This document shows, piece by piece, positions 1 through 64,000 of a DNA stretch of 64,000 nucleotides. Made by a program: the position numbers and the translations under genes. The notes below the pieces were generated by a model, which did no database searches, had not been told where the DNA came from, and worked only from the letters and a program-made list of their open reading frames with translations. How positions within the stretch are numbered: position 1 is the first letter of the stretch; each line of letters starts with the position of its first letter. This stretch comes from Dyadobacter fermentans DSM 18053 (GTDB taxonomy: Bacteria; Bacteroidota; Bacteroidia; Cytophagales; Spirosomataceae), in contig NC_013037.1 in NCBI RefSeq assembly GCF_000023125.1, forward strand, positions 6,054,501 to 6,118,500, written 5' to 3'.

Positions 1-739
1 CGGGTTTGCCGAGTTTGTTTAAAATCTGCGCTTTGGTCCACAATGCGCCGAATGATTCTTTCAAACCAATAGCCTTGTCTGCCAGCGACAATGCAACCTG
101 CAAATCCTTGCCTTTCGAAAGCAGGTAACCTGCTGTGCTTTGCAACGTGGCCACGTCCTCGGGCTTCTCCGCCACGGCTTTGTTCAATGCGGTCAATGTA
201 AGCGACTCGGTGCTTACGGTCAAAGGTACAGGTACATTCACAGACGACCATGAAAGGTTCAAAAACGCCGTGCTGTCCGTTACCGGCTGGATTTCGATTT
301 TGAATGCTTCGTTATATTCGTTGGAGGTAGGCACTACCATCGTGCGGGCTACATCTTCGGATTCTTTGTAGTTATCGGTGCCGCCCTGGTTGAAGTTTTT
401 ATTCAAAATCACCGTCCAGGCTGAGCCATTGGGGATGGAAAACAATGCATACTTGCCCGCAGGTACTTTTTTGCCTCCAAATGTAAACTCGGTACTGGAT
501 TCGAAAACGGTGGCCATATTGGCACCGGTGCGCCACACCTGATCGTAAGGAGCGAGCGCGGAGCTGTTGGCGAATACCTTACGGCCTTTGATGAACGGGC
601 GGGAATATTGAACGGTGAAATCGGTTACACCAACGGTTTGCATGACGGTGGCTGCGGGGCTGGCGGCCGGCACGCGCTGTGCTACGGAGGCCGTCGCCAT
701 CAGTGCAGCGAGGGACATCGATAATAGATACTTTTTCAT
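1..739 (-). CDS. DUF2911 domain-containing exported protein (3' end outside window)
   Basis: This is the start of a secreted protein whose C-terminal end runs off the left edge of the window. The ATG at 739 begins a signal peptide (MKKYLLSMSLAALMATASVAQ, with the cleavage region near residue 21). The DUF2911 hallmark with residues VWRTGANMA follows at about residues 66-74, and then a beta-rich domain. The last visible part is helical, with A/L/K-rich segments (KAVAEKPEDVATLQ) like the TPR tail that often follows DUF2911 in Bacteroidota. The function of DUF2911 is unknown and I infer only a periplasmic location. No Shine-Dalgarno site is visible, as is usual in this phylum. Confidence 0.85.
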   Translation of the reverse strand, partial: MKKYLLSMSLAALMATASVAQRVPAASPAATVMQTVGVTDFTVQYSRPFIKGRKVFANSSALAPYDQVWRTGANMATVFESSTEFTFGGKKVPAGKYALFSIPNGSAWTVILNKNFNQGGTDNYKESEDVARTMVVPTSNEYNEAFKIEIQPVTDSTAFLNLSWSSVNVPVPLTVSTESLTLTALNKAVAEKPEDVATLQSTAGYLLSKGKDLQVALSLADKAIGLKESFGALWTKAQILNKLGKP

Positions 740-817
740 TGCTTGAATAAGGTGGTTTATTGCTTTCAGTTGTTAAACTTGTGGTGAAATTAGAATGAAA
801 AAACCACATAGTCTAAA

Positions 818-1372
818 ATGAAAAGGGACAGTTTGCTCTCGCTGCTGGCATCATACGAGCCGGAGCCGGGCTTAGAGGCTGAAATGCACAACGATACGGT
901 CGATTTTGTGAAACAACATCCCGATTGTTTCGAACGCAGCCTGCTGAAAGGGCACATTACCGCCTCGGGCTGGGTGCTTTCGCCCGGTAAAGATTCGGTA
1001 CTGCTCATGCACCACCGCAAACTCGACCGCTGGTTCCAGCCCGGCGGCCATTGCGACGGCGACCCCAATGTCCGGGAAGTGGCGATGAAAGAAGTAATGG
1101 AAGAAACCGGCATCACCGCCCTCCAAGCATTGCACGACGGTATTTTCGACGTGGACGTGCATTTAATCCCTGAAAACAAAGACATTCCCGCGCATTTTCA
1201 CTACGATATCCGCTTCGCTTTCAAAGCAGCGGAAGGACAGGAAATTGTGCTGAACAGTGAATCCAAAGACGTGCAATGGGTGCCCGTTTCGCAGGTTCAG
1301 CATTCGAATGATTCCGAATCCATCATGCGGATGGTCCGGAAGACTAGTTTGTTTGCGGCGCCCGTCGATTAA
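818..1372 (+). CDS. Nudix hydrolase
   Basis: The 184-residue cytosolic protein carries a Nudix signature at about residues 76-99. The sequence opens with PGGHCDGDPN and ends with KEVMEETGI, which provides the two metal-binding glutamates. The first half of the box is of the GGHxDGD subtype and lacks the canonical glutamate after GX5. The arginine of REUXEE is lysine here. Nudix enzymes hydrolyse nucleoside diphosphates linked to another moiety, but the substrate cannot be read from the sequence. The gene stands alone, divergent from the DUF2911 gene and convergent with the next. The ATG at 818 is the only in-frame start that keeps the full N-terminal helix. Confidence 0.9.
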   Translation: MKRDSLLSLLASYEPEPGLEAEMHNDTVDFVKQHPDCFERSLLKGHITASGWVLSPGKDSVLLMHHRKLDRWFQPGGHCDGDPNVREVAMKEVMEETGITALQALHDGIFDVDVHLIPENKDIPAHFHYDIRFAFKAAEGQEIVLNSESKDVQWVPVSQVQHSNDSESIMRMVRKTSLFAAPVD

Positions 1373-1416
1373 CTAATATGATTTTACAAATAATTAATCA
1401 TGTAGGGGTACACCGC

Positions 1417-2115
1417 TTATGCAGATGCAGACGTACCTGCAATTGAAGACCTAAAAATCTTTTTGAATAACCTCTTGCCTGTTTTCTGGCTAAAACAAGC
1501 CAAGCGTAAATATCTTTCTTCGAGTTTGAAAGGCAGTTGAGGTGTCAGGTAATCCAGGTATTTCCAAAACTCAATATCTGCCCGTTCGAATGGAAAGAAT
1601 ATCGTGGGTGAACATGAGTTGCTTTTCGACAACCACATTATGAGATTCGAACGGTATTCCTGATCCGGTAGCACTTTGTAAGTTTGACTATCTTTTAACA
1701 GGAAATTGTAAGAGATAGATAATTGAAGAGCGCTCATTTGCGACTTAGGAATAGGGCTATTATTACTCATGTAATTTATGGCTTCCCAAAATTTGTTTTT
1801 TGAAAAACTCCATCTATACACGTTTGTCGAGTGTGGATCGCGACTTGGATAGTGATATGCGATTGGCATTTTCATTCCTGAACCGAAAAGGATTTCAGTT
1901 CTCTCAATTATCTCGTTGCGTGCGTGTGTTGGATCTGCTGGGTCCATTTCAGCGTGTACCGATAGTTGAACTTCATTTGGTTCGTCCAGCCTGGTGGTAG
2001 TGCAGCAGTCAAAAAAAAGACCAGTATTTTGGAGAATTTCACTAAGGGTAGATTTGGTAAATTTTTGGGAAGCTCGTTCGCTGGGTAGAGAATAAACTAT
2101 GTATGGCTTTTCCAT
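1417..2115 (-). CDS. Hypothetical protein, unrecognised family
   Basis: I do not recognise this 232-residue protein. It starts MEKPYIVYSLPSERAS, has no signal peptide or membrane segment, and is rich in aromatic and charged residues (for example RWSFSKNKFWEAINYM at about residues 102-117). The C-terminus is basic (KTGKRLFKKIF). The gene is visibly richer in A and T than its neighbours and is an isolated unit between the convergent Nudix gene and the downstream protease gene, so recent acquisition is possible. The ATG start at 2115 gives an uninterrupted frame with ordinary codon use, so I treat it as a real gene. Confidence 0.7.
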   Translation of the reverse strand: MEKPYIVYSLPSERASQKFTKSTLSEILQNTGLFFDCCTTTRLDEPNEVQLSVHAEMDPADPTHARNEIIERTEILFGSGMKMPIAYHYPSRDPHSTNVYRWSFSKNKFWEAINYMSNNSPIPKSQMSALQLSISYNFLLKDSQTYKVLPDQEYRSNLIMWLSKSNSCSPTIFFPFERADIEFWKYLDYLTPQLPFKLEERYLRLACFSQKTGKRLFKKIFRSSIAGTSASA

Positions 2116-2242
2116 TGTTGCGTGTGTAATTTTTTGATAAAAATCTATTACTGGTCAACGTAATTACTTTGGGAAAACATGACGTCTGACCTATTGCCTA
2201 CGATAGTTCGAGATAGAGGTCGATGAGTTGTTCAAGAAATAA

Positions 2243-3907
2243 CTAGCGCTTTATAAACTTCAATGTCCGTTCGTAGCTGTCGACTTGGAGGCGCACCAGG
2301 TAAAGGCCTGATGCGAGCTGTGCCGTGGCGATCACGTGTTTGGCGCCAAGACGGGCCGTTGCGTCATACAAGCTGGCACCATTCGCCGCATAAAGCGATA
2401 CATGGCCGGTTTTGCCAACGAGTGTGTGCGGTATGGCGAGCGTTACTTCGTTCTGTGCAGGATTGGGCGAAAGCGTTACGGAGCTTAGCAATGCGTTTTC
2501 AGTACCCAGCGGAGAGAACTCGTTTTTCGCAATTTCCTGCGCTTTCACAGCATTCGGCACGCCATATCCGAGCATATTATTCGGCGAGTTGGACATATGC
2601 CCCGATTTTTTCAAAACATAAATGACCTGCTGGGCTGTCAGTTGCGGGAATGCCTGCCATAACACGGCAGCCAGTCCGGCGATCTGCGGAGCGGAAAAAG
2701 AGGTTCCGTACCCGCTCGACGCACCGCCGGCAAGGTCGCCGATAATGGTTCCTGCGCCTACGGCAGCCACATCCGGCTTCTGAATTCCCGCCGCATTGGG
2801 CCCAATGGAGCTGAGCGACGAGTAGCTGCGGTCGTAATTGGAAGCGCCCACGGTAAGGACCGAATCCACATCGGCCGGTGCACCTACATATTGCCAGCTG
2901 TTATTGCCGTCGTTTCCAGCGGAGTTCACCACCAGAATCCCCTTGCGCGTTGCGTAGCGCGCCGCGCGGCTCACGATGGTCGTTTTGCCGTCCATGTCCT
3001 TGTAGGTATGGTTATATGCGGGAGAATCGTATTCGTCGTCGAAGGTCGTGTAGCCCAGGGATGAATTGATTACGTCGGCGCCCAGGCTGTCGGCGCGTTC
3101 GGCGGCCATGAGCCATGTGATTTCCTCGTAGGGCGATTCGCCTGCATTGTTTTCCGTAACATACATGGCAAAGGAGGCCTTAAATGCAGATCCGACGAGG
3201 TTGCCCGGCAGGTAAGCGGCGATGGTCGACATTACATTCAGTCCGTGGAACCCGTCATTGTACACATTGCCGTCGCGGGCAACGAAGTCGTGTGTGTCGA
3301 CAATGCGCTTGTCGTCGCGGAGCTGCTTGAAATAGGCTACTTCATCGGCTTGCGAGAAGCCGTTATCGAGTACGGCGATGAGCATGTTTTCGCCCCGGAA
3401 ACCTTTTTTGTGCAAATCGGCCACTTCCATAAGCGCCAGCTGCCGGTTCATTTGTCCGTAATCCACTTCTTCCACTGTTTCCAGTTTCCGGTTCGTAGCT
3501 GCCGTACGGGCGATACCGGGCGATTTGGAAGTAATATTCGCAACCGGGAGGTTCAGTTCGATGCCTTTGTAAAATGGCAGTGCCTTGATCTGCGTGAGCT
3601 GGGCATCGGAGGCTTCTACCAATGCTCCATTGAACCAGCGGGTCGGGTATATGACTTGCGCTCCGATCTGCCGGATGGCGAACAGGTAGCCAGGATTGAC
3701 CGGAAGATCGTTCGTAGTGATGGCTATATTTTGCTTGTTACGACGGTCGACGGATCTTTGGGATAAAAATTCCGTAGGCTTGTCCACCGAAAAGGTGGTG
3801 TTGCCTTTGTCTTTGAAAAGCACCAGGTACCTTGGGCTACTTTGTGCGAAAGCAGTGACCCGAACCAGCAGAAATGAAAATGTAGCGAGTAGTATAGTTT
3901 TTCTCAT
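2243..3907 (-). CDS. S8 family (subtilisin-like) serine protease with T9SS C-terminal sorting domain
   Basis: This is a secreted endopeptidase of about 554 residues. The order is: signal peptide (MRKTILLATFSFLL to AFAQ); propeptide-like region; Asp motif (IAVLDNGF); His motif (DGFHGLNVMS, lacking the usual HGT); oxyanion Asn region (VVNSAGNDG); and Ser motif (GTSFSAPQIAGL). The C-terminal 80 residues form a type A T9SS tail (VTLSPNPAQNEVTL, ending LKFIKR), so export through the type IX system to the cell surface is likely. I chose the ATG at 3907 because it begins a clean signal peptide. An upstream TTG at 3928 would add seven unneeded residues. Confidence 0.92.
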   Translation of the reverse strand: MRKTILLATFSFLLVRVTAFAQSSPRYLVLFKDKGNTTFSVDKPTEFLSQRSVDRRNKQNIAITTNDLPVNPGYLFAIRQIGAQVIYPTRWFNGALVEASDAQLTQIKALPFYKGIELNLPVANITSKSPGIARTAATNRKLETVEEVDYGQMNRQLALMEVADLHKKGFRGENMLIAVLDNGFSQADEVAYFKQLRDDKRIVDTHDFVARDGNVYNDGFHGLNVMSTIAAYLPGNLVGSAFKASFAMYVTENNAGESPYEEITWLMAAERADSLGADVINSSLGYTTFDDEYDSPAYNHTYKDMDGKTTIVSRAARYATRKGILVVNSAGNDGNNSWQYVGAPADVDSVLTVGASNYDRSYSSLSSIGPNAAGIQKPDVAAVGAGTIIGDLAGGASSGYGTSFSAPQIAGLAAVLWQAFPQLTAQQVIYVLKKSGHMSNSPNNMLGYGVPNAVKAQEIAKNEFSPLGTENALLSSVTLSPNPAQNEVTLAIPHTLVGKTGHVSLYAANGASLYDATARLGAKHVIATAQLASGLYLVRLQVDSYERTLKFIKR

Positions 3908-3990
3908 GGACGCGTTTTTTGAAAGCAACGTTCATTGCTCCTGTTTCCATATACTTCCCCAAAGGCAAAAATGTGGAGATTATCCTGAGG

Positions 3991-5586
3991 TTAGGCTGTT
4001 TTTTCACCCGGTATATCGCGCCCTCCGAGGTGGTCGCAGTCGAGCAATGCATTGATGTCGCTGAAAGGGACCACGGTTTTGAGATAACCATAATTATCCG
4101 CCAGCGTAATGGTGCGGTTGTTATCACCCATTGAAATGTCGATATCGGCCATTCCGAACTGGCAAGGATGCTCATAGCCTGCGGCGTGCGTGATTTCGAT
4201 GATTTCTTTGGCGAGTGTTTTCATGTAGTTGTTGAACCGCTCGCTTTTCAGCGCCGGGTCGATACCCGATTCGAGCCATTTGTTGTTGGTCGCAATGCCC
4301 GTCGGGCAGCGGTTGGTGTGGCAGCTCTGCGCCTGGATGCACCCGATCGACAGCATGGCTTCACGTGCAACGTTGATCACGTCGGCGCCCATCGCAAATG
4401 CCATGACGGCCTGCGCCGGAAGCCCGAGTTTGCCCGATGCGATGAACGTGATCTTGTCGTTCAGGTTCCTGTTCTGGAATATTTTGTACACCGTGCTGAA
4501 TGCAAATACCAAAGGCAGCGACACGTGGTCTGCGAACGATGGCGGTGCTGCGCCAGTGCCGCCTTCGCCACCGTCGATCGTGATGAAGTCGGGGCCTTTG
4601 CCGGTCTCCACCATCAGGTCGGCGAGCTCTTCCCACATGTCGGTTTTGCCCACCGCCGACTTAATCCCGACGGGCAGGCCGGTCGCGGCGGCCATTGCCT
4701 CAATAAAGTCGACCATTTCGGTCACATTCGAGAATGCGCTGTGATAAGGGGGCGAAACCACGTCTTTCCCCATCGGCACACCGCGGATTTCGGCGATTTC
4801 CGCCGTGATCTTGCTCGCCGGCAGCACGCCACCCTTGCCGGGCTTGGCGCCCTGGGATAGTTTCAGCTCGATCATGCGTACGCTCGGGTTGTTGCGCATA
4901 AGCGCTACGAGCTTTTCCATTACGAAATTGCCGTCGTCGTCGCGCACGCCGAAATAGGACGTACCCATGTTGAACACCACATCCGCGCCGTATTTGTGAT
5001 AGGGCGACAGGCCGCCTTCGCCGGTATTATGGTAGTTGCCGAATTTGAAAGAACCTTTATTCAGCGATTCGATGGCCCGTGCCGACAGCGAACCATAGCT
5101 CATCGCGCTCACATTCACAACCGAACGCGGCCGGTAGGGACGCTTGCGGCCGTGGTACTCGCCTATGACCTTGGCGCATGGAATGGTGTAATGATGCGGG
5201 TCGTTGCCGTTTTTGACGTGGTGGCTGTGCGTGGTATCCACACGATAGGGCAGGAGCGAGGGCTTAATGAGGACATAACCCGCGTCCTGCATATTCTGGT
5301 CGGTGCCGAAGCCCTGGTAGTTGTTTTCTTTTTTGGAGGAAGCGTAAATCCAGGATCGCTGCCGGCGGTTGAACGGCAGCTCTTCCCGGTTGTTAGCTAC
5401 AATGTATTGGCGCAGTTCCGGCCCGATCTTCTCGATCATGTACCGGAAATGCCCTACCAGCGGAAAGTTATGCTGAATGGTGTGCCTTTTTTGTAAAACA
5501 TCCCTGAGTGCGATCGCGAGCGCAATGCCCAGGATAATATAAAGCCACACTGGCACGGATGCCAGGAAGGACCAGACAGCTTCCAT
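3991..5586 (-). CDS. FMN-binding glutamate synthase family protein (GltS-domain flavoprotein)
   Basis: This 531-residue protein corresponds to the FMN/Fe-S synthase domain of glutamate synthase, without the amidotransferase and beta-subunit parts. An N-terminal membrane helix (WLYIILGIALAIAL) precedes the barrel. The glycine-rich FMN-binding segment (DGGEGGTGAAPPSF) and the cysteine cluster (CIQAQSCHTNRCPTG), expected to hold a 3Fe-4S cluster, are intact. Stand-alone GltS-domain proteins are common, and their reaction is mostly unproven. I place the start at the ATG at 5586. A TTG at 5643 would overlap the end of aroA by 32 bases. The gene lies 25 bases downstream of aroA on the same strand, so co-transcription is likely. 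Confidence 0.88.
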   Translation of the reverse strand: MEAVWSFLASVPVWLYIILGIALAIALRDVLQKRHTIQHNFPLVGHFRYMIEKIGPELRQYIVANNREELPFNRRQRSWIYASSKKENNYQGFGTDQNMQDAGYVLIKPSLLPYRVDTTHSHHVKNGNDPHHYTIPCAKVIGEYHGRKRPYRPRSVVNVSAMSYGSLSARAIESLNKGSFKFGNYHNTGEGGLSPYHKYGADVVFNMGTSYFGVRDDDGNFVMEKLVALMRNNPSVRMIELKLSQGAKPGKGGVLPASKITAEIAEIRGVPMGKDVVSPPYHSAFSNVTEMVDFIEAMAAATGLPVGIKSAVGKTDMWEELADLMVETGKGPDFITIDGGEGGTGAAPPSFADHVSLPLVFAFSTVYKIFQNRNLNDKITFIASGKLGLPAQAVMAFAMGADVINVAREAMLSIGCIQAQSCHTNRCPTGIATNNKWLESGIDPALKSERFNNYMKTLAKEIIEITHAAGYEHPCQFGMADIDISMGDNNRTITLADNYGYLKTVVPFSDINALLDCDHLGGRDIPGEKTA

Positions 5587-5611
5587 ACACAATTCCGAAA
5601 TGGTGAATATT

Positions 5612-6847
5612 CTAAACTTCTTCCCAGGTGGTAACCTTGGCAAGGTCTTTCCAGTAACCGGGGTAGGATTTCACGACTACACCGGGCTCTTGGATCAGGA
5701 TGTCGCTTACCATGCCTACGGGCGCGAACGCCATCGCCATACGGTGGTCGTCGTAGGTGTGAATGGACGGCACCGGATCGGTCGGGATGTCGGTGAGGGT
5801 CGTTACTTCGTATAAATGGTCTTTTTCGATCTCAGTCAATTCCGCACCAAGCTTTTTGAGCTCTTGCTGCAAGGCAAACACGCGGTCGGTTTCCTTTATT
5901 TTAAGGCTTTCGATGCCGGTGAGTGACAGGCGGATCTTTTTCACGGCTGCAACCACCGCTACGGTTTGGGCGAGGTCGGGGCAGTTGGTAAAATCCCAGC
6001 CTAATGATGCCTTCGCAGGGATTTTGGTTAAAAGTACACCGCGATCGGTGAATGCGCTTTCCACGCCTAGGTGGCGCATGATGTCCACGATGGCGCTGTC
6101 GCCTTGGAGCGAATCTTTTTTCAGTCCCAGCAATTCCACTTCCGCGTCGTCGGCCAATGCCACGATGCTGTACCAGTAGCTCGCGCCCGACCAGTCGGAT
6201 TCGATGGCGTAGGGTTTGGGCTGGTATTTAAATGGCGGTATCGTCAAGGTGTTATGCTCCCAGTCGGCAATGTATTCGATCCCGAAATGCGCCATCTGGT
6301 TCAAGGTCATTTCAATGTAAGGTCTTGAACCGACTTCCCCTTCGAGTTTGATCTTCAATCCGCTCGGAAGCTGCGGCGCGATCATCAGCAAGGCCGAAAT
6401 GTACTGGCTGCTCACGTCGCCGCGCATGGTGAGTTCGTTATTTCCTGAATAAGTGAAGCCATTCAGTTGGAGCGGCGGGTAGCCGTCCACTTTTTCGTAA
6501 GTGATATCCGCCCCGAGCTTGCGCAGCGCATCCACGAGGATCCCGATCGGCCGCTCGCACATACGCGGCGTGCCGGTCATGGTTTTCTTTTGGTTGGTCA
6601 CCGCAAAATAGGCCGTGAGAAAGCGCATGGTCGTACCGGCATCGATCACGTCGGCCACTGCGTCGGTGGAATTGAGCAGGCGAAGCATGGTTTGCGAGTC
6701 GCGGGCTTCGGAAATGTTGGTCAGCTCGGACTGGAAGCCGGTGAGCGCGTTGATGATCAGCGCACGGTTACATTCACTTTTGGATGCGGCAAGCTGTATT
6801 TCTGCACGTATGGGTTGTTGCGGGGGATGAACGAGAATGGATTTCAC
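5612..6847 (-). CDS. aroA: 3-phosphoshikimate 1-carboxyvinyltransferase (EPSP synthase)
   Basis: AroA joins shikimate 3-phosphate and phosphoenolpyruvate to make EPSP in the cytosolic pathway to chorismate and aromatic amino acids. The 411-residue protein has the N-terminal substrate loop (LAASKSECNRALIINAL), the conserved IKETDR region near residue 305 and the DHRMAMAFAP motif near residue 365. It is slightly shorter than the roughly 427 residues of the E. coli enzyme, as is usual for Bacteroidota. The first loop reads SKSECNR instead of SKSISNR, a phylum-typical variant. It is followed closely by the GltS-domain gene, and no other shikimate gene is adjacent. Confidence 0.95.
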   Translation of the reverse strand: MKSILVHPPQQPIRAEIQLAASKSECNRALIINALTGFQSELTNISEARDSQTMLRLLNSTDAVADVIDAGTTMRFLTAYFAVTNQKKTMTGTPRMCERPIGILVDALRKLGADITYEKVDGYPPLQLNGFTYSGNNELTMRGDVSSQYISALLMIAPQLPSGLKIKLEGEVGSRPYIEMTLNQMAHFGIEYIADWEHNTLTIPPFKYQPKPYAIESDWSGASYWYSIVALADDAEVELLGLKKDSLQGDSAIVDIMRHLGVESAFTDRGVLLTKIPAKASLGWDFTNCPDLAQTVAVVAAVKKIRLSLTGIESLKIKETDRVFALQQELKKLGAELTEIEKDHLYEVTTLTDIPTDPVPSIHTYDDHRMAMAFAPVGMVSDILIQEPGVVVKSYPGYWKDLAKVTTWEEV

Positions 6848-6875
6848 TTTTAAGATGTAATGTGATTCAGAATCA

Positions 6876-7490
6876 TTAATAGGTTTCGAGCACTTTCAGC
6901 TTGTTCCTGGAATTGATTTTCAGGGAAGCGAATGTGAATTTATAACAAATAAAACCTGCGGCCATCAGCGACCCGCCGATGACGAGCGTGGAGGTGTCGG
7001 TCGTGTAACGCTTGTTGTCGACGCCCTTGTTGAAAAAATCGGCGCCGATGAAGATCAAACCGGCCAATGGGAGCAATGGAGCAGCCTGGGATACGAACGG
7101 GATTCTTCTCGAAACTTTCAGCAACCGGATATCTTCCAGCAGAATGCGTTGGTAATCCATCCGGCCTACTGCTTCATTGACTACGCCAATGGTAAAACCG
7201 GTGTCGTCCACGGACGCGATTGTTTCGTTGAAGCGGATCGTTTCGTTCTTCATCCGGAACTTGATATTGTCGCCCGGAAAGAAGCGGTAACGGTGAAAAC
7301 CGCCGATGAAAGGCGAAGCGTCGAGTACCAGATATTTCTGTCCCGGGGTGGCGATCACCCGACTGCCGGTACCCTGTTTCAGAAAGAGTTCTTCACTGGA
7401 AGGGGCTTTTTGAGGGTCGTAATGGTCCTGCGACCATGCTTCGATATTCCCCAGGAACAGCAAAACGACAATGGGAAGGAGTTGTCTCAT
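6876..7490 (-). CDS. Hypothetical exported/membrane protein
   Basis: The 204-residue protein is not assignable to a family I recognise. It has a signal peptide (MRQLLPIVVLLFLGNIEAWS) and a beta-rich central part with charged repeats (KFRMKNETIRFNETIASVDD). Two hydrophobic segments lie near residues 125-145 and 160-180, and the tail is basic. This suggests an envelope protein exposed to the periplasm. The ATG at 7490 is preferred over a TTG at 7511 because a promoter -7 element (TATATTTG) covers the TTG. It sits 28 bases upstream of aroA on the same strand and may lead that operon. Confidence 0.75.
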   Translation of the reverse strand: MRQLLPIVVLLFLGNIEAWSQDHYDPQKAPSSEELFLKQGTGSRVIATPGQKYLVLDASPFIGGFHRYRFFPGDNIKFRMKNETIRFNETIASVDDTGFTIGVVNEAVGRMDYQRILLEDIRLLKVSRRIPFVSQAAPLLPLAGLIFIGADFFNKGVDNKRYTTDTSTLVIGGSLMAAGFICYKFTFASLKINSRNKLKVLETY

Positions 7491-7508
7491 AGTACTAAAA
7501 GAATGGTT

Positions 7509-7516
7509 CAAATATA
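7509..7516 (-). promoter_or_regulatory. Bacteroidota -7 promoter element (TATATTTG)
   Basis: On the minus strand the sequence reads TATATTTG, a full match to the TAnnTTTG element of the primary sigma factor in this phylum. It lies 18 bases upstream of the ATG at 7490. A TTG-containing stretch about 25 bases further upstream could be the -33 element, but the match is weak. Confidence 0.6.
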
Positions 7517-7577
7517 GGGAATCATTCTCTTAAACGGGCACAACTGTTGCATTGTTGCTTATTAAAAGCGGGGTAAA

Positions 7578-8201
7578 CTAGTCCTCCTCAGTGGTTTCCT
7601 CCTTCGAAACCTTCACGGAGACACCGCCGGATACAAGCATTTTCATCACATCCGTGGCCTTTGCATCTACGGGCGTTACGTGCTCGGCGGGGACGATGAA
7701 CAGCTCGCCGGAAAGCGAGTAGGAGAGCGGCATGTACACCGCCACATGGTCTGCGATTTTGAGGTGGCTGAGGTCGGTTTGCGTAATGAAACCGATCTTT
7801 TTGATGTTGGTATCGCGGTACATGGTCACCAGCACCGGCTGGTTGAACTTCTTTTTATCCCCAACAAACGCCAGGATGAGGTCCTTGATCGAGTAGTAGA
7901 TCAAACTCACCAGCGGGATGCGGCGCATGATGCTTTCGGTGAACTTGAAGAACGACTGCGGGACGATCGTGGAGAAGAAAAAACCGAGCAGGATGATGCC
8001 GAAAAGGATGATGAGCATGCCCAGGCCGGGGAGATAAAGCGTTTGCTTGTCCGAAATGGGTACTTCAATGGGAAGAATGCTGTCGAGGTATTCCACGCCC
8101 GACCAGATGATCAGCGCGGTTGCGTAGAGCGGCGCCACCAGCACAAGCCCACGGATGAAGTAGCTGATGATGCGTTTGAGGAATGAGTTTTTAATTTCCA
8201 T
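7578..8201 (-). CDS. DUF502 domain-containing membrane protein
   Basis: This 207-residue inner-membrane protein belongs to the DUF502 family. Two long hydrophobic segments (around residues 13-35 and 55-80) are followed by the conserved segment RRIPLVSLIYYSIKDL, typical of the family, and a soluble domain with VTMYRDTNIKKIGF and VYMPLSYSLSGELFIVP. The C-terminus is acidic (KEETTEED). The function of the family is unknown. The ATG at 8201 is chosen because a GTG at 8237 would add a non-conserved arginine-rich stretch. The gene is transcribed away from the Ldh-type dehydrogenase gene, leaving about 100 bases for both promoters. Confidence 0.88.
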   Translation of the reverse strand: MEIKNSFLKRIISYFIRGLVLVAPLYATALIIWSGVEYLDSILPIEVPISDKQTLYLPGLGMLIILFGIILLGFFFSTIVPQSFFKFTESIMRRIPLVSLIYYSIKDLILAFVGDKKKFNQPVLVTMYRDTNIKKIGFITQTDLSHLKIADHVAVYMPLSYSLSGELFIVPAEHVTPVDAKATDVMKMLVSGGVSVKVSKEETTEED

Positions 8202-8304
8202 ATTTGCACGTCGGGCGCGGACGGCCAGTTGTCGCACGCCGGGGGCGGCACTAGCAGCTTGGCGGTACCGGTAAAATTAGCAAGAAGTTCACAATTTGAC
8301 GTAT

Positions 8305-9384
8305 ATGTATCAGGCCAGTTATTTAAAACATTTCACCGAAGAAGTTTTTCTGGCAATAGGATGTTCTCAGGGAGAAGCCAGGCTGGCTTCGGAAGTGCTG
8401 ATCAGCGCCGATTTACGCGGCGTGGATTCTCATGGAATCGCCCGGCTGGCCGGTTATGTGAGGCTTTACGACCACGGCCGCCTGAACCCCAAGCCGAATG
8501 TTACCATTTCTTACGAAACGCCGAGCACGGCAGTAGTGGACGGTGATCGCGGGCTGGGCCTGGTGGTGGCGCCTAAAGCCATGGAAATTGCCATGGAAAA
8601 GGCTGAGCAAGTCGGTTCGGGATGGGTATCGGTGCGGAATTCGAACCATTTCGGCATTGCGGGCTATCATGCCATGCTGGCATTGCAGAAAGACATGATC
8701 GGCTGGACGATGACGAACGCCGCACCGCTTGTTACGCCAACCTTCTCGCTGGATAAATTACTGGGCACAAATCCGATTGCCGTAGCCGTGCCGGCATTGA
8801 TGGAACCTGCCTTTGTGGCAGATTTTGCGTCCACGGCCGTAGCGTACGGAAAGTTCGAAATATTACAAAGAAAAGGCCTTCCCGCGCCGCTCGGATGGGC
8901 TCAGGATGCGGATGGGAACCCTACCACCGATTCCAATGCAGTCAAAAGCGGCGGCGGATTGCTGCCCCTCGGCTCCGACCGTGAACATGGCAGTCACAAA
9001 GGCTATGGCCTGGGTGCGATCGTCGATATTTTCTCCGGTGTGCTTTCCGGTGCTAACTTTGGGCCGTGGGTGCCGCCGTTTGCCACCGCCGGTTTCATGG
9101 GCGTGCAGCAAAGCGTGGGGCTCGGTACCGGTCATTTCCTGGGCGCAATGCGCGTGGATGGCTTCCGGCCGGCCGACGAGTTTAAAGCCGATATGGACAA
9201 ATGGATCGGTGCATTCCGCAATGCGCGGGCCGTGGATGGTGAAAAAGTGCTTATCCCCGGCGATCCTGAACGTGAAATGGAAGCCGATCGTAGCGTGAAC
9301 GGTATCAAACTGCTCGAACCGGTAGTTTTGTCACTCGACGAACTCGCGAAGCGTTTCGGCATACCATTTGAAATCAATTTGTAA
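8305..9384 (+). CDS. Ldh family oxidoreductase (malate/L-lactate/ureidoglycolate dehydrogenase type)
   Basis: The enzyme is a cytosolic NAD(P)-dependent 2-hydroxyacid dehydrogenase of the type II malate/lactate family, distinct from Rossmann-fold lactate dehydrogenases. Visible family features in the 359-residue product are DLRGVDSHGIARL with the catalytic histidine, GDRGLGLVVAPKAM, RNSNHFGIAGYHA, the nucleotide-binding PLVTPTFSLDKLLGTNPIAVAVP, and GSDREHGSHKGYGLG. Family members act on malate, L-sulfolactate, ureidoglycolate or 2,3-diketogulonate, so the substrate is open. The ATG at 8305 is preferred over a TTG at 8296. Confidence 0.9.
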   Translation: MYQASYLKHFTEEVFLAIGCSQGEARLASEVLISADLRGVDSHGIARLAGYVRLYDHGRLNPKPNVTISYETPSTAVVDGDRGLGLVVAPKAMEIAMEKAEQVGSGWVSVRNSNHFGIAGYHAMLALQKDMIGWTMTNAAPLVTPTFSLDKLLGTNPIAVAVPALMEPAFVADFASTAVAYGKFEILQRKGLPAPLGWAQDADGNPTTDSNAVKSGGGLLPLGSDREHGSHKGYGLGAIVDIFSGVLSGANFGPWVPPFATAGFMGVQQSVGLGTGHFLGAMRVDGFRPADEFKADMDKWIGAFRNARAVDGEKVLIPGDPEREMEADRSVNGIKLLEPVVLSLDELAKRFGIPFEINL

Positions 9385-9398
9385 AAAACAAAAACAAA

Positions 9399-9425
9399 TA
9401 GCCGACGGCCGACTGCCGAAAGCCC
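9399..9425. repeat. GCCGA-rich intergenic repeat, copy 1
   Basis: The segment consists of GCCGAC/GCCGAA-type units between the Ldh gene and mltG. Its first 22 bases match the copy at 63380-63401 at 20 of 22 positions, and a third related copy in the opposite orientation is at 63216-63247. No function is evident. Confidence 0.6.
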
Positions 9426-9432
9426 AACACAT

Positions 9433-10470
9433 ATGTCGCGTAACTTTAAAGTAGGATTGTTTGTCACGATCGCGATCCTCGTCACCACATTTACCTTCTA
9501 CTTCTGGCAGATCTTCCGGACGCCGAATTTGCAGGTTGATAAAAAATCAAGCTTCGTGTTGCTCGTGCCGCAAAATGCTACCTATAAAACGGTGCTCGAT
9601 ACGCTGAACAAGCACGAGGTGATCAACGACCACATTTCTTTCCAGTTTCTGGCCAAATTTTTGAAATACACTGAAAAAGTAAAACCGGGACGGTACGTGA
9701 TCAAGCCGGAAAGCAATAACTATGAGGTGATCAAAAAGCTGTCGTCGGGTAACCAGGATGCGGTGAAACTGACATTCAATAACATCCGCCTGAAAGAAGA
9801 CCTGATCAAGCGCATCGGCGCCCGTTTTGAATTCGGCGAAGACAACTTCCGCAAGGCGCTTAACGACCCGGCGGTTTGCAACAAATACGGCCTCGACACA
9901 ATGACGATCGTATCGATGTTTTTGCCAAATACCTACGAAATTTACTGGACCACGGGCACCGAGAAGTTCCTCGACCGCATGCACAGCGAATACAAAAAAT
10001 ACTGGACCGACGAAAAGCTTGCAAAGGCGAAGGAAATCGGTCTGACGCCCGTGCAGGTTTCGATTCTGGCTTCCATTGTGGAAGAAGAGCAGGCGCGTAA
10101 AGTGGACGAGCGCCCCAAGGTGGCCGGCTTGTACATCAACCGCCTGCATGCTAATATGCCCTTGCAGGCCGACCCGACGATCAAGTTCGCATTGCAGGAT
10201 TTTGCGATCAAACGCATTCTGAACCAGCAATTGATGATCAAATCGCCCTACAACACCTACATTAACACCGGCCTGCCCCCGGGCCCGATCCGTGTCGCGG
10301 ATTTTAACTCGCTCGATGCGGTGCTGAATTACGAAAAGCACGATTATACTTATATGTGTGCCAAAGCGGACCTGTCGGGTTACCACGCTTTCGCTACCAA
10401 TTACACCGACCACCTCAGCAATGCGCGCCAATATCAGGCCGAGCTGAACCGGTTGAAAATCATGAAGTAA
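9433..10470 (+). CDS. mltG: Endolytic peptidoglycan transglycosylase MltG
   Basis: MltG cleaves nascent glycan strands at the inner membrane and is thought to end peptidoglycan chain elongation. The 345-residue protein has an N-terminal membrane anchor (VGLFVTIAILVTTFTFYFW), a LysM-like region and a YceG catalytic domain. The catalytic-glutamate segment (SILASIVEEEQARKVDERP) and the substrate-binding segments GLYINRLHANMPLQADPT and TYINTGLPPGPI are present. Length agrees with the E. coli protein (340). It is 2 bases upstream of the thioesterase gene, so the two are probably co-transcribed. Confidence 0.95.
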   Translation: MSRNFKVGLFVTIAILVTTFTFYFWQIFRTPNLQVDKKSSFVLLVPQNATYKTVLDTLNKHEVINDHISFQFLAKFLKYTEKVKPGRYVIKPESNNYEVIKKLSSGNQDAVKLTFNNIRLKEDLIKRIGARFEFGEDNFRKALNDPAVCNKYGLDTMTIVSMFLPNTYEIYWTTGTEKFLDRMHSEYKKYWTDEKLAKAKEIGLTPVQVSILASIVEEEQARKVDERPKVAGLYINRLHANMPLQADPTIKFALQDFAIKRILNQQLMIKSPYNTYINTGLPPGPIRVADFNSLDAVLNYEKHDYTYMCAKADLSGYHAFATNYTDHLSNARQYQAELNRLKIMK

Positions 10471-10472
10471 AG

Positions 10473-10892
10473 ATGTTTGTTCACGAAGTAAAAGGCATCA
10501 GGGTGCGGTATGCGGACACCGACCAGATGGGTTACGTATATTATGGCAATTATGCACGCTACTATGAAATCGGAAGGGTAGAGGCATTGCGGAGCCTGGA
10601 TTTTCATTACAAGGCGATGGAGGATTCGGGCGTGATGATGCCGGTTTACGAATGCCATTACAAATACCTGAAACCTGCGCGCTACGACGACGAGCTGACA
10701 ATACTGGTGAAAATTGAGGAAATGCCCGGTGTGCGGGTCCGGTTTAGCTACGAGATCCGGAACCAGGAACGCGTTTTGCTGAACACCGGTGACACCACGC
10801 TGGTTTTTCAGCGGATGGACACGGGCAAGCTCTGCCCGGCGCCCGAGAAGTTACAGGAAAAACTGAGACCCTATTTCGAATCCAAGGGATAA
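10473..10892 (+). CDS. Acyl-CoA thioesterase, 4-hydroxybenzoyl-CoA thioesterase (YbgC-like) hotdog family
   Basis: The 139-residue protein has the single hotdog fold of the YbgC/4HBT class. Its signature VRYADTDQMGYVYYGNYARY includes the catalytic Asp (DTDQMG) and the Tyr/Asn positions. Such enzymes hydrolyse acyl-CoA thioesters in the cytosol, and YbgC proteins act on short chains or interact with phospholipid synthesis. The start is the ATG at 10473 just after the mltG stop. A longer frame reaching back to 10356 only overlaps mltG. The gene is followed by a YihY gene 13 bases downstream, so mltG, this gene and yihY look like one operon. Confidence 0.92.
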   Translation: MFVHEVKGIRVRYADTDQMGYVYYGNYARYYEIGRVEALRSLDFHYKAMEDSGVMMPVYECHYKYLKPARYDDELTILVKIEEMPGVRVRFSYEIRNQERVLLNTGDTTLVFQRMDTGKLCPAPEKLQEKLRPYFESKG

Positions 10893-10905
10893 CAAGCGGC
10901 CTGTT

Positions 10906-11838
10906 ATGCTTGAAAAACTGTTGAAAAACCGACATATCAAGCGCCTTATCCTCTGGTTACAGCAGGCCATGCTGTTCCGGGGAACGGTTTCGCTGTACGA
11001 CATTATCCTCAATCTCGTAGCGAGCAACCGCAAGCATGAGATCGATCAGCGGGCCTCGGCGGTAGCTTACAGCCTCACGCTGGCCGCATTTCCGGGGATT
11101 ATCTTCCTTTTTACGCTCATTCCCTACATCCCGATCGAAAACCTCGATCAGCAGATTCTCGTGCTCCTGCGCAACAATATGCCGCAGGGGACATTCGAAG
11201 CGGCCGACCAGACGATCCTCGACATTGTGAGCCGTCCGCGCTCGGGTGTGCTTTCGCTCGGTTTTATATTCGCGATGATCGCCTCTACGAATGGCATGAT
11301 GTCGCTCATGCGGTCGTTCGACATGGTGTACGACGACAAGGAAACGCGTGGTTTCCTGGCCATCCGCGGCATAGCCACATTGCTCACACTCCTGCTGATC
11401 GCTGTGCTGTGCCTTTCGGTGGTGCTGCTGATCGTGGGCGATGCCGTGATGAGCATCGTAGGGGATTGGCACATTATCCGCGACAACTGGCTGATAGCCT
11501 TGCTAAACATCCTTCGCTACCTGATCAGCTTTGGCTCCTTAATGCTGACGATTTCGATTATCTACCGTTTTGCGCCTTCGCACGGGCGACAGTTTACGTT
11601 CGTGAATGCAGGCTCGGTAATTGCGTCGGTGCTCATCCTTGCGGCTACTTACGGGTTTTCCTTTTATCTGTCGCGTTTCAGCTCCTACAACAAGCTTTAC
11701 GGGTCCATTGGCACGATGATCGCCCTGATGATCTGGATTTATCTGCTTGCATTTGTGATTATTCTGGGGTTCGAGATCAATGCGAGCGTGAGCCGGGCGC
11801 GGAGCAGAGCGGCTGCCAGGCGTGTCGTAAAGCGGTGA
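10906..11838 (+). CDS. YihY/virulence factor BrkB family membrane protein
   Basis: This is a six-helix inner-membrane protein of the YihY/BrkB family (310 residues). Family marks include QRASAVAYSLTLAAFPGIIFL near residue 50, the SRPRSGVLSLGFIFAMIASTNGM region, and the late segments YGSIGTMIALMIWIYLLAFVI and LGFEINA. The protein was once called ribonuclease BN in error, and its true function is unresolved. The C-terminus is arginine-rich (SRARSRAAARRVVKR), which agrees with a cytoplasmic tail. It is the last gene of the mltG operon. Confidence 0.92.
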   Translation: MLEKLLKNRHIKRLILWLQQAMLFRGTVSLYDIILNLVASNRKHEIDQRASAVAYSLTLAAFPGIIFLFTLIPYIPIENLDQQILVLLRNNMPQGTFEAADQTILDIVSRPRSGVLSLGFIFAMIASTNGMMSLMRSFDMVYDDKETRGFLAIRGIATLLTLLLIAVLCLSVVLLIVGDAVMSIVGDWHIIRDNWLIALLNILRYLISFGSLMLTISIIYRFAPSHGRQFTFVNAGSVIASVLILAATYGFSFYLSRFSSYNKLYGSIGTMIALMIWIYLLAFVIILGFEINASVSRARSRAAARRVVKR

Positions 11839-11882
11839 CTTACCGGATAATAACATTATCGGCATCTCCGTTTTGCCGTTGT

Positions 11883-11890
11883 TAATTTTG
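11883..11890 (+). promoter_or_regulatory. Candidate -7 promoter element (TAATTTTG)
   Basis: TAATTTTG matches TAnnTTTG about 60 bases before the glycosyltransferase start. The nearest upstream TTTG (about 11872) is too close to be a proper -33 element, so this is only a candidate. Confidence 0.4.
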
Positions 11891-11949
11891 TGCTGCGGTG
11901 CCCTTATCCCTCCGTATTCTGACACTAGGGCCCGCGTGGAGCGCACGAC

Positions 11950-12942
11950 ATGACAAACTTGGAAAAACCACTCGTTACAGTTATCCTGACGGCATTTAAT
12001 CAGGAGAAGTACATTGAGGAAGCATTGACTTCCGTTTTTTATCAAACTTACCCGTACATCCAGCTGATCGTTATCGACAATGCAAGCAAGGACAATACGC
12101 TGGGCATTATCGAAACTTTCAAGGCTAAGGCGCCGGCATTTCAGGTGATCCGCAACCGGCACAATGCCGGGCTTTGCAGGGCATTTAACCAGGGCCTCAC
12201 GATAGCGCAGGGTAAATACGTGATCGACCTTTCAGGCGATGATGTGATGATTGCCGACCGCGTAGAAAAGCAGGTTGCCGCATTCGAGAAGCTGGAAGAC
12301 GACTATGCCGTGGTGTTTACCAATGCCCGGTACATTGCCAAGAACGGGCAGGGCCTTCACAACCATTACACGACCGACGGCAAAGGGAAAGCAACCCATG
12401 CCGTGCCTTCGGGAGATGTTTATAAAAACATCCTCGAACGCTACTTCATTTGCACGCCTACCATGATGATGCGCACGGCGGCCTTGCAGCAGCTCGGCGG
12501 CTATGACGAAACGCTCGCATTTGAGGATTTCGATTTCTGGGTGCGCTCCTCGGTCCGTTTCAAATACTTTTACTTGGACGAGATACTCACAAAAAAGCGG
12601 GTGCTCAAAACCTCGCTTTCGACCGGCGTTTACAAAAAAGGCAGCGGCATGCTGCAATCCTATTACGCGGTTTGCAATAAAGCCTACGACCTCAACCGCG
12701 ATCAGCAGGAATTCGATCTTTTGGCGGCGCGCATTCGTACATTTATCCGAAAATGTCTGTACGCCCAGGAGTTTGACCTGGCGGTGCGATTCCGGCGGTT
12801 ATTGAACTATATCGAGAATCCGGGCTGGCAGACAGAGCTGATCGTCCTGATGTGCAGGCTGCATTTGCCGGTGAATTTCGCGTATCGCTTTTACATCGAA
12901 AATCTAAAAAAAATGGCGCCGCAGGAAGGATTTGCATTTTGA
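11950..12942 (+). CDS. Glycosyltransferase family 2
   Basis: The 330-residue protein is a GT-A fold glycosyltransferase. It shows the N-terminal nucleotide-sugar motif ([18 protein letters not shown]), the [10 protein letters not shown] motif, and GDDVMIADR as the DxD-like metal site. The later EDFDFWVR matches the ED acidic catalytic position. Donor and acceptor are unknown, and a role in surface polysaccharide or glycoprotein glycans is likely. No transmembrane helix is visible. It is a stand-alone gene and is not part of a recognisable polysaccharide cluster. Confidence 0.9.
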
Positions 12943-12973
12943 TTTTGTTAGGTCAAAAAGTAAAATTTCCCTT

Positions 12974-13600
12974 ATGCCTGCTGAATTTATTAAAATATAC
13001 CCACAGAATCCCGACGAGCGACGCGTGCGTCAGGTGGTGGATTGCCTGCGAAATGGTGGTTTGGTCATTTATCCTACCGATACGGTTTACGGTTTGGGGT
13101 GTGACATTTATAACACCCGCGCCGTTGAGAAAATAGCCCGTATCAAAGGCATCAAACCGCAGAAGAACGACTTCTCATTTATCTGCTACGACCTGAGCCA
13201 CATCTCCGATTTCGCGAGAGTGGGCAACACTGCATTCAAAACCATGAAGCGCGTGCTTCCGGGGCCGTATACCTTCATTCTGGAAGCTACGAGCAATGTG
13301 CCTAAGTTGCTGAATACGAACAAAAAAACGGTCGGAATCCGTGTACCGGACAACCTTATCCCGCGTTTGATCGTAAAGGAATTAGGAAACCCGATCGTGA
13401 CGACGTCCATTCGTGATGACGACGAGATTATCGAATATTCCACCGATCCGGAACTGATTTTCGAGAAGTTCCAGCACCAGGTGGATATGGTTGTGGATGG
13501 GGGTTACGGAGGCAATGTGGCGTCCACCATTGTGAAGGCCGATGGTGATGATTTTGAGATCATTCGCGAAGGTTTGGGCGACACGGCAATCTTCCTGTAA
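12974..13600 (+). CDS. L-threonylcarbamoyladenylate synthase (YrdC/Sua5 family)
   Basis: The enzyme makes threonylcarbamoyl-AMP from threonine, bicarbonate and ATP, the first step of t6A37 formation on tRNAs that read ANN codons. The 208-residue single YrdC domain shows [19 protein letters not shown] near residue 30, [28 protein letters not shown] and [11 protein letters not shown] chose the ATG at 12974. An in-frame TTG at 12932 lies inside the preceding glycosyltransferase gene. Confidence 0.93.
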
Positions 13601-13700
13601 TATCAGAAATTGTAATGATTTTAAGTTGGTATTGCACATTGCTGACCATACAAAATAATTATTATAAATTTTTTGATAATATCATAAGCCTTTACCATAT

Positions 13701-14366
13701 TTGATAGTGTCGGAATTTTTGATTAGAGAGGAAAAATCTTCGGAAGTACGGGTTGAATTGCAATATCTGCCTTGTCTAGAGTATTTCACTTGTATTTTAC
13801 AGTACGACCGGATCTACATCGACGTTGCGGAGAGGTATGTGAAGCAGACTTACAGGAACCGGTGCAGTGTGCTCACTACCAATAAAATAGATACGCTGAC
13901 GATCCCCGTGAAAGGGTACGGGGCAGCGAGCTCCACAAAAGAAATTCTGATCGACTATAACCAGGATTGGACCAGGCGCCATCTGGGTTGCCTGCAGTCA
14001 GCTTACGGGAAATCTCCGTTTTACGAGTTTTACGCCCACGAGTTTATCCGCGTTTTCGAAAAAAAGCTGCCATATCTCGTCGATCTGAACTATGAATTGT
14101 TGACAATTTGTCTTAGATTGACTGGAATAAAAAAAGACATTCGGTACAATTTGTCAGGAGCAGGAAATGCTGAAAATGACGTTGTAAACGCTATATCACT
14201 AATTAACAACCGAAAACAGCCGGATTTGCATAAATATTACCACCCTGCACCTTATTACCAGACCTTCGGGAATGATTTTGTGGGGAATTTAAGTATTGTT
14301 GATTTACTGTTTAATATGGGGCCGGAAGCAAAAAGTGTTTTGTTAAGATCCTGTAAGTCTCAATAA
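13701..14366 (+). CDS. WbqC family protein
   Basis: The product (about 221 residues) matches the WbqC-like family (PF08889). Visible family features are ELQYLPCLEYFTCILQYDRIY near the start, the KQTYRNRCSV segment and TLTIPVKGYG, with RHLGCLQSAYGKSPFYEFY following. WbqC proteins occur near O-antigen and sugar-modification genes, and the chemistry is unproven. The start is uncertain: TTG 13701 or GTG 13707 are possible, and there is no ATG. This region is visibly AT-rich compared with the flanking genes. Confidence 0.82.
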   Translation: MIVSEFLIREEKSSEVRVELQYLPCLEYFTCILQYDRIYIDVAERYVKQTYRNRCSVLTTNKIDTLTIPVKGYGAASSTKEILIDYNQDWTRRHLGCLQSAYGKSPFYEFYAHEFIRVFEKKLPYLVDLNYELLTICLRLTGIKKDIRYNLSGAGNAENDVVNAISLINNRKQPDLHKYYHPAPYYQTFGNDFVGNLSIVDLLFNMGPEAKSVLLRSCKSQ

Positions 14367-14434
14367 AAGCTATTTTGAACAAACAGGGAAAAAGTAGCGT
14401 TTAAGATTTAATAAACACTTTTTATTGCTACACA

Positions 14435-16975
14435 ATGGAAGCAAAATTTTCGAATAGAGTGAAAGAGGTAATCTCAATGAGCCGGGAAGAAGCCCTCCGC
14501 CTGGGTCACGATTACATTGGTGCAGAACACTTGTTATTAGGAATGATACGCGAGGGTGATGGTGTAGCCATAGGTTTGCTGAAAAAGCTCGGCGTGTCGC
14601 TGGACGATGTGCGTCAGACGATCGAGCAGGCAACCAAAGGTGCAGCCACGAATAATGTTAAAAATTTACAGAATATCCCTCTGACGAGGCAGTCAGAGAA
14701 GGTATTGAAGATTACATATCTGGAAGCTAAAATTTTCAAAAGCACGCTCATCGGCACCGAGCATTTGCTTCTTTCGATATTGCGCGACGAAGACAATGTA
14801 GGAACCCAGATATTGCATAAATTCAATGTTAACTACGAAGTCATCAAGGAAATGTTAGAATATCAATCATCCGGATCCAGACCTCATATGGGGCCGGAGA
14901 CCGAAGACGGGGATGATGAAGCCAGAGGCGGAATGTTTGGTGGTGGAAGCGGCTCTTCTTCCGGTAAAGAATCCAAAGGTGCTGAAAAGTCCCGTACACC
15001 TGTCCTGGATAACTTTGGAAGGGATTTAACCAAAATGGCGGAAGTAGGCAAGCTCGACCCGATCGTCGGACGTGAGAAAGAGATCGAACGCGTAGCCCAG
15101 ATCCTGAGCCGTCGTAAAAAGAATAACCCGATCCTGATCGGTGAGCCTGGTGTGGGTAAAACAGCCATCGCGGAAGGCCTTGCATTGCGGATCGTTCAGA
15201 AAAAAGTATCTCGTGTGCTTTTCGGTAAGCGCGTCGTGACGCTCGACCTTGCTTCGCTCGTGGCCGGTACCAAATACCGCGGCCAGTTTGAAGAAAGAAT
15301 GAAGGCGGTGATGAACGAGCTGGAAAAATCACCGGACGTGATCCTGTTCATCGACGAGCTCCACACGATTGTGGGCGCAGGCGGTGCGTCAGGCTCGCTG
15401 GACGCTTCGAACATGTTCAAGCCGGCATTGTCACGCGGGGAAATCCAATGTATCGGAGCTACCACGCTCGACGAGTACCGCCAGTACATCGAGAAAGACG
15501 GCGCATTGGCCCGTCGTTTCCAGATGGTGATGGTGGACGCGACCTCGATCGAGGAAACGGTTCAGATTTTGACCAATATCAAAGACAAATACGAAGATCA
15601 CCACCATGTGAACTATACGCCTGAGGCGATCAGCACGGCGGTGAAACTTTCGGAAAGATATATCACAGACCGCTTCCTGCCGGATAAGGCCATTGACGTG
15701 CTCGATGAAGTAGGTGCGCGGGTGCATATCAGCAACATCACGGTTCCTGAGGATATTCTGGTGCTCGAAGAGCAAATTGAGAATATCAAACAGGAGAAAA
15801 ACCGGGTAGTGAAAAGCCAGAAATACGAAGAGGCTGCTCAATTGAGAGATCGTGAGAAAAAACTGATCGACCAGCTGGAAAGAGCCAAACTCGCATGGGA
15901 AGAGGAAACCAAGCAGAAACGCTACACGGTAACAGAGCAAAATGTGGCTGAGGTAGTTGCGATGATGACTGGCATTCCTGTGACTAACGTTTCAATGGAC
16001 GAAGGCAAGAAATTGCTGAACATGGCCGACGAACTGAAAGGCAAGGTAATAGGCCAGGACCCGCCGATCGAGAAACTCGTGAAAGCGATCCAGCGTACAC
16101 GCGTCGGCTTGAAAGATCCTAAGAAACCAATCGGTTCATTCATTTTCCTTGGACCAACCGGTGTGGGTAAAACCGAGCTTGCCAAAGTGCTCTCGACTTA
16201 CCTGTTCGACAAGGAAGACTCGCTGGTGCGCATTGATATGAGCGAATACATGGAGAAATTCAGCGTATCGCGCCTGGTGGGAGCGCCTCCGGGATATGTG
16301 GGCTACGAAGAAGGTGGCCAGCTGACCGAAAAGATCCGCCGCAAACCTTACAGCGTAGTACTGCTCGACGAGATCGAAAAAGCGCACCCGGATGTGTTCA
16401 ATATCCTACTGCAAGTGCTCGACGACGGTATTCTGACGGACGGTTTGGGCAGAAGAGTCGATTTCCGTAATACGATCATTATCATGACTTCGAACATCGG
16501 AGCGCGTGACCTGAAAGATTTCGGAACAGGAATCGGATTCTCGACCAAAGCAAGAGCCGAAAACCAGGACGATATTATGAAAGGAACTATCCAGAGCGCA
16601 TTGCGTAAAGCATTCTCTCCGGAATTCCTGAACCGTCTCGACGATGTGATCGTGTTCAACTCGCTGCAACGCGAAGATCTGCACCGCATTATCGACATTT
16701 CACTGGGCAAACTGTTCAGCCGCGTGAAAGGCCTCGGTTACGAAATCGAATTGACTATCGCTGCGAAAGACTTCCTGTCCGAAAAAGGCTATGATCCGCA
16801 ATACGGAGCGCGTCCTTTGAACCGGGCGATCCAGAAATATCTGGAAGATCCCGTAGCGGAAGAAATACTGAAAGGCGACCTGCGCGAAGGCGATGTACTG
16901 GTGGCTGATCATGAAGAAAAGAGTGAACAACTCGTTATCAGTGTTCGCAAAAAAGAAGAAGAGCTCGCAAACTAG
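14435..16975 (+). CDS. clpC: ATP-dependent Clp protease ATP-binding subunit ClpC
   Basis: ClpC is the cytosolic AAA+ unfoldase that feeds proteins to ClpP. The 846-residue product has the two N-terminal Clp repeats (about residues 5-140) and a glycine/serine-rich linker ([10 protein letters not shown]). The first AAA domain has Walker [14 protein letters not shown], followed by a UVR segment ([14 protein letters not shown]) in the middle domain and the second AAA domain with [14 protein letters not shown]. The UVR motif and length distinguish it from ClpB. No McsA/McsB genes are adjacent. The gene ends in a strong intrinsic terminator. Confidence 0.96.
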
Positions 16976-17008
16976 ATTTGCATTGCTCCGAAAGCACAAA
17001 GTAGCTTG

Positions 17009-17037
17009 AAAGGCAGGTCGAAAGACCTGCCTTTTTT
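17009..17037 (+). terminator. Intrinsic terminator after clpC
   Basis: An 11-bp perfect stem (AAAGGCAGGTC / GACCTGCCTTT) with a GAAA tetraloop runs into a T-run at 17032-17037. It lies 34 bases after the clpC stop. Confidence 0.92.
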
Positions 17038-17071
17038 ATTTATATTTAGCCAACGAAAATTCGTATAACTA

Positions 17072-18763
17072 ATGGGACCTAACTGGAAAAGCGCTGTGCT
17101 GAGCCTAACGCTCACTCTTGCAGCAAGTAATACCGACGTGTTTGCACAAAAATTGCCCTCTGGCCCTCAGGTCCTCACATTTTTCTCCGACGCCGACGAT
17201 ACCGAGCAGCCTTATGGCCTGTATCTTCCCGAGAATTTCGACGAAAACAAACAGTATCCGCTCGTGATCATGCTCCACGGCGCCGGCTCGAACCACCGTC
17301 TGGCATTGCGCCGCGTATTCGGCAAGAGCAATGCGGAAGGAGAAACCGACGTGGAAGCGACGCGCTACTTCCCCAAATGGCAGAATGTCGATTACATTGT
17401 AGCCTCTCCTTATGCGCGCGGAACAGCCGGCTACCAGGGCGTTCCCGAACAGGATGTGTACGACGTGCTCGCGGATGTGAAAAAGCGCTTCAAAATCGAC
17501 GAAAACCGCACTTACCTGACCGGCTTGTCCATGGGCGGAGGCGGAACGTTGTGGATCGGCCTCACGCGGCCGGACATTTGGGCGGCCATTGCGCCCGTGT
17601 GCCCCGCACCGCCGGCAGGTACTTTCGACCTCGCGCCCAATGCGACCAACTTTCCCGTGCATTTCTTCCACGGCGACGCCGACCCGGTAGTGCCCGTGGC
17701 AGGTACGCAGAAATGGGTTGCCCAGTTACAGGATTTAGGCGCGGAAGTGAGCTATAAGGAGTTTGTGGACGTGAAGCACGATAGCTGGGTGAATGCGTAC
17801 GACGACGAGTATATTTTCGACTGGTTCAAGGATTTTACACGCAACCCGTACCCGAACAAGGTCCGTTTTGTGAGTAAACAATATAAATACGACAAGGCAT
17901 TCTGGGTGACGTTCAACCGGATCGCTACCGGTAAGCTGGCGGAGATTGATGCGAAGTTCGTTAAAGAAAATGCACTGGAAATCACGACCAAGAACCTGGA
18001 AAAGTTTACTCTGAACCTGAAAGGCCATCCGAAATTCAAACCGGGCGTTGCATTAGCACTTAAAATCGACGGCTCCAATGTGAATGCAAAAACGGATAGC
18101 GTGGTGACGCTCTTCCGCGAATCGGCGGCGGGCAAGTGGGCGGTAGAAGGCGCAACGATCATGTCCATTTATACGGGCAAGAAAAAAGGCGCTGAGGGGC
18201 CGATTTACGCGGCATTCTCCTCACGGCATGTGTATGTGTATGGGACGGCGGATAATCCGTCGCCGGAGGAACTGAAAAAGCGGGTCGAGATTGCTACGCA
18301 GGCTGCCAGCTGGTCGCAGTACCGTGGTGAATTCCTGGGGCGGGTGATGTTCTTCCCGCGTGTGCTGGCAGATAAAGATGTGCGGCCGAGCGACATTGAA
18401 AGTTCCAACCTGATTTTGTTCGGAACGAAGGAAAGTAATGCATTGATCGGCAAATATGCGGACCAGCTTCCCGTGCATTTGAAAAAGGGCGATACGGCGC
18501 ACGGCCTGTTTTACGTGCTGCCGGTGGAGGGACATTATGTGGCCGTCAGCTCCGGTTTGCCCTGGTGGGCAGGCATGAAGGACGAAGGTTTCCCATTTGT
18601 ACCGGTAATGCATCGCAAGCTCTCAGAATTCAAAGACATTATTTTCTTCAAAGATTCATCTGCCAACCTGCTGATCGACAATTATTTCACGCAGGAATGG
18701 AAGCTTGATGACGATACGAAGCGCAAGCTTTCGGCCTCCGGCGCCGTTGATATTACCCCGTAG
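17072..18763 (+). CDS. Exported esterase/peptidase-like alpha/beta hydrolase with unknown C-terminal region
   Basis: The N-terminal 260 residues are an alpha/beta hydrolase preceded by a signal peptide (cleavage near residue 25, after DVFA). The family features are the oxyanion region LHGAGSNHR, the nucleophile elbow GLSMGGGG (Ser153), an Asp at 202-204 (GDADPVVP) and a His at 236 (DVKHDSW). This is the pattern of PHB depolymerase/feruloyl-esterase-like hydrolases. The remaining 300 residues show no family I recognise and may bind or present the substrate. The protein is likely periplasmic or surface-located. It lies after the clpC terminator and 30 bases before the isomerase-like gene. Confidence 0.8.
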   Translation: MGPNWKSAVLSLTLTLAASNTDVFAQKLPSGPQVLTFFSDADDTEQPYGLYLPENFDENKQYPLVIMLHGAGSNHRLALRRVFGKSNAEGETDVEATRYFPKWQNVDYIVASPYARGTAGYQGVPEQDVYDVLADVKKRFKIDENRTYLTGLSMGGGGTLWIGLTRPDIWAAIAPVCPAPPAGTFDLAPNATNFPVHFFHGDADPVVPVAGTQKWVAQLQDLGAEVSYKEFVDVKHDSWVNAYDDEYIFDWFKDFTRNPYPNKVRFVSKQYKYDKAFWVTFNRIATGKLAEIDAKFVKENALEITTKNLEKFTLNLKGHPKFKPGVALALKIDGSNVNAKTDSVVTLFRESAAGKWAVEGATIMSIYTGKKKGAEGPIYAAFSSRHVYVYGTADNPSPEELKKRVEIATQAASWSQYRGEFLGRVMFFPRVLADKDVRPSDIESSNLILFGTKESNALIGKYADQLPVHLKKGDTAHGLFYVLPVEGHYVAVSSGLPWWAGMKDEGFPFVPVMHRKLSEFKDIIFFKDSSANLLIDNYFTQEWKLDDDTKRKLSASGAVDITP

Positions 18764-18793
18764 TTTATTTTTAAATTTTTCGAATCTTAACCC

Positions 18794-19687
18794 ATGGATT
18801 ACAACGAAAAGATTTCCCGGAAATCGTTCCTCAAAGCCAGCGCATTTGCATTGGCTGCTCCCATGTTCTCCAAACTGAACCTGGATGTAAAGGCCCCCTC
18901 GCCAATCGGTTTGCAACTGTACACACTTCGTAATGAAATATCGAAAGACCTGCTGGGCACGCTGAAAAAGGTGTCGGCGATCGGATATAAAGAAGTGGAG
19001 CTTTACGGCTATTCTGACGGCAAATTCTTTGGCAAAACGGCCAAGGAAATGAAGAAGATCCTCGGCGACCTTGGTTTGAACCCTGTAAGCGGCCATTACG
19101 GTGCCGGTGTCGAGAACAAAACCGCCAAAGGTACATTGAGCAATGGCTGGCAAAAAGCAGTGGACGATGCCGCTGAATTGGGCCAGAAGTACGTGAACTG
19201 CGCGTACCTGACCGAATCGGAGCGCAAGACGATCGACCAATACAAGAGCTATGTGGACCTGTTCAACAAATCGGGTGAAGTGGCCAAGAAAGCAGGCTTG
19301 CAATTCGGTTACCACAACCACGACTTCGAATTCAAGAAAATCGGCAGCGAGCTGCCGTACGATTACATTGCCGGCAAAACCGATCCCAAGCTTGTGAAGC
19401 TCGAACTGGATTTGTACTGGATCGTGAAAGCAGGTCTGGACCCGGTTGCATTATTTAAGAAGTATCCCGGCCGTTTCCCGCTGTGGCACGTGAAGGATAT
19501 GGATAAGAAAGACGGCTCGTTTGCCGAGGTAGGGACCGGTTCCATTGATTTCGCCAAGATCTTCGCAAACCGCAAACTCGCGGGCCTCACGCATTTCTTT
19601 GTGGAGCAGGACGTGGCAAAGGTGCCGCCCGGTGCAAGCGATCGAAACAAGCTACAAGAATGTAGTGAAGATGAAAGTTTAGCATAA
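18794..19687 (+). CDS. Sugar phosphate isomerase/epimerase-like TIM barrel (probable C-terminal frameshift)
   Basis: The protein is an AP-endonuclease-2-like TIM barrel of the IolE/xylose-isomerase-like superfamily. A twin-arginine-like leader (SRKSFLKASAFALAAP) starts it, and the barrel motifs GLQLYTLRNEIS, YHNHDFEF, LELDLYWIVKAG and WHVKDMDKKDG follow, including putative metal ligands. The frame as given ends in an unconserved 15-residue tail. If one A at 19636/19637 is dropped, the frame continues with AIETSYKNVVKMKV and stops at 19680-19682, which is the ending typical of this family. Total length would be 295 residues. The error or mutation affects only the last helix. Confidence 0.8.
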   Translation: MDYNEKISRKSFLKASAFALAAPMFSKLNLDVKAPSPIGLQLYTLRNEISKDLLGTLKKVSAIGYKEVELYGYSDGKFFGKTAKEMKKILGDLGLNPVSGHYGAGVENKTAKGTLSNGWQKAVDDAAELGQKYVNCAYLTESERKTIDQYKSYVDLFNKSGEVAKKAGLQFGYHNHDFEFKKIGSELPYDYIAGKTDPKLVKLELDLYWIVKAGLDPVALFKKYPGRFPLWHVKDMDKKDGSFAEVGTGSIDFAKIFANRKLAGLTHFFVEQDVAKVPPGASDRNKLQECSEDESLA

Positions 19688-19690
19688 AAA

Positions 19691-19719
19691 AAGACCCGGC
19701 CGCATAGCAGCCGGGTCTT
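19691..19719 (-). terminator. Intrinsic terminator of the atp operon
   Basis: A perfect 10-bp stem (AAGACCCGGC / GCCGGGTCTT) with a 9-base loop lies just after atpH. On the minus strand it is followed by a run of at least seven T. It ends the transcript right after the delta subunit gene, so atpA and atpG are not part of this transcript. Confidence 0.9.
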
Positions 19720-19741
19720 CCAAATTATGCAGATAAAAATT

Positions 19742-20278
19742 TCAGTTTACTAACTGTAATTTAAGTTCGTTCAAACGGCTGCGCAGCGATGCGTCGATCT
19801 GGCGGTCGCCCACTGTCAACACATATCCGCCGATCAAAGCATTGTCTACTTTTTCGGCCAGTTCTACCGTTTTTCCGGTTGCTTTGGCAACAATATCGCT
19901 GAATTGCTTGCGAAGTTCGTCGGTCAGCGGGGTAGGGGTTACCACCGTCGCTCTTTCGATTCCCTTGAAGCTGTTATAGGCTTTGATAAATTCGATCGCG
20001 ATTTCGTCCAGGATCGCCTCCCGGTTTTTCTTCGTGATAATATCGAAGATCGCGAATGATACGGGGCTTACACGCTCTTTGAAAAGGCCTTTCAGAATGC
20101 CTGATTTCTTCTCGTGACGCACCACCGGGCTTTTCAATGCAAGCATCAGGCCGCGGTTCTTGTCTGCTGTGTCTTTGAACAGCAGCATATCCTGATACAC
20201 GGTGTCCAGAACGTTCTGTTCTTTCGCCAGCTCGATCAGCGATTTTGCATATCTGGATGCTACAATACTTACTGACAT
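19742..20278 (-). CDS. atpH: F0F1 ATP synthase subunit delta
   Basis: The delta subunit links the top of the F1 head to the peripheral stalk. The 178-residue product has the N-terminal helical domain (IVASRYAKSLIELAKEQN) and the C-terminal TPLTDELRKQFSD ... ATGKTVELAEKVDNALIGGYVLTVGDRQIDASLRSRL motif of the OSCP/delta family, from about residue 115 onwards. Length is normal. It is the last gene of the minus-strand atp operon and is directly followed by a terminator instead of atpA. Confidence 0.95.
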   Translation of the reverse strand: MSVSIVASRYAKSLIELAKEQNVLDTVYQDMLLFKDTADKNRGLMLALKSPVVRHEKKSGILKGLFKERVSPVSFAIFDIITKKNREAILDEIAIEFIKAYNSFKGIERATVVTPTPLTDELRKQFSDIVAKATGKTVELAEKVDNALIGGYVLTVGDRQIDASLRSRLNELKLQLVN

Positions 20279-20301
20279 CGGAATGAGATTTTAAATGCTG
20301 A

Positions 20302-20796
20302 TTAGTTCAAACGTGCAGATGTTGCGAGGTCAGCGATCAGTTTTTCCTGTGCTGCCTTGTCAGCCAATTCGCGGCGCAATACTTTCTCAGCGATTTCCAA
20401 TGAAAGCGTAGCTACTTCCTGTTTGATTTTGCTTACGGCCACCGCTTGTTCGTTGCGGATGGTTTCGCGGGCAGAGTCAATGATCTTTTGTGCTTCCACA
20501 GCTGCTTTGTCTTTTGACTCGGCGATGGTCTTGTCGGCAGCATCTTTCGCGTCACGAAGGATCTGGTCACGGATGGCGTTGGCCTCAGCGATCAGTTTTT
20601 CGTTGTCCGACTTCAATTGTGCCATTTCAGCACGGGTTTTTTCTGCCAGGTCCAAAGCACCCTGAATTTCGTTTTCACGGTCTTTCAAACCTTTGAGGAT
20701 AGGTTTCCAGGCGAATTTGGCCAGGATGAACACTACCAGCAAAAATACTACCAGCATCCAGAAAATAAGGCCTGGGTTTGGAGTAAGCAATGACAT
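20302..20796 (-). CDS. atpF: F0F1 ATP synthase subunit b
   Basis: Subunit b forms the peripheral stalk. The 164-residue product has one N-terminal membrane helix (LIFWMLVVFLLVVFILAKFAW) and then a long charged helix with an alanine/glutamate heptad pattern (KTRAEMAQLKSDNEKL, RDAKDAADKTIAESKDKA), as expected for the dimeric coiled-coil stalk. It lies 23 bases upstream of atpH and is separated from atpE by a 146-base gap holding GC-rich hairpins. Confidence 0.95.
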   Translation of the reverse strand: MSLLTPNPGLIFWMLVVFLLVVFILAKFAWKPILKGLKDRENEIQGALDLAEKTRAEMAQLKSDNEKLIAEANAIRDQILRDAKDAADKTIAESKDKAAVEAQKIIDSARETIRNEQAVAVSKIKQEVATLSLEIAEKVLRRELADKAAQEKLIADLATSARLN

Positions 20797-20857
20797 AGTT
20801 AAATGAGTTTTTGAGTGTAAGAACGATCTGAAATCTTCTCTCTTCTTATTAAAATTT

Positions 20858-20880
20858 CGTGGAAGCCTAATGCTCCCACG
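20858..20880 (-). other. Hairpin in the atpE-atpF intergenic region
   Basis: The sequence CGTGGAAGC-CTAAT-GCTCCCACG can fold into a 9-bp stem with one mismatch. Next to it (about 20893-20924) is a strongly GC-rich stretch (CCGCGTCCGGGCC ... GCGCCGGGGCGGCG) that could form a second hairpin. The atpE-atpF gap is 146 bases, far longer than the 23-base atpF-atpH gap. Neither hairpin is followed by a U-run long enough to be an obvious terminator. A role in mRNA processing or stability is inference. Confidence 0.5.
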
Positions 20881-20942
20881 AGAATGTTTTCCACCGCGTC
20901 CGGGCCTAGCGCGCCGGGGCGGCGTTCCCCTTTCGGAAGCTA

Positions 20943-21230
<288 letters not shown>

Positions 21231-21251
21231 TTAATAAAAAAGAGATTCAAA

Positions 21252-22346
21252 TCAATGTCCGTGGTCGGCGTGGCTATGCTCTTCGATAGCGCTTCCGATG
21301 TACATGGACGACAATAGTGTGAAGATGAATGCCTGGATGAACGCTACCATGATCTCGATAAAGTTCAGGAACAATGCGAACAGGGAGATTACCGGGGCGA
21401 TCACGAAGCTTTGGAAAATAAAGATCAGACCGAAAAGGCTCAAAAGGATAATGTGACCTGCGGTGATGTTGGCGAACAACCGGACCATCAATGAGAATGG
21501 TTTCATGAACACACCCACGATTTCAACCGGGATCATGATGATCAACAGCGGAGCGGGTACGCCGGTAGGTGCCAGAAGGTGTTTGTAGTAATTACCATTG
21601 GCATTCAAATGCACCACGATGAAAGTAAGTACTGCCAGTGTAAGCGTTACGGCGATGTTACCTGTAAGGTTAGCCGAGCCTGGAAGCAGACCCATGATGT
21701 TGTTGATCAGAATGAAGAAGAACAACGTGAGCAGGTAAGGCAGGTATTTTTCGTATTTCGGGCCTACGTTCGGCTTCACCACTTCGTCGCGGATGAAGAG
21801 GATGATCACTTCCATGGCGGAAGCGAAGCCTTTCGGCGCTTTGCCTTTGCCGTTTTTGTAGAAGCTCGCAACGCCCGTGAAAACGAGGATCAGGATCACT
21901 GCGCTGATGAGCATCGAAGCTACGTTCTTGGTGATCGAGAAGTCGTAGATTTTGCGGGATTCGTCCACCGGCACAATCTGCTCTGAATCACCATGTACAA
22001 GATGGTAGCCATTGTATTCGTGGTGGTCGTTGTGGAAGTTGGCCGAGGAGAACACCTCGATACCGCGGTCGGCGGAGTAGAGAATCACGGGGAGCGGAAG
22101 TACCACTCCGTGGGTGAATTCCCATTCGTGCGAGTCAGCAATGTGGTGCATGATCATCTCGCCGATGTTGAATTCTTCCTCGTGCTCTTCAAGCTTATGT
22201 TCAATTTTATGCTCTTCCTCATTCACAGCCTGGGCAACCGAGCCGGACTCGTGCTGAGTAGGTTCGTCGGCGCGGGCCGGGAGGTTAAAAACGCATGTTG
22301 CCGCTACAAGGGCGATAGTAAAAAACCGTCTCAGATGGGTATACAT
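21252..22346 (-). CDS. atpB: F0F1 ATP synthase subunit a
   Basis: Subunit a forms the two proton half-channels next to the c ring. The 364-residue product has a signal-peptide-like N-terminus and a periplasmic segment rich in histidine and glutamate, an extension common in Bacteroidota. Multiple membrane helices follow. The essential arginine lies in PFSLMVRLFANITAGH, and the last helices carry FLNFIEIMVAFIQAFIFTLL. The protein ends HSHADHGH. It is longer than the E. coli subunit (271) because of the N-terminal domain. Confidence 0.95.
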   Translation of the reverse strand: MYTHLRRFFTIALVAATCVFNLPARADEPTQHESGSVAQAVNEEEHKIEHKLEEHEEEFNIGEMIMHHIADSHEWEFTHGVVLPLPVILYSADRGIEVFSSANFHNDHHEYNGYHLVHGDSEQIVPVDESRKIYDFSITKNVASMLISAVILILVFTGVASFYKNGKGKAPKGFASAMEVIILFIRDEVVKPNVGPKYEKYLPYLLTLFFFILINNIMGLLPGSANLTGNIAVTLTLAVLTFIVVHLNANGNYYKHLLAPTGVPAPLLIIMIPVEIVGVFMKPFSLMVRLFANITAGHIILLSLFGLIFIFQSFVIAPVISLFALFLNFIEIMVAFIQAFIFTLLSSMYIGSAIEEHSHADHGH

Positions 22347-22370
22347 AAATGCTTGAAATACTATGCTTTG

Positions 22371-22730
22371 TCAATCGCGGCGCAAGTTACGATACAAACC
22401 ATATATTTCAAAGCATGTATAAAATAAATAGAGTGCAAAAAAGTTGATAACGAATAGGAATGAATCAGTTAGCCCCTTGTATAAAAAAAGTCCGATGAAA
22501 ATCAGGCTCAGAATGATCCTCGCAACGATGGTGGAAATGTAAAATGTGACAAATTTCTCACGGTTGTTCCGCATTCCGAATTCCATCAGCCGGTGTGCCA
22601 GGAACGCCAGCCCAAAAAAGAATACGAGAATGTACCATATATAAGGGTGTAGAAAAGAATCGGCGTCGAATCTTTGAGCAAGGAAAAATACAATTCCCAG
22701 TAAAATGCTCGCGATGAGGGTACGTAGCAT
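22371..22730 (-). CDS. Small membrane protein of the atp operon (AtpI-like)
   Basis: The 119-residue protein has four hydrophobic segments and is placed between atpZ and atpB. In Bacteroidota an uncharacterised four-helix membrane protein often takes this position, where AtpI stands in other bacteria. AtpI assists assembly of the c ring, and I infer an analogous role from position and topology only. No motif (for example the AtpI glycine pattern) is clear. Confidence 0.65.
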   Translation of the reverse strand: MLRTLIASILLGIVFFLAQRFDADSFLHPYIWYILVFFFGLAFLAHRLMEFGMRNNREKFVTFYISTIVARIILSLIFIGLFLYKGLTDSFLFVINFFALYLFYTCFEIYGLYRNLRRD

Positions 22731-22752
22731 GCGGGTAGCCCGGCGGGGCAGA

Positions 22753-22980
22753 CTATTGTTTGGTAAAACTTCGTATCAAAAGATAGAGCGAGGCGGCAAT
22801 GGAAACGAGCGAAAGCACCAGCGTCCAAACGGGCACCTTGTTTTGCTGCCACTCGTCGAGCTTGTAACCGCCATAGGTGAATGCCAGAATGGTGCCCAGC
22901 ATCTGCGTGGCCATGCCCGAGTATTTCAGGAAGCGCGACGCCTGGCCTTTGTCTGTCGGCTTTTTGGGGTCTTCCATCAT
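22753..22980 (-). CDS. AtpZ/AtpI family protein
   Basis: The 75-residue protein has two hydrophobic segments and the AtpZ-like motif GMATQMLGTILAFTYGGYKLDEW at about residues 22-44. AtpZ and AtpI are small proteins of the ATP synthase operon that have been linked to c-ring assembly or Mg2+ uptake. It is the first gene of the minus-strand atp operon, and no clear TAnnTTTG promoter is visible in the roughly 115 bases before it. Confidence 0.8.
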   Translation of the reverse strand: MMEDPKKPTDKGQASRFLKYSGMATQMLGTILAFTYGGYKLDEWQQNKVPVWTLVLSLVSIAASLYLLIRSFTKQ

Positions 22981-23095
22981 GCGTAACTCCCCGTATCAGT
23001 TGAAAAACAATGGTAGAATATCGGGGTAAAATTGCTTCAAATTTTGCAAATGGCATTATCTTCGATACGGATTTGTTTAAAATACCGTTTTACGT

Positions 23096-25342
23096 TTGCT
23101 GTCCCGGACCAACCGGGCGCGCCATAAAGTCAATTTCGTGATCGACCGTTTTACCTCCCATATCCGACGCATATTACCGTTACTTGGCCTGATCGCCGTC
23201 GTGGCAGCGTGTTCGCAATACAGCTCCCGGCCCGGCGCGATCACTTTTCACAATGTAGCGGCGCGTTATAATGCCTATTTCATGGCCGAGCAGGATATGC
23301 TGGAAGCCGAGTTCGAAATGCAAAAGGCCTACAAGGAGAACTATAACCAGCTGCTGCCGATCCTCCTTCCTATGGATTCGGTGCGCGCGCAGGCGGTGAA
23401 ACCCAAGTTGCAGGACGCGATCAAAAAAGCGTCGATCGTGGCCGAAAAACATCAGAACAGTAAATGGATCGATAACAGTTACATTCTCCTGGGAAAAGCC
23501 CGGCTGTACCTCGGAGAATGGGCCGACGGCCTGGAAGCCCTACGGTACGTATACGCCAACGGGCGTGATGAAGACGACAAGAACAATGCGCTCATTCTGC
23601 TCATGCGCGCCTACATCGAGCATAAGGACTATTCCAATGCACTCGGCGTGGCCGAATACCTCAGCCAGCAACCGCTGAACAAAACCTCGCAGCGCGATTT
23701 TTACCTTACTAAGGCATATCTGCACCAGCAAAACGGCGAGTACCTCACTTCCGTAGCCATCCTGGAAGAGACATTCCCGCTCCTGAAAAAATCGACCGAA
23801 ACCGCCCGCATTCATTTCGCGGCGGCGCAGATGTACGACCGGCTGGGCCAGTATGCATTGGCTAATAAACATTATAAAGGAGTAAGTAAGAATAAGCCCA
23901 ATTACGACCTTGGCTTTTATTCTTCCATGAATTCCCTGCAAAACGAGGTGGTGCTCAACCCCGGGCGCGACCTGACGAATGTAGGTTTTGATAAAATGCT
24001 CCGCGACCGCAAGAACGACGACCTGAGAGACCGCGTCTATTTCACGATGGGTTTGCTCGCCGAGCACAAAAAGCAGATCCCGGAGGCAATCAGCTACCTG
24101 CAACAAGCCGCCGCGGCATCGAAAGGGAATATGCAGCAAAAGGCTTACACCTATCTGCAACTGGCCCGCATTCAATATGAAGCGCTGGAAAATTTTGAAA
24201 TGTCCAAAGCCTATTATGACAGCGCGCTGGCCATTCTGCCGCAGCAAGCGCCGGAATATCGCCTCGTAGCGGACCGGAAGCGTGCCCTGGACAATTTCGT
24301 GACGCAATACACCATCGTTTCGACCGAGGATAGCTTGCAAAAACTCTCGAAAATGAACCCGGCAGCGCTTGACAACAAAATCGACGCGATTATTGAAGCC
24401 AGGGAGAAAAAACGTCTGGAAGAGGAAGAAAAAGCTCGTAAGGCACAAATCGCAGCACAGAATGCCAGCTTGCAGCAAGGCGGCGGCAACCCGCTGGTGA
24501 ATGGCGGCGAGCGGCGGTGGGAGCTGTACGACCCGGCGCTGGTGAATAAAGGTAAAATCGATTTTAAACGTACCTGGGGCAACCGTCCGCTGGAAGACGA
24601 CTGGCGCCGCAGCAGCCGTCCGTTGCGTTCAACGGCAGGCAACAATGCAGCCGGCGGCACCGATAGCACGGGGGTAGCGCAGTCAGGTCAGGATAATTCG
24701 GGCTTGACCAAAGGCACAGCCGATTGGCAGCAGGTACACGACCAGTTGAAACGAAACGTACCGCTCACCGACACGGCATTTGCAGTTTCCCAAAAGAACA
24801 AGGAAGAAGCGCTGTACAACCTAGGAAAGATTTACCGCTTCGATCTCAAAGAATCCAACCGTGCGATTGCCGCATTCGAACGGGTGCTTTCGGAATATCC
24901 CAAAACCGAATATAAAGATGAGATCTATTACCTGCTGTTCCTGAGCAATGAGCAAAATGCGGCACAGAAGGATTCCTGGAAATCGAAGCTGCTGAGCGAA
25001 TATCCCAATTCAACGTATGCGAGGCTGGTGAACAAATCGGCCGACACCGAGGGGACTTCCGGCAATGCGACCAAGGAGTACGAAGCTATGTACAAGCTCT
25101 ACGCAGATGGTAACCATACCCGTGCGCTGGAAGAAATCGAGAAAAACCTGCCGTCGTACAAAGGCAGTTCGCTGGAAGATAAATTTGCATTGCTGCGCGT
25201 TTTCTTGATCGGTAAAGTGCGGGGCAAAGAGGCTTACACTCAGGCCATCACGGAATTCATAAGGCTGTATCCCAACAGTGTTTACCTGCCTCGCCTCAAA
25301 GAAATGCAGGAACTCAATTCGCTTTCGATGGGCAAAAGATAA
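23096..25342 (+). CDS. TPR lipoprotein, probable T9SS component SprE/PorW
   Basis: The 748-residue protein carries a lipoprotein signal (LPLLGLIAVVAACSQ, lipobox VAAC), and the mature part starts with a Cys. The following segment FHNVAARYNAYFMAEQDMLEAE is the hallmark I associate with SprE of Flavobacterium and PorW of Porphyromonas, accessory T9SS proteins in the periplasm. Many TPR-like repeats follow (for example residues 100-400 and 590-740), with a low-complexity charged and glutamine-rich stretch near residues 440-540. The start is uncertain: TTG at 23096 or GTG at 23138. I treat SprE/PorW as likely, not proven. Confidence 0.7.
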   Translation: MLSRTNRARHKVNFVIDRFTSHIRRILPLLGLIAVVAACSQYSSRPGAITFHNVAARYNAYFMAEQDMLEAEFEMQKAYKENYNQLLPILLPMDSVRAQAVKPKLQDAIKKASIVAEKHQNSKWIDNSYILLGKARLYLGEWADGLEALRYVYANGRDEDDKNNALILLMRAYIEHKDYSNALGVAEYLSQQPLNKTSQRDFYLTKAYLHQQNGEYLTSVAILEETFPLLKKSTETARIHFAAAQMYDRLGQYALANKHYKGVSKNKPNYDLGFYSSMNSLQNEVVLNPGRDLTNVGFDKMLRDRKNDDLRDRVYFTMGLLAEHKKQIPEAISYLQQAAAASKGNMQQKAYTYLQLARIQYEALENFEMSKAYYDSALAILPQQAPEYRLVADRKRALDNFVTQYTIVSTEDSLQKLSKMNPAALDNKIDAIIEAREKKRLEEEEKARKAQIAAQNASLQQGGGNPLVNGGERRWELYDPALVNKGKIDFKRTWGNRPLEDDWRRSSRPLRSTAGNNAAGGTDSTGVAQSGQDNSGLTKGTADWQQVHDQLKRNVPLTDTAFAVSQKNKEEALYNLGKIYRFDLKESNRAIAAFERVLSEYPKTEYKDEIYYLLFLSNEQNAAQKDSWKSKLLSEYPNSTYARLVNKSADTEGTSGNATKEYEAMYKLYADGNHTRALEEIEKNLPSYKGSSLEDKFALLRVFLIGKVRGKEAYTQAITEFIRLYPNSVYLPRLKEMQELNSLSMGKR

Positions 25343-25355
25343 TAGGCTGAAATCG

Positions 25356-25363
25356 TATATTTG
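25356..25363 (+). promoter_or_regulatory. Candidate -7 promoter element (TATATTTG)
   Basis: TATATTTG matches TAnnTTTG and lies 30 bases before the ATG of the PBP gene. No TTTG is seen at the expected -33 distance. It favours the ATG at 25394 over a TTG at 25361 that falls inside the element. Confidence 0.5.
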
Positions 25364-25393
25364 CCTTTTACAGTAACCTATCACCCCACATCT

Positions 25394-27691
25394 ATGATTG
25401 AATTACAACCCGGAAAGTATCGGCGTACCATTATCCGTCTCTGGCGGTTTGTTGGCCTTGGACTGGGTCTGATCATATTCTACATTGTCGCCGTCAGTTT
25501 CAATTTCTTATGGTTGTTCGGCGGAATGCCCGACCTGAAAACGCTCGAAAACCCGAAAAGCGAGCTGTCATCGGAGCTCATCAGCGAGGACGGCAAGTCG
25601 CTGGGAAAATACTTTTTTGAAAACAGGACGCCCATCGACATTGCCCAGATTTCCCCTAATCTGATCGACGCACTCGTGGCGACGGAAGACGCCCGTTTCG
25701 TGAACCATTCCGGCATCGACCCGCGTAGTTTGCTGCGGGTGTTCAAAGGGGTGGTGTCCGGAAGTTCCAGCTCGGGTGGTGGCAGTACGCTCACCCAGCA
25801 GGTGGCCAAAAACCTTTTCAACACGCGCTCGGAGGAGTATGAAGGATTGCTCGGTAAAATTCCGGTCGTGCGTATCGTGATTGCCAAAACGAAGGAATGG
25901 GTGCTGGCCGTGATCCTCGAAAGGAAATATACCAAGCAGGAGATCATGCAGATGTACCTGAACACCGTATCGTTTGGAAATAACACTTATGGAATTAAAG
26001 TCGCTTCCAAAACCTATTTTGACAAAGAACCCTGGGACCTGAATGTGACCGAAGCGGCATTGCTCGTAGGAATGCTGCAAAACCCGACGCTCTTCAACCC
26101 ATTGCGCTTCCCGACGAATGCATTAAACCGGAGAAACACGGTGCTCGCGCAGATGTACAAGTACGAATACATCCGCGAGGAGGATTTTAACAAGTTTAAG
26201 GATAAATCGCTGGGACTGAATTTCACGGTCGACAGCCATAACACCGGCCTGGCGCCGTATTTCCGCGAGTCTATGCGGGGATATCTCAAAAGCTGGGTGA
26301 AACTCTATAACGAAGAGCACGACACCGACCTCGACCTGTACACAAGCGGGTTGCGCATTTACACCACCATCGACTCGCGGATTCAGCGCTACCAGGAGCA
26401 GGCGCTTACCGAGCACATGAAAACGCAGCAAAAGCTGTTCGACGAACACTGGAAAGGCCGCAATCCCTGGACTTTCGACAATGGCAAGGAAATTCCCGGC
26501 TTTATCAACACCGCCGCCCGCCGCTCGCCGCATTTCATTTCCCTCAAACGCGACCTGGGCGAAGAAGAAGCGTGGAAAATCATGCGGAAACCTTACAAAA
26601 TGAAGGTATTCACCTGGAACGGAGAGAAAGAGGTGGTAATGAGCCCGCTGGATTCCATTGCCTACTACAAACGCTTCCTGCGCGCGGGGATGATGTCCAT
26701 GGACCCGCGCAACGGCCACGTGAAGGCGTGGGTAGGAGGTATTAATTTCAAATATTTCAAATACGACCACGTCAAGCAGGGTTCCCGGCAGCCGGGTTCT
26801 ACTTTCAAGCCGTTCGTATATGTTTCTGCATTGGATAAAAACTTCCTGACTCCTTGCGATCATGTGACCGACCAGCCCATTTTCTTCGGGCTCTCCGACG
26901 GCGTACCGGGGGGATGGTCGCCGAAGAACTCCAATAACAAGTATTCTTACCAATCGCTGTCGCTCCGGCAGGCTTTGGGGAAATCCGTGAACACGGTGAG
27001 CGCTTACCTGATGAAAATGGTGCGGCCGAAAGCTGTGGTGGAGTATGCGCACAAGCTAGGCATTACTTCCAAATTACAGGAAGTGCCATCGCTTTGTTTG
27101 GGTATCAGTGATGTGTCGGTGTATGAAATGGTGGGTGCCTATTGCGCGTTTGCGAACGGCGGCCACCGGACGGAACCGATGACAATATTGCGTATAGAAG
27201 ATCGCTACGGCAATGTTTTACAGGAATTTTTCCAAAAGCAAAATCAGGAGATCAGCGAAAATATGGCCTATAACATGCTGTACCTCATGCGCGGTGCGGT
27301 GGAAGATCCGGGCGGAACGGCTGGCCGCCTGCGTCAGTACGGCGTGACGGAGGGCAACGAAATCGCCGCCAAAACAGGTACCACATCCAATTATTCCGAT
27401 GGGTGGTTTATGGGCATGACCCAAAACCTCGTGTCGGGCATCTGGGTCGGTGGCGAAGACCGCAGTATCCACTTCCGCACCATCGCCTACGGCCAGGGCG
27501 GCCGCATTGCGATGCCGGCCTGGGGCTTGTTTATGCAAAAAGTATATGCCGATCCCACACTGGTCCAGTACCGTAAAATGCCTTTTAACAAACCTGAAAA
27601 CTACGTGCGTGAATGCGGCGGCGTGACAACGGATAGTACCGATACCTATATCCCGCCTTCCAGAAATGACGACGAAGGCGTTTTGTTCTGA
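25394..27691 (+). CDS. Class A penicillin-binding protein (transglycosylase/transpeptidase, PBP1A type)
   Basis: This bifunctional enzyme polymerises and cross-links peptidoglycan at the outer face of the inner membrane. The 765-residue product begins with a cytosolic basic segment and one membrane helix (VGLGLGLIIFYIVAVSFNFLWLF). The GT51 domain shows ATEDARFVNHSGIDPRSLLR and GGGSTLTQQVAKNLF. The transpeptidase domain shows SxxK as GSTFK, SVNT as SxN, and KTGTT. A T/D-rich tail ends the protein. The ATG at 25394 is preferred, as argued for the promoter. It lies downstream of the SprE/PorW-like gene and upstream of glycerate kinase. Confidence 0.95.
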   Translation: MIELQPGKYRRTIIRLWRFVGLGLGLIIFYIVAVSFNFLWLFGGMPDLKTLENPKSELSSELISEDGKSLGKYFFENRTPIDIAQISPNLIDALVATEDARFVNHSGIDPRSLLRVFKGVVSGSSSSGGGSTLTQQVAKNLFNTRSEEYEGLLGKIPVVRIVIAKTKEWVLAVILERKYTKQEIMQMYLNTVSFGNNTYGIKVASKTYFDKEPWDLNVTEAALLVGMLQNPTLFNPLRFPTNALNRRNTVLAQMYKYEYIREEDFNKFKDKSLGLNFTVDSHNTGLAPYFRESMRGYLKSWVKLYNEEHDTDLDLYTSGLRIYTTIDSRIQRYQEQALTEHMKTQQKLFDEHWKGRNPWTFDNGKEIPGFINTAARRSPHFISLKRDLGEEEAWKIMRKPYKMKVFTWNGEKEVVMSPLDSIAYYKRFLRAGMMSMDPRNGHVKAWVGGINFKYFKYDHVKQGSRQPGSTFKPFVYVSALDKNFLTPCDHVTDQPIFFGLSDGVPGGWSPKNSNNKYSYQSLSLRQALGKSVNTVSAYLMKMVRPKAVVEYAHKLGITSKLQEVPSLCLGISDVSVYEMVGAYCAFANGGHRTEPMTILRIEDRYGNVLQEFFQKQNQEISENMAYNMLYLMRGAVEDPGGTAGRLRQYGVTEGNEIAAKTGTTSNYSDGWFMGMTQNLVSGIWVGGEDRSIHFRTIAYGQGGRIAMPAWGLFMQKVYADPTLVQYRKMPFNKPENYVRECGGVTTDSTDTYIPPSRNDDEGVLF

Positions 27692-27709
27692 CACATTTAA
27701 TCCCTGAGC

Positions 27710-28852
27710 GTGAATATTCTCGTTGCCCCCGACAAGTTTCGCGGCTCGCTGGAAGCGGCGGAAGTTTGCAATGCCATTGAAAACGGCGTTAGAAAAGCAT
27801 TTCCAAATGCAAAAGTGACGTCGATCCCGCTGGCCGACGGTGGTGAAGGGACTTCGAAGATATTGACACAACAAGCCAATGGCTCGGAAGTGACGGTAAC
27901 AGCCCTCGACCCGCTGAACCGCCCCCTGAAAGCGACCTACGGCATTTCCGCCGACCACCACGTGGCATTCATCGAAATGGCAGCGGCTTCGGGCCTCGGA
28001 CTTTTGAAAACCGAAGAACGAAACCCGCTGCTGACCAGCACATTCGGAACAGGGCAGCTCATTGTCGATGCATTGGACAAAGGTGTTAAAACGATCATCC
28101 TGGGCATCGGCGGAAGCGCCACAACCGACGGCGGAATCGGCATGGCCGAGGCGCTGGGATTTGCATTCAAGGATAAGGATGGCCACACGCTGCTTCCAAA
28201 CGGTCAGTCGCTCGGCAAAATCGCGTCGATTGACGTCCATAATGCCGATCCCAGGCTTGCATTGGTGTCGGTGGTGGTGGCTTGCGACGTGACTAACCCG
28301 CTATTCGGCAAAGACGGGGCTGCATTTGTATACGGCCCGCAAAAAGGTGCCGATCCAAAAATGGTGGTCGAACTGGACCATGGGTTGCAAAATCTCGCGC
28401 AGGTGGCCACGCGCGTATTCGGGCGGGACGTGAGCCTCGTACCCGGTGCAGGCGCTGCCGGTGGCCTGGGCGCCGGCTGCATGTGGTTCCTGAATGCGAC
28501 GCTGAAAGACGGTATCAGCATTGTAATGGAACAATGCAACGTCGCTTCGCTGGTGGAGCACGCCGACCTCGTGATTACCGGCGAGGGCAAGGTGGATGAG
28601 CAAACGCTGGCAGGCAAAGTAGTGAAAGGGCTCGCGGGCCTGTGCAGGAGCCATCATGTGCCGCTGGCGGTGGTGTGCGGTACATTGCAGATCACCCCCG
28701 AGCAGGCCAAAGCCGCTGGCATGACCTATGCAGTATCGGTGCTCAATCGCCCGATGGACCTGAATGCCGCCCAAAATGAGGCATTTCAGCTCGTAAGCGA
28801 CGCAACTTTTCAATTAGTGCGGTTGTTTTTCTTCAACAGGGGCGCCGTTTAG
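27710..28852 (+). CDS. Glycerate kinase (GlxK/GarK family)
   Basis: The 380-residue enzyme phosphorylates D-glycerate to 2-phosphoglycerate (GarK/GlxK type). Family segments are NILVAPDKFRGSLEAAEV at the start, PLADGGEGTSKIL, IEMAAASGLGLL, GIGGSATTDGGIGMAEALG and ITGEGKVDEQTLAGK near residue 290. The start is a GTG at 27710, since no ATG gives a full N-terminal strand. It begins 18 bases after the PBP gene and ends 16 bases before uvrC, so the three may share a transcript. Confidence 0.95.
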   Translation: MNILVAPDKFRGSLEAAEVCNAIENGVRKAFPNAKVTSIPLADGGEGTSKILTQQANGSEVTVTALDPLNRPLKATYGISADHHVAFIEMAAASGLGLLKTEERNPLLTSTFGTGQLIVDALDKGVKTIILGIGGSATTDGGIGMAEALGFAFKDKDGHTLLPNGQSLGKIASIDVHNADPRLALVSVVVACDVTNPLFGKDGAAFVYGPQKGADPKMVVELDHGLQNLAQVATRVFGRDVSLVPGAGAAGGLGAGCMWFLNATLKDGISIVMEQCNVASLVEHADLVITGEGKVDEQTLAGKVVKGLAGLCRSHHVPLAVVCGTLQITPEQAKAAGMTYAVSVLNRPMDLNAAQNEAFQLVSDATFQLVRLFFFNRGAV

Positions 28853-28868
28853 TCCTAAATCACAATCA

Positions 28869-30680
28869 ATGTCTGAATTCAATTATAAAGAAGAACTTGC
28901 CAAAATTCCTCTCGATCCCGGCGTGTACCGGTATTTCGATGAAACCGGCGAGGTCATATATGTAGGAAAAGCAAAGAGCCTGCGCAACCGGGTTTCGAGT
29001 TATTTTTCCAAAAATAACCAGCACGATCGCAAGACCAGACGGCTCGTGAGCCAGATTCGCCGGATCGAGTATACCATCGTGTTGAGTGAGTGGGACGCAT
29101 TGCTGCTGGAAAATCAGCTGATCAAACAGTTGCAGCCCAAGTTTAACATCCTTCTCAAAGACGACAAGACTTACCCGTTCATTTGTGTGACCGATGAGCC
29201 ATTCCCGCGCGTGTTCCCGACCCGCAATATGGACCGGACGAAGGGCACATTCTACGGCCCGTTCGCCAACTTGCGGTCGATGCACACTTTACTGGATATG
29301 TTCAAGGCATTGTACCAGATCCGGTCGTGCCAGTTGCCGCTCAATAAGTCGAATATCGAGGCGGGAAAGTTTAAAGTGTGCCTCGAATACCATATTGGTA
29401 ACTGCAAAGGGCCTTGTGAGGGTTTCCAGGGCCAGGATGAGTACAATGCGGAAATAGAACAGGTGCATAATATCCTGAAAGGCAACCTGTCGTCGCCCCA
29501 GCAGTATTTCAAAGAGAAAATGCTGGAAGCTGCCGAGCAGATGGCTTTTGAAAAAGCCCACGCCTGGAAAACGAAAATCGAACATTTATCGAACTTCCAG
29601 AGCAAGGCGACGGTCATTAACCCGCGCATCGGCAACATCGATGTGCTCACCATCGTTTCCGACGACGAGGCCGCCTACCTGAACTTCATGAAGATCAAAC
29701 AGGGCTACATGGTGGCCACGCAGACGCTCGAAGTAAAGAAAAAGCTCGACGAAAGCGACCTGGAAATCCTTGCGATGATGATTGTCGAAATGCGCTCCAC
29801 ATACGGTTCGGAGGCCAGGGAGCTGGTTTCGAACCTGAAACCGGACCTGGATATGCGGCTGGATGTGACGGTGCCGCAAATCGGCGACAAGAAGAAGCTG
29901 CTCGATATGTCCATGAAAAACGTGATGTATTTCAGAAGGGAACGTACCGAGCGCCGCGAAGTGGAAGCCTCGGCCACTACCTCCAAAAAGGACCGTGTGC
30001 TCATCCGTCTCAAAGCCGATTTGCAGATCAAAACGCTGCCGCGGCATATCGAATGTTTTGATAACTCCAATATCCAGGGCACCAACCCGGTGGCTTCGAT
30101 GGTGTGTTTCAAAGACGGGAAGCCTTCTAAAAAGGATTACCGGCATTTCAATATCAAAACCGTGATCGGCCCGAATGACTTTGCTTCCATGAACGAGATC
30201 GTGAGCCGCCGCTACCTCCGGTTGATCGCCGAAGAACAGCCGCTGCCCGACCTGATCGTGGTCGACGGCGGTAAAGGCCAGCTCGGTGCGGCTTGTGATG
30301 CATTGAAGAGTCTCGGCATTTACGGCCAGGTGCCCATTATCGGCATTGCCAAAAGGTTGGAGGAAATCTATTTTCCCGAAGATCCGCTGCCATTGTACAT
30401 TGATAAGCGGTCCGAATCCCTGAAACTGATCCAGCAAATCCGCGACGAAGCGCACCGGTTTGCAATCACCTTCCACCGCGACAAGCGGAGCAAGGCAAGC
30501 CTCGTGAGTGAACTGGAAGGCGTGGTAGGCGTTGGAAAAGTAACCGCCACCAAGCTCCTGAAACATTTCGGCTCCGTGCGCGCGATCCGCGAAAGCTCGC
30601 TGGAAACGCTTACGGACCTTGTCGGCCTCGACAGGGCGAAAAAGGTAAGGGCCTATTTCGACACCATTGCCGGGGTTTAA
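28869..30680 (+). CDS. uvrC: Excinuclease ABC subunit UvrC
   Basis: UvrC makes the two incisions of bacterial nucleotide excision repair. The 603-residue product shows the GIY-YIG nuclease at the N-terminus (DPGVYRYFDETGEVIYVGKAK). A UVR motif would be expected near residues 205-240, but it is weak here. The C-terminal RNase H-like half shows ECFDNSNIQGTNPVASMV and VVDGGKGQLGAA, and the tail holds helix-hairpin-helix repeats (GVVGVGKVTATKLLKHFGS). Its stop overlaps the stop of the convergent flavoprotein gene by four bases. Confidence 0.96.
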   Translation: MSEFNYKEELAKIPLDPGVYRYFDETGEVIYVGKAKSLRNRVSSYFSKNNQHDRKTRRLVSQIRRIEYTIVLSEWDALLLENQLIKQLQPKFNILLKDDKTYPFICVTDEPFPRVFPTRNMDRTKGTFYGPFANLRSMHTLLDMFKALYQIRSCQLPLNKSNIEAGKFKVCLEYHIGNCKGPCEGFQGQDEYNAEIEQVHNILKGNLSSPQQYFKEKMLEAAEQMAFEKAHAWKTKIEHLSNFQSKATVINPRIGNIDVLTIVSDDEAAYLNFMKIKQGYMVATQTLEVKKKLDESDLEILAMMIVEMRSTYGSEARELVSNLKPDLDMRLDVTVPQIGDKKKLLDMSMKNVMYFRRERTERREVEASATTSKKDRVLIRLKADLQIKTLPRHIECFDNSNIQGTNPVASMVCFKDGKPSKKDYRHFNIKTVIGPNDFASMNEIVSRRYLRLIAEEQPLPDLIVVDGGKGQLGAACDALKSLGIYGQVPIIGIAKRLEEIYFPEDPLPLYIDKRSESLKLIQQIRDEAHRFAITFHRDKRSKASLVSELEGVVGVGKVTATKLLKHFGSVRAIRESSLETLTDLVGLDRAKKVRAYFDTIAGV

Positions 30681-31891
30681 AGACCAATGCTTTTTCCCAC
30701 GACGTAGCCGGTCGTCCAGGCATTCTGGAAGTTGAAACCGCCCGTGATACCGTCTACGTCCATCACTTCTCCCGCGAAAAAGAGTCCGGGTAAAGAACGG
30801 CTTTGCAACGTTTCGGGGTCGATATCTGCCAGGGCAATGCCTCCGCAGGTCACAAATTCTTCCTTGAAAGTCGTTTTGCCCTTCACCTCGAACTGGCTGT
30901 TTGTCAGAAGTTCGGTCATCCGGTTCAGCACCTTGTGGCTCGCGTCGCCCCAGCGCAGCGTGTCCGCGATCTCCGCTTTTTCTGCAAAAGCTTTCCAGAG
31001 CCGCGAGGGCAGGCCGAACCGGGCGTGGGAGGTGATCTGTTGTTTGCTGGTATTCGTTTTTTCGGCCAGCAAAAAGTCGCGCACGTCCTGTTCCTTCATA
31101 CCAGGCAGCCAGTTGATCCGGCAGGTGAAATGGTAATCTTTTTCCGCAAGGTCTCGTGCGCCCCAGGCCGAGAGTTTCAGCACGGCCGGCCCGCTGAACC
31201 CCCAATGCGTAATCAGCAGCGGCCCGCGCCATTCGTGCTTTGTACCGGCTATTTTTACCCCTGCATCTTTCACGGCTACACCAGCCAGCGGCAGGAGATA
31301 GTTATCAGGCGTATTGAATGTAAACAATGAAGGCAGCGGCGGTACAATGCCGTGCCGATGTTCTTCCAACCAGTCGAAGCTTTCCGCTCTGGGATAGCCT
31401 CCGGTAGCGATCAATAAGCGATCGGTGGTAATGGGCTCTCCATTGACGATTTTCAATTCGAATGCATCCCCTGTTTTTTCAAAAGAATCCACATGCATGC
31501 TCGTCCTGATTTCGATATTGAGGTTTCGGGCTGTTTTGATCAGGCATTCGATGATCGTATGCGAAGAGTCCGAGGTAGGGAACATGCGCCCGTCGGGTTC
31601 GGTCTTTAATGCAACCCCTTTTTTCTCAAACCATTGCACGGTAGCATCGGCGTCGAAACGGGGGAGAAGTTTGCGGAGCAGCTTTTCGCCCCGCGGGTAA
31701 TTTTTGATAAAATGCCGCAATTCGTGGGGCTTGTGCGTGACGTTGCACCGGCCGCCGCCGGAAATGCGGACTTTGTTCAGGACTGTCCTGCTCTTTTCGA
31801 GAATGGTTATCCGTGCTTCCGGAAACGTTTCGGCGGCGGTGATGGCGGCCATAAAACCAGAGGCGCCCCCGCCCACGATGGTGATTGTCAT
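30677..31891 (-). CDS. NAD(P)/FAD-dependent oxidoreductase, BaiN/HI0933 family
   Basis: The 404-residue protein starts with a dinucleotide-binding motif (IVGGGASGFMAAITAAE) and shows the BaiN-family segments SGGGRCNVTHKP near residue 45, LLIATGGYPRAES, and a late GLFFAGEVMDVDGITGGFNFQNAWTTGYVVG, split over the FAD-binding end. HI0933-family proteins are widespread flavoproteins, some described as 3-dehydro-bile acid reductases (BaiN). The substrate here is unknown. It is convergent with uvrC. Confidence 0.9.
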   Translation of the reverse strand: MTITIVGGGASGFMAAITAAETFPEARITILEKSRTVLNKVRISGGGRCNVTHKPHELRHFIKNYPRGEKLLRKLLPRFDADATVQWFEKKGVALKTEPDGRMFPTSDSSHTIIECLIKTARNLNIEIRTSMHVDSFEKTGDAFELKIVNGEPITTDRLLIATGGYPRAESFDWLEEHRHGIVPPLPSLFTFNTPDNYLLPLAGVAVKDAGVKIAGTKHEWRGPLLITHWGFSGPAVLKLSAWGARDLAEKDYHFTCRINWLPGMKEQDVRDFLLAEKTNTSKQQITSHARFGLPSRLWKAFAEKAEIADTLRWGDASHKVLNRMTELLTNSQFEVKGKTTFKEEFVTCGGIALADIDPETLQSRSLPGLFFAGEVMDVDGITGGFNFQNAWTTGYVVGKSIGL

Positions 31892-32003
31892 AATGCTTTG
31901 TTTGTCCTACAAAAATGCCATGGAAGTTTTAAAAACTGCAATTTCTTTTTCTATCTTTCAAAAGAGCTTCAAATATTTCAACTAAAACCACCTATAACTA
32001 TAC

Positions 32004-33068
32004 ATGCAAAAAGTACTTGTAATCGGCTTGGGAAAGGTAGGCTCGCTGGTGGGCACTTTGCTGAGCAAGCGGTTCCTCGTGACGGGCGTCGATAGGGCCC
32101 AGCCCGCCGTTGCACTGCCGTTTCAGGTGGTGACCGGCGATGTGAACGATTCCCTCTTTGTAGAAAGTGTGTTAATGGGCTTCGATGCCGTGGTGTCGTG
32201 CATGCCCTACAACCTGAACCTTCCCATTGCGCGCCAGGCACATAAGTCGGGCATTCATTATTTCGATCTGACCGAAGACGTGCCAACAACTGCCGCCATC
32301 CGCGAAATGGCGCAGGATAGCCGCAGCGTACTGGCGCCGCAATGCGGCCTGGCGCCGGGCTTTATCGGTATCGTAGGCATGGATCTGGCCAAACGTTTTA
32401 CCAAAATCCGTGATATCGAGCTTCGCGTGGGTGCATTGCCCCGCTATCCGAACGGCCTGATGGGCTATTCCTTCACCTGGTCGCCTGCCGGCGTGGTGAA
32501 CGAGTACCTCAACGACGCCGAGGTGATCCACAACGGCGTGCGGAAAATGGTGCCCTCGCTGGAAGGGACCGAGATGATCAATATTGAAGGACAGGAGTTT
32601 GAAGCATTCAGCACTTCCGGCGGCCTCGCTACCATGTGCGAGACGCTCGAAGGCAAGGTGGATACATTGAATTACAAAACCATCCGCTACCCCGGGCATT
32701 GCAGCCTGATGCGCTTCCTGCTATATGAGCTGTGCCTGAAAGACAAGCGGGCATTGGTAGAGGAAATCCTGACGGAAGCCAAGCCGCCCGTGCAACAGGA
32801 TGTGGTGTATGTGTATGCCGTGGTGGAGGGCTGGAAAGGCGATCACCTAGAACGGGAAGAATTTTACCGCGCTTACCATCCCATTGAAATTGATGGCCAG
32901 CATTGGCGGGCTATTTCCTGGACTACCGCGGCTTCCATCGCGTCGGTAGTGGAAATGGTGGCCGACGGTGTATTGCCGGACAGGGGCTTTGTCAGGCAGG
33001 AAGACATTCTGCTGGACGATTTTTTCAAAACCCTGAACGGCTGGTACTTTACGCAAAACAACGATTGA
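32004..33068 (+). CDS. Saccharopine dehydrogenase family protein (LYS9-like)
   Basis: The 354-residue protein has a Rossmann N-terminus (VLVIGLGKVGSLVGTLL) and a saccharopine-dehydrogenase-like second domain (LAPGFIGIVGMDLAKRF, YSFTWSPAGVVNEYL, and FSTSGGLATMCETLEGKV). In the saccharopine pathway such an enzyme splits saccharopine into glutamate and 2-aminoadipate semialdehyde. The next gene, 6 bases downstream, is an ALDH7-type dehydrogenase that would take the semialdehyde. The partner lysine-ketoglutarate reductase is not in this window. Confidence 0.85.
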   Translation: MQKVLVIGLGKVGSLVGTLLSKRFLVTGVDRAQPAVALPFQVVTGDVNDSLFVESVLMGFDAVVSCMPYNLNLPIARQAHKSGIHYFDLTEDVPTTAAIREMAQDSRSVLAPQCGLAPGFIGIVGMDLAKRFTKIRDIELRVGALPRYPNGLMGYSFTWSPAGVVNEYLNDAEVIHNGVRKMVPSLEGTEMINIEGQEFEAFSTSGGLATMCETLEGKVDTLNYKTIRYPGHCSLMRFLLYELCLKDKRALVEEILTEAKPPVQQDVVYVYAVVEGWKGDHLEREEFYRAYHPIEIDGQHWRAISWTTAASIASVVEMVADGVLPDRGFVRQEDILLDDFFKTLNGWYFTQNND

Positions 33069-33074
33069 GGCGCT

Positions 33075-34613
33075 ATGACGGACATTGTTGATATTCTAAA
33101 TAGACTAGGCATCCGGACCGAAAACCACGGCGTAACTACCGGGACGGCCAGCTGGGAGGGCGGCGGCGCATTAAATGAATCGTTCTCGCCGGTGGATGGT
33201 GCAAAAATAGGGGCGGTGCGCCAGGCTGCCAGCGAGGATTACGACCGGGCGGTGGAAGCGGCTGCGCTTGCATTCAAAAAATGGCGCAGCATACCGGCGC
33301 CCAGGCGCGGAGATATTGTACGGCAAATGGGCGATCAATTGCGGGAGCGTAAGCACGAGCTGGGTACGCTTGTCAGTTATGAAATGGGCAAGAGTGCGCA
33401 GGAAGGCTTGGGCGAGGTGCAGGAGATGATCGATATCTGTGATTTTGCTACCGGACTTTCAAGGCAGCTTTACGGCCTCACGATGCACAGCGAGCGCCCG
33501 CAGCATCGCATGTACGAGCAGTGGCATCCGCTGGGCATTACCGGCATTATTACGGCGTTCAACTTCCCGGTGGCCGTATGGTCCTGGAATGCGATGATCG
33601 CCTGGGTGTGCGGCAATGTGTGCGTGTGGAAGCCTTCGGAAAAAACACCGCTGACTGCCCTTGCTTGCCAGCAAATTATCCTGTCTGTGCTGAGGGACAA
33701 TGACTTGCCCGAGGGCGTGTCGTGCGTGGTGACTGGCGGCCGGGAGGTGGGTGAATGGATTGCGCAAGATACCCGGATCGCCCTCGTGTCGGCCACGGGA
33801 AGCATTCCGATGGGCCGTTCGGTAGGGGAGCAGGTGGCTCGCCGACTGGGAAAAAGCCTGCTCGAACTCGGGGGGAACAATGCGATTATTGTCACGCCCA
33901 GCGCGGATTTGAAAGTAGCGATCCCCGCCATCGTATTCGGCGCGGTGGGCACGGCCGGGCAGCGTTGCACATCTACCCGCAGGCTGATCGTCCATGATTC
34001 TATTTTCGACGAAGTGAAAACCCGTTTGATAAGCGCCTACGGCCAGTTAAAAATTGGTAATCCACTCGATCCAGCCTATCACGTCGGTCCGCTGATCGAC
34101 CGGCATGCGGTAATGCAGTATGAAAAAGCCGTGGAGGAAATCAGGCAGGCGGGCGGGACGTTTGCCGTGGAGCCGGGCGTGCTGGAAGGGAATGCTTATG
34201 CGTCGGGGTGCTATGTTTCGCCGTGTATTGCGGAGGTGGAAAACCACTGGGCCATGGTGCAGCACGAAACTTTCGCCCCGATCTTATATCTGATCCGCTA
34301 TCATGATGTAGATGAGGCTATTGCCGTTCAAAACGATGTGCCGCAGGGTCTTTCGTCAGCCATTTTTACGATGGATTTGCGCGATGCCGAGCGGTTTCTC
34401 TCGCACACGGGCTCCGATTGCGGCATTGCAAATGTCAATATCGGTACTTCCGGCGCTGAAATTGGCGGTGCATTTGGCGGGGAAAAGGAAACGGGCGGCG
34501 GCCGGGAGTCGGGGTCGGATGCCTGGAAAGCTTATATGCGGCGGCAAACGAATACGATCAATTACGGAACGGCGCTGCCATTGGCACAGGGAATAAAGTT
34601 TGAGATTGACTAA
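33075..34613 (+). CDS. Aldehyde dehydrogenase, ALDH7-like (2-aminoadipate semialdehyde dehydrogenase type)
   Basis: The 512-residue enzyme has the ALDH catalytic set: LELGGNNAIIV (general-base Glu) and TAGQRCTSTRRL (nucleophile Cys, with the flanking RRL of the ALDH7 group), plus WNAMIAWVCGNVCVWKPSEKTPL for the cofactor site. ALDH7 enzymes oxidise 2-aminoadipate semialdehyde/piperideine-6-carboxylate. Its close spacing behind a saccharopine dehydrogenase supports a lysine-degradation role. The substrate assignment is inferred from family resemblance and neighbour. The ORF ends 61 bases before the PqqD-like gene. Confidence 0.88.
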   Translation: MTDIVDILNRLGIRTENHGVTTGTASWEGGGALNESFSPVDGAKIGAVRQAASEDYDRAVEAAALAFKKWRSIPAPRRGDIVRQMGDQLRERKHELGTLVSYEMGKSAQEGLGEVQEMIDICDFATGLSRQLYGLTMHSERPQHRMYEQWHPLGITGIITAFNFPVAVWSWNAMIAWVCGNVCVWKPSEKTPLTALACQQIILSVLRDNDLPEGVSCVVTGGREVGEWIAQDTRIALVSATGSIPMGRSVGEQVARRLGKSLLELGGNNAIIVTPSADLKVAIPAIVFGAVGTAGQRCTSTRRLIVHDSIFDEVKTRLISAYGQLKIGNPLDPAYHVGPLIDRHAVMQYEKAVEEIRQAGGTFAVEPGVLEGNAYASGCYVSPCIAEVENHWAMVQHETFAPILYLIRYHDVDEAIAVQNDVPQGLSSAIFTMDLRDAERFLSHTGSDCGIANVNIGTSGAEIGGAFGGEKETGGGRESGSDAWKAYMRRQTNTINYGTALPLAQGIKFEID

Positions 34614-34631
34614 TTAAAATTTCTAACTTTG
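34599..34631 (+). promoter_or_regulatory. Bacteroidota promoter (TTTG - N21 - TAACTTTG) of the PqqD-B2 cassette
   Basis: TTTG at 34599-34602 (-33) and TAACTTTG at 34624-34631 (-7) are spaced by 21 bases, a good full match to the phylum promoter. The predicted start is 5-8 bases downstream of 34631, giving a leader of about 35 bases before the PqqD-like ATG at 34675. The -33 part overlaps the end of the aldehyde dehydrogenase gene. Confidence 0.7.
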
Positions 34632-34674
34632 TACTATGCGGTTTCACACAATTCATTTAGTTTAAACTTTACCA

Positions 34675-34941
34675 ATGAAATACCAGCTTACATCTGAACA
34701 GATTTCGTCCAAGGTTGCCGGGGAAACAGTAATTCTCAACCACAACAAAGGCGCATATTATGGTCTCGATGAAGTTGGGGTCCTGATCTGGGACACATTG
34801 GAACAAGGGCCGCAGACCATCGAAGCGCTGTGCGAGGTAGTGACCAATGAATATGAGGTAGATCCCGGCGACTGCCAAAGCGATATCGACGCGCTGTTGC
34901 AGGAGCTGATTTCGGAAGGGCTGGTTGAAACAATCCAATAG
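34675..34941 (+). CDS. PqqD-like protein (peptide-binding chaperone, RRE-type)
   Basis: The 88-residue protein has the PqqD winged-helix pattern. An N-terminal beta-strand region (GETVILNHNKGAYYGLDEVG) is followed by the helical part IWDTLEQGPQTIEAL and the C-terminal DIDALLQELISEGLVETI. PqqD-like domains bind the leader part of peptide precursors in PQQ, lasso and other RiPP systems. It is the first gene of a four-gene cassette, and the lasso B2-like gene begins 3 bases after its stop. Confidence 0.85.
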   Translation: MKYQLTSEQISSKVAGETVILNHNKGAYYGLDEVGVLIWDTLEQGPQTIEALCEVVTNEYEVDPGDCQSDIDALLQELISEGLVETIQ

Positions 34942-34944
34942 GTT

Positions 34945-35385
34945 TTGAGCAAAATCGGTAAGCTGATACGGAGATGGCGGAACTTGTCCGGACCGGAGAA
35001 ATGGATTTTTCTGCGGGCAACCTGGTGCTTGCTTTGGATTAAAGCCGGGCTCGTACTGCTACCCTTCCCGACGTTCAGAAAATGGTACCATCGGCTAAGC
35101 AGCCCCAGCCGGTTGCAGGAACCCGATCCGGGTCTTACGCAGCGGACCGTGTGGGCTGTCGACACTGCTGCCAATCTCCTGCCGTTAGAACTTTTGTGCC
35201 TTCCCAGGGCGCTCGCCACCAAATACCTGCTTCGTAATTTCCCTGCACTAACCCTTGAAATCGGAATAGAGATCAATCCCGCGAAACAATTCGAGGCGCA
35301 TGCCTGGGTGGAGCAAAACGGCAACATTATTATCGGGCGCTGGCCTGAAACCGTTTCCTACAAGCGGCTCTGGGTTTGGGAATGA
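34945..35385 (+). CDS. Lasso peptide biosynthesis B2-type protease (transglutaminase-like)
   Basis: The 146-residue protein matches the B2 leader-peptidase family: a basic N-terminus (KLIRRWRNLSGPEKW) with hydrophobic helix, then the catalytic Cys in LLCLPRALA (Cys85) and the His in FEAHAWVE (His119), with QNGNIIIG following. In lasso pathways B2 removes the leader in concert with a PqqD-type B1. Start TTG 34945 is adopted because no ATG is available. The gene overlaps the next by the ATGA pattern. No precursor or cyclase is visible nearby, so its target is unknown. Confidence 0.88.
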   Translation: MSKIGKLIRRWRNLSGPEKWIFLRATWCLLWIKAGLVLLPFPTFRKWYHRLSSPSRLQEPDPGLTQRTVWAVDTAANLLPLELLCLPRALATKYLLRNFPALTLEIGIEINPAKQFEAHAWVEQNGNIIIGRWPETVSYKRLWVWE

Positions 35386-36323
35386 TTAATTTTGAATCAA
35401 CACACATGCATTATTACATCGCTTTCGGGCTTCATATCCATTCAGAAATTTCCTTGCCCGAACTGGCCGAAGGCGACGCGCATTCCGTAGCCGAAATCTA
35501 TATCCGCAAAGGCGAGGTCCGCCTGCCAGCCATGCATCCCACCCGCATTTTCCGAAGGGGCATTAAAGCTGCGTTCGGTGAGGACGAGAGCCAGGCATTG
35601 TACCTGAATTGGCCCAACGTGGCATCTTTCAAAGCGTCGGGCGGTAACGAGCTGGTCGTATCTCCCGTCGCATCCGACCCGGATATCATTAGCCTTTTTA
35701 CGGTAAGCGAAGCATTAGGACTCATTTTGTTTCAAAGAGGGCACTTTTTGCTGCATGCGAGCGCGGTGGTGGTGGGTGAGGAGGCCTGGTGCTTCATGGG
35801 AATGCCCGGTGCAGGGAAGTCGAGCACAGCTGCGGCGTTTATCAAAGCCGGTTGCAGATTGTTGAGCGACGACCTTACGGCGATCACTTTTGACGAAGCG
35901 GGGAAGCCATTTATCTTGCCCGCTTATCCGCAATTGAAGATTTGGGAAAGAACGGTAGCCGGGCTGCAATATGATCCGTCGGACTTGGAACCGGTGAGTG
36001 AAGGAGTTAATAAATACGCTTACCAGCCCCGCGAGCAGTTTACTGCACAGCCTGTTCCGCTTAAAAAGGTCTTTTTTCTGCACAAAGCGAGGAACAAACC
36101 TGAATTTCAGAACCTGGGCATTGCCGAAATACCCGGCGAAATGCTGCGCAATTTTCCATTGCCCGCGTCCCTCATCGCCGATAAAAATCTGAAAAGACAT
36201 TTCTTCCAAAGCCTGCAATGTGCCCGGTCGGCCGAAGTGCTTCGGAGAAGACGTCCGGAAGGTTTTGAAAAGCTCGAAAAATGGGCTGAGGACAGTATCC
36301 GTGAACAGCTAATCGCGGAATGA
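35382..36323 (+). CDS. HPr kinase/phosphorylase-like ATPase (HprK-related kinase)
   Basis: The 313-residue product has a C-terminal HprK-like fold. It shows FLLHASAVVVGEEAWCFMG, Walker A in the MGMPGAGKSS segment (Lys148 counted from a TTG start at 35376) and LLSDDLTAIT for the acidic motif. A non-HPr N-terminal region of about 120 residues precedes it. HprK-like kinases occur in lasso and other RiPP clusters, where they phosphorylate the precursor peptide (as in paeninodin). I infer phosphorylation of a peptide or protein, target unknown. The ATG at 35382 overlaps the B2 stop as ATGA, which favours it. Confidence 0.85.
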   Translation: MINFESTHMHYYIAFGLHIHSEISLPELAEGDAHSVAEIYIRKGEVRLPAMHPTRIFRRGIKAAFGEDESQALYLNWPNVASFKASGGNELVVSPVASDPDIISLFTVSEALGLILFQRGHFLLHASAVVVGEEAWCFMGMPGAGKSSTAAAFIKAGCRLLSDDLTAITFDEAGKPFILPAYPQLKIWERTVAGLQYDPSDLEPVSEGVNKYAYQPREQFTAQPVPLKKVFFLHKARNKPEFQNLGIAEIPGEMLRNFPLPASLIADKNLKRHFFQSLQCARSAEVLRRRRPEGFEKLEKWAEDSIREQLIAE

Positions 36324-36324
36324 T

Positions 36325-37506
36325 ATGCAGCGGATCGAAATTTCCCGAGAACTGGCTTACCTGGTGGAAGCGGCAGTCAGGCCGTCGGACCACCAGCCGT
36401 TTTCAGTCGGAAATGCTCCTTTTGACCCGCAAAAATACCTAGCACTGGCCAAATGGCATCAGATAAGGCCGCTCGCATTCGAACATGCCGCGGAGAAGTC
36501 GCTGGACCTGCCCGCCCCCGTGCTGCGTTCGCTCCGCGAATTTACGCTTGGGCAGGCTGTTACCAACATGGCCTTTCTGGGCATCTGCGTGCGGCTGTAC
36601 AACAGGTTGGCCGACAATGGCATTAAAGTATTTCCCATGAAAGGCGCGCTTTGGGCGTGGATGCTTTACGATAAGCCCGCCTCGCGCGAGTTTGGCGATA
36701 TCGACTATTTCGTCGACCGTAATGATGTCTCCAAAAGCCTGGACGTGCTGCTGGACGAAGGCTTTGCGGCGGATAGTTACCGCCATTATCTTTTGAAGCA
36801 AAAAGCCGTAGTGGGCGATTACCTTGATACGGATTATCAGCTGCCATTAACTCCTTTGCAGGACCATACATTACAATCGCTTGAAATACAGTGGAATTGC
36901 ACCTATCCCCGCTATTGCTACAATTTCACATGGGATGAACTGGCCGGTCAGCGTGTCGCGTTCAGCATGATGGGAAAATCGGTGCTTGTGCCGCCAATGG
37001 AAATTCAGCTCATGATGATGGTCATTCACCACGGTGGGGTGGAGCAGTGGGATAAATTGAAATACATGGCGGATTTTGTGCGGTTGCTGGATAAGTCGGC
37101 GGCGACGCTGGATTGGGCCTATGTTAGCCGCATTACGCGGGAGAAAGGCTTCCACAAACTACTGCTCGAATCACTGGGCGTGGCAGGCTGTCTTACCGGC
37201 CGCGATTACCTCGCTCAGGCGGGAGCAGGCCCAGGCTATCCTTCGCAGGATTTTTTACAGGAAATCCTGACGCACTGGGAGAATGAACGGCCGGCCCTCA
37301 AAACCAAAACTTGGCGGATTTTCTTCTATAATATAAGGTACCGCGACAGATGGTCGGATAAACTATCCATTGTCGCGGCACACCTGGGTTACCTTACCCA
37401 CTGGAGATTGCTGAGGCACAAGATGATCTGGTACAAAAAACGGCCGTTAAACGAGGCGGACGGTGATCGTGCCGTCAATGCTATGGCCGGGCGCCAGAAT
37501 TTGTAG
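36325..37506 (+). CDS. Nucleotidyltransferase family protein (PF14907-like)
   Basis: The 393-residue protein shows the nucleotidyltransferase site of this uncharacterised family. FPMKGALWAWMLYDKPASRE (Lys106) leads to GDIDYFVD, with the paired aspartates at 125 and 127. The rest is helical. PF14907 proteins are often found beside HprK-like kinases and PqqD/B2 genes in RiPP-like loci and may add a nucleotide to a peptide or protein. The gene starts one base after the kinase stop. Its last 60 bases overlap the convergent aldose epimerase gene. Confidence 0.88.
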   Translation: MQRIEISRELAYLVEAAVRPSDHQPFSVGNAPFDPQKYLALAKWHQIRPLAFEHAAEKSLDLPAPVLRSLREFTLGQAVTNMAFLGICVRLYNRLADNGIKVFPMKGALWAWMLYDKPASREFGDIDYFVDRNDVSKSLDVLLDEGFAADSYRHYLLKQKAVVGDYLDTDYQLPLTPLQDHTLQSLEIQWNCTYPRYCYNFTWDELAGQRVAFSMMGKSVLVPPMEIQLMMMVIHHGGVEQWDKLKYMADFVRLLDKSAATLDWAYVSRITREKGFHKLLLESLGVAGCLTGRDYLAQAGAGPGYPSQDFLQEILTHWENERPALKTKTWRIFFYNIRYRDRWSDKLSIVAAHLGYLTHWRLLRHKMIWYKKRPLNEADGDRAVNAMAGRQNL

Positions 37507-38385
37507 CCCTTCTCCGGTGTTAAACGAATCGACGTTGGCCGTAAGCGGTTCGATGGCTACGCAGTCGCGCGCAGGCGGCGTATATACGACCAGGTATTTG
37601 AATTTCTCCGTTTCCTGTTCAATGCGAAGCGTTACATCCTGGTTTTTCGAGATCAGCTCCGTGGTAGCGTACGGACCGGCATCTACAATGAAGCAATTAT
37701 CGAACTCTCTCCGATGCAGCAGCGCCGGCATCGCCATCTCGAATGGCTCCGTGCCAACCGGAATGAGGTTTTCATTGAACGTCACGAGGCGTTTCGAGGG
37801 AATATTAATTTTCCAGGCTTCCACATCCTCGTTGCCGAGCATCCAGTAGGGGTGCCAGCCGAACATAGCCGGCGCGGGTGCCTGTCCATTGTTTTTGGCT
37901 TCATATTTTACCTCAAAACGACCGTCTGCATGCAGGGTGTAGCGCACTGAAAAGTGAACCAGGAATGGATAGCCTTTGGCATTATCGATCGTGTAGGACA
38001 GCTGGATGTATGCGTGATCCGCATGAATAGCCTGCTCGTCGAGATGAAAATGATTCTTCCGGACTAGGCCATGAATTGCGTTCAAGCCGCCGTCCTCGTT
38101 TTTATCCAATTCATAATTTTTACCCAAAAACTTGTATTTACCTTCCGGAATGCGGCTTGCGAACGGGAACAGTAATTCGCTGGCACTTTTTGTATCGGCC
38201 AACAGCGCGGCCGGTGTGGCGGGTGTTTTGAGTAGCGAGAAGAGCGTGAGCCCTTTCCGTAACGAGAGCTGACGGACAATCCCACCCAGTTCGGGGATGA
38301 TTACGCAGCGGTTTTCGGTAGTGGTGTCGTGTATGACATATTCGGTGAGGTCGCCAAATTGCTGCTTGAAAATTTCAAAGGACAT
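37447..38385 (-). CDS. Aldose 1-epimerase family protein
   Basis: The 312-residue protein has the galactose-mutarotase-like fold: FPFASRIPEGKYKF, NAIHGLVRKNHF with an early His, and AMFGWHPYWMLG, followed by the C-terminal glutamate region CVAIEPLTANVDSFNTGEG. Aldose 1-epimerases interconvert anomers of hexoses in the cytosol or periplasm. No signal peptide is visible. The 3' end overlaps the convergent nucleotidyltransferase gene by 60 bases. The substrate may differ from galactose, since the family is broad. Confidence 0.9.
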   Translation of the reverse strand: MSFEIFKQQFGDLTEYVIHDTTTENRCVIIPELGGIVRQLSLRKGLTLFSLLKTPATPAALLADTKSASELLFPFASRIPEGKYKFLGKNYELDKNEDGGLNAIHGLVRKNHFHLDEQAIHADHAYIQLSYTIDNAKGYPFLVHFSVRYTLHADGRFEVKYEAKNNGQAPAPAMFGWHPYWMLGNEDVEAWKINIPSKRLVTFNENLIPVGTEPFEMAMPALLHRREFDNCFIVDAGPYATTELISKNQDVTLRIEQETEKFKYLVVYTPPARDCVAIEPLTANVDSFNTGEGLQILAPGHSIDGTITVRLV

Positions 38386-38432
38386 CTGCTTTGAAGGTTT
38401 AGGGTAAAAAATGAATGTACATCTGTAAAAAT

Positions 38433-38464
38433 AATAGCCGGACAGATTGAATTGCCCGGCTATT
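38433..38464 (-). terminator. Intrinsic terminator after ftsH
   Basis: The arms AATAGCCGG / CCGGCTATT form a 9-bp stem with a 14-base loop. On the minus strand the stem is followed by ATTATTTTTAC, a T-rich tail. It lies between ftsH and the epimerase gene. Confidence 0.65.
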
Positions 38465-38484
38465 GGATATTTTAAAATCGAATC

Positions 38485-40542
38485 TTATTCGTTGTCGGCG
38501 CTTTTTTCCGCCTCTGCCATCTCTTCCTCTTTACGATCTTTTTCCAAAGTCTGTTTCACCACTTCTTCGTGGATCGCAGCCTCTTCATTCGAGCGGCGGT
38601 TGATATAGGCCTGGTAGCTCGTTTCCTTCTCGTAAGGACGCTTGCCAATCAGTTTTTCGAGATCTGCCTGGAACAGGATTTCTTTTTCCAGCAATTCTTT
38701 CGCCAACACTTCCAATGCGTCACGTTTTTCGATCAGCAGGTTTTTAACAAACTGGTAAGCCTCGTCCACCAGCTTTCTCACCTCTTCGTCAATCGCCTGC
38801 GACGTCGATTCCGAGTAAGGTTTGGTGAATGAATAATCGGTTTGTTTCGAATCGTAGAATGAAATATTACCGATGCGCTCGTTCATACCGTACATGGTCA
38901 CCATGCTGTACGCCACTTTCGTCACGCGTTCGAGGTCGCTCAATGCGCCGGTTGAGATTTTGCCGAATACTACATCTTCCGCAGCGCGGCCGCCCAATGT
39001 CATACACATTTCATCAAACAGCTGCTCGGTACGGTACAGATACTGCTCACGCGGGAGATATTGTGCGTAACCCAATGCCGCCACACCACGTGGTACGATC
39101 GACACTTTCACCAATGGATCGGCATGTTCCAGGAACCAGCCTGCCACTGCGTGACCTGCCTCGTGGTAAGCCACGATTTGCTTCTCTTCCGGCGAAATGA
39201 GTTTGTTTTTCTTTTCCAAACCACCAATCACACGGTCCATCGCATCCTGGAAATCCTGCATGGTTACCTCTTCGCGGTTGCGGCGGGCGGCGATCAATGC
39301 AGCTTCGTTACAAACGTTCGCGATTTCAGCACCGGCAAAGCCAGGCGTCTGGGATGAAAGTTTCTGGATATTAACGTCAGTAGCCAGTTTCAATGGCTTC
39401 AAATGCACTTTGAAAATCGCCTCACGACCGATCACGTCCGGTTTGTCTACGGAAATCTGGCGGTCAAAACGTCCCGGACGGAGCAATGCAGGGTCGAGAA
39501 CGTCGGGGCGGTTGGTGGCTGCCACGATGATAATGCCGGAGTCGGTTGCGAAACCGTCCATTTCCACCAAAAGGGAGTTCAATGTATTTTCACGTTCGTC
39601 GTTCGAACCCGGCATGGCGCCACGGCCACGTGAACGACCTACTGCGTCGATCTCATCGATAAAGATGATACAAGGCGCTTTTTCTTTCGCTTGTTTAAAG
39701 AGGTCACGCACACGCGCTGCACCCACACCCACGAACATTTCTACGAAATCGGAACCGGACAGGGAGAAGAATGGCACGCCTGCTTCACCGGCTACTGCCT
39801 TAGCGAGCAATGTTTTACCCGTTCCCGGAGGTCCTACGAGCAATGCACCTTTGGGAATTTTCGCACCGAGTTTCTTGAATTTGTCGGGGCTTTGCAGGTA
39901 TTCCACAATTTCCTTGATCTCTTCTTTCGCTTCGTCGAGGCCAGCCACATCATTAAATGTGATCTTTACCTTGTTTTCTGCATCGAAAAGCGTTGCGCGT
40001 GAGCGGCCGATGTTGAAGATCTGGCCACCCGGTCCTACACCACCCGACATTCTGCCGAGAATGAAGTACATCACCAGGATCATGACAATGAAAAAGCCCC
40101 AGGTTCCGAGGAAACTGGTCCAGTCGTTGCGGGTATCTACCACAAAAGGTACCTTGTCGTCGTCCGGCGTGCCTTCCTGCATTTTATCGAAATCCTTCTT
40201 AAAGGTTTCCGCAGACGTAACCTGAAACTGGTAATGCGAGGCACTTTCGCCGCCGAAATAGTTATTTTCCTTTGCAACAACCCTGTATTTATCGAGTTTG
40301 AGCGCTTCGGGTTTGAGCGTTACTTCCACCGATTTGTCGTTCACAATGGTAACGCGCTCCACTTCCTTGTCAGCCATCATCTTTTCGAAACGTTTCTGAG
40401 TGGTTTCGCGGATGGTTGATGTGCGGTTAAGGTACGTGATTCCGAGTATAGTAGCGATCAGAGCGGCTATAATCCAACCTTGATATCCCTTCTGAGGACT
40501 TTTAGGGTTGAGTGGCCCCCTTTTGTTATCGTTTTCAGACAT
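38485..40542 (-). CDS. ftsH: ATP-dependent zinc metalloprotease FtsH
   Basis: FtsH is a membrane-anchored AAA+ metalloprotease that degrades misfolded and regulatory membrane proteins. The 685-residue product has an N-terminal membrane helix ([16 protein letters not shown]), a periplasmic segment, a second helix, the AAA module ([16 protein letters not shown]) and the zinc site HEAGH in [20 protein letters not shown]. The highly charged C-terminal tail ends near [11 protein letters not shown]. Length is normal. It belongs to the conserved birA / rsfS / ftsH neighbourhood. Confidence 0.97.
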
Positions 40543-40612
40543 TCGTTCGTATTAATTAAGAGGAAATATATTAAACAACAATCCCGGCGGGGCTAATGTT
40601 CGCCCGCGGGCC

Positions 40613-40996
40613 TTATACCATGGAATCTTCCAGGTATGTCACCTCTGCATCTCCCCAAAGTTCTTCCAGATCGTAATGTTTGCGACGTTCTTTGTTGAAA
40701 ATATGTGCGACTACGTCCACATAATCAATCAAAATCCATTCCCCATTAGCCTTTCCTTCTTTTTGCCAGGGCTCTGTTTTGGATATTTTATAAACTTCTT
40801 CCTCGACCGAGTTGGCCAAAGCATCTATCTGAGTGTCGGAATTCCCCGAGCAAATCACGAAAAAGTCAGTTATTGAATTTTTTACTTTTCTGAGGTCTAA
40901 TATGGCAATGTCCAAACCCTTCTTTTCTGTCATGCCCTTCACCACCAGTTCGGTGAGATCTTTTGAGGATAGTTCTTTATTTTTGCGTTCTTTCAT
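40613..40996 (-). CDS. rsfS: Ribosomal silencing factor RsfS
   Basis: RsfS binds L14 of the large ribosomal subunit and stops subunit joining in starvation. The 127-residue product has the family segments LVVKGMTEKKGLDIAILDLR, SITDFFVICSGNSDTQIDAL and WQKEGKANGEWILIDYVDVV, plus the HIFNKERRKHYDLEELWGDA end. It precedes ftsH by 70 bases on the same strand, as in many Bacteroidota. birA is divergent. Confidence 0.95.
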   Translation of the reverse strand: MKERKNKELSSKDLTELVVKGMTEKKGLDIAILDLRKVKNSITDFFVICSGNSDTQIDALANSVEEEVYKISKTEPWQKEGKANGEWILIDYVDVVAHIFNKERRKHYDLEELWGDAEVTYLEDSMV

Positions 40997-41041
40997 GCGT
41001 GATTGTTTCCTTTTCTAAAACCCTAAAGTAAAACAAAAAAA

Positions 41042-41809
41042 TTGTACAACTCTACACCGGACACGCTAATAATTGGTAAAAAAGTTATATACCTGCCAAC
41101 TTGTCATTCCACCAACGACATAGCGGCTGAAATAGTACATGCGGGGTTGTTTGAAGAAGGAACGGTTGTCATAACCGACAATCAGGTGAAGGGAAGAGGC
41201 CAGCGCGGTACTGTCTGGAATGCCGTCGCGGGTCAGAATCTGACATTTTCCGTCATCCTGAATCCCACATTTCTACCCATTCAGGAGCAGTTTCTCATCA
41301 GCCAGATCACCGCCCTCGCTATCCGCGGCTACCTGGCGAGCTACGTAACCGACACGAAGGTGAAATGGCCTAACGATATTTATATGAACAGCCGCAAAGC
41401 AGTAGGTGTTTTGATCGAAAATTCCCTGCAAGGTTCGCGGTTTGCGACTTCCATTGTCGGTATTGGGGTGAATATCAATCAATCACATTTCGAAAACGGC
41501 TTCGCTACATCGCTGCTCCGCGAAACAGGCCGCACATTTACATTGACGGAAGAATTTCACAAGCTCCTCAAATTCCTGGACACACACTACGTCCGGCTCC
41601 GCTCCGGCGGCCAGTACGAAGCGATCCGGCGTGAATACCTAAGCCATTTGTATGGTTATCAGCAAGATGTGAAATTTGCTTACCAGGGCAACATCACAAA
41701 CGGCTCGGTAACCAATGTGACACAGCTTGGAAAAATCCGTATAAAATTGGCCACCGAGCCGGAAGAACTGGAATTCGGTTTGAAAGAAATCGAGTGGGTT
41801 AAAGAGTGA
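41042..41809 (+). CDS. birA: Biotin--[acetyl-CoA-carboxylase] ligase
   Basis: The enzyme activates biotin as biotinyl-AMP and attaches it to the biotin carboxyl carrier. The 255-residue protein lacks the DNA-binding N-terminal domain of E. coli BirA, so it is probably not a repressor. It shows LPTCHSTNDIAAEIV, GRGQRGTVWNAVAGQNLTFS, TDTKVKWPNDIYMNSRKAVG and GIGVNINQ. The start TTG 41042 precedes the first strand. An ATG-initiated frame is not available without losing it. It is divergent from rsfS and convergent with the TMEM220-like gene. Confidence 0.92.
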   Translation: MYNSTPDTLIIGKKVIYLPTCHSTNDIAAEIVHAGLFEEGTVVITDNQVKGRGQRGTVWNAVAGQNLTFSVILNPTFLPIQEQFLISQITALAIRGYLASYVTDTKVKWPNDIYMNSRKAVGVLIENSLQGSRFATSIVGIGVNINQSHFENGFATSLLRETGRTFTLTEEFHKLLKFLDTHYVRLRSGGQYEAIRREYLSHLYGYQQDVKFAYQGNITNGSVTNVTQLGKIRIKLATEPEELEFGLKEIEWVKE

Positions 41810-42139
41810 TCAGCCCCATTTGCCGATCACGGCCATCACGACCGCGCAAATGCCCAAGCCAAGAGACTCGCGCGCGAGTTCGATATTGAGGGTGCGCATC
41901 GCAGCTTCTCCGAAGAAAATTCCTTCAAACTCTGGCGGCCATTGAAAAATAGCGCCAATTAAATAGCCCGCAGCAAGCGCGTAAAACACCCACGGTGGCC
42001 ACAGCTCACGGATGCTCATGAAGCAGCCAAGCGCGGCAAAGCTGTAAATCCCGATCCAAACGCCCGAATCGGGGTCATCGACCTGGAAATAGGCAAAAAT
42101 CACGAAGAGTATGCCGAAAAATATCTTTAAAAGTCTCAT
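41810..42139 (-). CDS. TMEM220-like small membrane protein
   Basis: This 109-residue protein resembles the transmembrane 220 family, with hydrophobic helices and the pattern FAYFQVDDPDSGVWIGIYSF at about residues 18-37 and YLIGAIFQWPPEFEGIFFGE. The function is unknown. It abuts the birA stop with no gap. No promoter match better than CAAAATTG (one mismatch) is visible in the roughly 40 bases upstream. Confidence 0.8.
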   Translation of the reverse strand: MRLLKIFFGILFVIFAYFQVDDPDSGVWIGIYSFAALGCFMSIRELWPPWVFYALAAGYLIGAIFQWPPEFEGIFFGEAAMRTLNIELARESLGLGICAVVMAVIGKWG

Positions 42140-42179
42140 GATAGTGGGTTTGGTTTCTGTACTGTTTTAAACAAAATTG

Positions 42180-42881
42180 TTACTGACAAAATTGCGCCAA
42201 AGCGTTCGCCGCATCGCTGTAACCAAGGTTCAGCGCCTGTTTCAGGCTGGTACAACCTAAGTCTTTTTCCCCTTCATTATACTGCGCCAGGCCAAGTCCG
42301 TAGAACGCCTTTCCATATTGGCCGTCCAGTTTTACCGTCTGGCGGAAGGCCAATGTGGCTTTTTTGAAATCCTGCGTGCGGTAGTAAGTGTTGCCGAGGT
42401 TATACCAGGCTTGTTTATTGTTTTCGTCGAGCTTGGTCGCTTTTTCAAAGTCCTGGATCGCTTCGGGCGCTTTGTCCATGAGCACGAGCAGCTGGCCGCG
42501 GTTCAGGAATACGTCGGCGGTGTCAGGCGCGAGTTCTGCCGATTTGTTGTAGTCGGCAAAGGCGGAATCGAGCTTGTTTTCATCCTTATAGAGCAGCGCA
42601 CGGTTGAAATAGGGGCGGTAGGAGCCGGGTTGCAGCTTGATAGCCTGCGCGAAATCAAGCAATGCATTGTCGTTTTCTTTCAGTTCATAATAAGCTACGC
42701 CGCGGAGATTGAACGCGTCGGCATTGGTGGTGTTTTTTTCGATCGCTTTGTTGATGAATTCAATCGCTTCGCGGGTTTTGCCTTGCTGCATGAGCTCTTT
42801 ACCTTTTTGCAGGAACGCGTCGGAAGATTGTGAACAGGAGTAGAGGGAAATCAGGATAATAAAAAAAAATAATCGAAGCAT
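42180..42881 (-). CDS. TPR-repeat lipoprotein
   Basis: The 233-residue protein has a lipoprotein signal (MLRLFFFIILISLYSCS, Cys after LYS) and about five TPR units, for example ADAFNLRGVAYYELKENDNA, PYFNRALLYKDENKLDSAF, and KAFYGLGLAQYNEGEKD. It probably sits in the periplasm on the inner leaflet of a membrane and acts as a scaffold. The partner is unknown. The gene has its own promoter match and is divergent from the SRP RNA gene. Confidence 0.9.
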   Translation of the reverse strand: MLRLFFFIILISLYSCSQSSDAFLQKGKELMQQGKTREAIEFINKAIEKNTTNADAFNLRGVAYYELKENDNALLDFAQAIKLQPGSYRPYFNRALLYKDENKLDSAFADYNKSAELAPDTADVFLNRGQLLVLMDKAPEAIQDFEKATKLDENNKQAWYNLGNTYYRTQDFKKATLAFRQTVKLDGQYGKAFYGLGLAQYNEGEKDLGCTSLKQALNLGYSDAANALAQFCQ

Positions 42882-42907
42882 ACTGGTTCATTTCTAGTTG
42901 TTTCGCA

Positions 42908-42915
42908 CAAAAGTA
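42908..42915 (-). promoter_or_regulatory. Bacteroidota -7 promoter element (TACTTTTG)
   Basis: On the minus strand TACTTTTG matches TAnnTTTG, 26 bases before the TPR lipoprotein ATG at 42881. A -33 TTTG is not clear. Confidence 0.6.
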
Positions 42916-42962
42916 AGGCTAAACGTTACACGAATGTTTTCTTTTTGTGAATAAAATGTCGT

Positions 42963-42970
42963 TATCTTTG
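42963..42970 (+). promoter_or_regulatory. Bacteroidota -7 promoter element (TATCTTTG) of the SRP RNA gene
   Basis: TATCTTTG is an exact TAnnTTTG element, and a TTTG stands at 42944-42947 (15-base spacer, a little short). It places the transcription start at about 42975, which is where the 5' strand of the SRP RNA helix begins. Confidence 0.7.
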
Positions 42971-42974
42971 CAGC

Positions 42975-43072
42975 GGCAAATCGGAACTACCAGCTCCTTC
43001 CGAATCCCCCAGGTCCTGACGGAAGCAAGGGTAGGTGGTCGATGCGGTGAGATTCTCGGTTTGCCTTTTTTT
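42975..43072 (+). ncRNA. ffs: Bacterial small signal recognition particle RNA (4.5S-type)
   Basis: The RNA holds the conserved SRP domain IV hairpin at 43007-43031: CCCCAGGTCC, a TGAC tetraloop, then GGAAGCAAGGG. The symmetric loop (CAGG facing AGCA) is the Ffh-binding site. The ends close on each other: GGCAAATCGG at 42975-42984 pairs with CTCGGTTTGCC at 43055-43065 (with G-U pairs), and a seven-T run follows at 43066-43072. Promoter, helix and terminator are all in register. It guides membrane proteins to the translocon with Ffh and FtsY. Confidence 0.88.
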
Positions 43073-43108
43073 ATTTCTTCGCCTCAGGTTTTTCCGTCTT
43101 TCTTTCTT

Positions 43109-43138
43109 TTTGCTTTTGTTCAGGGTTTTCTACTTTTG
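43109..43138 (+). promoter_or_regulatory. Bacteroidota promoter (TTTG - N18 - TACTTTTG)
   Basis: TTTG at 43109-43112 and TACTTTTG at 43131-43138 are spaced by 18 bases. The element ends 29 bases before the transaldolase ATG, so this gene has its own promoter separate from the SRP RNA. Confidence 0.65.
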
Positions 43139-43167
43139 TGGAATATTCTAACCAATAAATTTTCAAT

Positions 43168-43824
43168 ATGAAATTTTTCATTGATACTGCGAACCTGAAT
43201 GAAATTCGGGAAGCGCAGGCACTTGGTGTTTTGGACGGTGTGACCACCAACCCATCTTTGATGGCAAAAGAAGGAATTACAGGTAAGGATAATATAATGC
43301 GTCACTACAAGGCTATCTGCGACATCGTAGATGGTGATGTAAGCGCGGAAGTGATCTCGGTTGATTTCGAAGGAATGGTTCGCGAAGGCGAAGAACTGGT
43401 GGAAATCGACGAGAAAATCGTGGTTAAAATCCCGATGATCAAAGAAGGTATCAAGGCTTTGAAATATTTCTCTTCAAAAGGCATCCGTACCAACTGTACA
43501 TTGATTTTCTCTGCGGGACAAGCGCTCGTAGCTGCGAAAGCCGGTGCTACTTACGTTTCTCCATTCGTAGGCCGCCTGGATGATATCTCTACCGACGGTA
43601 TCGGCCTGATTGAGCAAATCCTCACCATTTACAGAAACTACGGGTTTGATACGCAAGTACTTGCAGCATCAGTTCGTCACCCAATGCACATTATCCAATG
43701 CGCAGAAGTAGGTGCTGATGTAATGACCGGCCCATTGAGCGCAATCGAAGCATTGCTGAAACACCCATTGACGGATATCGGTCTGGAAAAATTCCTTTCT
43801 GACTACAAAAAAGGGAATTCTTAA
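43168..43824 (+). CDS. Transaldolase-like protein / fructose-6-phosphate aldolase family
   Basis: The 218-residue protein is of the short TalC/Fsa type. It shows [21 protein letters not shown] at the start (split here by the family loop), [29 protein letters not shown] with the Schiff-base lysine region, [21 protein letters not shown] and [11 protein letters not shown]. The transaldolase activity moves a dihydroxyacetone unit in the pentose-phosphate path. Short members can also act as fructose-6-phosphate aldolase. The two cannot be separated by sequence alone. Confidence 0.93.
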
Positions 43825-43839
43825 TTAGATTGTCTCGCC

Positions 43840-43887
43840 GAGCGGAGTCGAAGCGCATGCGATCGCGCATATCCTTCGACTCCGCTC
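43840..43887. repeat. REP-like palindrome
   Basis: Two perfect 14-base arms (GAGCGGAGTCGAAG at 43840-43853 and CTTCGACTCCGCTC at 43874-43887) surround a GC-rich core GCGCATGCGATCGCGC. It lies between the transaldolase gene and ftsE. The right arm followed by AGGATGAC resembles a type of intergenic repeat seen in many genomes. No other copy is present in this window. Confidence 0.6.
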
Positions 43888-43957
43888 AGGATGACATTAC
43901 CGTTTTACCACACTACCATTCAGAGCATCCCGCTCCACATTTTCATTTAGCACAATC

Positions 43958-44638
43958 ATGACCACCGATTCGACGGAGCCAATAATCAGACTGGAAAGGG
44001 CAGATATTTATCAGGGTGAGAGGCCTGTTTTGAACGACGTTCATTTTGAAATCAACAAGGGCGAATTCGTTTACCTCATCGGCCGGACCGGTAGTGGTAA
44101 GAGCTCGCTTTTGAAAACACTATACGCCGATCTGTGGCTGCACACCGGTTCTGCCAAAGTAGCCGGTTACGAGCTTCATAACATTAAAAGGGCCGATATT
44201 CCGTTCCTGCGCCGCCGCATCGGCATCGTTTTCCAGGATTTCCAGTTGCTTTCCGACCGTTCCGTGGAGGATAACCTCGCATTCGTGCTGCGCGCGACGG
44301 GCTGGGAGGATAAAGGCAAAATTTCCAAACGCATTGCCGAAGTACTCATGCAGGTAGGCCTCGGAACAGCCCAGAAAAGAATGCCGCACCAGCTATCGGG
44401 CGGCGAGCAGCAGCGCGTGGTAATCGCCCGGGCGATGCTCAACGAGCCGCAAATCCTCATCGCCGATGAGCCAACGGGTAACCTCGATCCCGAAGTAGGC
44501 GACCAGATCATGGCTGTGTTCCGGACAATCAACAATGCCGGCACGGCGATCCTGATGGCCACACACAACCACGACTTCCTCAAACGCTTCCCCGCCCGCG
44601 TAATCAAATGCGAGAACGGCGGCGTGACGATGAGCTAG
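43958..44638 (+). CDS. ftsE: Cell division ABC transporter ATP-binding protein FtsE
   Basis: The 226-residue ATPase has Walker A (GRTGSGKSSLLK), the Q-loop (FQDFQLL), the ABC signature (LSGGEQQRV), Walker B (ILIADEPTGNLDPE) and the H-loop (ATHNHDFL). FtsE with FtsX controls peptidoglycan hydrolysis at the division site. The Q-loop and the ending match the FtsE type. An ftsX gene is not adjacent, which is common in Bacteroidota. The start ATG at 43958 follows the REP-like palindrome, and a terminator follows the gene. Confidence 0.85.
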   Translation: MTTDSTEPIIRLERADIYQGERPVLNDVHFEINKGEFVYLIGRTGSGKSSLLKTLYADLWLHTGSAKVAGYELHNIKRADIPFLRRRIGIVFQDFQLLSDRSVEDNLAFVLRATGWEDKGKISKRIAEVLMQVGLGTAQKRMPHQLSGGEQQRVVIARAMLNEPQILIADEPTGNLDPEVGDQIMAVFRTINNAGTAILMATHNHDFLKRFPARVIKCENGGVTMS

Positions 44639-44662
44639 CAAAAAGTTAGTGCATTAAAAAAG

Positions 44663-44692
44663 GGCATCTGATCGACTCAGATGCCCTTTTTG
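44663..44692. terminator. Bidirectional intrinsic terminator between ftsE and porX
   Basis: A perfect 10-bp stem (GGGCATCTGA / TCAGATGCCC) with the loop TCGAC is followed by TTTTT on the plus strand and is preceded by an A-run (44657-44662), so it can stop both convergent genes. Confidence 0.9.
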
Positions 44693-44705
44693 CATATTTA
44701 CTTCC

Positions 44706-46271
44706 TTATTTCGCTTTCATGTCGATCACCGGAATGATCATCTCTTCGAGCGACACGCCGCCGTGCTGGAAAGTGTCGCGGTAGAGGTTCACATACTGGT
44801 TATAGTTATTCGGGTAGGCGAAGAAATAATCTTCTTTTGTGAACACGTACGATGTCGAAACGTGCGGTTTCGGCAGGAAAATACGCTCCGGCTTGCGGCA
44901 AACCATCAAGTGGTTATCGTCGAAGCCCAGGTTTTTGCCATGCTTGTAACGGAGGTTTGTATTCGTTTCGCGGTAGCCGATGATTTTCACCGGTTTTTGC
45001 ACGCGGATCATGCCGTGGTCGGTGGTGAGGATCAGGCGGCCTTTCTTCTCCGCCACTTTACGGATGAAATCGAGCAAAGGCGAATGCTGGAACCACGAGC
45101 GGGTGATCGAACGGTAAGCAGCCTCGTCCGGGGCAAGTTCCTTGATCATCTGCACATCCGTGCGCGCATGGGAAAGCATATCCACAAAGTTGTAGACCAC
45201 CACATTCAACTGGTTGGTAAGCAGGTTATTGAACGTGTCAACCAATGCTTTGCCCTGGTTGGTGTTCAATATCTTGTTGTATGAAAACTTGATATTCAAG
45301 TGGTTCATTTCCAGTTGCTTCTGCAAGAAATCCTGCTCGTGGTTGTTCAGGCCTTCTTCCCCTTCCGGCGTATTTTCATCGCTTACCCACCATTGCGGAT
45401 GCTTGCGTTCCATTTCGCTCGGCATCAGGCCGGAGAAAATCGCATTCCGCGCATAACCGGTGGTGGTAGGCAAAATGGAATAGTAAGATGATTCTTCCTC
45501 GATATTGAAATACTCCTGCAAAATCGGCTGGATCATTTTCCACTGATCGTAACGGAAGTTGTCGATCAGCAGGAAGAAAACCGGGTCGCTCGATCCTTTC
45601 AAATGCGGAAACACCTTCTGTTTCATTAATTGATGCGACAGGATCGGCTTGTCGGAACGCGGGTCGTTGAGCCATTCTTCGTATTCGTCTTCGATGAATT
45701 TGCAGAAATTGGCATTGGCTTCACTTTTTTGCATGCTGAAAACCTCGGCCATTCCCTGGTCGTCGGAGCTTTCGAGTTCCAGCTCCCAGTAAATGAGTTT
45801 TTTATAAATATCCGCCCATTCCTCGTGACCAATGCGATCCTGATATTGCATGGCCAGGCTGCGGAATTCCTGCTGGTAGCTAAGCGTGGTTTTTTCGGTT
45901 ACTAGACGTTTGTTGTCCAATATCTTTTTAACCGAAAGTAATATCTGGTTGGGGTTCAAGGGTTTGATGAGATAATCATCGATCTTGGAGCCGATGGCGT
46001 CCTCCATAATGTGCTCTTCCTCCGACTTCGTGATCATCACCACGGGCAGGTTCGGCTGCTGCTGTTTGATCTGCGCGAGGGTTTCGAGGCCGGTCATACC
46101 GGGCATCATTTCGTCGAGGAACACAATGTCAAACCGGTCATTCTCAATGCGATCCAACGCGTCGGCGCCGCTGTTCACGGGCGTCACGTTGTAACCTTTG
46201 TTGGTGAGAAACATGATGTGCGGTTTGAGAAGATCTATTTCGTCATCGGCCCAGAGGATGTTATATTGCAT
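44706..46271 (-). CDS. porX: T9SS response regulator PorX (receiver plus PglZ/alkaline phosphatase-like domain)
   Basis: The 521-residue protein has a receiver domain at residues 3-120. The phosphoacceptor Asp53 lies in DIVFLDEMMPGMTGL, the conserved Thr/Lys pair in MITKSEEEH and KPL, and the domain is followed by a long linker and a PglZ-like phosphatase domain (ILPTTTGYARNAIFSGLMP, VDMLSHARTD, and LTTDHGMIRV). PorX regulates and supports T9SS in P. gingivalis and gliding bacteria. Its kinase PorY is not here. The context agrees with T9SS cargo genes in this window (2243-3907, 50171-51772). Confidence 0.92.
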   Translation of the reverse strand: MQYNILWADDEIDLLKPHIMFLTNKGYNVTPVNSGADALDRIENDRFDIVFLDEMMPGMTGLETLAQIKQQQPNLPVVMITKSEEEHIMEDAIGSKIDDYLIKPLNPNQILLSVKKILDNKRLVTEKTTLSYQQEFRSLAMQYQDRIGHEEWADIYKKLIYWELELESSDDQGMAEVFSMQKSEANANFCKFIEDEYEEWLNDPRSDKPILSHQLMKQKVFPHLKGSSDPVFFLLIDNFRYDQWKMIQPILQEYFNIEEESSYYSILPTTTGYARNAIFSGLMPSEMERKHPQWWVSDENTPEGEEGLNNHEQDFLQKQLEMNHLNIKFSYNKILNTNQGKALVDTFNNLLTNQLNVVVYNFVDMLSHARTDVQMIKELAPDEAAYRSITRSWFQHSPLLDFIRKVAEKKGRLILTTDHGMIRVQKPVKIIGYRETNTNLRYKHGKNLGFDDNHLMVCRKPERIFLPKPHVSTSYVFTKEDYFFAYPNNYNQYVNLYRDTFQHGGVSLEEMIIPVIDMKAK

Positions 46272-46434
46272 AAGGCTCTTTTTTCAAGTGGTAATTAGTT
46301 TAAAACAATAAAAGGCTAACGAGGCAGGAGAAGCGGGTCGTATACGTAAAACGGTTTTAACGTTTTTTAAGAAATATACGGCTAATCCTTATACGTTAAC
46401 CTTCGTTGTAAAAAATGCATTCCACAAAGGCCTG

Positions 46435-47178
46435 TTACGGCAAAAATTTTCGCGTAACGCGATCGAGGTCGTCGGGCGTGTCCACACCGTGCGAATCGTC
46501 GGAAGTGACCACGGCCTTGATCGCGTAACCGTTTTCGAGCCAGCGAAGCTGTTCCAAAGCTTCCGCTTTTTCCAGTGCCGATACCGGCAGCTTCGTGATT
46601 TCGGCCAAAACGTCGGTCCGGTAGGCGTAAATGCCGATGTGTTTGTAAAAAACGTGTGATTTCAGAAACTCCTCCTGGCTTTGTGCGTTGCGCAGGTAAG
46701 GGATTGTTTGCCGGCTGAAATACATCACTTCATTTCGCTTATTCAAAACCGCCTTTGGCACATTCACATTGAAGAGAATTTCATCATTGTCGATGACTTT
46801 CACCAATGTGGCGAGCTCGGTTTCGCCATTTAGTACAGAGGCTAGATGATCGATCGGCTCGGGGCTGATGAATGGTTCGTCGCCCTGGATGTTGATCACG
46901 TAGTCGTAAGTGCCCTCTGTTTGCGAAAGCGCTTCGAAGCAGCGGTCGGTGCCGCTCTGGTGGTCCTGCGAAGTCATCACGGCCTGGCCGCCGAACTCGC
47001 GGACGTGGTACAATATTCTTTCATCGTCCGTCGCTACGATAACCTGATCCAGTTGAGTAGCTTTGGACGCCTGTTCGTACACCCGCTGGATCATGCTTTT
47101 GCCGCCGATGTCCACCAAAGCCTTGGCAGGGAAGCGTGTAGAAGCGTAGCGGGCCGGTATTATTCCTAGAATGCGCAC
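46435..47178 (-). CDS. kdsB: 3-deoxy-manno-octulosonate cytidylyltransferase
   Basis: KdsB activates Kdo with CTP for lipopolysaccharide inner core assembly. Starting with GTG at 47178 the protein is 247 residues, almost the length of the E. coli enzyme (248), and begins RILGIIPARYASTRFPAKALV. INIQGDEPFISPEPID and the FLKSHVFYKHIGIYAYRTD segment are typical. An upstream TTG at 47229 would add an unneeded 17 residues. It is divergent from the DUF4905 gene with about 45 bases between. Confidence 0.93.
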   Translation of the reverse strand: MRILGIIPARYASTRFPAKALVDIGGKSMIQRVYEQASKATQLDQVIVATDDERILYHVREFGGQAVMTSQDHQSGTDRCFEALSQTEGTYDYVINIQGDEPFISPEPIDHLASVLNGETELATLVKVIDNDEILFNVNVPKAVLNKRNEVMYFSRQTIPYLRNAQSQEEFLKSHVFYKHIGIYAYRTDVLAEITKLPVSALEKAEALEQLRWLENGYAIKAVVTSDDSHGVDTPDDLDRVTRKFLP

Positions 47179-47223
47179 GAGGTCGTTGTCAGTTAAATTG
47201 GAATTCAAAATAAAGGTAAAAAA

Positions 47224-48013
47224 TTGCAAAATCTGTTTTCATTCCGGTTTTCGGAAAACATCTGGCGCGTAATGCCCCACGCTGATCCAGGCAGTTCGCT
47301 GTGGGTCATCGAGTTACGCAATGCGGACCTCAAAGAGGTGTCGTTTGCGGTGATCGATCCGGAGCGGCTTGCATTGCCGTGGCAGCGGATCGTGGAAGGT
47401 ACCGATTGGTGGACTTCGCTCACAGCTTTTTCCGGTAACCACATTTATTTGCACAATTACCGCTACCCGGAGGTGCCCGAACCGACCGACTTGCTGGCCG
47501 TGAATGTGGACACAGGATTTCTGTCGTGGATTTTACCCAATTATCTGCTCGTAAAAACGGTCAGCAGCGACTTGCTCGAAGTGGCTGCCAAGCAGGGCGA
47601 CGGGTTCAGACACATGCTTTGCAATGCCGCAACGGGGTGAACTCCTGCCATTGACGGGGGAAGGTTCGGAACTATCTTCGGAAGTAATTTTAAAGGAGCC
47701 CGTTCGTTACATCGAAGGGAATATGTATTTCCAGCGGCTCGCGCAATTTATTAGCGACGCAACCGGCGGACACATCCCGGTAGCCATTGATTATTTGGAG
47801 AAAAGACCCTATATAATCTTTTCTTATTATATTTACGAGCAAGATAAAACAGTGCAATACCTCCTCATAGTAACCGATCAGAAACAAAAGGTTTTACACG
47901 AGAAACTATCGGAAGAGCGGGAAGGAACAGGCCGCTCGACGATGATGCTGAAAGCGTCCACACTGGTTTATCTTAAAAATAGCAACGAGTTTTCGAGTTT
48001 AACGCTTTCATAA
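47224..48013 (+). pseudogene. DUF4905 gene interrupted by a single-base frameshift
   Basis: Two overlapping frames (47224-47640 and the frame through 48013) together give a product of about 262 residues that fits DUF4905, a Bacteroidota family of unknown function. The first frame ends in CNAATG at a TGA at 47638-47640. If one G of the run 47634-47637 (GGGG) is removed, reading continues GELLPLTGEGSELSSEV through KNSNEFSSLTLS and stops at 48011-48013. The length and residues on both sides agree with one gene, so this is either a disabled gene or a base-calling error. Neighbours kdsB and the LysM gene are as expected. Confidence 0.75.
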
Positions 48014-48016
48014 TAA

Positions 48017-48997
48017 ATGAAATACATTTTTTGCCTGGCACTTTTGGCAGGATTGATGACAGGTTTGACGAGTGCCCGGGCCAAGGGATTGAATGCTGTC
48101 GACTCCGTGGGGGTTGAAAAGGTAGGAGGAAAGATTTTTGTTCTACATAAGGTAAACCAGGGCCAGACGATGTTCGCCGTCGTACGCCAGTACGGCACGA
48201 CCATTCACGCATTGCGCGAAGCCAATCCCGGCATGAGCGACAATATCCAGTCCGGACAAACGATCCGCGTGCCTTACACCCCGAAGGTTTCCAAAAAGGA
48301 TTCCAAAAAAGAGGAAAAGAAAGAACTTGTAAAGGCTGAGGTGAAGGAAACGAAGCCTGTGGCCGAAACGCCTGCACCGGTAGTGACCAGCACAGCCGCG
48401 CCATCCGGCCCGCCCGCACCACTGCCTTCCAATGGAGTTCACAAAGTGGAGCCTGGACAGACACTATACCGCGTAGCAGTAAAATACGGCGTGCTAATGG
48501 CCGATCTGCGCAAATGGAACAACCTCACAGACGATAACTTGAAAGACGGACAGGAGCTGATCGTTAGCGAAAAAGGTTCAGAAAAAGCGGCTGCACCGAC
48601 GGTGACGCCTCCGGCGCCCAAAGTGGCTACTACGGTTGTAAAAGATTCGGTGAAAGCCAAAACAGTCGTTCCCGAAAAAGTAGTTAAGCCGGTTGAAGAA
48701 GTAGCGCCTCCGAAAGTGGTGAAAAGCAAGAAGAAGTCGGAATCGGGCTTGGCGGAAGTGATTGAAACAGATGAAAGTACGAGCAAATTCCTTGGCTTGC
48801 ACCGTACTGCGCCGGTAGGCTCGCTGGTGGAGGTTTTGAATGAATATAATCAGGAGAAAATCATCGTCCGCATCATCGGCCGCATTCCCGACACCAGTGT
48901 GAACGACGACATTGTGATCAAACTTTCGTCGCGCGCATTTGAAAAAGTTTCCCCCAACAGCAAACGATTCAGGGCCGTAGTGAGTTATCTCGAGTAA
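48017..48997 (+). CDS. LysM peptidoglycan-binding protein with RlpA-like C-terminal domain
   Basis: The 326-residue protein has a signal peptide (MKYIFCLALLAGLMTGLTSARA). Two LysM domains follow (HKVNQGQTMFAVVRQYGTT near residue 42 and HKVEPGQTLYRVAVKYG near residue 143), separated by a lysine/proline-rich linker. A long charged region leads to a C-terminal double-psi beta-barrel-like domain (FLGLHRTAPVGSLVEVLN and VRIIGRIPDTSVNDDIVIKLS) as in RlpA. It probably binds and perhaps cleaves periplasmic peptidoglycan. The start is 3 bases after the DUF4905 stop, so the two are co-transcribed. Confidence 0.88.
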   Translation: MKYIFCLALLAGLMTGLTSARAKGLNAVDSVGVEKVGGKIFVLHKVNQGQTMFAVVRQYGTTIHALREANPGMSDNIQSGQTIRVPYTPKVSKKDSKKEEKKELVKAEVKETKPVAETPAPVVTSTAAPSGPPAPLPSNGVHKVEPGQTLYRVAVKYGVLMADLRKWNNLTDDNLKDGQELIVSEKGSEKAAAPTVTPPAPKVATTVVKDSVKAKTVVPEKVVKPVEEVAPPKVVKSKKKSESGLAEVIETDESTSKFLGLHRTAPVGSLVEVLNEYNQEKIIVRIIGRIPDTSVNDDIVIKLSSRAFEKVSPNSKRFRAVVSYLE

Positions 48998-49013
48998 CCA
49001 CGGAGAAAATATT

Positions 49014-49226
49014 ATGAAACACGCACCGGAATTTCGTTCCAAAAGAGAAGAGGAACGTGCAGCACTAAAAAACACAACAGGATACAAGGTTTGGAGCGTA
49101 ATGTTCACACTCTTGTACCCGTTTATAGCGATTTTTACATTCCTTTTTTCAGGGGTTGTAATGGTTTTCTCAGGTATTTCACGTGTGTTGGCTTACCTGT
49201 TCGGAGGTAGCCATGCCCGACGCTAG
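49014..49226 (+). CDS. Small membrane protein, unknown
   Basis: The 70-residue protein is basic at the N-terminus (MKHAPEFRSKREEERAALKN) and has one long or two short hydrophobic segments (VMFTLLYPFIAIFTFLF and SGVVMVFSGISRVLAYLF). It lies 16 bases after the LysM gene and overlaps the next gene by 14 bases, so it is translated in the same transcript. I do not recognise the family. Confidence 0.7.
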   Translation: MKHAPEFRSKREEERAALKNTTGYKVWSVMFTLLYPFIAIFTFLFSGVVMVFSGISRVLAYLFGGSHARR

Positions 49227-50013
49227 CCAAACCGCCTACCCGCCGGAATACGTCGCCGAGCTGCTCGAAAGCAAAGTGGCGCAATACAACCAGCCGAAAT
49301 TCATTCCTTCCGACCCCATCAGCATCCCGCACCGGTTTTCGGTCAAGCAGGATATTGAAATCATGGGTTTCTGGGCCGCGATTCTCGCTTGGGGCCAGCG
49401 CAAAACCATCATCAATAAATGCCTGGAACTGGCTGCATTAATGGACCATGCGCCCTACGACTTCGTGCGCAACCACCACGAAAGCGACCTGAAACCATTC
49501 CTGCATTTCAAGCACCGCACCTTCAACGCCACCGACACGCTCTACTTCCTGCATTTCTTTCAGGAATACTACAAAGTGCACGATTCGCTCGAATTCGCAT
49601 TCAGCAGCCATATGACGCCCGGTGATATCACCGTCGAAAAAGGCCTCACCGGCTTCCACGACCTGTTTTCCAACTCCGAAAACTTCCCCGCTCGCACGCG
49701 CAAGCACATCGCCACGCCCGCGCGCAAATCCTCGTGCAAACGCCTGAACATGTTCCTCCGCTGGATGGTGCGTAAAGACCACCACGGCGTCGACTTCGGC
49801 ATCTGGAACACCATCCGCCCTGCGCAGCTCGTATGCCCCTGCGACGTCCACGTCGACCGCGTAGCCCGCGTGCTGGGCCTTATCAAACGGCCCGTTACCG
49901 ACTGGCAAACCGCCACGGAGCTCACCGCATCCCTCCGCCTGCTCGATCCCAACGATCCCGTGAAGTATGATTTTGCACTGTTTGGGTTGGGGATTGAGGG
50001 GTTTGCGAGTTGA
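49213..50013 (+). CDS. TIGR02757 (DUF2400) family protein
   Basis: The 266-residue protein belongs to the DUF2400/TIGR02757 family. Key segments are SIPHRFSVKQDIEIMGFWAA, LAWGQRKTIINK, FLHFKHRTFNATDTLYFLHF, RKSSCKRLNMFLRWMVRKD and CDVHVDRVARVLGLI. The role is unproven, and no catalytic motif of a known type is clear. The ATG at 49213 is preferred. A GTG- or TTG-started longer frame overlaps the membrane protein gene. Confidence 0.9.
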   Translation: MPDASQTAYPPEYVAELLESKVAQYNQPKFIPSDPISIPHRFSVKQDIEIMGFWAAILAWGQRKTIINKCLELAALMDHAPYDFVRNHHESDLKPFLHFKHRTFNATDTLYFLHFFQEYYKVHDSLEFAFSSHMTPGDITVEKGLTGFHDLFSNSENFPARTRKHIATPARKSSCKRLNMFLRWMVRKDHHGVDFGIWNTIRPAQLVCPCDVHVDRVARVLGLIKRPVTDWQTATELTASLRLLDPNDPVKYDFALFGLGIEGFAS

Positions 50014-50111
50014 AACTAAGTTTAGCTGGTTAGAGGTAAGCCAAATTCCGACAAATAACCCGAACTGTACACTCCTTCATCGTACGCGTTAATTTCCAAT
50101 CCGACTGCCAG

Positions 50112-50130
50112 TTTTGTATTCGTTACAAAA
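50112..50130. promoter_or_regulatory. Palindrome TTTTGTA-N5-TACAAAA upstream of the S74 gene
   Basis: A perfect 7-base inverted repeat with a five-base centre lies 41 bases before the S74-type gene. It could be an operator for a dimeric regulator, but it may only reflect AT-rich composition. No matching regulator gene is close. Confidence 0.35.
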
Positions 50131-50170
50131 TCAATCGGGGTAAAACCTCCATCATTTAAACAGTATTTGT

Positions 50171-51772
50171 ATGAAAAATTGGTACAAAATGGCAGGCATT
50201 CTGTTTATGGGAACTTATGCATTTTCGCAGGTGCAGGCACAGGGCACTCACTTCGGTCAAGGAGCTGGAACGATGGGAGTAGGGCATTCTTTCTTTGGGA
50301 CCAACGCGGGCAAACTAAACACTGCGCAAGAAAACACATTCATTGGTCACGAGGCGGGGAAAGAAAACGTTGCCGGGAGCCAGAATGTTTTAGTGGGCTT
50401 CAACGCTGGGAAGATAGCTAGCTCCTCGATGAACACTATGATAGGAACACGTGCGGGGGAGAATTCGACGGGGCAAGCAAATACATTTGTAGGATATACG
50501 GCTGGGCAGAACACGAAAGGACATTCCAATACGTTTGTGGGATTCGGAACAGGCGACGGAAATATATTTGGAAACTTTAACACTTACATGGGGCTTTACT
50601 CGGGCCACCAGGGCGATGACAACACGATTGTCGGTTATAATTCCGGGCCTGATAATACAGGAAATGAAAATAGTTTTTTTGGGAAGGGAGCGGGGTTTAA
50701 AAATGTCCTGGGAGCTTACAATACTTTTTTGGGGAGTGCTGCCGGACATGCAGTCACAGCTGGTGAAAGAAACACTTTTGTAGGTCGCCGAGCCGGTTAC
50801 CTGACCACCACAGGCCAAAATAATGCGTTTTTTGGCTATCAAGCGGGGAATGATAACACGAGCGGTCAGTTCAACACCTATTTGGGATATGCAGCGGGCG
50901 GAAACGCAACCATTTCGAATTCGGCAGCAATTGGAGCGAACGCAAAGGTGACAGCCAGTAACAGCATGGTATTGGGTGATAACGCAAATGTAGGCATTGG
51001 TATTTCTGCTCCGAGCTATCGGTTACACCTGAACCTGAACTCTGCTGGCAAACCAGGCTCTTCACTTTGGGCAGTAGCCTCCGACAGCCGCCTCAAACAA
51101 AACATCACCGAATTCACCGACGGACTGGCCCTCCTTAAACAAATCAAACCAGTCTGGTTCCAATACAATGGCAAAGCAGGTATCGAAACGGGGGAGCAGA
51201 AGTTTGTTGGGATCATCGCGCAGGAAATGCAAAAGATCGCGCCTTACACGGTGGGCAGCTTTACTTACCAGGATTCACTGGGGAATAAATCGGAGTATCT
51301 GGACTATGATGCGAATGCGGTGACTTATATTCTGATCAACTCCGTGAAGGAACAGCAGGAGGTAATCGAACAAAAGGATGCGGAGTTAAAGGACGTGAAT
51401 GCCCAGATGGCGGCATTGTCCCGGCGCCTCGAACAGTTGGAGCGCATTGTGGCATCTAACACCGTGAAGCCTTTGACCGGCAATGCGGCACGGCAGGAAC
51501 CGAATGCCAATGGCGTTATCCTGGAACAAAATGTGCCCAACGGATTTTCGGGCAGTTCCGCGATCAACTTTTTCATCCCAGAGTCGGTGAAGGATGCAAA
51601 AATCGATGTATATTCAGTGAACGGAGTGAAGGTAAATTCTTATCGTGTGAAGGAGCGGGGAGAGGGAAAATTGACACTTTCTGCCAGGGAATTTCAGGAT
51701 GGCGTTTTCTTGTACGATCTGGTAACAGATGGTAAGAGCAATGGCGTGAAGAAGATGGTTGTGCAAAAATAG
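50171..51772 (+). CDS. Secreted repeat protein with tail-fibre S74 chaperone domain and T9SS-type tail
   Basis: The 533-residue protein has a signal peptide (MKNWYKMAGILFMGTYAFSQVQAQ). It is then built of many imperfect repeats of about 21 residues with the core NTFVGxxAG (for example QANTFVGYTAG, SNTFVGFGTG, YNTFLGSAAG, QNNAFFGYQAG, residues 30-260), like head repeats of trimeric adhesins. An S74-type intramolecular chaperone follows (SDSRLKQNITEFTDGLALLKQIKPVW, FVGIIAQEMQKIAPY) with a coiled coil, then a beta-sandwich tail ending in GVKKMVVQK with an LEQNVPNGF box, a T9SS-type signal. It is probably a surface fibre that trims itself after folding. Confidence 0.88.
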   Translation: MKNWYKMAGILFMGTYAFSQVQAQGTHFGQGAGTMGVGHSFFGTNAGKLNTAQENTFIGHEAGKENVAGSQNVLVGFNAGKIASSSMNTMIGTRAGENSTGQANTFVGYTAGQNTKGHSNTFVGFGTGDGNIFGNFNTYMGLYSGHQGDDNTIVGYNSGPDNTGNENSFFGKGAGFKNVLGAYNTFLGSAAGHAVTAGERNTFVGRRAGYLTTTGQNNAFFGYQAGNDNTSGQFNTYLGYAAGGNATISNSAAIGANAKVTASNSMVLGDNANVGIGISAPSYRLHLNLNSAGKPGSSLWAVASDSRLKQNITEFTDGLALLKQIKPVWFQYNGKAGIETGEQKFVGIIAQEMQKIAPYTVGSFTYQDSLGNKSEYLDYDANAVTYILINSVKEQQEVIEQKDAELKDVNAQMAALSRRLEQLERIVASNTVKPLTGNAARQEPNANGVILEQNVPNGFSGSSAINFFIPESVKDAKIDVYSVNGVKVNSYRVKERGEGKLTLSAREFQDGVFLYDLVTDGKSNGVKKMVVQK

Positions 51773-51796
51773 GCTGCTACCGATCGTCTTAAATGC

Positions 51797-51825
51797 AAAG
51801 CGGGCTCCCTTAGGAAGCCCGCTTT
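51797..51825. terminator. Terminator between the S74 gene and the ThuA fusion gene
   Basis: The arms AAAGCGGGCTCCC and GGAAGCCCGCTTT pair over about 13 bases with one mismatch and a TTA loop, flanked by A-rich and T-rich sequence. It can serve both convergent genes. Confidence 0.75.
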
Positions 51826-51848
51826 TATAGTTGGTATTGACAAATGCT

Positions 51849-54800
51849 TTACAATACGGCATTCTCAAACTGAATCGATTCAATCGAAAACAGCGGTTTG
51901 CTGCCAGCTAATGCATTTTTAAATATAAAATACACTTTATGCAACTTACCGTCCGCAGGAGCTTTCACAGGAATGCTGATTGTTTCGGACTTATCGACCT
52001 TGCCTTCGCCGATTTTCGCACCGGCCGCCCCGTCGAGGCGCACTTCCAGCGTTCCACCGGCCGATTGCCCGGCTTTACTGCCCACGGAAACTGCCAGTTT
52101 CGTGATTTGGGTGAGGTCGATGTCGTCGAAGGCGATGAAGCCGCCATCTTTCATACCAATCACCATTTCGTTGCCATTATCGCCTTTGTATTTGAAGGTG
52201 TTTCTGGTGGTATCCGCCATATTTGCCATTAATGTGGATGGACGGAGCGCAACGGTTTTCGAGCCGGTTAATGGACCCATTGTGCCGTTGCCCCTGTCGG
52301 TGTAGCTGGCCGTGAAGATGTACGAACCGTCTTTCTTTTTAGCCTGCGTCACGTATGAGCTTTTCAACGGCTTTTTGTCAACGGCTTTTGTATTGTTGAG
52401 GTCGAGGATGTACTTCACCATTTCTTCGATCTCTTCCGGCTTGTGCTGCGGGTGACCCGGCATTGCCTGCTCGCCCCAAACGCCGCTTCCGCCTTTCAGG
52501 ATTTTGTCTGTGAGCGTTTTCAGTGAATTGCGCTCGCTGGCGTATTTCTTCGCTACTTCGCGATAAGCCGGTCCGATGGACTTTTTGTCGACCGAATGGC
52601 ATGCCTTGCAATCGCTCAGCTCGATCATCCGCTTGCCGGTTTCGAAGCCTGTATTGGCCTGATGGCCTTGCGCGAGCTGCGTTTTGTCAAATCCTTCAAG
52701 GTAATTGATCGTCAAAGTCACTTCGTCTTCCGGAATTTTCTTGTTCGCCAGGCTACCGTCTTCCTTGTCCGACACGGATACTTCGTAGTTTACAGGCATG
52801 TCGTTCCAGTAGAATGTCTTGTTGCCTTTGATCGCTACATCCACTTTCGGGATCGCGTTACCGACGCGTACGATCACTTCAGAGGTGTTGGAATTACCGG
52901 CATTATCGGTCACTTTGAGAGTGGCGGTGTATTCGCCTGGCTTAGCGTACGTGTAGCTTGGGTTAGCAACCGTACTTTTTGGCAGGCCTTTTCCAAACGA
53001 CCATTCGTATTTAATCGGGTCGCCGTCGTGATCCATGGAGCCTTTGGAAGAGAAATTGACTTTCAATGGGGTAGCGCCTGTCGTGTTGGTTGCGCTTGCG
53101 ATTGCCACCGGAACGCGGTTTCCTGCGTTGAATGTAATATGCGAAAGGCTCGCTTCGTCGTTTTGGGCAAACCAGTTGGGGCCGTATTCCAATGTATATA
53201 ATGAGCCGTCTTTGGCAAACTGCATGTCGATCGGATGGCTGAACTTCGTGCCCGGCATGAAGCGCTCGATGCTTTGCAGGTCGCCTTGCTCGTTCATGGT
53301 CACGATGTTGATGTAATCACGAATCCAGTCGTAAGCGAAGAACTTGCCATTGTAATACGAAGGAAACTTCACCTTGCTGTCCTGAAAGTCAGCGGAATAG
53401 TAAACCGGGCCGGCCATTGCATTCCGTCCGCCTTTACCTACGATCGGGCCGAACTCGGGAGAATCGGCATAAGGATAATAGATGAATGCGGGCTGCGCAG
53501 GCGGCAATTCTTGCAAACCGGTGTTGTGCGGCGAATTGTTGATCGGCTTCAATGGATCAAACGGCTTGCCGGAAGTGCTGTCGGCGAAGTTGAAATCAAT
53601 GTACGGACGGTTGTTACCAATGAACAAAGGGTAACCGAAATAACCCGCTTTCCGGGCCTGGTTTACCTCGTCATACCCTCTCGGACCACGTTTCGGATCG
53701 TCGTTGGACGCATCCGGGCCCACATCACCCCAATACAAATAGCCCGTGTGCTGGTCCACCGAAATGCGGTAAGGGTTGCGGGTACCCATCACGTAGATTT
53801 CAGGACGCGTCTTTTCCGTTCCGGGAGGGAAGAGGTTGCCCTCTGGAATATCGTATAGGTTAGTACCGCCCGGCATGTTCGCACGACGGTCGCCGTAACG
53901 CGGTTTAATGCGCAATACTTTGCCTCTCAATGAATTAGTGTTCGATGAAGTATGCTGTCCATCCCAGCCTTCACGTCCCGGACGCTCGTCGATCGGCCCA
54001 TAACCGTTTGATTGGAACGGGTTCACGTCGTCACCGGTGGATAAGTAGAGATTACCTTTCGCATCCCAGGCAATTGATCCGCCGGTATGGCAGCAATCCG
54101 TGCGCTTCACGGGCACGGTGAGCATGAGCTCTTCGGTGCTGAGCAGCAATGTATCCTTTACATCATCGTATTTGAAGCGCGACAAATGCTGAGCAGTGTC
54201 GGCCGCGGTCGATGGGGGAGAATAATACATATATACCAGCTTGTTGGTCTTGAAGTTGGGGTCGATGTTCAGCCCCATCAGGCCATATTCCTGCTTGGTA
54301 TAAACGGGTACTTCGGCCACCAGTTTCACCTTTCCGGTTTTGGGATTGTAAAGCTTTACTTTTCCCTTGCGCTCAGTCAGAAGTACACGCTGATCATCCA
54401 GAACTACCAGTTCAGTAGGCTCATCCAGTTTGGTAACCAGTACTTTTTTGGTAAAACGGTTCTCTTCCGGCCGTGATTTGGCATAATCCAGCTTGGAAGC
54501 CATCGCCCAGTTCAATCCACCGGTCAGGTGTTTTACAAAAACAGGGTTGATGAAAGTCGCATCTTCGTGCCCGAAGTTGGTGTAGAATGCACGACCACCG
54601 TCAAATTCGTGGTACCACGACATTGGGTGGTTATCGCCCATTTTGCCGTCCCTGTAAGTCTTTTCATCGATCTTCACGAGGACATTTACTTTTTCATTGA
54701 AGTTTTTGAAGTCGTAAAATTCATCCTTGATCTTCCATTTTTTTGGAAAACCATCCATCGAAGGATGCTGGTCGTTCACAACAAATGCCTCGCCTTCCTG

Positions 54801-55256
54801 CACATTCGGGTTGCCAGGATGGCTCAGGAATTGCGCGCCGGCGAGTTTGTTATACCACGGCCATTCGTATTCGGTGTCGGTTGCGGCGTGGATGCCCACG
54901 TAGCCGCCGCCCGCCTGGATGTATCGCTCAAATGCATCCTGCTGCTTGTCGTTCAGCACATTGCCGGTGGTGTTCAGGAATACAACCGCAGCGTATTTTT
55001 GCAGATTTTTATTCGTAAAAACAGCCGAGTTCTCGGTAGTATCCACCGAAAAACCGGTCTCTTTCCCCAGCTTTAAAATGGCAGTTTTCCCTGCCGGGAT
55101 AGACGAATGCCGGAACCCGGCTGTTTTCGAGAATACCAGCACGCGCTTCTCCGGCGTCACCGTCTGGGCAGTTGCCGCCAGACTGCAACAGGCCAGGGCA
55201 GCCACACCGGCAATCCTGAAATGCTTTAATACTTTTTGAAAAGGGGATTCACTCAT
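51849..55256 (-). CDS. ThuA / PQQ-dependent sugar dehydrogenase-like / PKD / cytochrome c fusion protein
   Basis: This is a secreted 1135-residue protein with a signal peptide (AGVAALACCSLAATAQ). Domains in order are: a ThuA-like module (about 35-255; SKTAGFRHSSIPAGK, GGGYVGIHAATDTEYEW); a soluble sugar dehydrogenase beta-propeller (about 270-720; LLTERKGKVKLYNP, YGLMGLNIDP, CHTGGSIAWDAKGNLYLSTG, and RNPYRISVDQHTGYLYWGDVG); a PKD repeat (about 735-815); a cytochrome c domain with heme motif CKACH at 883-887; and a C-terminal carbohydrate-binding-like region. It likely oxidises a sugar outside the inner membrane and passes electrons to the bound heme. It is the last gene of the sugar locus. 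Confidence 0.88.
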   Translation of the reverse strand: MSESPFQKVLKHFRIAGVAALACCSLAATAQTVTPEKRVLVFSKTAGFRHSSIPAGKTAILKLGKETGFSVDTTENSAVFTNKNLQKYAAVVFLNTTGNVLNDKQQDAFERYIQAGGGYVGIHAATDTEYEWPWYNKLAGAQFLSHPGNPNVQEGEAFVVNDQHPSMDGFPKKWKIKDEFYDFKNFNEKVNVLVKIDEKTYRDGKMGDNHPMSWYHEFDGGRAFYTNFGHEDATFINPVFVKHLTGGLNWAMASKLDYAKSRPEENRFTKKVLVTKLDEPTELVVLDDQRVLLTERKGKVKLYNPKTGKVKLVAEVPVYTKQEYGLMGLNIDPNFKTNKLVYMYYSPPSTAADTAQHLSRFKYDDVKDTLLLSTEELMLTVPVKRTDCCHTGGSIAWDAKGNLYLSTGDDVNPFQSNGYGPIDERPGREGWDGQHTSSNTNSLRGKVLRIKPRYGDRRANMPGGTNLYDIPEGNLFPPGTEKTRPEIYVMGTRNPYRISVDQHTGYLYWGDVGPDASNDDPKRGPRGYDEVNQARKAGYFGYPLFIGNNRPYIDFNFADSTSGKPFDPLKPINNSPHNTGLQELPPAQPAFIYYPYADSPEFGPIVGKGGRNAMAGPVYYSADFQDSKVKFPSYYNGKFFAYDWIRDYINIVTMNEQGDLQSIERFMPGTKFSHPIDMQFAKDGSLYTLEYGPNWFAQNDEASLSHITFNAGNRVPVAIASATNTTGATPLKVNFSSKGSMDHDGDPIKYEWSFGKGLPKSTVANPSYTYAKPGEYTATLKVTDNAGNSNTSEVIVRVGNAIPKVDVAIKGNKTFYWNDMPVNYEVSVSDKEDGSLANKKIPEDEVTLTINYLEGFDKTQLAQGHQANTGFETGKRMIELSDCKACHSVDKKSIGPAYREVAKKYASERNSLKTLTDKILKGGSGVWGEQAMPGHPQHKPEEIEEMVKYILDLNNTKAVDKKPLKSSYVTQAKKKDGSYIFTASYTDRGNGTMGPLTGSKTVALRPSTLMANMADTTRNTFKYKGDNGNEMVIGMKDGGFIAFDDIDLTQITKLAVSVGSKAGQSAGGTLEVRLDGAAGAKIGEGKVDKSETISIPVKAPADGKLHKVYFIFKNALAGSKPLFSIESIQFENAVL

Positions 55257-55280
55257 TATGATGATTGGTTAACATGGAAA

Positions 55281-55308
55281 AACCTATCTTCCATAAGGAA
55301 GACAGGTT
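55281..55308 (-). terminator. Terminator between the sugar isomerase gene and the ThuA fusion gene
   Basis: AACCTATCTTCC and GGAAGACAGGTT form a 12-bp stem with one mismatch and the loop ATAA. On the minus strand the stem is followed by TTTTTCC. It lies upstream of the ThuA fusion gene and after the isomerase gene, so the two are probably separate transcripts. Confidence 0.7.
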
Positions 55309-55333
55309 TTCAATATACTTGTAGGATCGACAA

Positions 55334-56386
55334 TTAAAGACCCAGAACCTTGCGGTTAAATGCCTCATCTGCACCGGTTCCCGCGAAGTCATCGAATGCT
55401 TTCGTGGTCACTTCGATGATGTGGCTTTCGATGAACGGTGCACCTTCCGCCGCACCTTGTACGGGCGACTTAATGCAGCATTCCCATTCCAGAACCGCCC
55501 AGCTGTCGTAATCGTACTGAGAAAGTTTGGAGAAAATGCTACCGAAATCCACCTGGCCGTCGCCCAGCGAACGGAAACGTCCGGCGCGATCGGCCCAGCC
55601 TGCGAAGCCGCTGTACACGCCCTGCTTGCCGCTTGGGTTAAATTCCGCGTCTTTCACGTGGAATGCCTTGATGCGGTCGTGATAGAGGTCGATGAATTGG
55701 AGGTAATCCAATTGTTGCAACACGAAATGGCTCGGGTCGTAGTTGATATTCGCGCGGGTGTGGCCGTCGAGGTAGTCTACAAACATTTCGAAAGTAGTAC
55801 CGTCGAACAGATCCTCGCCCGGGTGCAGCTCATACGCCACGTCTACACCGTTTTCGTCATACACGTCCAGAATCGGCTTCCAGCGGGCAGCCAGTTCTTT
55901 GAAAGCCGTTTCCACCAAACCCGCAGGGCGCTGAGGCCACGGATAAAGGAAAGGCCACGCCAATGCACCGGAGAAGGTAGCAGAAGCTTTCAGGCCCAGT
56001 CTGCGGCTTGCCTGCGCCACGAGTTTCAAATGCTGCGTAGCCCATTCCGCACGCGCTTTCGGGTTGTTACGAACCTCGGGAACGGCAAAATTATCATACA
56101 TTTCATCATAAACCGGGTGCGAAGCCACCAGCTGACCGATAATGTGCGAAGCCAATTCTGTGATTTGCAAACCTTTGTCTGCCAATTTACCTTTCAGCTC
56201 ATCCGCATAGGTCTGCGACTCAGCCGCCTGCTTCACGTCAATCACACGCGGGTCCCAGGTAGGAAGTTGGAGGCCTTTATAGCCCAATCCTGCCATGTAG
56301 TCGGCGATGGTATCCAATGAGTTGAACGGAGCTTCATCGCCAAGGAATTGGGCGAGGAAGATACCGGGTCCTTTTATTGTTTTCAT
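55334..56386 (-). CDS. Sugar phosphate isomerase/epimerase-like TIM barrel
   Basis: This 350-residue cytosolic protein is an IolE/AP-endonuclease-2-like barrel. It shows PGIFLAQFLGDEAPFNS at the start, GLQLPTWDPRVIDV, ELASHIIGQLVASHP, VAYELHPGEDLFDG, NINYDPSHFVLQQLDYLQF and VKDAEFNPSGKQGVYSGFAGW, with Glu/Asp/His ligand positions. No leader peptide is present, in contrast to the barrel at 18.8 kb. The neighbours (two Gfo/Idh dehydrogenases, MFS transporter, ThuA fusion) point to oxidised-sugar breakdown, for example 3-keto sugars. The exact substrate is not deducible. Confidence 0.9.
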   Translation of the reverse strand: MKTIKGPGIFLAQFLGDEAPFNSLDTIADYMAGLGYKGLQLPTWDPRVIDVKQAAESQTYADELKGKLADKGLQITELASHIIGQLVASHPVYDEMYDNFAVPEVRNNPKARAEWATQHLKLVAQASRRLGLKASATFSGALAWPFLYPWPQRPAGLVETAFKELAARWKPILDVYDENGVDVAYELHPGEDLFDGTTFEMFVDYLDGHTRANINYDPSHFVLQQLDYLQFIDLYHDRIKAFHVKDAEFNPSGKQGVYSGFAGWADRAGRFRSLGDGQVDFGSIFSKLSQYDYDSWAVLEWECCIKSPVQGAAEGAPFIESHIIEVTTKAFDDFAGTGADEAFNRKVLGL

Positions 56387-56393
56387 AAGTTAA

Positions 56394-56418
56394 TGATTGA
56401 ATGACTGAATGATTGAAT
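56394..56418. repeat. 25-bp inverted repeat, left copy, flanking the four-helix-bundle gene
   Basis: The left copy begins TGATTGAATGAC and consists of TGAATGAT units. Its reverse complement matches 56857-56881 in 24 of 25 positions. It continues into a looser series of the same octamer up to about 56443. Confidence 0.75.
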
Positions 56419-56457
56419 GATGAATAGAGAAAATGATTGAATGATGAGTTGATTGTG

Positions 56458-56820
56458 TTAACGCACGGTTTTTCGAGCTTTGGATAGAATTTTGATGAGT
56501 TCTTCCGCTTCGGTCATCAGCGCGCTTAGTTTCCCAGACGGGAGGATACCCGCTTCTGACATTATTTCCATCCAAAAGAGCGATTCATCTGCCTCTTCGA
56601 CTGTGATGCTGATCTTGGAAAAGAACTCATTCTGACTCCTAGCACGACACACTGCTCTATAATTGGCTCCAACAGACGATGCAGATCGCAGAAATTGCTT
56701 TCCTATAACCCGAGCTTCCTCGGTTGGTGGTAATGCCTTAAAAACTTTGATACTCCTTAATACAAACTGCTTAGTGCGAATCTGCAACTGAGAAACGAAG
56801 TCGTTTTTATCATCAGCCAT
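56458..56820 (-). CDS. Four-helix-bundle protein (TIGR02436/S23-IVP-like)
   Basis: The 120-residue helical protein belongs to the four-helix-bundle family first seen in 23S rRNA intervening sequences. The core segment LRSASSVGANYRAVCRARSQ and the following NEFFSKISITVEEADESLFWME are family hallmarks. The function is unknown, and related proteins (Avd) help reverse transcriptases in diversity-generating retroelements. The gene is isolated between two sugar-metabolism genes and flanked by the 25-bp inverted repeats, which suggests it came in as a small mobile unit. No reverse transcriptase is in the window. Confidence 0.88.
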   Translation of the reverse strand: MADDKNDFVSQLQIRTKQFVLRSIKVFKALPPTEEARVIGKQFLRSASSVGANYRAVCRARSQNEFFSKISITVEEADESLFWMEIMSEAGILPSGKLSALMTEAEELIKILSKARKTVR

Positions 56821-56856
56821 AATTATAGTGTGTTAACAAAAAGGCATAGACGCCCT

Positions 56857-56881
56857 ATTCAATCATTCACTCATTCAATCA
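56857..56881. repeat. 25-bp inverted repeat, right copy, flanking the four-helix-bundle gene
   Basis: The right copy begins ATTCAATCATTCAC and is the inverted partner of 56394-56418 with one mismatch (position 13). The two copies enclose 438 bases, including the complete four-helix-bundle gene. They are made of the same octamer family, so slippage could also explain them. Confidence 0.75.
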
Positions 56882-56888
56882 TTCAAAA

Positions 56889-58034
56889 TTAAATTGTTAC
56901 CCAAGCCTCAGCTCTATTGCTTTCAAGTATCTTCTCGCAAATCAGCAACTCACGATACCCATCCGCGAACGTCGGGAATGTTGGATTTTCAGGTTGCTTG
57001 CCTTCTGCGATGGCGGCGTATACTTCTTTGAACATTTGTTTCGAAGTGTCCGGGAAGCCTTCGTTGTGGCCGCCTGGGAAGGTGATGGTCGAGCGGACGT
57101 CTTCGTTTACCAGCGAGGGGTCGCGGAGAAGGATTTCGTTCGCTTTGTCGCGGTTGCCGATCCAGAGTTCGTTTGGAGACTCGGAGCACCAGCTGAATGT
57201 CTTTTTAGATCCGGAGATTTCCAGTGACATGCGGTTTTTACGGCCAGCCGAAACCTGAGAAACGGTGATTACCCCCTTGTTCCCATTGTCGAAACGCAGC
57301 AAAACGTTCGCGTGGTCTTCGGTATTGATGGGTACATCGGCGTAGTCTTCCGGTTGCAGCAATTTGCCCGAGTAAGTCTCAACGGCTTTCAAAGGCTTTT
57401 TGCGGGTTTTGTGGACGGTGTTGAAATCCGCGAAAACGGCAACGGTTTTCAGGCCGGTGATGTATTCCAGGATGTCCATCAGGTGGGAACCGATGTCCGC
57501 GATCGCGCGCGAGTCGCCGGATTTGTCCGGTTCGAGGCGCCAGTTATAATCGGTGTTGTAGAACAGCCAGTCTTGCAGGTAAGAGCCGATGAACGAATAA
57601 ATCTCGCCTAGTTCGCCTTTTTCGCGCATCGATTTCATCTGGCGCGCCAGCGGGTAGTAACGCAGGTTGAAGTGAACCGCATTCACAAGGCCGGTTTTGG
57701 CAGCCAGTTCCACGAGTTCTTCCGCTTCTGCGAGGTCTTTGGCCAATGGTTTTTCACAAATCACGTGTTTGCCGGCGAGCAATGCCGCTTTCGACTGTGA
57801 GTAGTGCAGGAAGTTAGGCGTACAAATGTGGATCGCCTGAATGTCATCCTGTTTCAACAGTTCATCGAACGTGTAGGAACGTGCAATGCCAAGCGCGTCA
57901 GCTTTTTCCTTGGCCAGTTCTGCGGTCACTTCGCAAAGTGCGGCAACTTCTACATTAGGAAGACGTCTCAGTGCTTCAATGTGTGCGGGGCCAATGAAGC
58001 CTGTTCCGACAACGCCAACTTTGATTTTGTTCAT
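56889..58034 (-). CDS. Gfo/Idh/MocA family oxidoreductase (first copy)
   Basis: The 381-residue enzyme has a Rossmann fold (VGVVGTGFIGPAHIEALRR), the family segment CEKPLAKDLAEAEELVELA and a C-terminal beta-sheet domain with GDSRAIADIGSHLMDILEYITG. It uses NAD(P) to oxidise or reduce a sugar or cyclitol. It is separated from the second copy (58115-59266) by 80 bases, on the same strand, so they are probably co-transcribed. Confidence 0.92.
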   Translation of the reverse strand: MNKIKVGVVGTGFIGPAHIEALRRLPNVEVAALCEVTAELAKEKADALGIARSYTFDELLKQDDIQAIHICTPNFLHYSQSKAALLAGKHVICEKPLAKDLAEAEELVELAAKTGLVNAVHFNLRYYPLARQMKSMREKGELGEIYSFIGSYLQDWLFYNTDYNWRLEPDKSGDSRAIADIGSHLMDILEYITGLKTVAVFADFNTVHKTRKKPLKAVETYSGKLLQPEDYADVPINTEDHANVLLRFDNGNKGVITVSQVSAGRKNRMSLEISGSKKTFSWCSESPNELWIGNRDKANEILLRDPSLVNEDVRSTITFPGGHNEGFPDTSKQMFKEVYAAIAEGKQPENPTFPTFADGYRELLICEKILESNRAEAWVTI

Positions 58035-58114
58035 AAATGGGTATGGAATGATTGGTGAAAAACAGTCCGCTCTCGCGGGTTAAATTGGGATGTACAGTAA
58101 TTAAAATTGAGTAT

Positions 58115-59266
58115 TCAGGATGAAAAATCCGTCCATTTCGTCTCCGTCTTGTTCGAGGCAATGACGGCGTCGATGAACTTCATACCCCGCAAACCATCCT
58201 GTGCCGACGGGAAATCGTACACCGGATCGGCCTTTTTGCCTTCCCAGTAAGCCCTCACATGGATGGCGAAGTTGCGGTAGAGATTGGCGAAGGCTTCGAA
58301 GTAGCCCTCGGGGTGGCCGGCGGGGATGCGGGTATGCACCTGCGCGGCTTTGGACAGGTTGCCCACGCCCGTGCGGATCATGCGGGTGCCCTGGTTGGTT
58401 TTGTGGATCAGCGTGTTAGGCTCCATTTGCTTCCATTGCAGGCCGCCGGTTTCACCATACACGCGGATATTGAGGTCATTTTCCTCGCCGTTGGCGATCT
58501 GGCTGTTTTGCAGGATACCCTTGGCGCCGTTATTGAAGCGAAGCAAAATATGTGCGTCATCATCCAGCAAACGGCCTTCCACAAATATCGTAAGGTCGGC
58601 GCAAATCTGGGTTATTTTGAGCCCGGTGATGTATTCGGCCAGATTTTCGGCGTGCGTGCCGATGTCGCCCAGGCCTCCCGCAGCCCCCGATCGCTTAGGG
58701 TCGGTACGCCATGCGGCCTGTTTATTGCCGGTTACTTCCACGAGTGTGGCGAGCCAGCCTTGCGGATATTCCACAATTACCTTTCTTACTTCTCCAATGG
58801 CACCTGAGGCGATCATCTGGCGGGCCTCCTTTACCATAGGGTATCCGGTGTAGTTATGGGTAAGACAGAAGATAAGGCCTGTTTTTTCGACCAGGGCCAC
58901 GATTTCCTCGGCTTCTTCGGTATTGAGTGTAATAGGCTTATCACAAACGACGTGGAAGCCGTTTTCAAGCGCGAGCTTCGTAGGCGCGGCATGTACGTGG
59001 TTTGGAGTGACAATGGCAACAAAATCCATGCGTTCGCCTTCGGGGAGCTGCTTTTCTCGGAGGATCATCTCCTCAAAGTCGTTATAAACCCTGTTTTCAG
59101 GCAGATATAAGGCTTTTCCAGTTTCCTTAGACTTGGCAGGATCGGAGCTGAAAACTCCGCAAACCAGCTCAATTTCTCCATCCATGATCGCTGCACGGCG
59201 ATGGACCCCACCAATAAATGCATCGAGGGAGCCGCCTACCATGCCCATTCTGATCTTTCTTGACAT
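58115..59266 (-). CDS. Gfo/Idh/MocA family oxidoreductase (second copy)
   Basis: The 383-residue protein starts RKIRMGMVGGSLDAFIGGVHRR and shows CDKPITLNTEEAEEIVALV and GGLGDIGTHAENLAEYITGLK, in keeping with the family. It is only moderately similar in pattern to the gene at 56889-58034, so the two likely act on different steps or epimers. It leads the minus-strand sugar operon with a promoter match at 59340-59347 and is divergent from the MFS transporter gene. Confidence 0.92.
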   Translation of the reverse strand: MSRKIRMGMVGGSLDAFIGGVHRRAAIMDGEIELVCGVFSSDPAKSKETGKALYLPENRVYNDFEEMILREKQLPEGERMDFVAIVTPNHVHAAPTKLALENGFHVVCDKPITLNTEEAEEIVALVEKTGLIFCLTHNYTGYPMVKEARQMIASGAIGEVRKVIVEYPQGWLATLVEVTGNKQAAWRTDPKRSGAAGGLGDIGTHAENLAEYITGLKITQICADLTIFVEGRLLDDDAHILLRFNNGAKGILQNSQIANGEENDLNIRVYGETGGLQWKQMEPNTLIHKTNQGTRMIRTGVGNLSKAAQVHTRIPAGHPEGYFEAFANLYRNFAIHVRAYWEGKKADPVYDFPSAQDGLRGMKFIDAVIASNKTETKWTDFSS

Positions 59267-59339
59267 TCCAGTTGGTTTAAGGTTTTTGAAATAGATTATA
59301 CAGATAAGAAAGAGCAGCGTAAAGGACTCTTACTTCCTA

Positions 59340-59347
59340 CAAATATA
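59340..59347 (-). promoter_or_regulatory. Bacteroidota -7 promoter element (TATATTTG) of the Gfo/Idh operon
   Basis: TATATTTG on the minus strand matches TAnnTTTG, 73 bases before the ATG at 59266. The -33 part is weak. The 225-base divergent gap 59267-59491 to the MFS gene holds no gene. Confidence 0.55.
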
Positions 59348-59491
59348 AATTTAAGACATAAAAAACATTGCTTAGGAATAGTGAAAAGCAGTAGAATTCC
59401 CGGGAGTTTGTTTTTTTTGTGAAATCTTTGAAATAAAAAGAGTATCCCGAAATCAATCATCTTATTCAAATAATCAAACCCATTTTGTCAC

Positions 59492-60727
59492 ATGACCCAA
59501 TCAGTTAACAGCGGAAGGCTCTTCAATGCAAGTTGTTTTGCGCTCATAACCACTGCATTCTCATTTAGTATCCGTGCAGGGATTCTGCCCCAGCTGGGCG
59601 CCGAGTTTAACCTCTCCGCCGAGCAACTGGGCTTTATCAACTCGATGTGGTTCTTCGGGTTTCCCCTCGCGATGATCATCGGCGGGCTCGTTTACCACAC
59701 CATCGGCCCGAAAACGATTATGCAGGTTGCGTTCGTTTGTCACGCGGTTGGTATCATCATGACCATCTATTCCGGCGGTTACGCCGGCCTTTTGATCTCC
59801 ACATTCCTCATCGGGGTAGGTAACGGCTGTACAGAGGCGGCTTGTAACCCGATGATCGCCGATTCTTACTCGGGCCTGCAAATGAGCAAAATGCTCAACC
59901 GTTTCCACATGTGGTTCCCCGGCGGTATCGTGGTTGGTTCATTGATCTCGAAATTCATGACCGACGCCAACCTCGGCTGGCAGGCACAGATTTGGGTGAT
60001 ACTTATCCCGACGTTTATTTACGCGTTCCTTTTCTGGGGACAAGCATTCCCTAAACCGCACGTGGACGGTGTAACTTCAATCGGTGAAAACGTGAAAGCC
60101 ATGTTCACACCGCTGTTCCTTTTCATCTTCGTTTGTATGGCATTCACGGCGATCAGCGAGTTCGGGCCGCAGCAATGGACAGGCCTCATCATGAGCAAAA
60201 GCGGTGCAAGCCCCATGCTGATCCTCGCCCTGGTAACCGGTTTGATGGCCATCGCGCGTTTCTTCGCTCACCCGATCGTGGCGGCTATCGGCCAAACGGG
60301 CATCCTTTGGGGCTCGTCGATCCTCGCAGCCATTGGAATTTACCTGTTCAGCACCGTTACCGGTCCTGCGGCTTATGCGGCAGCGGTGATCTTCGCGATG
60401 GGCGTTGCGCTGTTCTGGCCGACAATGATCGGTTTCGTAGCGCAAAACGTGCCATTGAGCGGTGCATTGGGTATGTCTATCGTAGGTGGTATCGGCATGT
60501 TCTCGACGGCCATCTGGCAGCCGGTAATCGGTAAATGGCTCGATGATGCAAAAGCTGAGAAAGCAGCAGCAGGTCTGACAGGTGACGAAATGGAGCTGGC
60601 CGCGGGGCAAGCTACGCTGAGCACCATGGTGATGTTCCCTGCATTGCTGATCGTCGCATTCGCGATCCTGTATTTCTGGATGAAAGGTCGTAAAACGGTA
60701 GCTACTTCTTCGGCAGCGGTTCACTGA
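59492..60727 (+). CDS. MFS transporter, sugar-type
   Basis: The 411-residue membrane protein has about 12 hydrophobic segments. The first half shows INSMWFFGFPLAMIIGGLVYHTIGPK with a G-rich motif A-like loop, and the second half AIWQPVIGKWLDDAKAEKAAAGLTG with a cytosolic charged stretch. It is of the major facilitator type, and its place beside the divergent Gfo/Idh operon suggests uptake of the sugar they process. The exact substrate is unknown. A bidirectional terminator follows. Confidence 0.88.
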   Translation: MTQSVNSGRLFNASCFALITTAFSFSIRAGILPQLGAEFNLSAEQLGFINSMWFFGFPLAMIIGGLVYHTIGPKTIMQVAFVCHAVGIIMTIYSGGYAGLLISTFLIGVGNGCTEAACNPMIADSYSGLQMSKMLNRFHMWFPGGIVVGSLISKFMTDANLGWQAQIWVILIPTFIYAFLFWGQAFPKPHVDGVTSIGENVKAMFTPLFLFIFVCMAFTAISEFGPQQWTGLIMSKSGASPMLILALVTGLMAIARFFAHPIVAAIGQTGILWGSSILAAIGIYLFSTVTGPAAYAAAVIFAMGVALFWPTMIGFVAQNVPLSGALGMSIVGGIGMFSTAIWQPVIGKWLDDAKAEKAAAGLTGDEMELAAGQATLSTMVMFPALLIVAFAILYFWMKGRKTVATSSAAVH

Positions 60728-60743
60728 TTTCCGTAACATATCA

Positions 60744-60780
60744 ATGCAAAAAGGACGCCTCATCAGCGTCCTTTTTGCAT
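60744..60780. terminator. Bidirectional terminator between the MFS gene and mutS2
   Basis: The 15-bp perfect arms ATGCAAAAAGGACGC and GCGTCCTTTTTGCAT enclose CTCATCA. A-runs and T-runs within the arms allow termination in both directions between these convergent genes. Confidence 0.88.
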
Positions 60781-60798
60781 TATCACGTTTTCTAACGG

Positions 60799-63207
60799 CT
60801 ATTTCAACTTAACGATCGTCACGCCCGCACCGCCGCGGTCGGCGTGCTCGTCGTACATGCCCGCTACCTGCTTGTACCCGCGCAGGTGGTTGCGCACGAG
60901 GGTGCGCAGGATGCCGTCGCCCTTGCCGTGTACAATCCGCAGCTCGTCGTACCCGAGCATAATGGCATTGTCCATAAACTGGTCTACAAGGCCTAATGCC
61001 TCCTCGCCGCGTTTGCCGCGCATGTCGAGATTAAAGCTGAAATTGAGCATGCGCTCATTCATATCTACGCCCCTGTAAGCGGCCTTAATGCCCTTATCGC
61101 CCGTAGCCGCGCGGTAGGTTTTGCGGGATACTTTTTCGAGGCGGTTCAGCTTCACATTTGATTTCAGGTCGCCAATGCGGATTTCCGCGTCCTTGCCCTT
61201 CACCGATAATACTTCGCCAATGGCCGTTTGTCCGCTTATACGCACATAACTGCCCGGAGTAATATCGCCGCCTTCCGGTTCGTATTCTTCCTCGGCGGGT
61301 TGGCTTTCGGTCACTTCGGCGAGTTTCAGGTTGTTTTTGCCAAAATTTTCAAGCGTGGTCCGCACCGTTTTGGTCTTTTCCTTCTCGGCTTTGTTTTCCT
61401 TGATCTCCCGAATGGTATTCTCGATCAGCTGATTCGCATCCGAAAGCAGGTTTTTGGCCTTCTGCTTCGCTTCATTGACGATCTTTTTCTCGTTGTTTTC
61501 GAGTTTCTCTTTCAATGCGGTGTAGTCGGCGACCTGCTTGGTCAGCTTGCGTTCCTTAATGCCTATTTCAATGTTCTTCTCCGCAAACACGCGCCGTTCG
61601 ATGTCGAGCTCTTTCAGGAGTTTTTCAAAATTCACCTGCTGCGTGCCCAGCTTTTCCTTCGCGCGTGCCACCACAGCCTTCGGTAACCCGATTTTGGAAG
61701 CGATTTCAAATGCGAATGAGCTGCCCGGCCGACCGATTTCGAGCTGGTACAGCGGTTCCAGATGCTCGCCATCGAAGCGCATCGCCCCATTCACCAGCCC
61801 TTCCGTTTTGTCCGCAAGCACTTTCAGATTGGTATAATGCGTGTTAATCATCCCGAATGCGCCCGATTTGGTCAGGTTTTCCAGGATGGCTTCCGCAATG
61901 GCGCCGCCCAGCCCTGGTTCAGTTCCCGTTCCGAATTCATCGATCAGGAACAGCGTCCGCTTGTTGGCCATGGAAAGGAAATGGCGCATGTTGGTCAAGT
62001 GCGAGCTGTACGTACTCAGGTCATTTTCCAGCGACTGCTCGTCACCGATATCGATGAAGATATTCTGGAAAAAGCCCATTGAAGAACCTTCCAGCATCGG
62101 CACCAGCAGCCCGCATTGAAACATATATTGGATTAATCCCACCGTTTTCAAAGCCACGGACTTTCCACCCGCATTCGGCCCGGAAACGATGAGAATGCGC
62201 TGCTTTTCCTGCAATTCAATGTTCAGCGGAATGACCTTTTTACCCTGCTTTTGAAACGACAAATGTAGCAAAGGATGCCGCGCCTCGCGCCAGTCGATAA
62301 ATTGGCGATTTTCAAACGGCGGGTTAATCGCGCCCATCTCACCGGCCAGCCTTGCTTTCGCGCGCAGGAAATCCATTAGGCCCAGGAAACCGTAAGCCTT
62401 TTGCAAATCGGGCACGAATGGACGGATATAGGCCGTCAATTCGTGCAAAATGCGGTTCATCTCGCGGCGTTCCTCGTATTCGAGTTCGCGGATTTCATTG
62501 TTGGACTCAAAAACATCCGTCGGTTCGATGAAAACGGTTTGCCCGGTGGCTGATTCGTCGTGGATAAATCCGCGCAGCTTCCGCTTGTGCTCAGCGGCGA
62601 CGGGAATTACCATGCGGCCATTCCGGACGGTGAGCGACACATCGTCGCCGATCCAGCCATTGCTTCTGGCGGATTTGAGGATGGTATCCAGTTTCTTACG
62701 AATGCCGGCCTGCTCGGAAATCAGTCGTTTGCGAATGCGCGAAAGCTCGGACGACGCCGAGTCGCGGATCTGCCCGCGGTCGTCGATAATGCGGTCGATG
62801 GCGTCGGTAACGGCCTTTTCGACCCTGATTGTTTTGGCATACTCACCCAGGATAGGGAATGCATCGGCCTCCTGGCTTTCAAAAAAGCGCAGGCAAAGCC
62901 GGATCGTAAGCAGCGACACTTTTAAATCCGAAAACTCGGGCTGCGTGAGCAGCATTCCTTCAATGGATGCCCGTTTCAGATAAGGCGTCGCGTCGATGTA
63001 ATTCTGGGATGGGAAATTCTCGCCCAGTTCCAGGATGCGCTGCATTTCGGCGGTCTGGCTCACCAGTTTTTCCACCATGCCGAAATTCTCGGAAAACCGG
63101 ATTTTTTCAACAAAACCCTGACCCAAAGAGCTGATACAAAGCTCCTTCAATCGTTCCCTCAGCTTGTCGAATCCCAGTTTTTGTTCTAATGTATTGGGGT
63201 AAAGCAT
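60799..63207 (-). CDS. mutS2: Endonuclease MutS2
   Basis: MutS2 is a DNA-repair-like ATPase that acts on recombination intermediates and, in some bacteria, on collided ribosomes. The 802-residue product has the MutS core with Walker A GPNAGGKSVALKTVG near residue 345, FLIDEFGTGTEPGLGGAIAEA (Walker B) and a long coiled coil (about 520-630). It ends in a KOW-like segment and a C-terminal Smr nuclease domain (LDMRGKRGEEALGLVDQF, HGKGDGILRTLVRNHL). Length is usual. It stands alone after the MFS gene terminator. Confidence 0.95.
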   Translation of the reverse strand: MLYPNTLEQKLGFDKLRERLKELCISSLGQGFVEKIRFSENFGMVEKLVSQTAEMQRILELGENFPSQNYIDATPYLKRASIEGMLLTQPEFSDLKVSLLTIRLCLRFFESQEADAFPILGEYAKTIRVEKAVTDAIDRIIDDRGQIRDSASSELSRIRKRLISEQAGIRKKLDTILKSARSNGWIGDDVSLTVRNGRMVIPVAAEHKRKLRGFIHDESATGQTVFIEPTDVFESNNEIRELEYEERREMNRILHELTAYIRPFVPDLQKAYGFLGLMDFLRAKARLAGEMGAINPPFENRQFIDWREARHPLLHLSFQKQGKKVIPLNIELQEKQRILIVSGPNAGGKSVALKTVGLIQYMFQCGLLVPMLEGSSMGFFQNIFIDIGDEQSLENDLSTYSSHLTNMRHFLSMANKRTLFLIDEFGTGTEPGLGGAIAEAILENLTKSGAFGMINTHYTNLKVLADKTEGLVNGAMRFDGEHLEPLYQLEIGRPGSSFAFEIASKIGLPKAVVARAKEKLGTQQVNFEKLLKELDIERRVFAEKNIEIGIKERKLTKQVADYTALKEKLENNEKKIVNEAKQKAKNLLSDANQLIENTIREIKENKAEKEKTKTVRTTLENFGKNNLKLAEVTESQPAEEEYEPEGGDITPGSYVRISGQTAIGEVLSVKGKDAEIRIGDLKSNVKLNRLEKVSRKTYRAATGDKGIKAAYRGVDMNERMLNFSFNLDMRGKRGEEALGLVDQFMDNAIMLGYDELRIVHGKGDGILRTLVRNHLRGYKQVAGMYDEHADRGGAGVTIVKLK

Positions 63208-63215
63208 TGTTTAAT

Positions 63216-63247
63216 GGCTATCGGCCATCGGCTTTCGGCCGTCGGCC
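63216..63247. repeat. GCCGA-rich intergenic repeat, copy 2 (inverted)
   Basis: Units of CGGCC/CGGCT (GGCTATCGGCCATCGGC and following) form the reverse complement of the copies at 9399 and 63380. It lies 9 bases upstream of the mutS2 start. Confidence 0.55.
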
Positions 63248-63379
63248 TGGTAATTAAATGGTGGTTGACTGCTGGCTTCCGCTTTTTCAGTAATCAGCCA
63301 TCGAATGTTTTAATTAGAGTAAATTTTGAACCTAAACCGCCCAATAGGGGACAGTATACAGCTTAAAGCGCACAGCTTA

Positions 63380-63402
63380 TAGCCGACAGCCGACCGCCGA
63401 AG
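63380..63402. repeat. GCCGA-rich intergenic repeat, copy 3
   Basis: TAGCCGACAGCCGACCGCCG and three further bases match 9399-9420 at 20 of 22 positions. The copy is in the intergenic region just after the DUF7935-like gene's 3' end. The 201-base gap 63208-63408 holds no gene other than these repeats. Confidence 0.6.
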
Positions 63403-63408
63403 TTGTTC

Positions 63409-63927
63409 CTAAAACACATTCCGTATCTCCTCTTTCAAAACCTTCAAAGCGTGCGTCGAGGGCTGCATTTCCTTTTCGATCACGTGCGCGAAGATCTTTT
63501 TCGCCAGATCCGAAGCGGGGGCTTCGCCGCTCACATCAGCGGCGGCCTGGTTCACGACTGCCACGGTTTCGTTCATCGCATTCACGATCTGTTCCCACGC
63601 ATGGGTGCTGATGTAGAGCTGCTGCGCGACATTATGGTTGTATTCCTCGCGGATTTCATGCAGAATGATCGTTTGCAGTTCCAGCGCGCTCATGGCCGAA
63701 GGGGCCAGCCTGAGTAACAGGTTATTGGGGGTAATCCGTTCCAGGAAAAGGCACATGCGCTCGTACGCCTGCAAGCGCAGGGGCAGCGTGATTTCGATAT
63801 TTTTGCTGCGCATATCCCAGCGCTGCTTTTCCAATATCTTGTTGGCGACGGTCGTGATGGTGAGGTAAATGCCGAAAGTGACGATGGCGACAAGTATGAT
63901 AATGGCCAGTACTGAGATATATTCCAT
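63409..63927 (-). CDS. DUF7935-like membrane-anchored protein
   Basis: The 172-residue protein has one N-terminal membrane helix (VLAIIILVAIVTFGIYLTI) and a cytosolic domain with the Bacteroidota-specific segment ITLPLRLQAYERMCLFLERI, the ALELQTIILHEIREEYNHNVAQQLYIS run split over two helices, and a helical end. I associate this pattern with DUF7935, a family of unknown function. A TAATTTTG promoter lies 35 bases upstream of the ATG. Confidence 0.7.
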   Translation of the reverse strand: MEYISVLAIIILVAIVTFGIYLTITTVANKILEKQRWDMRSKNIEITLPLRLQAYERMCLFLERITPNNLLLRLAPSAMSALELQTIILHEIREEYNHNVAQQLYISTHAWEQIVNAMNETVAVVNQAAADVSGEAPASDLAKKIFAHVIEKEMQPSTHALKVLKEEIRNVF

Positions 63928-63961
63928 GGTGTGAAACGCAATTTTATGCTAAAACGAGGCA

Positions 63962-63969
63962 CAAAATTA
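63962..63969 (-). promoter_or_regulatory. Bacteroidota -7 promoter element (TAATTTTG)
   Basis: TAATTTTG on the minus strand matches TAnnTTTG, 35 bases before the DUF7935-like start. A -33 TTTG cannot be judged well this close to the window edge. Confidence 0.55.
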
Positions 63970-64000
63970 AACGATTAGCCGCATTTGGCGGATATTTATT

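Follow-up and report, generated by a model that had tools for sequence, protein, structure and literature searches.

We found that the window, the 64,000-nucleotide stretch of the Dyadobacter fermentans DSM 18053 chromosome analysed here, carries a four-gene cassette which, with a probability of roughly 0.92, supplies B1, B2, K and N to a lasso-peptide pathway whose genes occupy two unlinked loci; the genes for precursor A and cyclase C lie about 605 kb from it. The parts of the pathway, their separation and their co-occurrence are read directly from the sequences. The fixed split, the possible role of the cassette as a hub and the link to PorU2 are new. The original prediction, made from the window alone, had held that a peptide or protein encoded elsewhere may be processed and modified by the cassette. 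This is supported as probable for a peptide, since elsewhere in this genome a precursor and a cyclase are indeed present.

The cassette consists of four genes on the forward strand, separated by 3 bases, a 4-base overlap and 1 base, an arrangement described in the original prediction and confirmed with the ORF list and the window sequence. The first gene (34675..34941, 88 aa) encodes a PqqD/B1 protein, a RiPP recognition element (PF05402, 3.5e-20), which scored 67.1 bits against NF033536 and did not reach its cut-off of 80. It had four PDB matches, including 9x90, 'lasso peptide biosynthesis PqqD family chaperone', and 5v1u TbiB1 and 6jx3 TfuB1, both of which we take to be lasso B1 proteins. 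The second gene (34945..35385, 146 aa, TTG start) encodes the lasso leader peptidase B2 (PF13471, 5.9e-21), which exceeded the cut-off of 33 of NF033537 lasso_biosyn_B2 with 87 bits. Its catalytic Cys85 and His119 were identical in 29/29 Dyadobacter compared; no Asp completing the triad was identified. The third gene (35382..36323, 313 aa, starting at the ATG inside ATGA) encodes an HprK-like peptide kinase, K, which was matched weakly, PF07475 giving 19.3 bits against a cut-off of 33.3 and the NCBIfam HprK models likewise falling below cut-off. Its motif residues H127, K148, S149, D165 and D166 are numbered on the 315-aa ORF that the ORF lister began at TTG 35376 (minus 2 for the ATG start), and His127, Lys148, Asp165 and Asp166 were identical in all 29 Dyadobacter sequences compared. 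Neither B2 nor the kinase had a PDB sequence match at E<=0.1. The fourth gene (36325..37506, 393 aa) encodes a nucleotidyltransferase-fold enzyme, N (PF14907, 1.1e-50), with Asp125 and Asp127 again identical in 29/29. A Foldseek search of the PDB with the AlphaFold2 model of N (pLDDT 88) returned a single match at E<=0.001, 5uvd (6.2e-4), all others being weaker; the nucleotidyltransferase-fold enzymes matched weakly include LnuA, ANT(2'')-Ia and FKRP (E about 0.04 for FKRP), and we regard these structural matches as hints only. The first description of the four genes is confirmed, and the genes are conserved. Genome-wide searches found PqqD, B2 and N to be the sole matches to PF05402, PF13471 and PF14907, respectively. 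Membership of the HPr-rel-A system was considered and rejected, as the scores for its kinase and PqqD-partner models (TIGR04352/TIGR04353) were both under the NCBIfam cut-offs (34.0 bits vs 200; 31.2 vs 35). As anticipated, we found neither a cyclase nor a precursor in or beside the cassette, and no exporter was seen there by eye in the ORF list.

Upstream of the cassette is the promoter-like site noticed earlier (34599..34631, forward strand), with TTTG at 34599-34602, 21 bases, and then TAACTTTG at 34624-34631. The consensus, which came with the original prediction, is presumably of the Bacteroidota type. A similar match, TTG-N(18-22)-TAnnTTTG within 200 bases upstream of PqqD, was present at 24/29 Dyadobacter loci compared to 6/2000 random 200-bp stretches. 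It was found at only 3/49 precursors and is not common to both loci, so we claim no common regulation.

Precursor A and cyclase C are located at 5,484,729-5,486,849 of the same chromosome (G000:C1). A is 49 aa long and lies 30 bases upstream of C. Its leader contains YRKPVL, that is Y(-17)xxPxL, and T(-2), with the same spacing as in the studied BsfA, and scored 22.3 bits against the lasso leader model NF033521, above the cut-off of 19. The predicted core is GKIGSQEDEDGDFDFNED, in which Asp8 is the likely ring acceptor and the C-terminal residue is Asp. C is the only match to the Asn-synthase family in a genome-wide search; its best model is the lasso cyclase NF033535, but the score was 145.8 bits against an NCBIfam cut-off of 525. 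Its adjacency to A and the position of its relatives beside B2 support its assignment as a putative lasso-cyclase homologue. Inspection by eye showed no exporter at this locus either. The lasso leader on the distant precursor, its putative lasso-cyclase neighbour and the closeness of such a cyclase to B2 in related genomes make a lasso pathway the most likely reading. They do not support the possibility originally raised, in which B2 and the nucleotidyltransferase would have a new role outside lasso biosynthesis.

We searched for similar precursors using a pattern that was written after the first precursors were known. It demands an acid at 5-12 as well as [LI]T, which means that T(-2) is not an independent observation. 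The pattern was present in 53/56 A-C loci, in 49 of them within 420 bases upstream of C, while in shuffles it matched 2.95/5701. Lasso peptide biosynthesis is defined by A, B (or B1 plus B2), C and a macrolactam closed onto Asp or Glu at 7-9. The predicted cores had Asp or Glu at 7-9 in 48/49 cases and at 8 in 41/49 (counted by eye, the pattern itself requiring an acid at 5-12); in the exception, locus L252, the core acid was only at 10. Gly-Ser cores with Ser at 4-6 were counted by eye in 49/49. A was found by the search in 47/48 Dyadobacter genomes, and the missed genome, G447, has one by motif. A stop interrupts the precursor frame in G471; in G447, G452, G460 and G475 it is the cyclase frame that contains one.

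The split was observed throughout the genus. Both B2 and the cyclase were present in 48/48 Dyadobacter genomes; in 20 of these they were on the same contig, always at least 559 kb apart, and in the other 28 they were on different contigs, which gives no distance. In related genera the two are often neighbours: a cyclase of the A-C type was within 20 kb of B2 in 27/47 other Spirosomaceae genomes compared. In Dyadobacter, the precursor pattern matched 1/3664 small ORFs in 22 cassette loci. The distances leave aside 17 other Spirosomaceae genomes with B2 over cut-off (16 without a cyclase of the A-C type at >=300 bits, and G550, with a B2 fragment only) as well as a second, weak B2 of G464 (26.9 bits) at a separate locus, L170, with another cyclase-like gene. 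Among 210 Spirosomaceae, the cyclase was present in 97 genomes, B2 in 112 and both in 95, counts that are not corrected for phylogeny. A mirror-tree comparison of cassette and cyclase, with the distances of three control genes removed, gave a small partial r of 0.10-0.15, which counts against the split-pathway reading and does not demonstrate co-evolution beyond the species tree. The one-cluster layout, which is a usual rather than a chemical feature of lasso pathways, is absent in Dyadobacter. Five Dyadobacter genomes had more than one precursor-cyclase locus and one B2 (copy counts are lower bounds, with a restricted number of candidates scored per genome, 5 in one search), so that several such loci may share the cassette as a hub.

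From these data we infer the following enzymatic steps, core boundaries and shared use. The kinase, helped by B1, would phosphorylate A at the conserved Ser of its ring segment. B1 would bind the YxxPxL leader and hand A to B2, which would cleave after T(-2)-K(-1). With the tail enclosed, C would link Gly1 to Asp8, and N may move a nucleotide- or sugar-derived group onto the phosphoserine. In genomes with several A-C pairs, all would be served by one cassette.

A close comparison is the Bsf lasso cluster of Bradymonas sediminis, which shares the A, B1, B2, C, K and N parts, YxxPxL at -17 to -12, a Gly1/Asp8 ring and a C-terminal Asp (PMC10368454). Its kinase targets Ser3, which lies in the ring, and BsfK H148/K169/S170/D186/D187 match the residues of the window kinase with the same spacing. 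The Bsf genes, including D for an ABC transporter, form a single cluster, and the residue at -2 is Ile. In Dyadobacter, by contrast, A-C is not linked to B1-B2-K-N, the residue at -2 is Thr, the conserved Ser falls at 4-6, inspection revealed no exporter, and a PorU2 and a lipoprotein are found beside A-C. The kinase His-Lys-Asp-Asp motif is also found in the kinases for paeninodin and pseudomycoidin (PadeK/ThcoK/PsmK), peptides that are modified at a C-terminal Ser (PMC9266682), whereas the core of the window species ends in Asp. The same source reports that in pseudomycoidin the nucleotidyltransferase homologue (PsmN) places hexose on phosphoserine.

The neighbours of A-C include a PorU2-type type IX secretion sortase at 47/56 loci and a lipoprotein at 44/56. 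For the lipoprotein model, the matches were 4fvs, a putative lipoprotein (E 4e-5; TM at most 0.47), and, with lower TM, LolA proteins, which we treat as structural hints only. In the literature searched, 'lasso peptide' and 'type IX secretion' did not occur together in any paper. These usual neighbours, the co-divergence of cyclase and PorU2 (partial r 0.88) and the low identity of N in 4/22 loci (about 30%) raise the question of whether the cassette serves A-C while K and N also act on another target, such as a type IX cell-surface protein. We consider this improbable: co-divergence can stem from joint transfer of neighbours, PorU2 occurs in 172/210 family genomes, often in several copies, and the conservation of the kinase and of the ring Ser fits a peptide substrate. 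A broader proposal, for which we see a rather small chance, is a modular Spirosomaceae lasso pathway in which a conserved, trans-acting B1-B2-K-N hub would phosphorylate, decorate and cleave precursors from A-C modules. These modules would change fast and be exchanged jointly with a PorU2-type sortase dedicated to them. The lasso peptide, phosphorylated in its ring, would function with the type IX secretion system at the cell surface, where it could bind or inhibit PorU2 or its cargo or be attached to either.

Much less probable is a non-lasso RiPP cassette like the linear polyphosphorylated peptides (LPP) of Bacillota, in which an RRE, a kinase and a nucleotidyltransferase would modify a peptide that stays linear for want of a cyclase, B2 serving to remove the leader. 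LPP has the same K and N classes (HprK-like kinase, NTP transferase) and a discrete RRE (PMC13381572), and the window cassette also lacks a cyclase. However, LPP has a signal-peptidase-like LppS in place of B2, no cyclase and a transporter resembling MsbA, and its description confines it to Bacillota. The genome studied here has a lasso-cyclase homologue adjoining a lasso precursor, the LPP motif YxxPxVLxHQxIxFETxxS was not seen by eye in the 49 precursors, and nearly all carry the acid at 7-9. Membership of LPP was rejected on the cyclase homologue and the leader motif, and the non-lasso reading was dropped once precursor and cyclase were found. That the four genes are an inactive remnant of a lasso cluster, as the absence of A and C beside the cassette and their adjacency in some relatives might indicate, is hardly tenable given the gene order kept in 22/22 named Dyadobacter loci, median dN/dS values of 0.054-0.081 (synonymous sites near saturation), the identical catalytic residues, the genus-wide retention of B2, and the retention of A and C in the same genomes. 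On these grounds we dropped decay, and the decayed copy that the original prediction had named as its refuting alternative does not fit.

Collectively, these results favour a split lasso pathway. Citrulassins likewise have one tailoring enzyme (PAD) encoded outside the cluster (PMC12971885). In Dyadobacter, the genes for leader recognition, leader removal and tailoring are all apart from the precursor and cyclase. Lasso clusters are usually found by searching for side-by-side genes; with a genus-wide split, mining that relies on clusters encounters only two partial sets of genes, and the pathway may be overlooked. If true, a hub shared by several precursor-cyclase pairs would be nature's counterpart to a design pursued in peptide engineering, and could account for diversifying cores with fixed leaders. 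The frequent PorU2 neighbour provides a testable lead on the role of such peptides in Bacteroidota.

The four cassette genes lie on the forward strand and encode a PqqD/B1 protein (34675-34941), a B2 leader peptidase (34945-35385), an HprK-like kinase, K (35382-36323), and a PF14907 nucleotidyltransferase, N (36325-37506). Spacers of 3 bases and 1 base separate PqqD from B2 and K from N, respectively, whereas B2 and K overlap by 4 bases, and a TTTG-N21-TAACTTTG site precedes the set; ORF coordinates and sequence bear out this layout as originally predicted. Pfam and NCBIfam searches likewise placed the proteins in the families claimed, B2 firmly (NF033537 lasso_biosyn_B2, 87 bits versus a cut-off of 33), N by Pfam and K just loosely by both. 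Among the PDB sequences related to the PqqD protein are a lasso PqqD chaperone, TbiB1 and TfuB1. The 3' ends of the N gene and a convergent aldose epimerase gene overlap by 60 bases (37447-37506). The two genes before the cassette (32004-34613) encode a saccharopine-dehydrogenase-like protein and L-piperidine-6-carboxylate dehydrogenase; neither is matched in the stretches fetched for L012 and L013, though the cassette is kept there.

Absence of co-conservation of the four genes had been named as a possible refutation of a distinct system. Co-conservation holds: the order PqqD-B2-HprK-PF14907 is retained at the same site, before aldose epimerase and ftsH, in all 22 Dyadobacter loci of the B2 scan. 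B2 is present in 48/48 Dyadobacter genomes (the window genome and 47 others) and above cut-off in just 18 of the 396 genomes of the class sample (24 if every match at E<=0.001 is counted). The residues C85/H119 of B2, H127/K148/D165/D166 of K (315-aa ORF numbering) and D125/D127 of N are invariant in 29/29 Dyadobacter sequences, and all 29 B2 proteins form a single clade (tree support 0.97). Median dN/dS was 0.054 for PqqD, 0.071 for B2 and 0.077 for K (nine close species) and 0.081 for N (eight), values that are rough because synonymous sites are near saturation. In four of the 22 loci (L002, L014, L015, L016), N is ~30% identical to that of the window, as if it had been exchanged in place for another family member.

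The original prediction also held that the cassette might process a peptide encoded elsewhere, and a lasso-type precursor and a cyclase homologue were indeed found at a distant locus of the same genome (the A-C locus). This one-contig genome has one match each to B2, PqqD and PF14907, all inside the window, and its one Asn_synthase match lies at C1:5,484,837-5,485,970. The 647-aa cyclase homologue was compared solely with cyclases near B2 of other Spirosomaceae, and it matches them (L115, 25% identity, E 2e-58; L116, 28%, E 9e-53); its top NCBIfam model is lasso cyclase, with a score under the cut-off. A 49-codon ORF, MRTVISHSTQTKKSYRKPVLNKLGNVAKLTKGKIGSQEDEDGDFDFNED, lies 30 bases upstream on the same strand and scores above cut-off with NF033521, the lasso leader model. 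Its Tyr(-17), Pro(-14) and Leu(-12) spacing matches the description of BsfA, the lasso precursor of Bradymonas sediminis, and it has Gly1, Asp8 and Thr(-2), the last described as the usual lasso residue (PMC10368454). NCBI names its relatives in some Dyadobacter 'lasso RiPP family leader peptide-containing protein', so the precursor gene as such was already known to annotation.

The cyclase is present in 48/48 Dyadobacter genomes. Protein search found the precursor in 47, the G471 match carrying a stop, and the 48th genome, G447, has one by motif. Single in-frame stops, in the G471 precursor and the cyclases of G447, G452, G460 and G475, may reflect decay or sequencing error. Among 56 A-C loci (55 fetched cyclase loci and the window genome's own), 53 have a precursor-pattern ORF, which in 49 is no more than 420 bases upstream of the cyclase; it is on the opposite strand in L257 and L259 and ~2 kb off in L260 and L261. 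None was found in the other three: L242 (G471) and the weak cyclase matches L262 and L263. The pattern, composed after the first precursors had been seen, matched 1/3664 small ORFs in 22 cassette loci and 2.95/5701 after shuffling.

B2 and cyclases of >=300 bits share a contig in 20 of the 48 Dyadobacter genomes, where 559 kb to 4.8 Mb separate them, and are on different contigs in 28. The split is a genus trait of Dyadobacter. A uridine kinase gene is found in 46/56 A-C loci; the two halves therefore differ in their neighbours. In 47 other Spirosomaceae genomes (17 further ones were excluded from this comparison), the cyclase is within 20 kb of B2 in 27, at least 100 kb away in 9 and on a different contig in 10, and one is without. 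Across 210 Spirosomaceae genomes, B2 is above cut-off in 112, 97 have such a cyclase (>=300 bits) and 95 have both; the two with a cyclase but no B2 are 80-83% complete. The Fisher value for co-occurrence was 5e-39, which is not a probability of function because the genomes are related. In G539, the closest non-Dyadobacter relative by B2 tree (support 0.937; L178, L125), PqqD, B2, precursor and cyclase follow an aldehyde dehydrogenase gene in one stretch, with PorU2 beyond.

Core starts were assigned by the [LI]T rule. As counted by eye, all 49 listed cores carry a Gly-Ser whose Ser falls at position 4-6, and 48 have an acid at position 7-9. The window genome's predicted core ends in Asp, and paeninodin's C-terminal Ser route therefore cannot apply. 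The B. sediminis kinase BsfK is reported to modify ring Ser3, aided by B1, on a precursor likewise ending in Asp (PMC10368454), and its H148-K169-D186-D187 spacing equals that of H127-K148-D165-D166 in K. By analogy, BsfK is a better precedent for K than the paeninodin route, and K probably phosphorylates the precursor. PsmN is reported to put hexose on phosphoserine (PMC9266682), and lppN loss, in the linear polyphosphorylated peptides (LPP) of Bacillota, to be without visible effect (PMC13381572). The predicted structure of N (pLDDT 88) resembles nucleotidyltransferase-fold enzymes and weakly also FKRP; tentatively, N might transfer a sugar- or nucleotide-derived group.

Precursor-like ORFs ending in IPS, directly upstream of a cyclase and with B2 and an HprK-like kinase nearby (L099, L111, L114, L131, L135), recall the C-terminal Ser of paeninodin precursors. 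Further lasso-like loci of other Spirosomaceae have several short ORFs resembling precursors (KPE..., ...TLAG or the like): L084 has three, L086 two and L081 at least six. In different genera, three tandem genes of one cluster share a stretch with a lasso-type B2 (L126, L160, L164, L166); the L126 member is a phage-tail-collar-domain protein (PF07484), and sulfotransferase genes lie near in three of the four.

Convergent with the window genome's cyclase is PorU2, a type IX secretion sortase (NF052324, 875 bits versus a cut-off of 450), and upstream of the precursor lies the gene of a 239-aa protein whose N terminus resembles that of a lipoprotein. PorU2 occurs in 47 and the lipoprotein in 44 of the 56 A-C loci; both also adjoin the cassette or cyclase in other genera, with PorU2 in the fetched stretch for 21 of the 26 cassette-locus cyclases matching the window genome's at >=99 bits. 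PorU2 is found in 172/210 Spirosomaceae genomes, often in multiple copies, and is thus not confined to lasso loci. For cyclase against PorU2 distances the partial r was 0.88, a value that joint movement of neighbours would also give. That PorU2 plays a part in the peptide's life is a lead rather than a result, and we found no paper treating lasso peptides and type IX secretion together in the mostly non-subscription literature searched.

Counterparts of the cassette and A-C parts are known in the B. sediminis cluster, paeninodin, pseudomycoidin and LPP, and citrulassins are a known case of a tailoring enzyme encoded outside the cluster (PMC12971885). Searches on Bacteroidetes, Dyadobacter/Spirosoma, scattered clusters and trans-encoded parts gave no description of a split lasso arrangement among the best-ranked titles and abstract openings, mostly of non-subscription literature.

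In G443, one B2 stands against three precursor-cyclase pairs and a fourth, weak precursor match (E 0.009); G446, G466, G453 and G486, with one B2 each, have a second cyclase-like gene that shares its stretch with a precursor-like ORF. Cassette and cyclase distances, corrected for the distances of three control genes, gave a low partial r of 0.10-0.15, which speaks against a tight link. Mean corrected distances were 1.41 for the cyclase, 0.31 for PqqD and 0.50 for B2 (26 genomes) and 0.13 for uridine kinase (25 genomes). Cyclase distances are far above those of PqqD, B2 and uridine kinase, so the leader-reading parts are steady and the precursor-cyclase modules change. A single cassette may serve, as a shared hub, every precursor-cyclase pair of a genome.
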